Positions 1 through 64,000 of a DNA stretch of 64,000 nucleotides are shown here, in pieces. The notes below the pieces were generated by a model. That model saw nothing but the letters and a program-made list of their open reading frames with translations, ran no database searches and had not been told where the DNA came from. The stretch is taken from positions 31,726,008 to 31,790,007 of the forward strand of contig NC_054701.1 of NCBI RefSeq assembly GCF_016097555.1. The letters are read 5' to 3'. Position 1 is the first letter of the stretch. The number at the start of each line of letters is the position of its first letter. Source of the stretch: Gigantopelta aegis. Taxonomy: Eukaryota > Mollusca > Gastropoda > Neomphalida > Peltospiridae. Position numbers and translations under genes: made by a program.

Positions 1-35
1 TTCACATTTGAGTCATTTCCGCATATTTCTTAGGG

Positions 36-303
36 AGTGGGTTTCAGTTCAGTCGTTTGAGTGTTCGCGTCGCAGGATCGAACAACCTCGATGGATCCAT
101 TCAACCAATTGATTTCTTTGTCGTTCCAACTAATGCACCAGAACTGGTCAGTGGCCTGTGGGAAAGTACATATAAAAGATCCATTGCTAATGTAGCGGGT
201 TTCTTCTCCAATACTCATATCAGAGTTACCAAATGTTTGACATCCAATAGCTAGTGATTAATTAATCAATGTGCTCTAGTGGTGTCGTTGAACAAAACAA
301 ATT
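36..303 (+). repeat. tRNA-derived SINE
   Basis: This is a short interspersed element. A tRNA-like head with a degenerate B box (GCAGGATCGAAC near 72) is followed by the conserved 'AAAGATCC...TGCTAATGTAGCGGGTTT' middle and the 'GTGCTCTAGTGGTGTCGTTG' tail. The same middle and tail recur in many copies across the window. No target-site duplication was recognised. Confidence 0.8.
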
Positions 304-572
304 TCAATATTTTTTAGTTTGATCTGAATAGCAAAACAACTATAAGATAAGTTTTAAAGATCGAATGAGCTATGCACCGATTCAATTTTGATTTGGCAGT
401 AACAAGCATTGCCATCCTTCCCCTTAACGCCTCGGAATACATCTTATGATACCCCATCCCCTCAAGAGCGTTACGTAATTGTTGAAAAAAACAAACCCCA
501 CACACACACTCTACTACTGTACTAATGACTAATTCATAAAACATAAAATAATCAAATTAAATTACTACTTAC

Positions 573-745
573 TTTATCTTTCATAAGAGGAGGCAGTACG
601 TAGCACATACTTTTGCCGTATCCTGTCGATAACACCCAAATGTATCCTTCAAATTCAAAATGGAATCAATAATGTATAATTGTTTTGGTTTAATGACGTA
701 ATGAAATCCAAATTCATCCAAAACGGCATTAGCCAACTCTTCCAT
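573..745 (-). pseudogene. RecQ-like DNA helicase, first-exon-like fragment
   Basis: Reading leftward from an ATG at 745, the protein begins MEELANAVLDEFGF, then LKPKQ-like 'IKPKQLYIIDSILNLKDTFG'. This matches the region just before the Walker A loop of RecQ-family ATP-dependent helicases. A one-base frame change follows, and the Walker A loop STGYGKS with MCYVLPPLM continues in the next frame. The segment ends in a good splice donor (GTAAGT at 572-567). Either this is a decayed exon or the frame change is a sequencing error. Only about 58 residues are visible and no downstream helicase exon was found on this strand before the window edge. Such single-copy helicase fragments are common in mollusc repeats, so a mobile origin is possible. 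Confidence 0.55.
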
Positions 746-1077
746 GTTGTAACTTCGCTTGATATGAGACGGCCCCTGTAACTGCTGCACAAGGCGGAAT
801 CGCCCAGTGCGCGATCACGTGGTCTACGTCTCGAAATAGATCGCCGAGCTTTGCAATTGTTGCGACGGAGTGTCACGAAGCGTAGCTGAATGTGGGTGCT
901 GTCGTGTTTCTTTCTGTAGTAAGTGTATTAGTGATTAATATGTGGATTTTTTTGTATCACTTAACTCGAAAATGATTGATGTAAAGGTATTTGACGTCAA
1001 ACATAGGATTGTTGTGGTATTAGAGCGGGACTCGTTGCCTACCGTTTGGTAGTCAGGAATTGTCAAAAAAAGACATA
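746..1077. other. No recognisable feature
   Basis: I see no gene, repeat family or hairpin here that I can support. The right end runs into the small hairpin repeat. Confidence 0.4.
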
Positions 1078-1158
1078 GGTTGGTCTCTGACTGTAATGAG
1101 AGCGTGTTTATGTCCAAATGTCCGTCTAGCTCTCTTACAGTCAGAGTACTCGGGCTAC
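1078..1158. repeat. Hairpin MITE, copy 1
   Basis: The two ends pair (CTCTGACTGTAA at 1085 against TTACAGTCAGAG at 1135). The core ATGTCCAAATGTCCGTCTAG is shared with 50074-50228 and with the SINE-split copy at 26810-27510. It is a short non-autonomous palindromic element. Confidence 0.65.
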
Positions 1159-2090
1159 ACAAACAGATGCTCATATATAACTTCTGATATAGCACCTTTA
1201 AGTGGTTGCAAGATTGTATAAATTTCTACTGTATTTATATTGAATTTATATTCACTAAATATACTGGTCAAAATTAATAATTTATGCTGCAATTCAAAAT
1301 AATCAGTTATCTTGCAGTTTTAACATAAAAGTTTGTTTAAGGGTAAACGAAATTGACACATAGCCATCAAAATGTGTTATAGTCTGTTCCAATAAACATC
1401 ACAAATCTCCTGTTTACTGGTATCTTTATTTTAATTTCAAGAGTAAACACCACCTTGTACATCAATGAGAGCCCAAACAAGTAAATGCTAAATTAGGCGG
1501 AGTATCATTAAATAGGTATTTACAAAATATTTACTTGTTGTTTAATATGAAAGAAATAATTGACGAAAATCATTTTAATTCTATTTCCGACACTACTTTA
1601 GTTCATGTGATCATACAGCTGTATCTATAAAACCATGGTAACATGTACCAATACGAATAGAGATATTGATCCCAGTGATCATCAATCACTCCCCATGTAA
1701 ACACCGAAACCATTCATCAAAATGTGAAATCTGCATTCTGGTTAATATTAAAGTAACTTGTGGAATTATCATCTTGGACAACATCAATAAGAACATACAT
1801 CGTTGTCATACAAATATTTATTTTAATCAGTATTTCTTTTCTATGAAAATCGTTAATTGCAAAAAGATTAAAAGGTCCACAATCATGGCACATTATTAAT
1901 ACACAGTATATATAAAGAAAATACATAAAGATTACATTATTAAACATTAAAAAAACATACCACCCCAATTATTAATAAAGTGACTTTTTGTAAAACGCTC
2001 GGGGGAAAAACACTGATCCAGTCGATTTGACTCGCATCGGACCTGTGACGTAGCATCCGGTGAATTCCACTCATTCATTAGTAAGTTAGC
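1159..2090. other. AT-rich sequence without recognised genes
   Basis: The open frames near 1666-1968 overlap on both strands and resemble no family I know. I treat this stretch as non-coding. Confidence 0.4.
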
Positions 2091-2283
2091 ATGGCGACAG
2101 CATGTAACGATTCTTCGGAAAATGGCTCATTCTTATCGGACGTTAGTTTGGACATTTCTGACTTCTCGCATTTGTCTGTTTATTCTAATGCTACCTCGAT
2201 TGGTGAGGAAGAAGGAGAAAATCCGTAGGGATACTTCCCTATTAGTTTGAACCGGAGTATACCGACGATGATCCGGTGAACCA
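2091..2283 (+). pseudogene. Acidic N-terminal fragment of a repetitive gene (P2X7-tail-like family?)
   Basis: An ATG at 2091 opens a Ser/Asp/Glu-rich 45-residue frame (MATACNDSSENG..., ending EEEGENP). After a stop and a frame change, the text GILPY-stop-FEPEYTDDDPV follows. Acidic N-termini followed by an I-Q-P-Y-x-F-E-P-like motif are typical of repetitive invertebrate genes annotated as similar to the P2X7 intracellular domain. The assignment rests on that motif alone. The fragment is cut by the inverted-repeat element that starts at 2332. Confidence 0.35.
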
Positions 2284-2331
2284 AATGCGGTCAGCTTATA
2301 TGCAGGCCAGAGCCCGAACGTCGCCCGGGGA

Positions 2332-2598
2332 CAAAAACAAAGCCCGAATGTTAATGCAGAGGTGTACATTGTTGGAAAAATATTTTTTTAGAAAATTGCA
2401 TTTTTTATTTTCGGGCTGTACATAACGAAATCCCGAACATCGCCCGAAAACATAACAGGTAATGCGATTTAAAAAATTAAAAAAAAAATTCCATCATTTT
2501 ATTTTTTTAACATGTATAAATGCATCGTGTTGAGGTGTATCTTTGTGCCAAATATGAATAACGTACACCTCAGCATTAACATTCGGGCTTTGTTTTTG
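2332..2598. repeat. Inverted-repeat (foldback/MITE) element, 36-bp arms
   Basis: The left arm 2332-2367 and right arm 2563-2598 are reverse complements with one mismatch by eye (both contain AAAGCCCGAATGTTAATGC). The interior is AT-rich with no coding capacity. It sits between the acidic fragment and the Harbinger pseudogene. Confidence 0.75.
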
Positions 2599-2947
2599 CA
2601 CCGTGGGTGCGCCCCAAGAGCGCACATGGTCACAGCACGGACGCAGCTGTAGTCGGCGGCGCTTGCACGGAGACCTCACAGAGTCCATGGAGATGTCACT
2701 GCGTCTCTACTGCGTTCTTATGGCGCGTCTACAGCGCTTGTACTGCGCTTGCACGCAGTGTTATTGATGCTATTGCGCTCTCAGAGATTACACGGAGCTG
2801 CCACGGCGATCATTGCGCTCCTACGGTGTCCATCAGCGTTTACAGGGCGCTGAAACCACGCTGCCAGTGCGTTGTGAGCAAATCTCACAAAAATGGTATA
2901 AATGCGTCCTAATCATTGTCACCCTCATGTGTTTCCCCGACCTCATC

Positions 2948-3896
2948 ATGGCTGTTGTACGCCAGCAAGCCGGGCTACTCCTTGCCTACATGCACTTCCA
3001 GCAGGTCCAGGATGATGCAAACGTTGTGCACCTCATTCAGGGACGGAGGCGGATGAGGGCCCAAAGGCATAGGAGGGTCTGGGTATGGCAGTGGCTGGAC
3101 GTCGGCAGGAGGTTGCAGTATGGTCACTATCATCAGCTCATGCCTGAGCTGCAGTATGAAGACCCTGCCAGTTACTTCAATTTCCTACGTGTGCCACCCG
3201 ACATGTTCGATGAGCTTCTCGGCAGATTAGGTCCACTAATCACCAAACAAGAAACCCGGTATTGAAAAGCTCTCGAATCAGGTTTGAAGCTGGCCATGAC
3301 ATTGCGTCACCTGACCTCCGGGGACAGGTACGCCAGCATGAAGTTCGACTTTAGAGTACCTCACAATACCATGTCTGTGTGTGTTCGTGAAGTGTGCCAG
3401 GCTTTGATGAGTACAAAGACGAGTGCATCCAGTGTCCTACCACCGTAGCAGAATGGCGTGCAATTTCTGCGGAATTTGGGCGCAGATGGAATGTGCCCCA
3501 TGCATGCACCGAGTTTGATGGGAAACATGTAGCCTGCAGACGTCCTCGGAACACTGGCAGCCTGTACTTCAACTACCAAAGTTGAGAATGCCTTCGGAAT
3601 CCTGGCACAGCGCTGGCAGATCCTCCTCACTACGATGCAACACGACCCTGAGACAATCGCTATCATCGTGGAGGCCTGCGTCATTCTGCACACTCTGATG
3701 CGGATGCAATACCCTGCACTCCAGAATGCTGCCATGGACGCAGAGAATGACAACCACCGAATCATCCCCGGTTCATGGCGGGCTACGGCAAACATGCATG
3801 ATGTGGACAATATGAGGAGTCCCAATCGAGACACCACTGCGATGCATCCGCAAAAATCAGGTACGTTTTGTTTTTTTAGTTCTAAGACTAATTCCT
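2948..3896 (+). pseudogene. PIF/Harbinger transposase, internally deleted
   Basis: A DDE transposase of the PIF/Harbinger superfamily. From ATG 2948 the N-terminal part reads RRVWVWQWLDVGRR, then LRVPPDMFDELLGRLGPLI. A TGA at 3264 replaces a codon, and the same frame goes on with LKLAMTLRHLTSGDRYASM. A frame change near 3393 leads into DEYKDECIQCPTTVAEWRAISAEFG... and FDGKHVACRRPRN, which holds the first catalytic Asp. After YFNYQ at about 3582 the reading jumps to VENAFGILAQRW, which holds the catalytic Glu. The roughly 100 residues that normally carry the second Asp are absent. The element has no working transposase. Terminal inverted repeats were not identified. Confidence 0.8.
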
Positions 3897-3920
3897 GACG
3901 TAACACGTTAAGTATTACGT

Positions 3921-4100
3921 AATAGTAGGATCATTATGCAGACTAACCCAATTTTTTTTCCTAGAAAACGTTTTATGGTGTTTTTTTGGTAATATTGTGT
4001 CCAGAGAACAGCATATCAAAAGTAGGCCAAAATATAAGAACCGCAAAGGGTCTAAATATGACGTCAAACAAAATGGCTGCCATTTGACCAAAAATCCTAA
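3921..4100. repeat. Left inverted arm of the 4-kb candidate element
   Basis: This arm pairs with 7803-7990 with frequent small differences, so it is not recent. It lies immediately right of the Harbinger pseudogene. Confidence 0.6.
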
Positions 4101-4309
4101 TATCTTCACATATCTTTTGAAACAAGCAGTACTAGACCACTTTAAAAGTGAAAATTATTCATAAAGCTTATTACTTTAAAAGTCCTGCAGTTGACAGAAG
4201 TGTCCCTAAGTTATGTCATAACGTCATAACATGACGTGACGTCATCAGCGTTTATCCCTGTTATAATGTTCCGCGATGTCGTTTCACCTGAGAATGGGGT
4301 ATAGAGTCC

Positions 4310-5860
4310 AAGCATTGTGTCAAGTTTGGTCAGATCCTCTTTATATCCCTGACTATTCTTGCAGCAGTTGCTTCTTTGTGCTGTTCGCTAGTTGTATACT
4401 GCATGTCACAAAATTCCTGCATGGCATAGTTGTACGTACATGATACAGGAGAAGACATTGTCCAGATGGTCATTTGGTGTTTTGACATCCCACTACCCCT
4501 TGTTAAACCCCGCTGTATTTTTGAGTGACCTCATAAGAGAGTGTTCAATGACCAAGTCACATCCAAGACCAGCCCAGAATTTGTTGCTTCGCCGGATGAC
4601 ATGGTATTCAAGCATGAATTTCTGAAACACTTCTGGGTTTCCAATCTCCAAAGATGTCATCTTTTGGAGATACAGTTAGGCAGACTTGAGGTAATTTGGG
4701 TGACCCGCGGCGGCAAATATAGGCAAACAATCTGAGACAGCATGGAGGTGCATTTGCCATGATCCCGTACGATCAGCCTCAATAAGTTCCCGCGCAACTC
4801 CCAACATTCGCAGATAGTTCAACCACAGTTTGCTTTTTTTTAGGTTACTACACAAACAAACTTGTACATACAATCACATCCAATCACTTTTTCTCTGCTT
4901 GACAGTATAATTCCTCAAGTTCCTGTATAAGGCTCTCAAATCCTGGTTCACTTTCAGTGATCTTGGATATGATTTGGTTGGTGAGACACTGGTCAACTAG
5001 GAGATGTCCACGAAGCGCACGATACAGCCTTTCCAGTCATCATGTGTACGACTGCATTTTCCCCATAGATTGCCTCCAGTATGTCTTTGAGTCCACTGCA
5101 TTCCATCAATGTCCCAACAGCGCCCAACAGGTTCATTAGTGTATGGAAGCTCCCGAGTAACAAGACAACATCTTTTACTGGGCTATTGTCTTCAACCTCG
5201 TTCACTATTTCAGAAGCTTTCCAAAAGAGAGGCTGGTCGAAAGTGACTACAGGTGAAATGTTGTGCTTGACGCGAGCTTGCATATGAACTCAAGAGTGGA
5301 CAGGATGCACGTACATATCAATCATTGGCAGGAACAGCACAGATGATTGGCCTGGGTGGCCACGCTCACTGGTCAGCGTGTGCATAATCCCTTGCCAATT
5401 TGGGCATTGTACATGAAATCTGAAGGACATTTCCCAAAGCAGATCAATTTTATGGTCATCGTTATTCAGCAATGGTAGCAGTTGGAATTTGATGCTGCAG
5501 CGGATGTGCTTTAAGAAGCAGTATTCTTTGATTGGAATTTTAGTCTCATTCATGACGTTTAGTTCACACAATTTCTGCCTAAGAATTGTGTTGCTGACTT
5601 GACTGCCAGGAGTTGCAGCGGCAATCATTCCCATTCCATAGAATGTACCCTTCCCATCAAGAGTCACAATGTTGTGGTCCACATTATCTGCGGCGAATAA
5701 CAGCATCATGTCGCTTATGACTGTTTGACAACCAAAAATATGTGGAGCAACTGAAGACGCAGCGTTTTCTTCAAATCGCTGTACTTCGGAATATGATGCG
5801 CAATAACCCTGGTCTACTAACCATGACCCTGTCAAATTTCTATAACAAGCGAACAACGCT
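4310..5860 (-). pseudogene. Broken member of a large uncharacterised repetitive gene family
   Basis: Reading leftward, conserved blocks appear in order. They are QGYCASYSEVQRFEENAASS, then VDHNIVTLDGKGTFYGMGMIAA (5690-5630), VTFDQPLFWKA (5250-5215), LGSFHTLMNLLGAVG, GENAVVHMMTGKAV, then ADRTGSWQMHLHAV (4770-4725), FWAGLGCDLVIEHSLMRSLK (about 4590-4535) and YAMQEFCDMQYTTSEQHKEA (about 4420-4360). I recall these blocks from a large family of unnamed proteins repeated in cnidarian, molluscan and fish genomes. I know no established function and do not propose one. The reading frame is interrupted several times, so this copy is dead. Its N-terminal part would lie where the Tc1 element begins at 5865. 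Flanking inverted arms suggest the family may travel as a mobile element. Confidence 0.6.
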
Positions 5861-5864
5861 GTTT

Positions 5865-7355
5865 ACCCATAAATGAATTAAAATCCACTGTCATTGACAC
5901 TGTCGACTAGTTCTAATGGCGAAAACATGCTTACATTTGCACGTAAATTAGGGCGAAAGCGAAAGGTCTGCTAAGTGCCCATAACTTGCTTTTTCACAAA
6001 GCGCTTTATTTGCACGCTTTGCACGTGTATTCCATGTTCCCAATGCTGAATTTCCGTATAATTGGAGCTTGCGTTCGTGTACGGTGCACACTCCAAATTC
6101 GACAGTGATACGACTTCAACTGACTATCGAAGATCGAGGAAGGGCTATTTCTTGGCTTCAGGATGGCAATACACAAAGAAATGTTGCTCTGAGACTTGGT
6201 GTCAGTCAGAGTGTCGTTGGCCGACTGTGGCAACGGTACCAAGCAACGAATTCTGTTCGAAATCGTCCACGTTCGGGAAGACCCCGAAGCACTACAAATA
6301 GAGAGGACCGCTACATCACCAATATGGCTCTACGTCAACGCACAACCACTGCACGCCGATTACGTGACAATCTGCGGACTGCGACTGGAACTCGAGTGTC
6401 TGATCAAACCATACGCAATCGTCTGAGAGCCAATAATCTACGCTGCCGTCGCCAGGCTGTTCGACCACCACTCCTACCACGTCACAGAACGGCCAGATGT
6501 CACTGGTGCACGCTTCATCTGCGGTGGCAACGTGTTCAGTGGGGTCGAGTGATGTTCACTGAGGAGTCCAGGTTTAGTCTCCAGTTCAACGACGGTCGGG
6601 TTCGTGTCTACAGACGTCCTGGGGAGCTCTTCGCTGACGTTAACGTTAGACAACGTCACCGGTTCGGTGGTGGCAGCGTCATGGTGTGGGGCGGCATCTC
6701 TATCCACCACAGGCCCCCCCCCCCCCCCACCCTCTATGTGGTGGATGGCAATCTGAATGGAATCCGCTATCTGAATGAGATTATCCGGCCGTTGGTTCTC
6801 CCAGGCCTTCAGCAGATTGGCGGCGGGGCAGTTCTGCAGGATGACAATGCCAGACCCCACCGCGCCAGGATGGTAACGGACTTTCTCAGACAACAAGGTA
6901 TCGCCAGGATGGATTGGCCAGCATATTCGCCTGACTTGGCCCCAATAGAGTTCGCCCGGGACGAATTAGGCAGGAGAGTTCGGGATAACCATGCCCCTCC
7001 GGCCAACCTTCATGATCTGGGTCAACTTCTTATGGCAGAGTGGCAGGCCATTCCCCAAGAGTTCTTCAGACGTCTGATCAACAGCATGAGGCAACGATGT
7101 GTCGAGTGTATTCGCGCCAGGGGTGGATTCACACACTATTAAACGAATGTTCTAATGTGTAAAATCCATGTTTGACAACCTTCAACTTTGACAGCATGTC
7201 ATGTGACTTTCTTGTATACAGTGACGTTTATTTGTGGGTTTTTGTAAATATGGAACAATAAATTACATTTTTGGTGTAGTTTACATCAACAATCTAATAC
7301 ACTCTGAAACTTATTTGGTTATAAATTTTTGACCCTTAAATTCTTTTGAGTAGTA
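5865..7355 (+). mobile_element. Tc1/mariner element (family 1), 5' end lost
   Basis: Homology to the complete element at 58681-60284 begins abruptly at ACCCATAAATGAATT (5865). The left terminal repeat and about 115 bp of leader are missing. The right terminal repeat TGACCCTTAAATTCTTTTGA ends at 7355 beside TA-rich DNA. The left boundary abuts the broken uncharacterised gene. Confidence 0.9.
6069..7142 (+). CDS. Tc1-type transposase, open but with altered active site
   Basis: A 357-aa open frame of the IS630/Tc1/mariner DDE superfamily, which would cut and paste its own element in the nucleus. N-terminal paired helix-turn-helix segments are followed by the GRPRSTT linker and catalytic blocks. 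The first block reads FTEESRF where its relative at 58894-59955 has FTDESRF, so the first catalytic Asp is Glu. The second block QDDNARPH and third SPDLAPIE are kept with DD34E spacing. A run of 13 C at 6715-6727 adds a proline stretch absent in the other copy. NAWDEL has become FARDEL. The frame is open throughout but probably inactive. It could also start slightly downstream, since the family normally begins near RLQLTIEDRG. Confidence 0.9.
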   Translation: MRSCTVHTPNSTVIRLQLTIEDRGRAISWLQDGNTQRNVALRLGVSQSVVGRLWQRYQATNSVRNRPRSGRPRSTTNREDRYITNMALRQRTTTARRLRDNLRTATGTRVSDQTIRNRLRANNLRCRRQAVRPPLLPRHRTARCHWCTLHLRWQRVQWGRVMFTEESRFSLQFNDGRVRVYRRPGELFADVNVRQRHRFGGGSVMVWGGISIHHRPPPPPTLYVVDGNLNGIRYLNEIIRPLVLPGLQQIGGGAVLQDDNARPHRARMVTDFLRQQGIARMDWPAYSPDLAPIEFARDELGRRVRDNHAPPANLHDLGQLLMAEWQAIPQEFFRRLINSMRQRCVECIRARGGFTHY

Positions 7356-7802
7356 TATATCATATCAAGACATTACCGTTGGATATGTTTTATTTACTGT
7401 GTACTGTCGTCGACCTCAGGTAAAATCTGGAGAAATGTAAATCTGATTGGAATCTTTTGTCTTATTCTGGAGAAGAGATATTTGTAGATGGCAGCACTAC
7501 ACTTATGGACTGCCTCACCTGGGGAAAAGATGCTAATGCACTCACCTGCTTACTGTTTTACTGGCATGACTGGAGTTTCCTACACACAATTTAATAAAAA
7601 ATCTTTAATTTACCACAAAACTCGAAATAATGAAAAGCTCCGTCATGACATCATTGATGACGTCATGACATCACTTGGGTACATTGGGCAATACTATAGA
7701 ATGATGAATTCATTGATATACTGGTTTGAAGAGTTTATTTCCACACATAAATGGGTAAAAACGGCTACATTGATAGGATATTGATAGGATATGAGCAGAT
7801 AT
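7356..7802. other. Interior of the 4-kb unit, no recognised gene
   Basis: The 98-codon frame at 7488-7784 has no motif I recognise. Paired TGACGTCATGACATCA-like stretches near 7645-7675 also occur near 4215-4245 and may be a degenerate extension of the inverted arms. Confidence 0.4.
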
Positions 7803-7990
7803 AAGGCACTGTTTAACAAAGGTGGCCATCTTGTTTTGACCTCAAATTTAGACCCTTTGTGATAGTCCTATTTCGGCCTACTTTCGGTATGTTGTTCTCT
7901 GGACCAAATACTACAGAAAAACACCATAAAACGTTTTCTATGAATTTTTTGGGGGTTTGCCCATTTATTTCATAATTTGACCCTACTATA
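7803..7990. repeat. Right inverted arm of the 4-kb candidate element
   Basis: Reverse complement of this stretch matches 3921-4100 (AAACGTTTTATGGTGTTTTT, GTCCAGAGAACA, GTAGGCC, AAAGGGTCTAAAT). Differences are scattered substitutions and small gaps. Confidence 0.6.
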
Positions 7991-8480
7991 ACCACCAGCT
8001 CGCCAGAGGGCGTATTCACTGGGATGGTACAAAATGGCTGCGCTCATTATATATAATAGCCGTCACATTTAACCGTTTTATTAATTAAATATAAGATTAT
8101 ACTTGTTGATATTAAGCAATAATGTGCATTATATATTGTTGAATATGCATACCAGCCCAAAAGCCTTGCTTAAGCATTCTTTTAATGTGTTTATTGAACA
8201 ACAAGGTATGTTTTTCAATTCCGATTAGAAGGGTAAACCCATTTAGTTTTTAAATCTTAGCGATATTTCTAGTCAGTTGAAAAGTGATTAGCAATTACTG
8301 TTTTGTTTCAAAATTGTGTAGCGATCTCTGAAAATTGTGTAGCAAAAAATGTTCCCTGGTCATTTTTTTTTACCAAGACATCCCCTATAGACTCTACACT
8401 GAATACGTTACTGAAGCTAACTTTTATAATAATTAAAATAATCACACGAATGATTTGATTTAACGAAAGTACTTCAGTTA
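7991..8480. other. AT-rich non-coding DNA
   Basis: No open frame, repeat family or hairpin stands out in this stretch. Confidence 0.4.
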
Positions 8481-8485
8481 CTATC

Positions 8486-8756
8486 ATCAGGTACGGCTGG
8501 AGCAGGGAGGGCCGGGGGGCTCGAGCTCCCCCCCCCCCCTTTCCAATAATTCTGAATCAAAAATATTATTGGTAGTAAATTTTAGGCAGATATGAATTTT
8601 ACTTGTAGAATGCAAGAAATTGCATTTCAGGACATATAGTTTTCAAAACTTTACAGGGGAGCATACTCCCCGAATCCTCTAGAGACCGTTGTTCTTTGCG
8701 CCCGCGATGTCAGGCACCCCCCCCCCCCTCCCCTCCCCCGCGCCGTGCCTGATACT
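8486..8756. repeat. Small inverted-terminal element with C/G runs
   Basis: The left end ATCAGGTACGGC pairs with the right end GCCGTGCCTGAT. The interior carries long G and C homopolymers just inside the ends. This is a non-autonomous element layout. Confidence 0.45.
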
Positions 8757-8769
8757 AGTAGCTTATACT

Positions 8770-8938
8770 CATCAGGTATGGATCCAGGGTTTTTTTTAAT
8801 AAGAGGAAGCCCAAAACCCGTTGTTGTTTTTAAAAATAGAATTTAAAGGTCCTTGAAAGGGGGACGGGATAACGTGTATTCTGTAATGTGTATTCTTTAA
8901 CCAAAAATAGGGGGACCCCCGCCTGGATCCGCGCCTGC
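8770..8938. repeat. Small element with CAGG-GGATCCAGG termini
   Basis: Left CAGGTATGGATCCAGG and right CCTGGATCCGCGCCTG are inverted relatives. It ends 11 bp before the stop codon of the rolling-stone-like gene. A relative occurs at 11984-12232. Confidence 0.5.
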
Positions 8939-8948
8939 TCATACATAT

Positions 8949-22804
<13,856 letters not shown>

Positions 22805-23149
22805 GATGGACGAACAGAAGTTATATCACTATAGATGGTCAAAGTAGCCAATTGGTAAACCAACGGTTCTGCTAGGTCTGTCGTTCCACCTGATAATATG
22901 AACTTTGAGATGTGAGAACCAGAAATACATATGACACAGAGTAGGCTTCGCATCAACAAGACTCCAATGGCTTGTGCAGAAAAATAAAAACCAACACAAC
23001 AACATTACCGTAAATACTTAAACAGAAGCGGGGCTTCTTTTTTCCCATAGATCATTTAAATCACAACAAACACCGAGTGTTTTGTTGTTGTTAATGTGGT
23101 CTAACATAGTAATAATAAAACTGGTTTTAAATTTGAATGAAAGCTAAAA

Positions 23150-23456
23150 ATGTGTTTTGTTTAACGACACAGCTAGAGCACATTGATTTATTAATCACCG
23201 ACTACTGAATGTTAAACATTTGAATATTTTGACATATTGTCTTAGAGAGGTAATCCGCTACATTTTTGTCATTAGTAGCATTGGATCTTTTATATGCACC
23301 ATCATAATATAACAGAATAGCACATACCACGGCCTTTGATATACCAGTCGTGGTGCACTGGTTAGAACGAAATATATTCCAATGGGCTCACCGACGGGAA
23401 TCGATCCCAGACCGACAGCGCATTAAGCGACTACTTTACCACTGGGCTACGCCCCT
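23150..23456 (-). repeat. SINE, near full length
   Basis: On the plus strand it starts GTGTTTTGTTTAACGACACA and ends in the reversed tRNA-like head (GGGAATCGATCCCAGACCG, CCACTGGGCTACGCCCC). Confidence 0.85.
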
Positions 23457-24609
23457 CCCCCCAAATTTCAATTAGTATTCTAATGACGCCACGTTACATC
23501 TCCCTGCAATAGTAATAAATCGGGTGCATGGCACTTCCGTTATCAGAATGCTGGAAAATGTTCAGTGCAAAAGTGCTACTGAAATTTATCTGCTTGAAGA
23601 TTACTAAATTATCTCACTCTTTTTGAAGAAAATACTATCATAAAAATTGTACCATTTACGAAATATGGATACGACGTGAAATTACTGTATGATATGTTAG
23701 GGCCTATATTTATTGTGTATGAAGCCAAAATGATGGTGCGGAAAATGACTGTCGGCGACCTTAGTCAAGTTCCGACTTCTGTTTCTAGTATTTGAGATAA
23801 TCTTCTTGCTGCAAAGGAAAGGTCTGTTATAAAAAGTAAACATTATAACGCCTCCCAACATGAATTCCATCGTGACGAAATCACATATCGGACGCATTTT
23901 CGAACCTTTCCACTGAAATGTCGAAGTTTTTTTTACTAGGCCCCTAGTTAGATTAATAACCCATGGGCATTTTTTAAAGCTTGCATTGTGTCCTACAACA
24001 TAAGGGCTGATTCAGAATCTAGGGTCGGTAGTTATATTTTTTATTAACGGTCGAACTTTCGTGACGGAATCACACGCACAAACGGCAATTTTCCGACAAG
24101 GCATGATTGACAAAAATAATCTGCTCCCCTCTGATACTTATTGGAATAACATCTGTTTTGTCATATGGGTGTATTAATGTTATTAATAAAACTAATTTTC
24201 ATTATAAACTGATGACTAAGTTTCTGAAACAAGTTTGCCTAGGGATATACATTCTCGCTAAATATACAATTAGAAGTTCTGTAATAGTTATTTTAGTTAC
24301 CACTAAATACAGTAACGGGGCAGTATCAAACTTGTATAATGACCAACATTATTTCTTAACTTTTGTTTTCAAATGTAAAGATTATACCTTGAAAAACCTG
24401 GTCATACACAGTTAAAACCAATTAACTTCATTACTAATAGAGCAACATCAATTTTATTGAGGGATCTTTGAAATGAACGACAAGTTAAACACGTAACGTA
24501 ACAGTTATCGCATAATTTGTTTACAATATAATAAATCTGACGGGAAAGAACTGATTGTTGCTTAACAGAAACTAGGAGAAATTTTGACCAAGTGTGGTAG
24601 GGGTTTAAA
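23457..24609. other. Non-coding DNA with GTGACGGAATCAC motifs
   Basis: GTGACGAAATCAC at 23872-23884 and GTGACGGAATCAC at 24061-24073 also recur at 28413 and 28576. I see nothing else. Confidence 0.4.
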
Positions 24610-25924
24610 AAAACCCCACCCACTTAATAACGGGTATGACCACCTCTTGAATTGACCACTGCAGTGCATCGCAGGCGCATAGAATTGACTAAAGTGTTTG
24701 ACGAAGTTCGTTGACGTTAGCGGGTGGGTTGGGACGACGCCTCAATCGTCTGTCCAGATTATCCCAGACATGCTCGATGGGGTTGAGATCAGGACTTTTA
24801 GCGGGCCAGTCATCAATGAAATCAATGTTATTTGTCCTAAGAAAATTTACAGTGTCTCTAGCTGTATGAGAGGTGGCATTATCATGCTGAAAAATCGAGA
24901 TGTTGGCGTTGTTATGGAACAGAGGAATGACGTGATGAGCGAGAATGTCATCGTGGTAACGTTGAGCATTTAAATTGCCATCAATGACGACTAGTAGTGA
25001 ACGATAACCATGGGCAATGGCTGCCCAGACCATGACACAAACCCCACCCCCGAAACGATCTCGTTCAAGAACACAACAGTCAGCATAGCGTTCATTTCTC
25101 CTACGGTAGACGCGCACCCTGCCATCACCATGTTGTAAAGAAAATCTGGATTCATCCGAAAAAAGAACGGTATTCCAGCGTCGCCGTATCCAACGAGTGT
25201 CTACACCTGCCCAATTAAGACGATTTAGACGATGACGTTGCGTTAAAACGCATCCGACGTAAGGACGTCGCGCATGTAAACCGTTCTCCCGCAGACGATT
25301 ACGAACAGTTTGCCCACTGATTCGGTTATTATGAAGCCCAGGTGTGTTAGCAGCAGTAGCAGTGGCAGTTTGGAATCGATTGCGCAAATGCGTGTTCATG
25401 ATATAGCGGTCTTGACCACGCGTTGTAACACGCCGACGTCCACAACGTGGCAAGTCGTCGGTGCTTCATGTCGTTCGCGAACATTTCGTATCGCTCGACT
25501 AGAACTCCCAACATGCCTTGCAACGTCTTCTGTCGACATGCCAGCATCAAGCATGCCAATCGCCCGTTCGCGTAAATTATTGGGTATTCTTGGCATACTA
25601 AAAATGCTACAATGTAAAACATGTTGTGTTTTTTTTACAAATTTTGAAGCGTTTTCGTTCACTTGACAACAATATCAGTCAGACAAGTAAAACAAATTGA
25701 CCGAATACTACACGGGACATGTCGAACCATGCATGCACGTGCAAATTGAATTTCACGTTGTCGACGATTAACAGTGCAAAAATAATCGATAAAATTCATG
25801 AATCCTGATAATACAGCTCAAGGCTAATACTACCTATATAATTTCATTACACAATGAATTCTTTAACACAACAAATACTATATGTACAAATCGGAAGTTT
25901 CTTTTTTTGTTCAGTATATATACG
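24610..25924 (-). mobile_element. Tc1/mariner element, decayed
   Basis: It contains a nearly whole transposase gene. The 5' terminal repeat is probably TATACTGAACAAAAAAAGAA at about 25919-25900. The other terminal repeat was not recognised. Confidence 0.7.
24624..25596 (-). pseudogene. Tc1-type transposase with two frame changes
   Basis: From MPRIPNNLRERAIGMLDAGM at 25596 the helix-turn-helix region is read to about 25465. After a frame change the main catalytic part runs on: LFSDESRF, FQHDNATSH and [14 protein letters not shown], so the D, D and E with 34-residue spacing are intact. A second frame change near 24690 separates the terminal NSMRLRC...GGHTRY. Only small lesions break it, so it is moderately young. 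Confidence 0.85.
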
Positions 25925-26210
25925 ACATAAATTATTCTGTTCACTATCTATTTTTACGAGAATTATTGAAGTAAGCACTGTTTACAACACATTATAAACC
26001 CATTGTTCTCAAGCACTCATTGTTGACAACTGCCCCGCTCATCCCCACGTGAAAGGTCTGCATTGTATTAAACTGATTTTTCTTCCACCAAACACTACTC
26101 CAAAGACCCAACCAATGGACCAAGGTGTGATTTATAAAAACCCACTATCGAATTTGGTGTTAGATTTACGGCTGCAAGAGTTAGACCAGGATGTTGTGAT
26201 TTCTGTTCTC

Positions 26211-26495
26211 TGAGTGAGTGCTCCGCAAGGCTCAATGGGTAGGTGTAAACCACTTGCACCGACCAGTGATCCATAACTGGTTCAACAAAGGCCATGGTTT
26301 GTGCTATCCTGCCTGTGGCAAGCGCAAATAAAAGATCCCTTGCTGCTAATCGGAAGAGTAGCCCATGTAGTGGCGACAGCGGGTTTCCTCTCAAAATCTG
26401 TGTGGTCCTTAACCATATATCTGACGCCATATAACCGTAAATAAAATGTGCTGAGTGCGTCGTTAAATAAAACATTTCTTTCTTTCTTTCTTTCA
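26211..26495 (+). repeat. SINE, 5' truncated
   Basis: It runs from GTGAGTGCTCCGCAAGGC to a CTTTCTTTCTTTC tail. It is close in sequence to 14524-14918 and 37120-37510. Confidence 0.85.
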
Positions 26496-26826
26496 ATAGA
26501 ATATTGTTTCAGACATGCAGGATTTGTTGTGACATGCACTGAAGTAACTAATGAGGGGCAGTGGGATAAAAAAAAAACAACATCCGGCTTAATTATGTAT
26601 TGTGTTTGCATTTGTGAAATTGACTGTTATTTCACGCAATAAAAGATTTTCTACTTTACACGATGATTTAAAAAAAATTCTCCATGAAAATTTATATGTT
26701 TAGTTATCTCAAATGTAACGATATCTCAAACTAACCGGCTGGCACCAGCAAATTTGACATGCAGAGAGTTTACTGTACTAGAATGCAAATATTATGTGCA
26801 TGATTATCCCAAGTACTCTGATCGTA

Positions 26827-27073
26827 AGAGAAAGAAAGAAATGTTTTATTTAACGACGCACTCAACACATTTTATTTACGGTTATATGGCGTCAGACATA
26901 TGGTTAAGGACCCATTGAGCCTTGCGGAGCACTCACTCAGAGTTTGGAGTCGGTATCTGGATTAAAAATCCCATGCCTCGACTGGGATCCGAACCCAGTA
27001 CCTACCAGCCTGTAGACCGATGGCCTACCACGACGCCACCGATGGCCTACCACGACGCCACCGAGGCCGGTAT
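26827..27073 (-). repeat. SINE insertion 1 in the hairpin MITE
   Basis: Reversed tail at left, tRNA-like head at right with a short duplicated GATGGCCTACCACGACGCCACC. An internal deletion joins the tail to the head. ATCGTAAGAG flanks both ends as the target duplication. Confidence 0.85.
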
Positions 27074-27127
27074 TATCGTAAGAGAGTAAGACGGACATTT
27101 TGACAGTTATAACGCTTTCATTACGTA

Positions 27128-27458
27128 TTGAGAGGAAGGAAGGAAATGTTTTATTTAACGACGTGTTCAACACATTTTATTTACAGTTATATGGCGTCGG
27201 ACATATGGTTAAGGACCCCACAGATATTGAGGGAGGAAACCCGCTGTCGCCACTTTTATTGGCTACTCTTTTCGATTAGCAGCAAGGGATCTTTTATATG
27301 CACCATCCCAGACAGGATAGCACATACCACAGCCTTTGATGTACCAGTTGTGGTGCACTGGCTGGAACGAGAAATAGCCCAATGGGCCCACTGGCGGGGA
27401 TCGATCCCAAACCGACCGCGCATCAAGCGAGTGCTTTACCACTGGGCTACGTCTCGCC
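27128..27458 (-). repeat. SINE insertion 2 in the hairpin MITE
   Basis: A near-full-length reversed SINE with head GGGGATCGATCCCAAACCGA and CCACTGGGCTACG. TACGTATTGAGAG occurs on both flanks as the target duplication. Confidence 0.85.
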
Positions 27459-27876
27459 CCTACGTATTGAGAGCGTCATTACTGTCCAAATGTCCTACGG
27501 TCAGATTTGCAATAAATAACTACAAATTAATGTGAAAATAGTGAAATATGCCCTTCCAACTGGCATCTATAACATGAACAACACGCGTGCAAACGAACAC
27601 ACTCGAACTATCATATTTAGTTAGATTCACCCCGTGTCACCTTATAAGTGCGCCATTCAATGGGTAACTATTTGATACACACTTTTGGGTAGAATGTCTT
27701 TCCTTAAAAAAATTAATGTTTTGTCTTCTGGGTTGTTTTGGATGTTCTTAGTCAGTTAGTGTCACGGGTTGGGTGAAACGTGTATTACATATTGGGTAGC
27801 AGAAGAGCGACCATTATTTACTTAGTTCGATAGAGCATATTGAAGAGTAAGAACGGGTGAGACATTTGGTATATCA

Positions 27877-27881
<5 letters not shown>

Positions 27882-27957
<76 letters not shown>
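27882..27957. repeat. (CT)n microsatellite
   Basis: Pure CT followed by a short GT tract. Confidence 0.98.
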
Positions 27958-27967
<10 letters not shown>

Positions 27968-28412
27968 AACTGTGTGTGTGTGTTACGGTTACAGCCTTTA
28001 AAACATGCGGAGGTTGTTGTGAAACAAAGCGGGAAATGGTAGAATCGTTATTATACAAATAACATCTGGTTCCCTCTAAATGTGATATATAATTCCATTT
28101 TGTTCGCTGACATGCGTGTTGTTATTAGTACATTGTAGTAAATGTGGGTAGACTGTGCCGGAGATTAAGCTGTAGATCACTACAATTCTTGTCGTTACTG
28201 AAAGTGACTACGATCTTTATGTTATCTTGGTCCCTGATTCCAGAGTCCTTCTGGACGTCTTTGGTGCCATTGCACGACGTTGGGTCAACCATTTTACGTT
28301 ATTAAGACACTGACGGAATCTTTCGTCATCAACCTTCTGGGGAATCGTGAAGAAGAAAGCAATAATTTCATTACTTTAATCGTCATGGTTATCCGTGTCA
28401 ATGACTTATTTG

Positions 28413-28588
28413 GTGATTCCGTCACATTAAAATATGTCATTCTGTCACAGTCGTCAGCCTGCATTTTGGGATATTATGACAAAGGTCTGTATTATTCCTA
28501 GACAGAACACCTATCATGTATACATTTAAGTTGCCATAAATATCACGATGTTCAAATGAAATAACGATGTAAATTGTGACGGAATCAC
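28413..28588. repeat. Inverted pair of the 13-mer GTGATTCCGTCAC
   Basis: GTGATTCCGTCAC at 28413-28425 and its reverse complement at 28576-28588 bound 150 bp. Other copies of the 13-mer lie at 23872 and 24061. Confidence 0.5.
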
Positions 28589-28599
28589 AAAACTCGCAC

Positions 28600-29194
28600 G
28601 CTGGCGGCAGAACAATAATCTCGTCATTGAAGGGACAGACCCTTAAATAACATTTCATACTCCATACCTCAAAATGTGCACTATTATTCCACGACCACAA
28701 AAAGCACAAACATGTATAGTACCAATCAAAATGATGTCCATAGGCTTGATGTTCAGAATAGCCCAAAGCTTAAAATCGCAAACAATAAACAATTTGAGTT
28801 TCATTCTGAATATTATATATCATCATGTAAAATAAATGGAGATATTAATGCATTTTGAAAAAGTCCTATTTGAAGACATTTAACATTATCTCGCCTTCAT
28901 GTAAAATTATTTAATCTCATTGGTTGTTTGCCGTTGGACAAATCCCTTATACCCCTGTGGGCGGAGCCAAATTCTCTTATACCCCGTCTGTAATTTCCAA
29001 CAGTTTCCAGCCACCCCAGTTAATACTAAAGCAATAATTAGATTATAAATAACATTGATAATCAATCAAGTATACATAATTAATTTTATTTTTACTATAA
29101 AATACACTATTTCAATACTTTTAAAAGCTGCAATGTTGAACTCGGCCACCTAATTACGGTCGTGGTGTTATTGTATTAAAGCGCGATTAGCAAC

Positions 29195-29226
<32 letters not shown>

Positions 29227-29460
29227 ACATACATTTCTGATAAAAAGAAATAGTTTTTTTTATTAATATCTGTTTCAGACAATTTCGAATTACAAACATT
29301 TGAAGTTAAAAACTCGTTTATCGATAGAACTATTTTTCGTCACTGGCAAGTGCTTTCGTTCGCGTCCGCGTGGTACGGCTCCGTTAATAAATTGTTAACA
29401 ATTATTGTCTGGCGTTATTTTGATTATTTGGCTAAATGGTTTAACATGTCGGCAAGATAA
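28600..29460. other. AT-rich intergenic DNA
   Basis: A T run at 29190-29223 is the only clear feature. There is no gene evidence. Confidence 0.4.
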
Positions 29461-29464
29461 ATTC

Positions 29465-29580
29465 GTTGTAGAAGCATCTCTCGGGGTATATGGCTTTTAT
29501 GTACCCTCTGTGTGCTATTAAAAGAACACACAGAGGGTACATAAAAAGCCATATAGGCCTACTCGTGATGCTTCTACAAC
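29465..29580. repeat. 116-bp imperfect palindrome
   Basis: Outer arms GTTGTAGAAGCATC/GATGCTTCTACAAC and inner arms TATATGGCTTTT...CCCTCTGTGTG/CACACAGAGGG...AAGCCATATA fold into a long hairpin. A loop lies at about 29515-29525. It may be a foldback MITE or a hairpin transcript source. Confidence 0.8.
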
Positions 29581-29807
29581 TTATAATATTGTTTTTTGAC
29601 TGTTCGGTGGATGTTTACGTGGAATTCATGCCAAGATCTGGCCTCAATGGCGTAACCCTAATGGTTAAGGATGAGGTGGCTAAGGCTTTTTCAAAGGACT
29701 GCGTACTCTACCTTAACACAGTACCTTAAAAATGTTCACTCGGCTTCTGGTCAAGGATTTACGGTATTGTTTTTAATGCCCATTCGAGCGTCAATATAGA
29801 GGATAAT

Positions 29808-30413
29808 AAACGAGTTGCCAGTTATTATCAAATTTGATAATAACTGGTACCGAGTTTGTTATTCTATTTATTACCCCAGCTATTTTTTATTATTTTTTTG
29901 TTTTTTAAAAAGCCTTTACTTTTTATATAGCCTACATCGGCTATATGTCCATGTAGGCCTATATAGAAACGACGTAAACTACTTTACTGTTCTGGGTATT
30001 GCTTTAACATTGTATTTTATTCACGGTTCACAGATAATTTTCAAAACCCAAAGTTCTATATATTCTGTAAAAAAAAAAAAAAAAAATCTATAATGAATTG
30101 CATTAAACTACCAGTTTATTACAAGTTTAACACTGAAACCAGAAAGACGTAAAAGGCAAACGCTTTAAACTACGTGACGTCACTGTGTGTGATTTGCCAA
30201 ATTGTGATGACGTCATATTTAGTACCGACAAGGTGATTGGTTTGTTGCCGTCAAATCGTCCAATAGTAGTGTACATTAAAGCACTGCATGATAATTTTCG
30301 TACAAGTTATTATCAAATTTATGTCCTTCGTGAAATAATTTTCGCTAAAGCTCTTGACAAGTGAAAATTATTTTACTCGGGACATAAATTTGATAATAAC
30401 TGGTAACTCGTTT
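29808..30413. repeat. Element with 28-bp inverted ends
   Basis: AAACGAGTTGCCAGTTATTA... at 29808-29835 is matched by its reverse complement at 30386-30413 with one mismatch. Both ends are themselves partly palindromic; the right end folds over 30304-30402. No coding capacity. Confidence 0.7.
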
Positions 30414-30529
30414 AATGTGTACACAATAGTGACCAACGAAAAAAACACACAAAAACCCCCTGTTCAACCATACCTGCAATGAGCAACGAAGCAGGGAACG
30501 TCAGCAGTAAACACGGCCGAGATAATCAG

Positions 30530-31108
30530 CAATCTAATTAAAATTAGCTCCACTATTACATGTGGATCTAACACCAGCCAGTTGGAGCTCATGTCCACCA
30601 ATCAAAACCTTACTTGCAGAATCCTGCCAGTGATTTAAAACTAACAACACTGCGTAGTCCCCAATGTCCAGGTAACATTTCGTCTGTAAATAATAATTTA
30701 AATATTGACCAATCACACTTCGCCTTAGAGCATACAAATTCTAAAAATATCGGGCGAGTCTATTTTAGTGGCCGCAGTACAGCGAACCATACCAATACGT
30801 ACGGGGTGGGTTATCAGTCTTCAATTTTACATTAAAAATTATTTATTTATTTATATAAAATTAAAAAACTAAATCAGTCTTCAGTTTTACATTACAAATT
30901 ATTTATTTTATAAAATAAAACATGTTTTAAAGGCATTCGTAATTCACACGAAACATGTCGTATACCCTCAGGATAATTCGGAATGTTTTCAAATTATTTT
31001 TAAATCACTGGCAGGATTCTGCAAGTAAGGTTTTGATTGGTGGACATGAGCTCCAACTGGCTGGTGTTAGATCCACATGTAATAGTGGAGCTAATTTTAA
31101 TTAGATTG
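30530..31108. mobile_element. Non-autonomous element with 111-bp inverted arms
   Basis: The left arm 30530-30640 and right arm 30998-31108 look identical as reverse complements. Flanks AGATAATCAG (30520-30529) and AGATAACCAG (31109-31118) resemble a 10-bp target duplication with one change. Long arms plus 9-10 bp duplications are typical of Mutator-like (MULE) elements. The 357-bp interior has no gene. Confidence 0.75.
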
Positions 31109-31318
31109 AGATAACCAGGTTCATTTATCAATAGCACACCCGTCGTCTACGGCTGGTTACTTTTCTCATACTCTGTAGCCTACTTGTGAGTGAGTGGGTC
31201 ACCGACGACTCTTCTTGGCGAGTAGTTGAATCGCCCAGTTTTGCTTATGTTCAAACCTAATCTTCAGTTCATATTAAATTGTGGTGCGGTTTTTAGTTTA
31301 CCAAATGAAAAAATAATA

Positions 31319-31477
31319 CAGGCCCGTAGCCAATGGGGGTGGGGGGTGGGGGGTTGACCCCCCCCCCCCCCCATCGCCGAGGCTTTTTTTTTTAATATAC
31401 CCCCGGACCCCCCTAAGCTCACCATAAGCCTAAACGACCCCCCCCCCCCCCCCCTCAAAATCCTGACTACTGGCCTG
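31319..31477. repeat. 159-bp MITE with CAGGCC termini
   Basis: Left CAGGCCCGTAG and right CTACTGGCCTG are inverted with one mismatch. ATAATA flanks both sides (31313-31318, 31478-31483). The inside holds several long C runs. Confidence 0.65.
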
Positions 31478-31485
31478 ATAATAAT

Positions 31486-32979
31486 TATACTGGCAGCCAT
31501 AGAAAACGCAACACCAACTCAAGTGTCATTAAATCAGTGAAAGTAGCAAGCAAATTCTATCCAGGCACTGTATTACGAAAAAGACACAATTGTGCAAAAT
31601 TTCATTAACCAGCCCTTATTGTGCGTGGGGTACCAAACAATTTTTTTGCTAATGCGGAACAAAATGTCAATATCGGGTGTGGCCACCATGGGCATCCAAT
31701 ATGGCAGCGCAGCAATGTCTCATGGAGCAAATGACCCTCCTGGTGAAGATCTGGGGGATCTGATGCCACACGAACCAAATTTGCCTCCAATTGCTGAAGA
31801 GTGTAAGCAGGGGCTTGTAGCCGGAGTAATCGTCCCATTGCATGCCAAACATGTTCTATAGAAGCAAGGTCGGGTGACAGAAATGGCCATGGAAGAACAT
31901 TGATGTGTTGCTGGTTCAGATAGGCCATAGTGAGTCTAGCCGTGTGAGGCCTGGCGTTATCATGTTGTAACGTCTGTAGATGAGGGTTAGCTGCCATGTG
32001 ATGCATGACGTGGTTTTGGAGGACCTCGTCTCTGTAGGTTTTCCGCGTTGCAACGTCCTTGTAAGACGTGAAGGTCTGTCCTACCTTACATGCTGATTCC
32101 TCCCCATATAATCACATTACCATCTCCCCAGCGATTCACCTCATGGACACAACAAATGGCGTATCTTGTACCACGTCTCCGCCACACCCGCATCCGCTCA
32201 TCGGCATAGCTGAGATGAAATCTGGATTCATCCGTAAAGAGGATCTTTCCCCAATGGCGTTGTGTCCATCGACGATGCGATCGAGCCCACTGAATTCGCT
32301 GTTGTCGATGCCGCTGTGTCAGGATTGGTCCAACGTAGGGTCTTCTTGGTTGCAGGCTCTGCTCCCGTAGTCGGCGTCTGTTGGCTGATGGGACCGTTCA
32401 GGCCACAGGTGGTAGTAGCTGTCCTAGCTGCAGGTTTAAATCTGTTGCGCAGGTGAGACAGGTAAATTTGCCGATCTTGGTGGCGGGTAGTGACACGTCG
32501 TGGACCAGCGCGGGGTCGATCACGTGTGGTGCCAGTTTGTCGTAAGCGGTGTTGCAGTCTCGAAATCGTGGAGTTGTGGCAATTGAAGCTACGGGACATT
32601 TCCTCACCAACAAGCAGGCTCTAAGACATCTTATGGCTCGTTCCCTCTCAATGCCAGAAAGTCGCGGCATCGTGAACGTCGTTGCATTAACCTAAGGTCG
32701 ATCACAACATGTGAATCGGATAACTCAATTTCCTGGCCTTATAACCGTAGAAATGGTGCTGTAAGGTGCCAGTGGCATGACCTGCACGTGCGTTTGGGAG
32801 ATGTTCAAGAAAATTCTGTTCCGGAACAATAACATGCTTCAGCACGTGTACAAAGTACGGTTTGACGTGACCTTGCATCCCGTTGCATTCATTCTACCCT
32901 ATATTTCAGATAGCATCTCCACAAAAAAACAAAATGAGCCAAATAAATGAGTTCTGCGTTTTCTATGGCTGTCAGTATA
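31486..32979 (-). mobile_element. Tc1/mariner element, both ends present
   Basis: Inverted ends TATACTGGCAGCCATAGAAA (31486) and its mate TTTCTATGGCTGTCAGTATA (32979) bound 1.49 kb with TA at both borders. It encodes a broken transposase. Confidence 0.9.
31667..32670 (-). pseudogene. Tc1-type transposase, several frame changes
   Basis: It starts MPRLSGIERERAIR at 32670 and ends GGHTRY-stop at 31667. Readable blocks in changing frames include [55 protein letters not shown] and SPDLASIEHVW. The catalytic D, D and E codons survive. At least four frame changes break it. It differs from family 1 and 2 in its terminal repeats. Confidence 0.85.
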
Positions 32980-33019
32980 ATTCAGTTTCGCATTAGGTCG
33001 GCAATCAAGTATGAATTGG

Positions 33020-33320
33020 CCTTAGGGTTTTATGTGCACTTTCAGAACAAGCTGTTGTAGCACACGCCTGCCGTGGGCACAAGTGTTGGCTACGCCATCT
33101 CTTCCGTCTATGACAAACAGTATGTTCTACTATGGTGGTATGGTATAGGGATTAACGTGCTCATTCAGAGCAAGCTGTTTTAGCGCTCCTCCGCCCAGTA
33201 CAGGAAAGGGTTGGGGCGGGTGGGAGAAGGCACCGTCTGCACTGGCAGGTGCAAGAGAGCACCAGCAGCCCGACCGGGGTTGGTAACAAGCGGGCGATGT
33301 TCTACTAGCCCCAGTGTCCT
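33020..33320. repeat. Dispersed repeat with 'ACAAGCTGTTGTAGC' motif
   Basis: TCAGAACAAGCTGTTGTAGC, GCACTGGCAGGTGCAAG and GAGCACCAGCAGCCCGA are shared with 40321-40550 in the same order. The identity of the family is unknown to me. Here the motif is partly duplicated. Confidence 0.7.
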
Positions 33321-33370
33321 CTAATATAGGCGTCGGAAGATGCCGGCAATTACATGCATATAAGTAATAG

Positions 33371-33454
33371 TTATACCCACACTTTACGAGGTGTATCGGT
33401 GAATATCCCTACTGCTGGGATATTCACCGATACACCGAGTAAGTGTGGGTATAA
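33371..33454. repeat. 84-bp near-perfect hairpin
   Basis: TTATACCCACACTTTACGAG...GAATATCCC at 33371-33409 pairs with GGGATATTC...GTGTGGGTATAA at 33417-33454, loop TACTGCT. The GTGTATCGGTG core links it to the repeats at 12593 and 36200. Confidence 0.85.
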
Positions 33455-33906
33455 TTGACTTAAACCCTACTTTAGGTCGAGTGAATTATTATTATATCAG
33501 TCAGGGCCGGATTTAAACCGGGGGGGGGGGGGGGGGGGGGCAGGTTCCCGGAGCACTTCAGGTTCAGGGGCCCCTCAACATATACTAAAAGGCAAAAGTT
33601 ATTGTGACACACAAAAGACATAGATAATTGATGATAAGTTTTTACTACCGTGTATGAAACGTTATAACATGGAAAGAGAAATGTCTGAAAGTATGGAAAC
33701 GAGTAATAGACCATGAAAAGGGCACACCTGCCATATGCAAATGAGCCACATCACTAGAGGGGGTCCAGAGGGAAGTTCGCACCATCAGTAGCGAGTGTGT
33801 CAACCTTGAGCATTGGTACAGGCCTGGCACCGTCGTCTCATTTAGGCTACTAAACGCTGGAGAAAGGGATGGCACGGGCTGTGAGGGTTGCTGGCTGGAA
33901 CCTATT

Positions 33907-34131
33907 TCACATATGCGTGGTTCGGATCCATGTGTCTTGGCGAGGGGTTGTTACGGGTGGTCGGCCGCTATGGGGACGGTCCTTGACCTGGTTGTTTTGT
34001 TGATATGGTTGCCACAAGTGCCATATGGTTTTTCTGTGGACGTTGAATTGACGTGCGACGTCACGCTGCGAGGTCCCAGATTCAAGCATCCCTATGACTC
34101 GCCATCTGTAATTTTCACTGAGGCGTGGCAT
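33907..34131 (-). pseudogene. Tc1-type transposase N-terminal fragment
   Basis: MPRLSENYRWRVIGMLESGT at 34131, followed by the helix-turn-helix text QRDVARQFNVHRKTIWHLW and the SGRPPVTTPRQD linker. The catalytic domain is missing. Confidence 0.8.
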
Positions 34132-34512
34132 GACGAAATTGCTTCAAACAGTTAACTAATGGTGTTTTTCTGACTTCTGGACTTCTGAAGGCTGCACAGA
34201 GTGGCAATGATTTACGACTGAATGTCTGGCCTTTTATAGTCAACACTGGACAGCATTTCTTTCGAATATTCCATGTTTCTTGCACAAAGCATGCAATCGC
34301 TGTAACAACTGCTTGGTTGCATTTCTTTGAGCTGTTTCATGCACATTTTCTCTGGTTTACATCCATAAATCCTATTCATAAATTTATTACTCCAAACAAT
34401 CCATGTCACAATAACTTTTGTCTTTGAGTATAGAAACTGAATTACATGATAAATAAAAACAATTAACTAATTTTATAATTATTACATTTTGTTAATAAAG
34501 GGAGTCCTTAGT

Positions 34513-34514
<2 letters not shown>

Positions 34515-34546
<32 letters not shown>
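34515..34546. repeat. Poly(G) run
   Basis: A G run of about 32 bases. Its length is likely unreliable in assembly. Confidence 0.9.
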
Positions 34547-34609
34547 CTCTGGCAGGGGGCCCCGGGGCAATTGCTCCCTTTGCCTCCTTATAAATCCGGC
34601 ACTGATATC

Positions 34610-35254
34610 AGTTCTATGGCAAAATTGATCAATAATTAGAAAGTAAAAAAAAAAATGAAACATAAATAACACGTTGAGCAGATAAACAACAAATTGTTTA
34701 CACGATAAACTGTTACATGTTTGGAAAGTCACTTACCAAGTATCAAAGAAACTATTTTTAAAGAAAGGCAATATAATATTTTAGCTTAAACTGATAGCAT
34801 CAGCTGTGAATACTGTCATTAAAATGTAAGGTTAATGCAAATTTAAGTTATATGCATAGGTTATGCGAATATAATTCGTGTCACGTAACCGAACAATCGG
34901 TTATCTATGTAAAAATCATTTGAATCGACTTTTGGTTTTCTAAGATTTTGCTTAGTATTAAAGGTGCTATGTCAAAGTTGCAATAATGGCGGTTCACGCC
35001 GAAAACATTATTAGCTTTTACTTTGAAACATAAAGTTTATACCCTCAGCTATATGCCTATAAAAATTACAGCCAAATAATTCCATTTACTAGAAGAAAAA
35101 AACTAGTCACGTCACTGTTTTATGTGTACACAATCAACAAACTAAGTGTTTTCTATAATTCTTTGCAGACAACTGACAGATAAACAAATATGGTAACTAT
35201 GTTATATTTAGCTACAACTTATTCTGGAAACCTCTCATTAGTTATACCCGGTCC
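34610..35254. other. AT-rich DNA, nothing recognised
   Basis: No coding, hairpin or known repeat signal was seen. Confidence 0.4.
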
Positions 35255-35420
35255 AGATTGTCTCCCATTTGTTACACATCCCATTGTTGCATACTAGGTG
35301 TATGGCCACTACACCCTCTTCTCTCTCACTAACCACTAACAATTAACAACTAACCCACTGTCCTGGACAGACAGTCCAGATAGTTGAGGTGTGTGCCCAG
35401 GACAGCGTGCTTAAACCTTA
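35255..35420 (+). repeat. Second SINE-like family, copy
   Basis: CCACTACACC, CTAACCACTAAC, CCACTGTCCTGGACAGACAG and TGAGGTGTGTGCCCAGGACA are the reverse of the family seen at 12493, 47740 and 53150. Confidence 0.6.
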
Positions 35421-35627
35421 ATTGAATATAAGCACGAAAATAAGTAGAAATGAAAAATGCATCCTAGGTAGGTGTAGCAGGTCACTCAGCCATGACCTAT
35501 GTTGTTATAAGGTGTATAAACAATGGGACGTGTAACAAATGGGAGGATACCATATCGGTTACACTATTGCCGCATTCAAAGATGGAGGCGGTGACAGAAT
35601 AAGCGTTTATGACTCATTCCAAGACGG

Positions 35628-35642
35628 CGTGTGTGTGTGTGT

Positions 35643-35685
<43 letters not shown>

Positions 35686-35692
35686 GGGGGGG
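35628..35692. repeat. (GT)n plus G run
   Basis: GT dinucleotide array with one interruption, ending in a run of nine G. Confidence 0.95.
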
Positions 35693-35975
35693 TAATGACT
35701 CACGATACGCCATACTAAGCAGTGGTACGCAGTTCTCAAACTGATACAATCTGTTACGAGCCCCACATCCATAATATGTGTTGTGTTCAGTCAACGACCC
35801 CATTTACTAAAATTTTAATGTGTATTACTAGAAAAGAAAAAACATCTTGTAAAAAAAAATATAAATAATACTGAAAGGCCCTTTTCTTAATACAATGAAT
35901 AGATGTAAAAAAGAAGAAGAAGAAGAAGTGAAAGATACATACATATCTATACTATCTATACATACACAGCGTGCG

Positions 35976-35978
<3 letters not shown>

Positions 35979-36016
<38 letters not shown>
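35979..36016. repeat. (CA)n microsatellite
   Basis: Pure CA array of about 38 bp. Confidence 0.95.
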
Positions 36017-36018
<2 letters not shown>

Positions 36019-36199
36019 TAACAATTAAGATAATCATACTATTTTTTAGTGTAATTTCATTAATTTTATTTGAGACATGTATATTGAAAAATATTGTCCA
36101 GAAGCTGAAATCACATTGTAGACTAGTAATTGACATCAATACACTATTAAAGAGAACTAACTAATGAGGAATTTTAGCGTATTGTTCTGTTTTTAATAG

Positions 36200-36376
36200 T
36201 GTAGTTAAATTAACTGTATAGGTGTATCATGATACACCTACACGTTTCCTCTAAAAGTGCAACCTGTGTATTGTCATACGCCTCCACTTTTGGAGGAAAA
36301 GTGTAGGTGTATCGCTGAATACACATACACTTTTAACAAAAGAAACCATGACAACGAAACCGGAAGTTGTGTATAA

Positions 36377-36379
<3 letters not shown>
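36200..36379. repeat. GTGTAGGTGTATC hairpin repeat, copy 2
   Basis: It is the reverse-orientation relative of 12593-12752, including the flank AACCGGAAGTTGTGTATAAG. It abuts the (CT)n tract. Confidence 0.7.
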
Positions 36380-36380
<1 letters not shown>

Positions 36381-36468
<88 letters not shown>

Positions 36469-36528
36469 TACTCTGTCTGTCTCTGTATCTGTCTTTCTAT
36501 CCCCTCCTCTCTCTCTCTCCCTCATGCA

Positions 36529-36621
<93 letters not shown>

Positions 36622-36682
36622 TCTGTCTTTCTCTGTATCTGTCTTTCTATCCCCCTCTCTCTCTCTTTCTCTCCCTCATGCA

Positions 36683-36751
<69 letters not shown>
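36381..36751. repeat. Compound (CT)n/(CA)n tract with higher-order duplication
   Basis: CT arrays alternate with CA arrays. A complex spacer (ACTCTGTCT...TCTGTATCTGTCTTTCTATC, then CCCTCATGCACATT) appears twice, so the tract grew by duplication of a unit of about 140-150 bp. Long Ser-Leu or Arg-Glu open frames here are artefacts. Confidence 0.95.
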
Positions 36752-36754
<3 letters not shown>

Positions 36755-37119
36755 GGGTACGTTTTTAAACAACGTAAATGGTATCTAATGGATTCTAATG
36801 TAGTATTCTATTTCTTATATATCCTCAAACACTCTAGGTTTAAAATAAATTTAAACGTCTTTTCCAACTAAAACGTATTTGTGGCGCTTGTGCTTGAAAT
36901 TAACGTATGTTATAGAGTAAACAGTTTCAGGTTAACTCGTACGTGTTTACTTCATTGGATGGTATGGCTGTGGCGACCGGTTTATCAAATATAAGCAACC
37001 AATCTTATGTCCTTAAATCGATAAGACATATGTGTGTTATTGTCAGAAACCGATATACACATGTCAAAGATTGCTGTGCGATACGCTTCTTTTCTCCGTT
37101 TTGACTTAATTTACCTTTA

Positions 37120-37510
37120 ACCGGCCTCGGTGGCGTCGTGGTTAGGCCATCGGTCTACAGGCTGGTAGGTACTGGGTTCGGATCCCAGTCGAGGCATGGG
37201 ATTTTTAATCCAGATACCGACTCCAAACATTGAGTGAGTGCTCCGCAAGGCTCAGTGGGTAGGTGTAAACCACTTGCACCGACCAGTGATCCATAACTGG
37301 TTCAACAAAGGCCATGGTTTGTGCTATCCTGTCTGGGATGGTGCATATAAAAGATCCCTTGCTGCTAATCGGAAAGAGTAGCCCATGTAGTGGCGACAGC
37401 GGGTTTCCTTTCAAAATCTGTGTGGTCTTTAACCATATGTCTGACGCTATATAACCGTAAATAAAATGTGTTGAGTGCGTCGTTAAATAAAACACTTCTT
37501 TCTTTCTTTC
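37120..37510 (+). repeat. Full-length SINE with 13-bp target duplication
   Basis: Head CCGGCCTCGGTGGCGTCGTG, B box GGTTCGGATCCC, body and CTTTCTTTCTTTC tail. TAATTTACCTTTA occurs at 37107-37119 and 37511-37523, so this is a clean insertion. Confidence 0.92.
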
Positions 37511-37523
37511 TAATTTACCTTTA

Positions 37524-37577
37524 GAGCGGGACGTAGCCCAGTGGTAAAACGCTCGCTGGATGCGAGGTCGGTTTACG
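37524..37577 (+). repeat. SINE head fragment (other subfamily)
   Basis: GCGGGACGTAGCCCAGTGGTAAAACGC and GCTCGCTGGATGCGAGGTCG resemble a tRNA 5' half, as in the heads at 23440 and 27440. It is truncated after the B-box region. Confidence 0.65.
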
Positions 37578-37668
37578 GTTTCTTCTTTTTTCCAACTTGA
37601 TGCAGTCTTGGAAATCATAATAAAACTACAGAAAAACTTTAAAACATACTAATAGCTCAGCAATATAT

Positions 37669-39170
37669 ATACTCTTCAAAAAAAGAAACGCAAAAGGGTA
37701 CAAATGGGTTATAACTCCGATTTTATGTTTCCTACCGGTTCATGCTTTGTGAATATAAGGTCATTGCATGTCCCAAACACATTCCCACGGTTACATTCGA
37801 TAAAACGCAGCTACTGTACAATAAAGTTCCAAAATGTGAATATTCGCAAAAACGCAGCCACGTGCAAACCATGTCACCACTGCACGTGCGTTGTCTGCAC
37901 GTGCAACACGAACACCGACAGTATAAAAGTGCAGGGTGTTCGCTTGCCTGGCCTCTGTATCTGGCCGACAGTTGACAATCCAGGACATGCCACGTCTCAG
38001 TGAACCGCAGAGAAACAATGCCATCGGCCGACTAGACGCAGGCGAATCCAGAACGGCCGTTGCCAGGGCATTCCATGTGTCCCCAAGCACCATCTCCAGA
38101 CTGTGGGACCGTTACCAGCAACATGGATCAACACGTGACCTCCCTAGATCCGGTCGACCACGGGTCACTACCCCCCGGGCAGGACCGCTACATCCGGGTA
38201 CGCCACCTTCGGGAACGATTGACTACTGCCACCTCCACAGCCGCAGCAATACCAGGTTTGCGCAGGATATCCGACCAGACCGTACGGAACCGCCAACGTG
38301 AGGTAGGAATTCGTGCCAGACGTCCAGTTCGAGGTGCCATCTTAACACCACAACACCGTCGACTCCGACTGCAGTGGTGCCAGATTCATCGACAATGGCC
38401 TCAACTGCGATGGAGACAGGTGTGGTTCAGTGACGAGTCCCGATTTCTGCTCCGACGTCATGATGGAAGATGTCGCGTGTATAGGCGTCGTGGTGAACGT
38501 TATGCGGCAAACTGCGTGCAGGAAGTGGACAGATTCGGCGGGGGTAGTGTCGTGGTGTGGGCAGCCATCTCACACACTGGCAGAACTGACCTGGTCCACG
38601 TGCAGGGCAACCTGAATGCACAGGGCTACATTGACCAGATCCTCCGGCCACACATCGTTCCAGTTATGGCCAACGCCAACGCAGTGTTCCAACATGACAA
38701 CGCCAGGCCTCACACAGCACGTCTCACAACGGCTTTCCTACAGAATAACAACATTAATGTCCTTCCTTGGCCATCGACATCACCGGATTTGAACCCAATT
38801 GAGAATCTATGGGACGAGTTGGACCGACGCCTCCGACAGCGACAACCACAGCCCCAGACTCTGCCCGAGCTGGCAGCAGCCTTGCAGGCCGAGTGGGCCA
38901 CCATCCCCCGGGACGTCATCCGTACTCTGGTTGCTTCAATGGGCAGGCGGTGCCAGGCAGTTGTCAACACACGCGGAGGCCACACCCGGTATTGACTCCA
39001 GATGACCTTGACCTTGGTGGTGTGTCCTATCACTTACTCACAATGGACTAGAGTGAATTGTGAACAATCCTGCAACATTTGGTAATTATCGGACTCGCCA
39101 TTCAATAATTAAATCAATTCTCCAAATGTTACGACAATGTGGTTTTGCGTTTCTTCTTTTGAAGAGTATA
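37669..39170 (+). mobile_element. Tc1/mariner element family 2, copy A
   Basis: Ends ATACTCTTCAAAAAAAGAAA and TTTCTTCTTTTGAAGAGTAT lie in TA-rich DNA. At 1.5 kb it is nearly identical to copy B at 44033-45534 but in opposite orientation. Confidence 0.95.
37987..38995 (+). pseudogene. Tc1-type transposase copy A, one frameshift
   Basis: It begins [14 protein letters not shown] at 37987 and is collinear with the intact 335-aa protein of copy B. A run of six C at 38170-38175, where copy B has five, shifts the frame after RPRVTTP. The rest is open to GGHTRY-stop at 38995, with [16 protein letters not shown] and SPDLNPIE intact. Only a handful of residues differ from copy B (for example ENLWDEL for EHLWDEL). 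The extra C could also be a homopolymer error, in which case both copies are whole. Confidence 0.9.
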
Positions 39171-39930
39171 TATATACTAGTAGCAAGTATTGAAATCTGA
39201 CATTATTAATTTGTTTTCAGTCTTGTTTATTGCATTCAGGTACAGCACCACATGTAGGCTATCCGTGTATTTATGAACGGAATGTCCACATGTTAATTCA
39301 CATGAATACCTGTCAACTGTGACAATACTGTTCAACAAAAATGTGATCCTTGGTCATGGAACAATACTATTTTATCAGGCTCATAGGAAAGAAATAATTA
39401 TGAGTTTTGTTCTGTCTGAAAGTCTCTCTTTGCTTTTCTCTATCTCTCTCAATTTAATACACACACACACACCACAGAGAGAGAGAGAGAGAGAGAGGAC
39501 TTGCTAGGTTGGGAATTTGTTTCGACGCCCCCACCCCCACCTAAAACCTTGATGATTGGTGAGTGGTGAGTGGACACTATAGCTTGTAAGATAACAAAGT
39601 GAGCTCAGTATACACTTGATTCCATATGAGTAAAGCACGTATCAGTGTCGTTGTAGTTGTGACATGATGTTTAACCTCCACGCAATTAGCGTGTGGACGT
39701 GGTTGGTCTACAGCGTGCTGTGTCAGGTTAGTGTTAGTCGGATGGATATTCATAACCAGTTCTTTTGTTATAATTGAGTTTTCACTCTCACATTCTTCCA
39801 ACGTGTTTTCTTCTTCTTTTCTTTTTTCCCCTTTACAATACACATTATTTTATATTATTCCATCTCTTTATCTCTGTATTGTAATTTAATATTTCACAAT
39901 TTCTTTTTCTTCTCTTTTTAATTCTCTCTC
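39171..39930. other. No recognised gene
   Basis: A small CA/GA patch at 39460-39496 and CT-rich text. I looked here for the signal-peptide exon of the SRCR-EGF-ZP gene and found no convincing one. Confidence 0.4.

Positions 39931-39931
<1 letters not shown>

Positions 39932-40020
<89 letters not shown>
39932..40020. repeat. (CT)n microsatellite
   Basis: About 89 bp of nearly pure CT. Confidence 0.98.
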
Positions 40021-40024
<4 letters not shown>

Positions 40025-40186
40025 TTTAATAGTTGTGTGTTTTACAATCAGTTCAGCTGAAGACAATAGCAGGCTTTGTAAATTCGGACCGAAGATTTCT
40101 TTTGCTTACTCTAATCACCCCAAACCCCTTATCCTTCCTGTTCGGTTTATGGCGATACTGTAGTAGGGATAATGAATACATGAAAG

Positions 40187-40252
40187 AAAACACACAAAAA
40201 GAAAGAAAGAAAACACAAAGAAAGAAAGAAAGAAAGAAAGAATAAGAAAGAA
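40187..40252. repeat. (GAAA)n tract
   Basis: Interrupted GAAA repeats. Confidence 0.9.
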
Positions 40253-40320
40253 AAAATATTCCAGAAAAAACAATTAAAAAGAATAATTTCAACTTAATAC
40301 TCAAAATACAAATTAATCAT

Positions 40321-40550
40321 ATGTCATGTCATGTCATAGGGTTTTACGTGCACATTCAGAACAAGCTGTTGTAGCGCACGCCTGTCGTGGGCACAAGAGC
40401 CGGCCTTGGCCCGCTCCTCCGTCCATGACAGGAAAGGTGGGGAGAGGGGAGAGGAGGGACCGCCTGCACTGGCAGGTGCAAGGGAGCACCAGCAGCCCGA
40501 TCAAATCGGTAGCAGGCGGGTGGGGATGGTGGTGGTGCTATGGAATTTGA
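40321..40550. repeat. Dispersed repeat with 'ACAAGCTGTTGTAGC' motif, copy 2
   Basis: It starts with a (GTCAT)n patch, then shares TTCAGAACAAGCTGTTGTAGC-type blocks and GCACTGGCAGGTGCAAGG with 33020-33320. Confidence 0.7.
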
Positions 40551-40728
40551 ATGGAGCAGTTAAATGCCAAAGAGAAAAGGGTGCGCAATTTTTATTGAGG
40601 GAATTTGGCGCAATTTTGAACGGTCGGTTGAAACGTAAATGGCCGAGCTAATATAGGTTTTGATATTAGTGAATCGAGAGTAGCTCGTTATTAATCATAA
40701 AGATAGCACTTATTTTTATACCACGCAG

Positions 40729-40802
40729 AAGGACGGTGACGTCAGACTGACAGGTGGTCACAGCCCATGGACTGGTAAACTGGAAATATACCACGCTCAC
40801 AG
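40729..40802 (+). CDS. SRCR-EGF-ZP gene, exon a (SRCR first part)
   Basis: Acceptor TTTTTATACCACGCAG and donor CACAG/GTGAGA. It encodes [20 protein letters not shown], the canonical VRLxGG...GxLEIYH opening of an SRCR domain. It ends two bases into the Arg codon completed by the next exon. Confidence 0.88.
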
Positions 40803-43800
40803 GTGAGATATTACATGCTATAGATATAGAGAATACTACAAGTGTCCGTTAGATACATGTTTATCTTACGAGGTGTTTCAAAACGTATCGAGTTGTACAT
40901 GTTTTAAACGAGTTGTAAGATAAATGGTATCTAACGGAAATTCATGTAGGATCTTACCCTTATTTTTTGCATATATCCCCCAAACCTGACAGTTAAGAAA
41001 AGGGCCACAGTTTTGCGGTTAATTATAACGTGTAAAACAGGAATATACTTTGTCAGTGTTACAAAAAAAAAAAAAAATGATTAACTAAGAAACCGTAGAA
41101 TAGAACATTGAAAGTTTCACTGTAAAATAAATGCAACGGGGATTGAAAACGCCGCGGCAATCTCTACGGCATTGCCGATTACCGTGATTAATTGCTCGAG
41201 TTCGAGGTCCTCAAAAATAGGGTTTAAAACAAATTTAAATATTTTTTCCAAATAAAACCCATTTACGGCGCTTGCAATTATTCGTCACAGAGCAATCAGT
41301 TTTAGGTTCACTTATACGTCACAGAGCTATGAATTTCGATCATGCCTATTTGCTTTTATGGTATTGTTGTGGTCATAGCGTCATTATCTAGGATCAGCCA
41401 ATCGGATGACTTTATATTGATATCACACATGCGCGTGCTATTGGGGTGTGTTATCATAAATAACGATTAATGTTCTCACCAACGGGTGTATGTGCCAAAA
41501 ATAAAGAAAAAAAAGATACTATGTTTCATGGTCATAGGTGAGATGTTATATTATTATAATTGATAGATATATATTATAGGTTAGATATGTGAGATCTTAT
41601 ATACAATAATTATATGTTATAGTTGAGATGCTAAGCTAAATATTCTCATGGGTGAGATGTTAAGATATATTCAGAGCAGGTTTATCCTAGTAGCACATGT
41701 AGCACGTGCTACTGGCCCAGCGCTTCAGGGGGGCCCCGCGGTGATGTGTACATTTATCCCCCTCCCCCCCCCCCCCCCCAGGTAATTTTTTCCCTCTCCC
41801 CGAGAGGGTTGCAAAATATATATCCTGGGAAGGGGGTCCCTCTGTTATTTGTACTACAGGCCCCACGGATCCTTAAACCGGCTATGGATACATTTGTCTA
41901 CATTGAAACATTATACGGACATGTATAATAACACTTTATTGTTGTAAAAACACAAACCAATCACAGTTTTCTTCTAGATGGGGAGATGTTTGTGACGACG
42001 ACTTCGGTGTCGAGGAAGCGACTATCGTGTGTCGCCAGCTCGGTTTCCTGACAAACGAACCAAAGTTCCACTGCTGTCGGCCTGGTAACGAGAAAATATG
42101 GCTTGACGACCTGGCGTGTGTGGGGACGGAGAGCTCGCTAGCGTTGTGTAGCAACCCGGGCTGGGGCGTGGAGAACTGTGGAGACAGCGAGTCCGTGTCA
42201 GTGACGTGTTTAGGTGCGAACAATCAACATCCATTTATAAACTTGGTTGCCATAAAATCTATAGGAGACGCAGATTGATAAAAAAAAGAAGTTTGTTTTG
42301 TTTAACGACACCACTAGATCACATTGATTTATTAATCATCAGCTATTGGATGTCAAACGTTTGATAATTCAAACATAGTCTTGGAGAAAAAACCCAGCTA
42401 CATGTTTCCATTAGTAACAATGAATCTTTTATATGCATCATCCCACAGACAGGATAGCACATATCATGGCCTTTGATCGACAGTGCTGAGGCACTTTCTG
42501 GAAAGAAAAAAAAAATATCCCAGTGGGCCCACCGATGGTAATCGGTCTTAGATTATAAGCACAATCAACTAGGCCTACAAACGTAAAGTTCATTGCAAAG
42601 TTAATACCTGTATTAAAATGTGTGGATGAATTATAGCCCGTCTTTTTTTCTTCTTTTTTTAAAGTACCCAAGAGACACAAATATTTAACACAGAGACAAA
42701 GACTTTTCTACTTTTTTTTTCTTTTTTTGGACATTACAAACATGGATGATGATGCGATGAATGGTGAAGCCGCTATATTTCCATTTCGGTATGGGACTAC
42801 TTGACAGGTTCGTGCTCCACGCTTGCTGTCAGTTGAGCTATCTCGGTATCACCCGAGTCCGGGGTACACGGAACCTGCAGTGCATGTCGGGTAATCATCC
42901 CCCATGTGGGTTCATACACTCTGGAGACACACCCATAATCGCACCCGTGAAATTATAGCCTGTCTTGATTTTACTCGGTACTCTATGAATTCAGTAATAG
43001 TGATAAAATATATGGTAAATATAACCGAAGTGTTACCATTCATTCATTCATTTATTCATCCAGTCAGTCATTCATTCATTCATTCATTCATTCATTCAGT
43101 CAGTCAGTTAGTCATCCATCCATCCGTCCATCCATCCATCCATCCATCCATCCATCCATCCATCCATCATTCTTTCATTTATTTTCCAGTTGATCCCTGC
43201 ATCAACGTGACGTGTCAAAATGGCGGTTCATGTGTTGTGACTGGCGAACATTTTCGGTGTGCCTGTACCAGCGGGTACACCGGTACTTTATGTGAAAATG
43301 GTAAATAATACAAACTTGACGAACACCACTTGACTTGCAACTTAAAATGTTACACTTGTCGCTAGATATATACACTTGTCGCTAGATATATACGTAATGT
43401 TTGTGTTTTAACTGTTTGTTGTTAATATTCTTTTTGTATTGAAATATAGACATATACATGTACTCAAAATTTAAATTTTATTTTTTCGATATTTGTATTT
43501 TTTATTCACTGTAAAAATTAAAAACACATAAACCAAATGTAAATACATTGACATTATTGAACATACACTGACATATCGATAGGCCTATATATTAGTTTAA
43601 ATTAATGTCGTTGGGCCTAATAGTGGAAAATGTACAATATAACAATTAAATATATAATTAAATATTACCCTCTCCCACACTTTTCGCTAAAAAGGCATGC
43701 ATTCCCCTGAACTACTATTATGTTTATATACATAGAATCATTAATTTTTCAGACGCGGACGAGTGCGCCACATTGAATGGAGGATGCAGTCACATCTGTA

Positions 43801-46800
43801 CGAATTTGATTGGCTCATACGCCTGTTCGTGTCCCGATGCCGAACTCACACTAAGTAGTGATAACTTTACCTGTTATGGTAAATACTTTTGGCGCTACCA
43901 CGTATTATATATGCTTGAAAAAATTACATTACATTACATTACATTACATTACATTACATTACATTACATTACATTACATTACATTACATTACATTACATT
44001 ACATCACATCACATCACATCACATCACAAATATATACTCTTCAAAAGAAGAAACGCAAAACCACATTGTCGTAAGATTTGGAGAATTGATTTAATTATTG
44101 AATGGCGAGTCCGATAATTACCAAATGTTGCAGGATTGTTCACAATTCACTCTAGTCCATTGTGAGTAAGTGATAGGACACACCACCAAGGTCAAGGTCA
44201 TCTGGAGTCAATACCGGGTGTGGCCTCCGCGTGTGTTGACAACTGCCTGGCACCGCCTGCCCATTGAAGCAACCAGAGTACGGATGACGTCCCGGGGGAT
44301 GGTGGCCCACTCGGCCTGCAAGGCTGCTGCCAGCTCGGGCAGGGTCTGGGGCTGTGGTTGTCGCTGTCGGAGGCGTCGGTCCAACTCGTCCCATAGATGC
44401 TCAATTGGGTTCAAATCCGGTGATATCGATGGCCAAGGAAGGACATTAATGTTGTTGTTCTGTAGGAAAGCCGTTGTGAGACGTGCTGTGTGAGGCCTGG
44501 CGTTGTCATGTTGGAACACTGCGTTGGCGTTGGCCATAACTGGAACGATGTGTGGCCGGAGGATCTGGTCAATGTAGCCCTGTGCATTCAGGTTGCCCTG
44601 CACGTGGACCAGGTCAGTTCTGCCAGTGTGTGAGATGGCTGCCCACACCATGACACTACCCCCGCCGAATCTGTCCACTTCCTGCACGCAGTTTGCCGCA
44701 TAACGTTCACCACGACGCCTATACACGCGACATCTTCCATCATGACGTCGGAGCAGAAATCGGGACTCGTCACTGAACCACACCTGTCTCCATCGCAGTT
44801 GAGGCCATTGTCGATGAATCTGGCACCACTGCAGTCGGAGTCGATGGTGTTGTGGTGTTAAGATGACACCTCGAACTGGACGTCTGGCACGAATTCCTAC
44901 CTCACGTAGGCGGTTCCGTACGGTCTGGTCGGATATCCTGCGCAAACCTGGTATTGCTGCGGCTGTGGAGGTGGCAGTAGTCAATCGTTCCCGAAGGTGG
45001 CGTACCCGGATGTAGCGGTCCTGCCCGGGGGTAGTGACCCGTGGTCGACCGGATCTAGGGAGGTCACGTGTTGATCCATGTTGCTGGTAACGGTCCCACA
45101 GTCTGGAGATGGTGCTTGGGGACACATGGAATGCCCTGGCAACGGCCGTTCTGGATTCGCCTGCGTCTAGTCGGCCGATGGCATTGTTTCTCTGCGGTTC
45201 ACTGAGACGTGGCATGTCCTGGATTGTCAACTGTCGGCCAGATACAGAGGCCAGGCAAGCGAACACCCTGCACTTTTATACTGTCGGTGTTCATGTTGCA
45301 CGTGCAGACAACGCACGTGCAGTGGTGACATGGTTTGCACGTGGCTGCGTTTTTGCGAATATTCACATTTTGGAACTTTATTGTACAGTAGCTGCGTTTT
45401 ATCGAATGTAACCGTGGGAATGTGTTTGGGACATGCAATGACCTTATATTCACAAAGCATGAACCGGTAGGAAACATAAAATCGGAGTTATAACCCATTT
45501 GCACCCTTTTGCGTTTCTTTTTTTGAAGAGTATATTACATTACATTTACATTGCATTACATTACGCTATGCAATGCAATATTTGCTTTCTTTTTTACAAT
45601 TACATACGAATTTTAAAGGTCCAAGTGCCATATTTCGCTATTTTCCCATTTATTTGTGATAAATAACAAGAAATTAATCAATACCTCACAATATTTTTAC
45701 ACAATTAACTATAATGTGTTGTCACTGATTCCCTAAGAATTTGTCATCACAGCTTTGTTTTGTTTTGTTTTGATTTTGTTTTTTAGGGTTGAATCAGTGG
45801 TTTTCAGTTTCTGTCTTCTGGGTACTTTGATCTCCAGGATGTTTTTTTTAATTTTTTGATTAACGGCAATGAATTATGGGTTATATCTAATGTGTAACAC
45901 ACGTTCATACAAAATGTCGTCGCTAAGCGTATGTAAGCTGTCTGTAATCCTCTATAACCTAGATTAAATTTTCTTTCTTTTTTTACTTGTAAATAAAATA
46001 ATTGGGTTGTAATGTTTTATTGGCATAAAGATGAAGGTATAATTTTTACATTTAATTTTTTTTAATAAGACTACTTATCGAAGGAAGGAGCCATCATAAT
46101 ATAATTTAAACTTCTAATGTAATTCTGAAATTGTCAATATCATTTTATATATTTTTTGTGTACTTACTCATTCATTATGGCTTTCATGTATTTCATGCCT
46201 ATGTATATAATAATTGGTTTTTACAGCTTTTGTATAGTTATAAATTTTACTCCAATCACGCATTTTATTCAAATTAGCACCTGGTGTAGATGTTCACTGC
46301 GAAAACAACAACATACATGTGGAATTTCACAAGAAGAGCTTCCCTGGGCTTCACGCAACATACATCACACTGAAGGAAGCGCCGTGTATCGCCCGCGACA
46401 ACGGCACACACATCATCGTTGATGTTCCTCTTAAGGGATGTGGAACCGAAGTTCAGGTATGATCTAGTACTATACCAGGGGTTGAAAATTATGTTACCGA
46501 CCATCTGTCTAGCAGGTTATAGCAGTTGTACCTGCACTGCTAAGCTGGAGACATTTCTTTTATAAAAATCCACTGGCCAGTATATATAATAATCTATAGT
46601 AGTGTCACTGTATAAAATAGTAGTTGTCTTCATCTTAATTCAGTCTCATTTCGTTTGTATAAGTTTCAAACATGCTGTCCTAGGCATAAGTTGACTCCCA
46701 ACCCCACGCATTGGCTTATCTGGGATTTTATATTGGGGGCAACAATATTGAGGATGGCATCACACTGTAGGCCTACTATTGCGTGTCGTGTTCTGAGGCA

Positions 46801-48979
46801 ACAGGCAAATATTTATAAACGGTGATAGAAAAAAGGGGGTGATTGGAGATCACGCCCCCCCCCCCCCCCCCCTTTCCCGCTAAACCTATGTGCCTACCCA
46901 CTATATGTCCAGGACAGGGGTTAATAGATAGTTGTTAATGGTAACATTTGCACAATGCTTAGAGCCTTGCATAAATTTAATTTTAAAAATTAAAATAAAT
47001 GGAATTTATTTTAAAAGGATTTGATATGTTACAGGAAATGGGGAAAAGTTTTTGGTACCAGAACGTAATATCAGGCCGGCAAATGGTCCTCAATGGATTA
47101 GTGACCCGCGTTCGAGACCTCAATGTCACTGTTCGGTGTCACTATGGCAACACTATCCTTGCGGAGAATTTCTACCTCGTCAACACCGGAGAGTTGCATT
47201 TCACAGACCACGGCCAGGGTACATACCAAGTTAGGTAGGTACATTATAAACTGATCACACATTAGCATGGCCGTACCTAGCCTAAATTGTTTTTTTCTTC
47301 TACAATGAGACAAAATTGAAAAAGAGCACTTTTTAAACTAAAAAAAAGTTAGGTATATAGTTATTTCCGTGCTTAGGCCTACATCAAATTCAGGTTCAAG
47401 CATGCTGAACTGGGCATAGTGCAGGGCGCACATTAAGTCAATACTTTTCTTAATGTGAAGGCCGAGTTGCTTCCGTCTATTTAGCAAATTTAAAATGGCG
47501 GGGGAAATTTTATGTTGTTGTTGGAAGATTTATTTTGTTAATAATGATGCAAGTACTTCAATCGGGATTTAATAGTGAGTACGGTAGGTTACAGGCCTAC
47601 TTTTTGGTTTGTGTGTCCATTTGTTGCACTATGTTGGTTGAGAAACCGTTGAAACATGGTGCCACAAGTTTTGAATACCAGCTATATATAGGGTATGTGA
47701 TAATATTTGGACGTAGAAAAAAATCCACACTTTCTACGTCCCTTCGGGCTAACCTGGGCATACACACCTCAGATATCTGGACTGTTTGTCCAGGACAGTG
47801 GGTTAGTGATTAGTTGTTAGTGGTTAAATGTGATGTTGGTATACCCACTGATATTTTAAACCCAGTATCTATCAGTGTAACCACTACACCACCGAGGCCT
47901 AACATGTTTTCCTGTCATTGATGACATTACACAATTGCAGCATGGATCTGATCCACGATGGGAAAACGTACCAATCATCGGGCTCCATCCCTCTGAAGGT
48001 GGCGCCGGGAGAGAAGCTGTCAGTCAAGCTGTCACTCAACAGCAACGACTCTCATCTACAGGTGTTTGCCAGAAACTGTAAAGCCACGCCCACTCTGCAC
48101 GACGAAGGAACACAGTATCTTATTCTCGACAATGGGTAAGATAATTAACAAAACAAATTAAAAAAATAATAAAACACGCCCTCCCCACTACCATTTTTTT
48201 TTTTTTAAATAAAACAAAACTAAACAAAACAGGTTTTGCCAATTTAGAATCTATATTGTTGTAGACCTACACGGTGTTGGGGTTTTTTTTTGGGGGGGGG
48301 GTTCTTTCGTCCCTCCTACCCCCCCCCCCCCCCCCCCCGTATATATTTATTATTATTAGGCCTAGTCCTATTATTTTTCGATAGGTGGCATGATGATAAC
48401 GGATCAAAACGATATCATAACTAATAAAACTAATAAATTAGGTCTATGACAGTCTTGATACATCAAATGAAAAAAAAAACCCAACCAAATTATACAATAA
48501 AAGTTGAATTTGATTAATAAAGGAAACGTATTTGCCTTCAAGAAAATATTATATAATTTATTGGTGTTTTTGTCGTAAATTGACCTCCAATTCGATTCCA
48601 ATCGTTTTCATTTATTTTAAAACTAAAATGGATATTCGGTGCTTTATGCATGGTGATTTATAACCAACTTCTACAACGATGTGGGTATGTCAGTAAAGTC
48701 ACAAATAACGCAAGTGCGCTCACACATACATGCATACACACATACATTTATTTATAGGATATTAAACGAGCTTCCATTTCATATAATGTTTATATTCACG
48801 AGGGACATAAACAAAATAAGAAATGATAGTGAGTTTAATATCCTATCTATTACCCATAATCGATCTTAATATATCGCTCAACTCGTTTGGTTGGTGTTCA
48901 TATTAGGTTGTGGAGCACGTACCAATCGATGTCTTGGCGTTCTAGTCCATTACTTCTGTACCAAGATATTTTAATCATA

Positions 48980-49038
<59 letters not shown>

Positions 49039-50789
49039 GCAAAAAAGGTCAATCTCTGGTCAGACCAAAGTTCCAGAATTGATGCGGCTTTTTTTTTTTT
49101 TTTTTTTTTTAAAGCATGGATTGCACAGAAAAGGTGGGTATATTTGATACCAAAATGACAGACATATTTAAATTGAAATCAGAATGCACGTCATGCGCGA
49201 TGGCATTTTGGCTCCAAATGCGGATTTAAGGTCATAGCAAGAAAAGCTCAGCAAAAATTGACGTGTAACCTTGGGAAATAAAAAAAACCCCAGAAATTGA
49301 CGCGCGCGCCGACCAGAGACCACAAATTTATTTTGTTTGGCCTTACATTACGTGATAAACGTAGGGTTTCCCCACAAATGCATGTGTCGCGTGGTTTGTA
49401 GACTCCACGTATATTCTTTTCAAGGGGTCCGAGAAGTGTGGGCGAGTCCCAGCAACAGAAATCTGTGAGTCAAAAAAAAGAAGAGTTTAGCCGTGTACTG
49501 TAACCACTGCGTTGATATCAAACCATATATACATATGCATAGTGTAATAAGCGACGTAAAATTTCACACTGGGATTATTCCTCTAGCATATATACTATTC
49601 TGCCATTATTTAAAACTATTTGTAGCTGTGCACACGACACAACGCTAACCATCAACAACGTAACCAACACAACACAGGAGACGCTGTCTCTGGAGACGTT
49701 TAAATTCCTGGGCAACGAGTCGAGGGTTTACCTTCACTGCGAGGTTCTCGTCTGCAACGCCTCGGACCCAACCTCCAGATGCCGCCAAGGATGCCTGGGT
49801 TCCGGACGACGCAAGCGAGACGAATCTCAGTCTACTTATTTGTCAAAAGACGACCTTTCTGCCGGACCAGTGGAGATGGTAGAAGCTGCCAGTCACAAAT
49901 CACCTAGGACGGGTAAAATTTCAATACCACTGTACTATCGTGGACAGAATTAGATGATGCTGGTGTTATTGCCAAAATGGTGATGAGTGCCGAAAAATAT
50001 GTCAATGACATGGCGTAGCCAGAATTTAATTAATATTGGGGAGGTGGATTATTCTATGACTCGAGTATGAGTCTAGCCCAAGTACTCTGACTGTAAGAGA
50101 GCTAGACGGACATTTGGACAGTTATACGCTCTCATTACAGACCAAGCTATGTAAATTTCTTTCAATCGCTGCCTATAACTGTCCAAATGTCCGTCTAGCT
50201 CTCTTACAGTTGGACTACTCGGGCCAACTATGAGTCGTGTTATGGAGAGATAGGAAAATATAAAATATGGAGGGGAAGAAGGGTGATTGGGGGAGGGGGA
50301 CACGCCCCCTTTCTTTGGCTACGCCAGTGGTCTTTGCCCAAAAATATGCACACATATTCCAAACTAGAGCCTTTGGGTGGAATAGTTTGTCGATTTTAGG
50401 GTCATTTGAAACCACTTTCAGCCAAAAAAACACAGAAACAAAAACAAAACCGAATCTGCAAGTTAGAATTGTCAAATGATGAAATTGATGGCATTTTGTG
50501 GAATGGGGTTAAACAGTAAATCCTTGCTAGTGCCCTATGTTGACTATCTTTTACCAATTTACCAATTAATGTATTTGACCGACTTAATTTTTCAGTGAAA
50601 CCTACAAACTCGGAAGAGGACAATGACATTGGCAGAAGAATCATGATAGCTGGTTTGGCTTTACTTGGTGTTGCCCTCATCATGGCAACACTTGCCATAA
50701 CCATTATTGCCAGAAATAAAAAGGAAGAAGATGGAGAAGCAGCAGCAGCAGAAAAAGAGGAATTAAATAAAGAAGAACTAACTAAATAA
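40729..50789 (+). CDS. SRCR-EGF-ZP transmembrane protein (C-terminal complete, start missing)
   Basis: Nine exons join in phase: 40729-40802, 41978-42213, 43190-43300, 43753-43878, 46278-46456, 47035-47234, 47941-48135, 49626-49912 and 50596-50789. They total 1602 nt and 533 residues. Domains in order: SRCR (about residues 4-103, eight Cys); EGF-like (105-140); calcium-binding-type EGF starting [12 protein letters not shown] (141-182); ZP domain (about 185-430); furin-type site RRKR at 435-438; acidic spacer; membrane helix (about 485-507, [20 protein letters not shown]); short Glu/Lys-rich cytoplasmic tail. ZP domains polymerise into extracellular filaments after cleavage at such a site. A surface or matrix protein is therefore likely, but its exact role is unknown. 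The first exon found begins in phase 0 inside the mature protein, so the signal-peptide exon lies upstream and unseen. Confidence 0.9.
40846..40937. repeat. Foldback repeat just after the first SRCR exon
   Basis: CCGTTAGATACATGTTTATC at 40846 pairs with GATAAATGGTATCTAACGG ending at 40937. A half copy (AAATGGTATCTAAC) occurs at about 63250. Confidence 0.7.
41978..42213 (+). CDS. SRCR-EGF-ZP gene, exon b (SRCR remainder)
   Basis: Acceptor TTTTCTTCTAG, donor GTTTAG/GTGCGA. It encodes [20 protein letters not shown], then [18 protein letters not shown] and VSVTC, the core of the SRCR fold. Confidence 0.93.
42291..42550 (-). repeat. SINE, head lost
   Basis: Starts AAGTTTGTTTTGTTTAACGA and runs through ATAGCACATATCATGGCCTT on the plus strand. 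It is inside an intron of the SRCR-EGF-ZP gene. Confidence 0.8.
43037..43166. repeat. (CATT)n/(CATC)n tetranucleotide array
   Basis: CATT and CAGT units pass into a block of CATC. It ends 23 bp before the EGF exon. Confidence 0.95.
43190..43300 (+). CDS. SRCR-EGF-ZP gene, exon c (EGF-like)
   Basis: Acceptor TTATTTTCCAG, donor AAATG/GTAAAT. It encodes [19 protein letters not shown] and the CxCxxGYTGxLC ending, a complete six-Cys EGF module in one exon. Confidence 0.95.
43753..43878 (+). CDS. SRCR-EGF-ZP gene, exon d (calcium-binding-type EGF)
   Basis: Acceptor AATTTTTCAG, donor [29 protein letters not shown] then GSYACSCP; the D-x-D-E-C start and G-S-Y-x-C are the usual calcium-binding pattern. 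Confidence 0.95.
43921..44028. repeat. (ACATT)n/(ACATC)n pentanucleotide array
   Basis: About 100 bp of pentamer. Tc1 copy B is inserted at its right side; ACATTACATT continues after 45534. Confidence 0.95.
44033..45534 (-). mobile_element. Tc1/mariner element family 2, copy B (complete)
   Basis: Both terminal repeats are present (TATACTCTTCAAAAGAAGAA at left, AAAGAAAC...TTGAAGAGTATA at right) with TA borders. It sits within a pentamer array in an intron of the SRCR-EGF-ZP gene, antisense to that gene. Confidence 0.95.
44208..45215 (-). CDS. Intact Tc1-type transposase, 335 aa
   Basis: A DDE recombinase expected to bind the terminal repeats of its element and move it to TA sites. Starting at [11 protein letters not shown] (45215) it is 335 aa, the usual size. 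An in-frame ATG 17 codons upstream (45266) exists, but the MPRLSE start matches other family members. Residues 1-65 hold the first helix-turn-helix and the GRPRVTTP linker. A second helix-turn-helix follows to about 110. Catalytic residues are D149 (FSDESRF), D237 (FQHDNARPH) and E272 ([14 protein letters not shown]), with DD34E spacing. It ends GGHTRY. No stop or frame change is visible, so the copy looks competent. Confidence 0.95.
   Translation of the reverse strand: MPRLSEPQRNNAIGRLDAGESRTAVARAFHVSPSTISRLWDRYQQHGSTRDLPRSGRPRVTTPGQDRYIRVRHLRERLTTATSTAAAIPGLRRISDQTVRNRLREVGIRARRPVRGVILTPQHHRLRLQWCQIHRQWPQLRWRQVWFSDESRFLLRRHDGRCRVYRRRGERYAANCVQEVDRFGGGSVMVWAAISHTGRTDLVHVQGNLNAQGYIDQILRPHIVPVMANANAVFQHDNARPHTARLTTAFLQNNNINVLPWPSISPDLNPIEHLWDELDRRLRQRQPQPQTLPELAAALQAEWATIPRDVIRTLVASMGRRCQAVVNTRGGHTRY
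46278..46456 (+). CDS. SRCR-EGF-ZP gene, exon e (ZP start)
   Basis: Acceptor ATTCAAATTAG, donor GTTCAG/GTATGA. Encodes [32 protein letters not shown] and [13 protein letters not shown], the first three conserved ZP cysteines. Confidence 0.92.
47035..47234 (+). CDS. SRCR-EGF-ZP gene, exon f (ZP middle)
   Basis: Acceptor ATATGTTACAG, donor GTTAG/GTAGGT. Includes FWYQNVISG and VTVRCHY, the V-x-C-x-Y pattern that ends the ZP-N half. Confidence 0.92.
47740..47905 (-). repeat. Second SINE-like family, copy
   Basis: CATACACACCTCAGATATCTGGACTG, CAGGACAGTGGGTTAGTG and a reversed head ending CACCGAGGCCT. It ends shortly before the next ZP exon. Confidence 0.65.
47941..48135 (+). CDS. SRCR-EGF-ZP gene, exon g (ZP-C start)
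   Basis: Acceptor CACAATTGCAG, donor AATGG/GTAAGA. Encodes [11 protein letters not shown], then [26 protein letters not shown] and QYLILDNG, the ZP-C opening. Confidence 0.93.
48754..48846. repeat. Foldback repeat
   Basis: ATAGGATATTAAAC at 48754 pairs with GTTTAATATCCTAT ending at 48846. The interior CACGAGGGACATAAA is also seen in the foldback end near 30380. Confidence 0.65.
48988..49035. repeat. (AT)n microsatellite
   Basis: Pure AT array of about 48 bp in an intron. Confidence 0.95.
49626..49912 (+). CDS. SRCR-EGF-ZP gene, exon h (ZP-C end and cleavage site)
   Basis: Acceptor ATTTGTAG, donor ACGG/GTAAAA. Encodes [37 protein letters not shown] and then GSGRRKRDE. The RRKR at 49807-49818 is a textbook furin-type site after the last ZP cysteine. 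Confidence 0.93.
50011..50326. repeat. Small element with TGGCGTAGCCA ends, containing a nested hairpin
   Basis: TGGCGTAGCCA at 50011-50021 and its reverse complement at 50316-50326 are exact. A hairpin MITE is inserted inside. Confidence 0.65.
50074..50228. repeat. Hairpin MITE with 8-bp target duplication
   Basis: Arms ACTGTAAGAGAGCTAGACGG... pair with ...CCGTCTAGCTCTCTTACAGT over about 50 bp. TATGAGTC flanks both sides (50066-50073, 50229-50236), an 8-bp duplication as made by hAT-type transposases. Confidence 0.85.
50596..50789 (+). CDS. SRCR-EGF-ZP gene, exon i (membrane anchor, stop)
   Basis: Acceptor AATTTTTCAG. Encodes [14 protein letters not shown], the membrane helix, [11 protein letters not shown] and an Ala/Glu/Lys-rich tail to TAA at 50787. 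Confidence 0.93.
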
Positions 50790-50799
50790 ATATTTTGCA

Positions 50800-50805
50800 A
50801 ATAAA
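50800..50805 (+). terminator. Likely poly(A) signal of the SRCR-EGF-ZP gene
   Basis: AATAAA lies 11 bp after the stop codon. A second AATAAA overlaps the stop at 50785-50790. A 3' end just downstream is plausible but unproven. Confidence 0.45.
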
Positions 50806-50889
50806 CTATTGGGTTTTTGTTACCTATGGATATGACTAACTGCCCACCACCAGATTGCCAAAAGAATATGAATGTTTTTGAAACCATGG

Positions 50890-51678
50890 CCCTGATAAGC
50901 TAAAGACGTAGAAATATTTTTCTCCCATTACCTGTATTCCACTTTAAAAAGCACCCTCATTCAGAGTTAAATGTTATGTAGTACACAAAATAGCAAATAA
51001 ATTAAACAAACATAATCAAAAATATTTATTTACAACCATGTGTGCTTTTTAGTACTTAGTACATGTACAGTGGTATTTTGATATCTCAAGACCTACTGCC
51101 TTTCATATTCCAGTAATTACTGCTGCCAAATAAATATATACATAAATGCAAATAAAAAAACAACTCTTTGGAGCTAATCAAATACACATTGCAATGTATG
51201 ACTAGGACATGTTAATTCCATTTCCTGCTTACAGTAATTAGTATCAATTTCTGCAATTTTCTACTTAGTGAATAAAGTCCAACAATGAATTGATATCCTA
51301 GAAATAAAATATTAAGTTTCCAATTTTAACACACATTCATGAAACTAAATTCAACAAAACATAACCCAAGTTAAGACACAATCCCAATAAATTAGACCTT
51401 TGAAATAATTAAGAACCTTATCACCAACTAACTGAGCTCGTGTACATGTGGGTGTGTTTATGTGCGTATAACGGTACATGTAATCAAACTGATAAAATAT
51501 AATTTCAGTAGCTATTTTGTAGCTCTTAAATTGCTACTGCATTTAAGCAATGTTTTTATTGCAAAACAAAAAATCTAATTATTTCTGTGATTTCCAAAAC
51601 ATTTTCTTTTCTTTTTATGTCAAGTCAAACTCAAATGATTGATGTTAATGCTGGGTGGAATGGGATATAACTTTGGGT
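50890..51678. other. AT-rich region between convergent genes
   Basis: No coding signal. It may include 3' UTR of either convergent gene. Confidence 0.4.
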
Positions 51679-52091
51679 AAAATTACTATTTAACAAACAT
51701 ACCACTGTGTTGTTTCAGTCTGCTGCTTGGTTGAAAGAGAGTGAGGTGCATGTACATGTATAAAATTACTATTTAACAAACATACCACTGTGTTGTTTCA
51801 GTATGCTGCTTGGTTGAAAGAGAGTGAGGTACATGTACATGTATAAAATTACTATTTAACAAACCTACCACTGTTGTTTCAGTCTGCTGCTTGGTTGAAA
51901 GAGAGTGCGGTACATGTACATGTATAAAATTACTATTTAACAAACATACCACTGTGTTGTTTCAGTCTGCTGCTTGGTTGAAAGAGAGTGCGGTACATGT
52001 ACATGTATAAAATTACTATTTAACAAACATACCACTGTGTTGTTTCAGTATGCTGCTTGGTTGAAAGAGAGTGCGGTACATGTACATGTAT
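51679..52091. repeat. 83-bp minisatellite, five units
   Basis: Units start AAAATTACTATTTAACAAAC at 51679, 51762, 51845, 51926 and 52009. They contain CTGCTTGGTTGAAAGAGAGT and end GTACATGTAT. They differ by a few point changes and one 2-bp deletion. Confidence 0.95.
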
Positions 52092-52094
52092 AAA

Positions 52095-52372
52095 ATTAAA
52101 GTTTGTTTTGTTTAACAACATCACTAGAGCACATTGATTTAGTAATCATTCACTATTTGTTTCATTTACCATAGTTTGACACCCAACAGCCGATGTATTT
52201 GTTCATGCTGGGGTGTCGTTAAACATTCATTCATATATTCATTCACTATTGGATGTCAAACATTTGGTAATTTTGAGTCTTAGAAAACCTGCTAGATTTT
52301 CCCATTAGTAGCAAGGGATTTTTTATATGCACCATCCCCCAGACAGGATAGCACATACCACAGCCTTTTAGA
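52095..52372 (-). repeat. SINE with a second SINE tail nested in it
   Basis: The reversed tail AAGTTTGTTTTGTTTAACAA is interrupted at about 52160-52240 by a plus-oriented piece ending GGGGTGTCGTTAAACATTCATTC. The original element then resumes at CACTATTGGATGTCAAACAT. Confidence 0.75.
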
Positions 52373-53149
52373 TCTTACTTTTAATAAAGTTTTACATTCA
52401 TCTCTGCACATCTATGATTCAGCAGTACAGTAAGAAAATTTAGACACTTAAAAATAAAAAACCAACAACCCCAAAACAAACAATATTGTCTACATTAATG
52501 AGATCTTAAAGTTCATTTTCTGATAAAATATTCAAACTTGGTGAATATACGTATCAATATGCACATAAAATAGGAGTGACACACAAACCACATGTACTTT
52601 GAAGTATATGAACAGCATTGATATTTCCACAATACTCTGGTAAAATATAAATGTAAAACATGCACATCCTCGGATGAATTCATATCATACCAAATGTAAA
52701 GAAACAAAACCAAAACCTGAAAAAAAAGTTAAACTTTAAGTAATAATCTATTAGAAACTTTTGTTTTTTTAAAAGGAAAATCTCACAAGCAAGATGACAA
52801 TAAACACAAATAATGTACTACTACCAGTTTGAAATCGCAAACAAAATGTCAAATGTATATTATACTGGACTGAATGTGGAATCGGTTGGAATTTTATTGG
52901 CTAATAAAATATATAACAGACAGACCAACAGACAAGTACATGCAACTGATAAGACAAAAATACTTATATATAATTATATATTGCTTTATAACCCAACTTT
53001 TAGTTGTCCCAAACAACAAATCTCACACAGGATAGTTTAAATTTGTTTTGTTTTTCAAGCAGAATAAATGTTAGCTCAGCAGTACTGTGGGTCAGGGAAT
53101 CATAGGATCGATTCCACTCGGAGGACCCATACATTTTGTACCAATGAAG

Positions 53150-53385
53150 GTTCAAGCATGCTGTCACAGGCACACACCTCAGCTATCTCGGCTGTCTGTC
53201 CAGGACAGTGGATTAGTAGTTACGCGTTAGTGGTTAGTGAGAGAGAAGGAGGTGTAGTGGTCTACACCTACCCAGTGAGTCATTAAAACTCGCTCTGGGT
53301 GGGAGTCGGTACCGGGCTGCAAACCCAGTACCCACTAGCCTTATGTCTGATGGCTCAACCACGACACCAGAGAGGCCGGTTCTGA
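53150..53385 (-). repeat. Second SINE-like family, copy with head
   Basis: Runs from GGTTCAAGCATGCTGTCACA to the reversed tRNA-like head GGGCTGCAAACCCAGTACCC ... GAGAGGCCGG. This copy ties the family to a tRNA-type head. Confidence 0.7.
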
Positions 53386-53558
53386 AAACTGCTTTATCAC
53401 CAATATATATACATGTGTATCTGTGTCAGTTCAGTCCTTAATGGTTTGATGCAATAGCTCTTGCTCATGTGTACTCGCACAAAATGATTTCTGCATCAGA
53501 CCGTACCATTTAATGTGAGCTATCGCTCTCGTTCCCCATTACTCCCCTGAGATTACAA

Positions 53559-53894
53559 AGAAAGAAATGTTTTATTTAACGACACACTCAACACATTTTA
53601 TTTACGTTTATATGGCGTCAGACATATGGTTAAGGACCACACAGATTTTGAGAGGAAACCCGCTGTCGCCACTTCATGGGCTACTCTTTCCGATTTGCAG
53701 CAAGGGATCTTTTATTTGCACTTCCCACAGGCAGGATAGCACAAACCATGGCCTTTGTTGAACCAGTTATGGATCACTGGTCGGTGCAAGTGGTTTACAC
53801 CTACCCACTGAGCCTTGCGGAGCACTTACTCGGGGTTTGGAGTCTGTATCTACCTACCAGCCTGTTGACCAATGGCCTAACCATGACGCCACCT
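53559..53894 (-). repeat. SINE with target duplication
   Basis: Starts AAAGAAAGAAATGTTTTATT and ends in a degraded head. CCTGAGATTA occurs on both sides (53546-53555 and 53895-53904). Confidence 0.85.
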
Positions 53895-53989
53895 CCTGAG
53901 ATTAGTTCAACGAGAGTAATGTTTAGCTCCCCATAGCCTGTTATTTTACATGGAATCAATATGGTAATATCTTAAATGGCTCCCCATAA

Positions 53990-54380
53990 TCTAAGTTAAG
54001 GGAACAATTAATCTCTCCTCAAATTTGTTTTGATACCTGCTGCATGGGCAAAAAATTGTAAGTGGTTAAATCACCATGAAAGTTAAATTTGATCAGTAAC
54101 AGTACATTATAAAGCTACATACAAAATTTCAGTTCAATATCTCAGGGTCTTCTGAAAAAGAAGTTCGGTAAACCAATTTTCACATTGACAAAGTTCAAGG
54201 GCCATAACTCTGTCAAAAATACATAAATCGCCATGAAAGTCAAACTTGATCTGTAACAGTAAATGATAAAGCTATACACAAAATTTCACGTTAATATCTC
54301 AAGGCCTGGAAAACGTGGGACAGACAGATGAACGGACGGACAGATTGACAGACAGAAGGACTGAGATGAAACCATCTACC
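53990..54380. repeat. Dispersed repeat with two related halves
   Basis: ATCACCATGAAAGTTAAATTTGATC...CATACAAAATTTCAG near 54070 recurs as ATCGCCATGAAAGTCAAACTTGATC...CACAAAATTTCA near 54230. It ends in (GACAGACG)-like text. I associate this repeat with molluscan genomes. Confidence 0.6.
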
Positions 54381-55191
54381 TGACGAGTAAATACAAACTG
54401 GAGAGTTGATTTTAATCCATTATCTAGACTGTAGCACAGCTAACAAGTGTATGTGTTAAGTATATCGATACAAACATTACTTTTTCTTAATTTTCTACAT
54501 ACATGTAAGCCATTAATTTAAAAAGTCCTGTTTTCTTTTGTATATAAAATGTATACAAAAAGTGCTTAAGTATATATAACAAAATCTCAATACAAAGATA
54601 ATGAGCAACTTACTTAAAAATAAACTAAGTACATGTAGTATTATTTTAATTAATTTTTTGGCTTATAATACTATATATATAATAATTTGACAAAACAAAT
54701 TCTAGCAATAACAATAGGGTTCTGCCGAAAAGGCTTGAGAACCTAATAATAAAAAGTTTATTTATGCTTTAAAAAAGCCAACAAATACAACTTGGGTGTC
54801 TAGACCGTGTCCTGCACACAACTTATTTATTTAATTTAACTACAAACTTTTATCCAACACTGAAAATAAAACAATATCAAGAATATCACAGTGCATGATG
54901 TCTGACCAGTCACATAATTAAATGCTTGTTGTCGACATCAAGACAAACTTGACCCCTACAAACAAAATGGTCTTCCCTAACACAATGTTTGTAAATTATG
55001 TAAACACTAATAGACTGTTTGTAAATAGTCTTGGTAAGTTTGTTTTGCACTACAAATATGCACCTACACTTTTGGCTGGGAAATGATTTACAGGTACACA
55101 CAATCGTTTTTAGCTGCTTCAGCTAGGACATTCTTAGAAAAGTCCTAAATAGAGTTAGTATAATGTATCAATTGCAGAAATTTACCAGCAT
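54381..55191. other. AT-rich DNA, no recognised gene
   Basis: No motif or repeat was recognised. Confidence 0.4.
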
Positions 55192-55450
55192 TAAAGTTTG
55201 TTTTGTTTAATGATACACCCTAGAGCACATTGATTAATTAATCATTGGCAACTGGATGTCAAAACTTGATGATATGTCTACTGAGGTGGTTCGATCATTA
55301 AAGTTTGTTTTATTTAATGACACACCATTAGAGCACATTGATTAATTAATCACTGGCAACTGGATGTTAAAATGTTATATGTCTACTGAGGTGGTTAGAT
55401 CCCGTGACACAAGCACCTGAAGCAAGTGTTCTACTGACCGACCTAGATCC
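55192..55450 (-). repeat. Two SINE tail fragments in tandem
   Basis: AAAGTTTGTTTTGTTTAATG at 55193 and AAAGTTTGTTTTATTTAATG at 55298 start two similar pieces, each ending GTCTACTGAGGTGGTT. A local duplication is likely. Confidence 0.75.
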
Positions 55451-56275
55451 TACCCGCCTGCATTAGAGAGCCTGAGACAAACATGTACGTAATCAGGGAC
55501 TTATAATATGAGCTGTAGCTTTGCAGTAATTGGTTCTTTCATACTTTTATTATGTCACATTCGCGTTATTTTGCAGGACCTGCGAAGTGTATTTAAAAGT
55601 GGGGGAGGCGGGACTACTGTCAGTGCAATGGTCTACGAGATGAAAATTTGAGGAGTTTGAATATGTGCTTACACATACACACCACACTGAGAAATTTGTT
55701 GATTTCAGGTGTTCATTTTGGCATTTCCAGTCATCTGAGCCCAACAACTGAAAAGGGTAGGAGGTATGGCCCCCGCCTCCCCCCATTCCATGGCACCCGC
55801 CTCCCCCCATTCCATGGCACCTGTTTTGTTTTTATATATTTATACATGTATTTATATATGTGTGTGTGTGTGCATGCATGTGTGTCCCCCACTTTTTGGC
55901 ACCTTCTTATGCCTGAGTACATCATTCAAAAACACAAACAATTTGGGGAAAGCATCATGAAAGCAAGTTGGGTCATGCTTTCTATGCACAATCAATCAAC
56001 ACACGTGGAAGCCAAGAGATAGGATTAATGTGCCTAATCACTCAGTACTCAAGCACTATAAACCACCAGTATAAAATACATCATTCCAGTGTCAACCAAT
56101 CATCACCAACGTCACTGTCAACCACATGATGTAAAATATATCACTAAGTCTCTGTCTTGTGTTATGTTGGCATCCAAAGAAAGACATACGGGTATTCAGT
56201 CGTTATTTTGTCCGAGTTTTCATCGTGTAAAAACCTGACGAGTCCACCGATCTACGACCAGAGTTCAGTGATCGA

Positions 56276-56346
56276 CTAGGAACACTGGGTGTAGGTGGTT
56301 ACTGTGTTGCCAACTCTCTTTGTCACTGTGCTGCATCTCTGTCCTC
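56276..56346 (-). CDS. DNAJB9-like gene, final exon
   Basis: Acceptor TGTATTTCAG then 71 nt: GGQRCSTVTKRVGNTVTTYT and the last residues to TAG at 56276-56278. This tail is diagnostic for the ERdj4 branch. Confidence 0.92.
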
Positions 56347-58650
56347 CTGAAATACACAAACAATATAAAAATATAAACGCTGCATGTAATAACGCTGACA
56401 TAATCTGTCCAGAATTATTATAACCATATTTATTTGTATAAAGAACTAAAGAACTACAAATATGCAGGAAGGAAGGAAGGAATGTTTTATTTCACGATGC
56501 ACTCAACACATTTTATTTATGGTTATATGGTGTCGGACATATGGTTAAGGACCACACAAGATATTGAGAGAGGAAATCCACTGTTGCCACTTCATGACCT
56601 ACTCTTTTCGATTAGCAGCAAGGGATCTTTTTATATGCACCATCCCATAGACAGAATAGCCTTTGTTACACCAGCTGTGGAGCACTGGCTGGCTGACAGG
56701 AATCGATCCTAGATCAATCGCACATCACGCAAGTGCTGTACCACTGAGCTACGTCCTGCCCCCAAAACATCATGTCATGAAGCAATATCAAGTATTTAAC
56801 AAGCATTCAAATGATTAAATTTCCATTACATTCATTACAATTTAATGTCATTCCATTGGTCCAACTGTAGCAATACGAATTTGTTCATTATTTGATGAAC
56901 GTAAAAATAGTCAGGAAACGTCATATCTGATGAAGTCACTTTATACTGGTACATTGCCCTATTGAGCATTATTGTTTAGCACCAAAAAGTAAGTATGTTT
57001 CAAATTTAATTATAAGTATTGTCTTCTTCTTTTTTTTTGAGTCTGTGGATGATTTTTTTTTTCATACCCCAATGAAAGTAAAAAAAACCATAACAGACAA
57101 TCCTTAAATTAAGGAGGTTAAACTGACTTGAACTGCATTTCTGAACATTAACAACCATTCAGTGGATGTGGGTCTTGGCTAATTGCACCATTCCAATTCC
57201 ACAAACAGTTAATCATATTTTTTAATCAGAAAAGATACTATGATCAGGATTTATTTTTTATCAAACAAAAAAGTAAAACATAACAGGTGCCAACTTTGCA
57301 AGAGCTAAAGCATGGTGTTCATTGGTGATGATCCAGTGATCAATTATAATTAAGACGTACTGATCACTTGGGCTCGATTATAAAATTCAACAGTCGATTG
57401 TTGCAGATTCTTCAATTTACTTGATTGAATTGATGTAAATATGCTTTGAATTGATGTAAATACATGTATGCTCAGGTTTGGATTTGTTTTCATGAGTATA
57501 TAACAAAAACTAATAATGAATAGGTACACTTTGTTAAAGGTAAAATTGACATATTGAATCTATCCTGGGCAACATGACATGCACATGATAATATCAATGC
57601 AAATAAAACATTTGAGGAAATCCACTTTTGCATAACCCATCATGACCATGTAAATGATGTCCTAAATTTAATACATAACAAAAATTGGGTTACACAAAAT
57701 CAAGCTTACACAAGTCATGTGCAAATGGCATCTCATTCTTGCAATTTTCAGAGGCTTGAGCTGCTCGAAACTATCATCTACTGCCCACTGCTGAACACTC
57801 TTGGGAATGTGACACCCATTTAAAAAAAAAATGCTAAAATGATGTTTAAAAAGCTGAATACTATATTGCTAAGTAAAGGTCATTCTTCAGCATTTCAGAT
57901 CAACTCCAATCTACTTTGTGAAATCATTTTGCAAAAAAAAAGAAAAGAAGAGTGCCGAAATCAGATAAAAAAAAAAAAATCACATCCCTGAGTTTCTATA
58001 AAGCCAGGCCTCTGTAAATTGTGAGAGCGATCGTCGATCATTTCGTTCCGGCGTTGCTTGTGCAAATATAATTTTGCGTGACCTATTTTTTTTTCATGCA
58101 ATATAACGGATTGTGCAAAAAGGAAATGGGTTACCTGGATTTATTTCTGTGTAACTGATAAATGGGTCACACAGATTTTCAATTCTCAGGGGCCTGAAAG
58201 CCCCAGATAGCATACCTGATCTAGAACTGTGCATGGTGTGAACATGAGCGTGTTGTCCAAATGACGGATGCTGGTGGAAATGTTGGTCAAAGTGACCACT
58301 GTTGTGTGCCCTATCATAGTGGTTGTGTACATGATGGTGATGTCCGAACATGTTGTCGTTTCCAAACGGGTTGAAACCAAAGAAATCGTCTTCCTCCACA
58401 TCACCAAACAGATCATTGAAGTTGAACGCTCCGCCGCGGCTCCCACCAAACTGAAATTTGAATCCGTTGTTTCCACCGTGGTGCTGACTTCTGAAGTGGT
58501 GGTTCTTGAAAGCACTGTCGAAGTTTTGGAAGAAGTCGTCAAAGTTGAATTTGAATCCTTCATGTCCATGAAATCCATGTCCATTTGCTCCTTCCTCACC
58601 GAACTGGTCATACTGGTTTCTCTTCTCTTTGTCTGACAGAATTTCATATG
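56276..58650 (-). CDS. ERdj4/DNAJB9-type J-domain co-chaperone, last two exons
   Basis: Exons 58650-58216 and 56346-56276 join in phase 1. The upstream exon opens with AYEILSDKEKRNQYDQFGEEG, the end of a J domain. A Gly/Phe- and His-rich stretch follows (FNFDDFFQNFD, FNFNDLFGDVEEDDFFGFNP, a long His-rich segment) and then HVHTMHSSRSG. The last exon encodes GQRCSTVTKRVGNTVTTYTQ, Cys, Ser, stop, which matches the conserved tail of vertebrate ERdj4. That protein is an ER-lumen Hsp40 that stimulates BiP and assists removal of misfolded proteins. The signal peptide and HPD-bearing half of the J domain were not found between 60.3 kb and the right edge and must lie beyond it. A Tc1 element sits 30 bp outside the first visible exon. 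Confidence 0.9.
56464..56762 (-). repeat. SINE in the DNAJB9-like intron
   Basis: Starts GGAAGGAATGTTTTATTTCA and ends in the reversed head (GGAATCGATCCTAGATC ... GAGCTACGTCC). Confidence 0.85.
58216..58650 (-). CDS. DNAJB9-like gene, penultimate exon
   Basis: Acceptor TTCTATTTCAG and donor AGATCAG/GTATGC, 435 nt, phase 1 at both ends. Reading through the donor gives a non-conserved tail ending at 58094, which is therefore intron. Confidence 0.92.
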
Positions 58651-58680
58651 CTGAAATAGAAAATGAATGACATATATATA

Positions 58681-60284
58681 TACTACTCAAAAGAATTTAA
58701 GGGTCAAAAATTTATAACCAAATAAGTTTCAGAGTGTATTAGATTGATGATGTAAACTACACCAACAATTTTATTTATTGTTCCATATTTACAAAAAAAC
58801 ACAAATAAACGTCACTGTATACAAGAAAGTCACATGACATGCTGTCAAAGTTGAAGATTGTCAAACATGGATTTTACACATTAGAACATTCGTTTAATAG
58901 TGTGTGAAACCACCCCTGGCGCGAATACACTCGACACATCGTTGCCTCATGCTGTTGATCAGACGTCTGAAGAACTCTTGGGGAATGGCCAGCCACTCTG
59001 CCATAAGAAGTTGACCCAGATCATGAAGGTTGGCCGGAGGGGCATGGTTATCCCGAACTCTCCTGCCTAATTCGTCCCAGGCGTTCTCTATTGGGGCCAA
59101 GTCAGGCGAATATGCTGGCCAATCCATCCTGGCGATACCTTGTTGTCTGAGAAAGTCCGTTACCACCCTGGCACGGTGGGATCTGGCATTGTCATCCTGC
59201 AGAACTGCCCCGCCGCCAATCTGCTGAAGGCCTGGGAGAACCAACGGCCGGATAATCTCATTCAGATAGCGGATTCCATTCAGATTGCCATCCACCACAT
59301 AGAGGGGGGTCCTGTGGTGGATAGAGATGCCACCCCACACCATGACGCTGCCACCACCGAACCGGTGACGTTGTCTAACGTTAACGTCAGCGAAGCGCTC
59401 CCCAGGACGTCTGTAGACACGAACTTGACTGTCGTTGAACTGGAGACTAAACCTGGACTCATCAGTGAACATCACTCGACCCCACTGAACACGTTGCCAC
59501 CGCAGATGAAGAGTGCACCAGTGACGTCTGGCCGTTCTGTGACGTGGTAGGAGTGGTGGTCGAACAGCCTGGCGACGGCAGCATAGATTATTGGCTCTCA
59601 GACGATTGCGTATGGTTTGATCAGACACTCGAGTTCCAGTCGCAGTCTGCAGATTGTCACGTAATCGGCGTGCAGTGGTTGTGCGTTGACATAGAGCCAT
59701 ATTGGTGATGTAGCGGTCCTCTCTATTTGTAGTGCTTCGGGGTCTTCCCGAACGTGGACGATTTCGAACAGAATTTGTTGCTTGGTACCGTCGCCACAGT
59801 CGGCCAACGATACTCTGACTGACACCAAGTCTCAGAGCAACATTTCTTTGCATATTGACATCCTGAAGCCAAGCAATAGCCCTTCCTCGATCTTCTATAG
59901 TCAGTTGAAGTCGTACCATTGTCGAATTTGGAGTGTGCACCGTACACGAACGCAAGCTCCAATTATACGGAAATTCAGCATTGGGAACATGGAATACACG
60001 TGCAAAGCGTGCAAATGAAGCGCTTTGTGAAAAAGCAAGTTATGGGCACTTAGCACACCTTTCGCTTTCGCCTAATTTACGTGCAAATGTAAGCATGTTT
60101 TCGCCATTAGAACTAGTCAACAGTGTCAATGACAGTGGAATTTAATTCATTTATGGGTTGCTTAGACCCACTTTCGTCAAAATGGAACAATACCATGCGT
60201 GACGTTATGGTCTAGCTAATATAATTGACATTCAGAAAATAATGTCGAAAATATCGTCTGACCCTTAAATTCTTTTGAGTAGTA
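58681..60284 (-). mobile_element. Tc1/mariner element family 1, complete copy
   Basis: Inverted ends TACTACTCAAAAGAATTTAA and ...TTCTTTTGAGTAGTA bound 1.6 kb in a (TA)n context, the classic TA target. It is inserted in the intron just upstream of a DNAJB9-like exon, in the same orientation as that gene. Confidence 0.95.
58894..59955 (-). CDS. Intact Tc1-type transposase, 353 aa
   Basis: A DDE transposase of the same family as 6069-7142. The ATG at 59955 gives 353 aa. An ATG at 59919 (MVRLQLTIEDRG) gives 341 aa and is an equally good start by family comparison. Two helix-turn-helix segments lie before about residue 130. Catalytic residues are D165 (FTDESRF), D255 (QDDNARSH) and E290 (SPDLAPIENAWDEL), with 34 residues between the last two. 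It lacks the proline expansion of the 6069 copy. No stop or frame change is seen, so the copy appears functional. Confidence 0.95.
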   Translation of the reverse strand: MRSCTVHTPNSTMVRLQLTIEDRGRAIAWLQDVNMQRNVALRLGVSQSIVGRLWRRYQATNSVRNRPRSGRPRSTTNREDRYITNMALCQRTTTARRLRDNLQTATGTRVSDQTIRNRLRANNLCCRRQAVRPPLLPRHRTARRHWCTLHLRWQRVQWGRVMFTDESRFSLQFNDSQVRVYRRPGERFADVNVRQRHRFGGGSVMVWGGISIHHRTPLYVVDGNLNGIRYLNEIIRPLVLPGLQQIGGGAVLQDDNARSHRARVVTDFLRQQGIARMDWPAYSPDLAPIENAWDELGRRVRDNHAPPANLHDLGQLLMAEWLAIPQEFFRRLINSMRQRCVECIRARGGFTHY

Positions 60285-60289
60285 TACAG

Positions 60290-61000
60290 TATATATATAT
60301 GTGTACACTGAGCATAATGTACTAACCCTCGCCACACAAGTTAAGACTTAATTGCCACCTACATCTAGAGGTGTTCCAAATCATGGCCTCCTCAAAATGT
60401 TCCTGCAGTGTTAGTTTTCAAATGCTGTTCAATCTGTATTAAATTAGGTTAATATAGGCCTACCCAGAGATTTATCCAGGCACTCCGTCGTACCGAACAT
60501 ACAGGCTCAACTTCCCAAAAGCAAGTGACATTAAAAATACCCAATTTGATGTGTAAATATTTAAAATAAACTCAATGGCCTAAACAAACATCCTAATTAT
60601 GATTCAGTCATGCTAATTTTCCTAATCACATCATATCAGACATGCATGTATATGACTGACCCCAAGCCAAATGCTGACACTAATTCGAACCTCAATCCTG
60701 AATCTCAGACTGTGTATATCTCTAGGGGAAATCAGATGATTAATCATAAAAATGTATCATTATAATTAGTGTTCATGCAATTCTAAGCATGTTTCTATAA
60801 AATCATGAAAGTGGAAAAGTTATAGATCTAAGTCTTTTTTTTATCAAATTTTAAATATTTGTATACTTGTACAAATTAATCAAGTACCACTTCTTAAGGA
60901 AATTCCAAAAAATGTTAATAAAAGAAAGAAAAAAGAAAATATTTTTACAAACTGGAATTGGGTTTCAAATTGTATAAACGTGAATGGAAAATACCTCTAA
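60290..61000. other. AT-rich DNA, no recognised gene
   Basis: I searched this stretch for the J-domain exon of the DNAJB9-like gene and did not find it. Confidence 0.4.
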
Positions 61001-61095
61001 AGTTCAAAGGTTCAATAGTCCGAAGGTTCAGTAGTCCGAATGTTCATTGATCCGAAACACTGAACTCCCGTGAACATAGGCTAATGTTTTACTAT

Positions 61096-61785
61096 CAGGG
61101 CTCGCACTGTCGGTAGCCAAATTAGCCACTGGCTAATTTAAAAAAAAAGGCTAATAAAATTTGCAAGTGGCTAAAATTTTGGCTAAGCCATTTTCTGTCC
61201 TCTGATGTAAACAAATGGTTACATAATCTATCCGACACCTCAAACATAATAATACTACCAAATATTAAATCAGCGTAATAGCCATCTCGCGACCGGTAAC
61301 TAGAAACGGTGTCATGCAGAATACAGCATTGGCCTTATAATGTTTTCTTATGTTAATAATCACGGTTATTAATTTTAACGGCATGCATTCAACATGTATG
61401 ACAGCAATGTCTGGAAGATCTGTAACTTGTTATTTTTACTTTGTAAAATCTTTGAACCAAAGTAATAAAAACAGACCGACAATGCGTGTCAATTTGAATA
61501 CACATGCCAGTTCAGGGCCGAAAGACATGTAGACCGTCTCAAGGGCTGAGTTCAGTCAGACCGAACGTTCGCTAGGCTGGTTTGTGCGCTTCACGTTAAA
61601 CCAAATGGACACGACGAACACCAATCAAATAGGTCGCGAACGTTAGGAAGAACGTTCTTTGGCTGAACTGAGGACAGCTCTCAGTGCGAATATACGTCAC
61701 GCCACGTCTTTTTCAATCTGGCTAATAAAAATTTCATTTGGCTAATATTTTGGCTACATGTATTTTTGATCCAGGGTGAGCCCTG
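61096..61785. mobile_element. 690-bp element with CAGGGCTC/GAGCCCTG ends
   Basis: It starts CAGGGCTCGC and ends GTGAGCCCTG. ACTAT occurs immediately outside both ends (61091-61095, 61786-61790). GGCTAAT/TTGGCTA repeats lie just inside both termini. No coding capacity; a hAT-like MITE is likely. Confidence 0.65.
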
Positions 61786-62401
61786 ACTATGTCTAATATG
61801 TGTATGGTATAAATAGGGCATTATATGTTAATTAACATGTATTTGACTATTTATACTTTGGATAATGGAAATGACATTTTGTTCACATCATGCCAAAACA
61901 CCACACATGTATACTAGTATATAGCTTTGGAACATGAAATATATTTTGATTTTTCTTCAGTAGTCTCTCAAGTCTTGGTATATAGTTTCTTTTGGATGTC
62001 CATATATTTATTACAACACACATTACTAAAAACAAAAATGGACACGTGCTAACCCATGGGCCACCCTTATTAGTTTTTGCAATATAGACATTTATAAAAT
62101 GGTAGTACATGGAATTATTTGGATATAGTATTTTGTGGGAAGCAGCAACTTTTGGAGGTTTTAGCGGCGGTAGCACCATGCAGAGGAAATCCACCAAACA
62201 TTCGAAGGGAAAAGTGGCACACAGTTTTACAATAATAGGCGGCGTACATTGGAAGACTATTGGGCAGTAGGTACTTATGCTGTTCGAAGATATATTTGAA
62301 TCTTCTGGTGAAGTCTTTTTGGGCTAAAAACATTATTAACTGTTGAACAGTGTGGATTGTGCCGGATGTTTTGTGTGTTGTAGTTCTTGTTAAAGCTGCT
62401 A

Positions 62402-62440
62402 TATCCGGTTACCATGTTATAACATGAAAACCGGATATAC
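62402..62440. repeat. Short palindrome
   Basis: TATATCCGGTT pairs with AACCGGATATA around a GTTATAAC centre. Confidence 0.6.
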
Positions 62441-62892
62441 TGTAGGAGCCTTAACTGCTGGATTTCAATAAAGTAATTTTAATTAAAAACTGACATTTCT
62501 TTTTTGTCAACTCATGTATTATATTACTGGCCTATCCAGGTGCGGCCTGTATTATTATAATTATACTACTGGCCTATTCAGGTGTGGCATATGTTTTCAA
62601 ATATCCACTCTTAAAAGGGAAATTATTATTGTTATATTATTTATATAATTATTTATTAATAGCATCACCCAAGCGTTTAAATTGTGACCACTGTAGAATG
62701 TTCTTATATAAACATAGAAAACTACATGAATGATCGTTACAAACCGTTTAGGTTCCGAGATGCTTCAAACTGTACCTAAAGAGCAAACATTGGCGTTGCC
62801 TGGGGAGGAGGAGGAGGATTATGCTCTCCCCAAGGACACATTTTTTCCCCCCAACTACATTGTTTATGTTTGTATGTCACCCTATTAATATA

Positions 62893-63122
62893 GGACCGGA
62901 TCGTAGCTCAGTGATACAGTGCTCATTTGATGCACAATCGATCCCGGTTGGTGGGCTATTTTTCATTCCAGCCAGTGTTCCACAACTGATGTAATAAAGG
63001 CTGTGGTATGTAATATCGTGTCTGCTGGATAGTGCAGTAGCCCATGAAGTGTCGCAATATCTGTGTGATCCGTAACCATATGTCCAACACCATATAACCG
63101 TAAATAAAATGTTTCCTTCCTT
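62893..63122 (+). repeat. SINE
   Basis: tRNA-like head GGACCGGATCGTAGCTCAGTG with B box CGATCCCGG, body, and tail CGTAAATAAAATGTTTCCTT. Confidence 0.8.
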
Positions 63123-64000
63123 TCTTCACTATTGACAATCTCAAAAACAATGTGGTTGACCCTCCATGACATTGTGGTCCCCCACCAATATATGCCAATG
63201 CATGGGAGCCAACACGAGATGAATACAGTTGTAAACGAAATACAAGACAAATGGTATCTAACTGACACGAGAGCTAGAGAATGTAGAATTCTTTTTCTGA
63301 CATAACTTTTTCTTTAAAATCCAGGTTTAAGAGAAATTATAACGAATTTTGAACCAAGTTATATATGGCGCTCGCGTTTACGTAATAATACTAATATACA
63401 CTGTTGACCTGTACATCATCTGACAATAGAAATCGACGTCTGTAGCTTTAATCCCAGTGGATGGTTTGGATTTATATGAAAAAGCCAGTCAGATGCCTTT
63501 AAATTAATATATCCAACATGTACCATATTGTTGTGTCATAACATATATCTTACACTGTTGCCTTAAACGTTTTACACAGAGGTATGCTTAGTGATTACTG
63601 TAAATAATTCACATTTGTTTAGTGCATTTGACACTGTTCTTTTACAATTCTTCGTGATTATAGTTAGGTCTATAAACTTTCGGACTACTGAACCTTCGAA
63701 CTATTGAACCTTGGGACCATTGAACCTCCGGACCATTGAACATTCAGCCTATAGGGCTGTAACCATTCCTCAAGTAGTTGACACAATGTCAAATGGATGG
63801 GGCACAGACTCAGTGAGACCATAAAGATATACTTTCATACAGAGTACAAAAAACCTTGTTAATTTTTTTTCCTCAAGTGGAGAAGGGGCCACAGATCACA
63901 CTGCCCCCTCCCCTGGTTCCCATAGGCCCGGCATGTCATGTAATTTGTCACTACTGCTGGCCAAATGAATAGTCACAGAGACTTTCCCAATATATTGCTG

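Follow-up and report, generated by a model that had tools for sequence, protein, structure and literature searches.

A decayed DNA transposon, probably of the Academ superfamily, and its relatives in the genome of the gastropod Gigantopelta aegis

RESULTS

A broken gene between inverted repeats

We analyzed a stretch of 64,000 nucleotides from the genome of Gigantopelta aegis (contig NC_054701.1, positions 31,726,008 to 31,790,007), hereafter called the window. Positions 3923-7988 of the window are one transposon copy with imperfect terminal inverted repeats, the single element of this kind that the window holds. An earlier note, made from the DNA letters, had reported that two arms in this region match each other in inverted orientation. 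They do: positions 3958-4114 align with 7944-7788 at 79.9% identity over 159 columns (E<1e-29 in each window search), and comparison with other copies placed the actual ends at 3923 and 7988. The repeat on the 3' side of the gene occupies 3923-4114 on the plus strand and begins TAGTAGGATC. Its counterpart on the gene's 5' side occupies 7788-7988 on the minus strand, where it begins TAGTAGGGTC. Immediately outside lies a target site duplication, TAA, with identical letters at 3920-3922 and 7989-7991. With ends that align across copies and TAA on both sides, the arms are the true transposon termini that the note had suspected.

Between the repeats, on the minus strand, lies a broken gene for a putative transposase (4339-5862), delimited from tblastn pieces and reading frames. 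The protein blocks quoted in the earlier note are encoded on this strand, and the gene is broken as described there: stops and frame changes split it into several reading-frame pieces, which together extend from 5862 to about 4339. With gaps, these pieces correspond to approximately residues 413-960 of P0002, a relative of 1469 residues; the gene's N-terminal and C-terminal portions are missing from the window copy. In six other members of the window's group (L009-L013 and L015), the match to P0002 begins only at residue 251-415.

A separate, nested Tc1-like element occupies 5865-7365 on the plus strand and does not belong to the element that surrounds it. It is 96.3% identical to positions 58672-60158 of the window and matches the Pfam models HTH_Tnp_Tc3_2 (E=3.9e-14) and DDE_3 (E=1.5e-6). 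Its right end keeps the terminal repeat common to the second copy, and its left end has been lost, with ~136 bp missing by comparison. This insertion had gone unnoticed in the earlier note. We rejected Tc1/mariner as the owner of the arms: the 3-bp duplications are varied rather than TA, and the Tc1-like frame is that of the nested element. Because 5865-7365 is a separate element, only ~2.6 kb of the 4066 bp that separate the two ends belongs to the element proper. The copy in the window is dead, since it retains only the middle of the gene, carries frame breaks, and harbors the nested insertion.

Relatives of the gene carry inverted ends

We searched the genome from which the window comes (1.149 Gb, 5216 contigs) with a 190-residue piece of the gene (5293-5862). 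With 150 of 300 candidates scored, the genome contains at least 151 matches. Twenty loci were then fetched as 10-kb stretches around gene matches. Both arms flank the gene in 15 of these 20 loci, and one arm was found in two (L014 and L017); the second arm of L014 sits just outside the fetched stretch. We also looked for gene copies that lack the arms. Window-type arms were absent at E<1e-4 from three of the 20 fetched loci (L026, L027, and L028), yet these copies bear inverted ends of their own kind.

The ends could be aligned across copies and fall into several forms. In the window's group, they start TAGTAGGGTC or TAGTAGGATC; in L016-L019, L022, and L024, they start TAGTAGGGTC; and in L020, L021, L023, and L025, they start TAGTCCAGTC. 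The corresponding ends are TAGTCTAAGC in L027, TAGTCAATAT in L028, and AAGTCTAAGC in L026, the first base of which is unlike that of L027. In 16 copies, the repeats align over 93-210 columns with 75-86% identity. Eight of the nine long copies measure 5070-5511 bp, and the ninth is 6468 bp long. Some copies are nearly identical to one another, including L026 and L027 (99.1% over 6.0 kb) and L021 and L025 (99.7% over 5.1 kb), the latter pair suggesting that the wider family has moved recently.

For four more distant loci (L029-L032), we retrieved stretches of 6.5 kb. The encoded proteins are about 28-48% identical, in pieces, to the proteins P0001-P0003. No inverted pair was found around the gene at these loci, in part because the stretches do not cover the whole gene or its flanks: those of L030 and L031 stop inside the gene or where the contig ends, and that of L032 starts a short way from the gene. 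In L029, there is only a possible end motif.

Arms recur as inverted pairs around the gene

The earlier note had raised the possibility that the gene belongs to a mobile element and had asked whether the arms recur in the genome as inverted pairs around the gene. Using positions 3921-4114 as the query, we obtained 61 genome candidates for the arm, of which 40 were scored. Twenty-eight of the scored arms form 14 inverted pairs, spread over ten different contigs and with spans of 2016-7190 bp (2.0-7.2 kb). All 14 pairs enclose the gene or its remnants. The pairing script was supplied with 18 of the 151 protein matches, picked as near arms, together with one other, and 12 of the 14 pairs contain a match of the 190-residue gene query. 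Arms without the queried part of the gene were also sought; the remaining two pairs (L046 and L047) are of this sort, and they enclose different portions of this gene.

The script left 12 of the 40 scored arms unpaired. Three of them have partners in the fetched loci (C9:22785688 in L014, C3:92759078 in L013, and C3:47126645 in L019). Another, C13:37330639, adjoins gene remnants and shares its outer flank with L010, reflecting a local duplication. Gene remnants also adjoin C12:51378111, and a gene match is close to each of C2:40267899 and C6:31303424. For the five other unpaired arms, there was no gene match nearby within the subset of protein matches used for pairing. Given the pairing itself and the partners or remnants found for unpaired arms, the scored arms lie mostly in inverted pairs around the gene. 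Arms and gene recur together in the genome, and the gene is part of a mobile element, as the note had supposed.

A 3-bp target site duplication flanks most copies

The note had likewise asked about a target duplication of constant size outside the arms. Among the 20 copies whose two ends were located, the duplication is exact over 3 bp in 17, whereas flanks mispaired between loci as a control agreed at 3 bp in only 7 of 240 cases. The exact duplications comprise 15 of 16 in the main set, one of three among L026-L028, and the single case of L046 (1/1); L047, one outer end of which is lost, stands outside this count. Read from the flanks, L027 has an exact duplication, and L026 and L028 are without one. 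The two-ended copies that lack an exact duplication are flanked by TTA/CTA (L009), GAC/CAC (L028), and CAG/AAT (L026). The duplicated triplets extend beyond TWA to GCC, TCA, TTC, CGA, and others. No exact match of 4-10 bp was found at the flanks of any of 16 copies.

Full-length relatives encode one large protein

Elsewhere in the genome, full-length relatives code for a single protein about 1450-1490 residues long. Counted from stop to stop, the open frames comprise 1489 (L021), 1469 (L022), and 1482 (L026) residues. The protein begins with a Cys/His-rich region, followed by a core whose conserved acids are transposase-like, a region resembling Rad2/XPG, and a tail with nine cysteines. We examined conservation in an alignment of 12 rows, among them partial rows, broken rows in which X marks a stop, the window copy, and the near-duplicates L026/L027 and L029/L030. 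Residue numbering follows P0002.

Cys and His residues are conserved near the N-terminus of the 12-row alignment. Within the core, D451 is found in 10/10 rows with a letter at that position, D606 in 8/9 (L028 has Y), H637 in 9/9, and E853 in 7/7. We propose D451, D606, and E853 as the best candidates for a DDD/E triad, although other acids, among them E420, D454, D461, and D849, are conserved equally well. Further along the protein, D1083 (in DGGSLLHR), D1122 (VFDGY), D1193 and D1195 (GDAD), D1217 and D1219 (GEDTDLL), and D1275 (GCDTTS) are each present in 6/6 rows, as is each of the nine tail cysteines.

The later acid motifs, from D1083 to D1275, stand in the order known from Rad2/XPG nucleases. 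When the nuclease-like block was compared by hhalign with XPG/EXO1/FEN1-like exons of the same genome, the probability was 42.5 and the score 23.5; the highest values in 100 column shuffles were 3.2 and 15.8, respectively. The exons used for this comparison were XPG_I model matches in the same genome, sorted into types by our own reading. The elements themselves were absent from the matches of the XPG_I profile scan of the genome.

Whether queried with full proteins or with the nuclease-like region alone, Pfam, NCBIfam, and PDB named no transposase and no nuclease. In particular, Pfam models for helicases, for DDE_Tnp_4, and for other transposases had no match in three full frames. There was a weak, collinear match between the element protein and Pfam DUF6589 that fell below the curated cut-off of 27 bits: the joined window pieces scored 18.1 bits (E=0.0012) and P0003 scored 16 bits (E=0.0052), and no match for P0001 or P0002 appeared in the Pfam scan. 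Within the literature searched, no paper named DUF6589, and the one that turned up for PF20231 was unrelated work in optics. Fold prediction of one window piece was unusable (mean pLDDT of 34.8). Among viral sequences, the window protein had no match in viral contigs, an alignment gave 23 pattern matches there, none of them a relative, and a PHROGs search returned one match with an E value of 0.21.

DISCUSSION

We conclude, with a probability of roughly 0.86, that the window element is a cut-and-paste DNA transposon copy that is no longer active and belongs to the Academ superfamily, most likely to its AcademX lineage. The lineage is assigned because of the 3-bp duplication, a length near 5.1-5.5 kb, and the added nuclease-like region. 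The superfamily name is inferred from anatomy as described in the literature. The earlier note had spoken of a candidate undescribed DNA transposon. The element is a DNA transposon, but "undescribed" is not supported: its anatomy fits, by description, the AcademX lineage of the named Academ superfamily, and an undescribed kind of element is most likely not what the window holds.

A DNA transposon of the same anatomy could instead represent a separate, unnamed superfamily close to Academ. In keeping with this idea, the protein is named by no domain library or solved structure, and its placement in Academ follows published descriptions. However, the length of the duplication, the length of the element, and the nuclease-like region all agree with Academ and AcademX as portrayed in the available text of two reports (PMC10045372 and PMC10294476), and we regard a separate superfamily as unlikely. 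We see a similarly small chance that a superfamily of its own stands beside Academ, marked by one large protein in which a DDD/E-like core is combined with a nuclease of the Rad2/XPG-like sort and a tail of nine cysteines, and that DUF6589 is a distant branch of this core.

The earlier note had also allowed that the gene is cargo, in which case the arms would be moved by another transposase. The enzymatic role of the element protein is a predicted one, which leaves some room for such a reading. Yet the gene or its remnants lie inside all 14 arm pairs, and the Pfam scan of the three full frames shows no other transposase, the Tc1-like frame in the window being that of the nested element. Moreover, the distant copies L027 and L028, which are 49-37% identical to the window protein, carry ends of this kind too, starting with TAGT yet differing in sequence. 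Together, these observations make the cargo reading very improbable. We also dismiss chance and the idea of a host gene that merely lies within a local inverted duplication, with no mobile element involved: although local duplication happens among copies (L036 and L010 have the same outer flank), the 14 inverted pairs are dispersed over ten contigs, with 3-bp duplications that differ between places.

For the Academ-type transposon that we favor, the protein layout suggests how movement might proceed. The Cys/His-rich parts, which are probably zinc binding, may help to bind the element ends. A DDD/E-type core would then cut at TAGT...ACTA and join the element to its target with a 3-bp stagger, and this stagger would leave the 3-bp duplication. 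The Rad2/XPG-like nuclease region near the C-terminus may trim or resolve a DNA intermediate. The window copy has lost the N- and C-terminal parts of its gene, acquired frame breaks, and received the Tc1-like insertion.

This reading identifies a large number of proteins that are unnamed in the searched domain libraries, and such genes in the G. aegis genome are to be read as transposon genes rather than host genes. It also bears on the host range of Academ. In the available portion of a mollusc survey that included five gastropods, Academ was found almost only in bivalves (PMC10294476), and the many copies in this gastropod would extend the superfamily beyond that range.

Among known superfamilies, Harbinger, which prefers a TWA target, resembles the element in a duplication of about 3 bp. 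We rejected it because the duplications here are not confined to TWA and because the three full frames have no DDE_Tnp_4. Zator shares the same likeness, with duplications of about 3 bp according to the accessible part of one report (PMC10045372), and both superfamilies differ from the element in that no transposase model matches its three full frames. KolobokP elements are mollusc-rich DNA transposons with a DDD/E transposase and a second nuclease; as characterized in the available text, they carry direct repeats about 450 or 660 bp long at their termini (PMC9587614). We rejected KolobokP, since the longest direct-repeat family within positions 2000-10000 of the window measures only 37 nt and there are no long terminal direct repeats.

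The nuclease of AcademX is of the XPG type. The single large protein of the element here has an added, putatively nuclease-like region and showed no helicase domain in Pfam scans. In the part of the literature available for the superfamily, AcademX has duplications of 3 or 4 bp and AcademH has duplications of 9 or 10 bp, a difference tied to the encoded nuclease and helicase (PMC10045372). AcademH, although of the same superfamily by name, was rejected because the duplication here is 3 bp, with no 4-10 bp match in 16 copies, and because no helicase is present in the three full frames. In comparison by description, rather than by sequence, no tested feature of the element differs from AcademX. 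The two are alike in the 3-bp duplication (exact in 17 of 20 two-ended copies), in inverted ends that enclose one large gene (15 of 20 fetched loci and 14 genome pairs), and in a length near 5.5 kb, the 5070-5511 bp of eight of the nine long copies lying close to the mean of 5565 bp given for 100 curated consensus Academ elements of bivalves in the available text of the survey (PMC10294476).

Results

At a locus on contig C2984 of the Gigantopelta aegis genome (L031), which carries a more distant relative of the transposon's gene, the genome search gave an open frame of 3,237 residues with one TGA within the match. Translation of the fetched stretch revealed two stops in the matched frame, and the 3,237 residues therefore do not constitute a clean frame. 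At two other loci with copies or remnants of the element, L036 (C13:37330639) and L010 (C13:37333385), we observed two 3' ends, with 2.7 kb between them and a common outer flank. This shared flank suggests a duplicate, produced either locally in the genome or by the assembly.

Other transposon-like sequences were found in the window. Fragments of a Harbinger-like transposase gene (2768-3898, plus strand) adjoin the inactive Academ-type copy (3923-7988). In the domain search, one piece of these (3533-3895, plus strand) matched Plant_tran (E = 1.5e-5) and DDE_Tnp_4 (E = 2.7e-5). A further Tc1-like relic lies at 9623-10705 (minus strand), where the piece 9845-10705 matched DDE_3 (E = 5.7e-6) as well as HTH models. 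Window self-comparison identified inverted copies at 37667-39173 and 44030-45535 (99.2% identity over 1,507 bp), part of which is also about 71% similar to 9756-10198. Given this identity and partial resemblance, the pair are probably young Tc1-like elements.

Judged by self-matches, tandem arrays occupy 17771-18095 (period, ~108 bp) and 51678-52098 (period, ~83 bp). Finally, reading-frame translation yielded a hydrophobic frame of 171 residues (8949-9464, minus strand), which we take to resemble part of a rolling-stone-type membrane protein.
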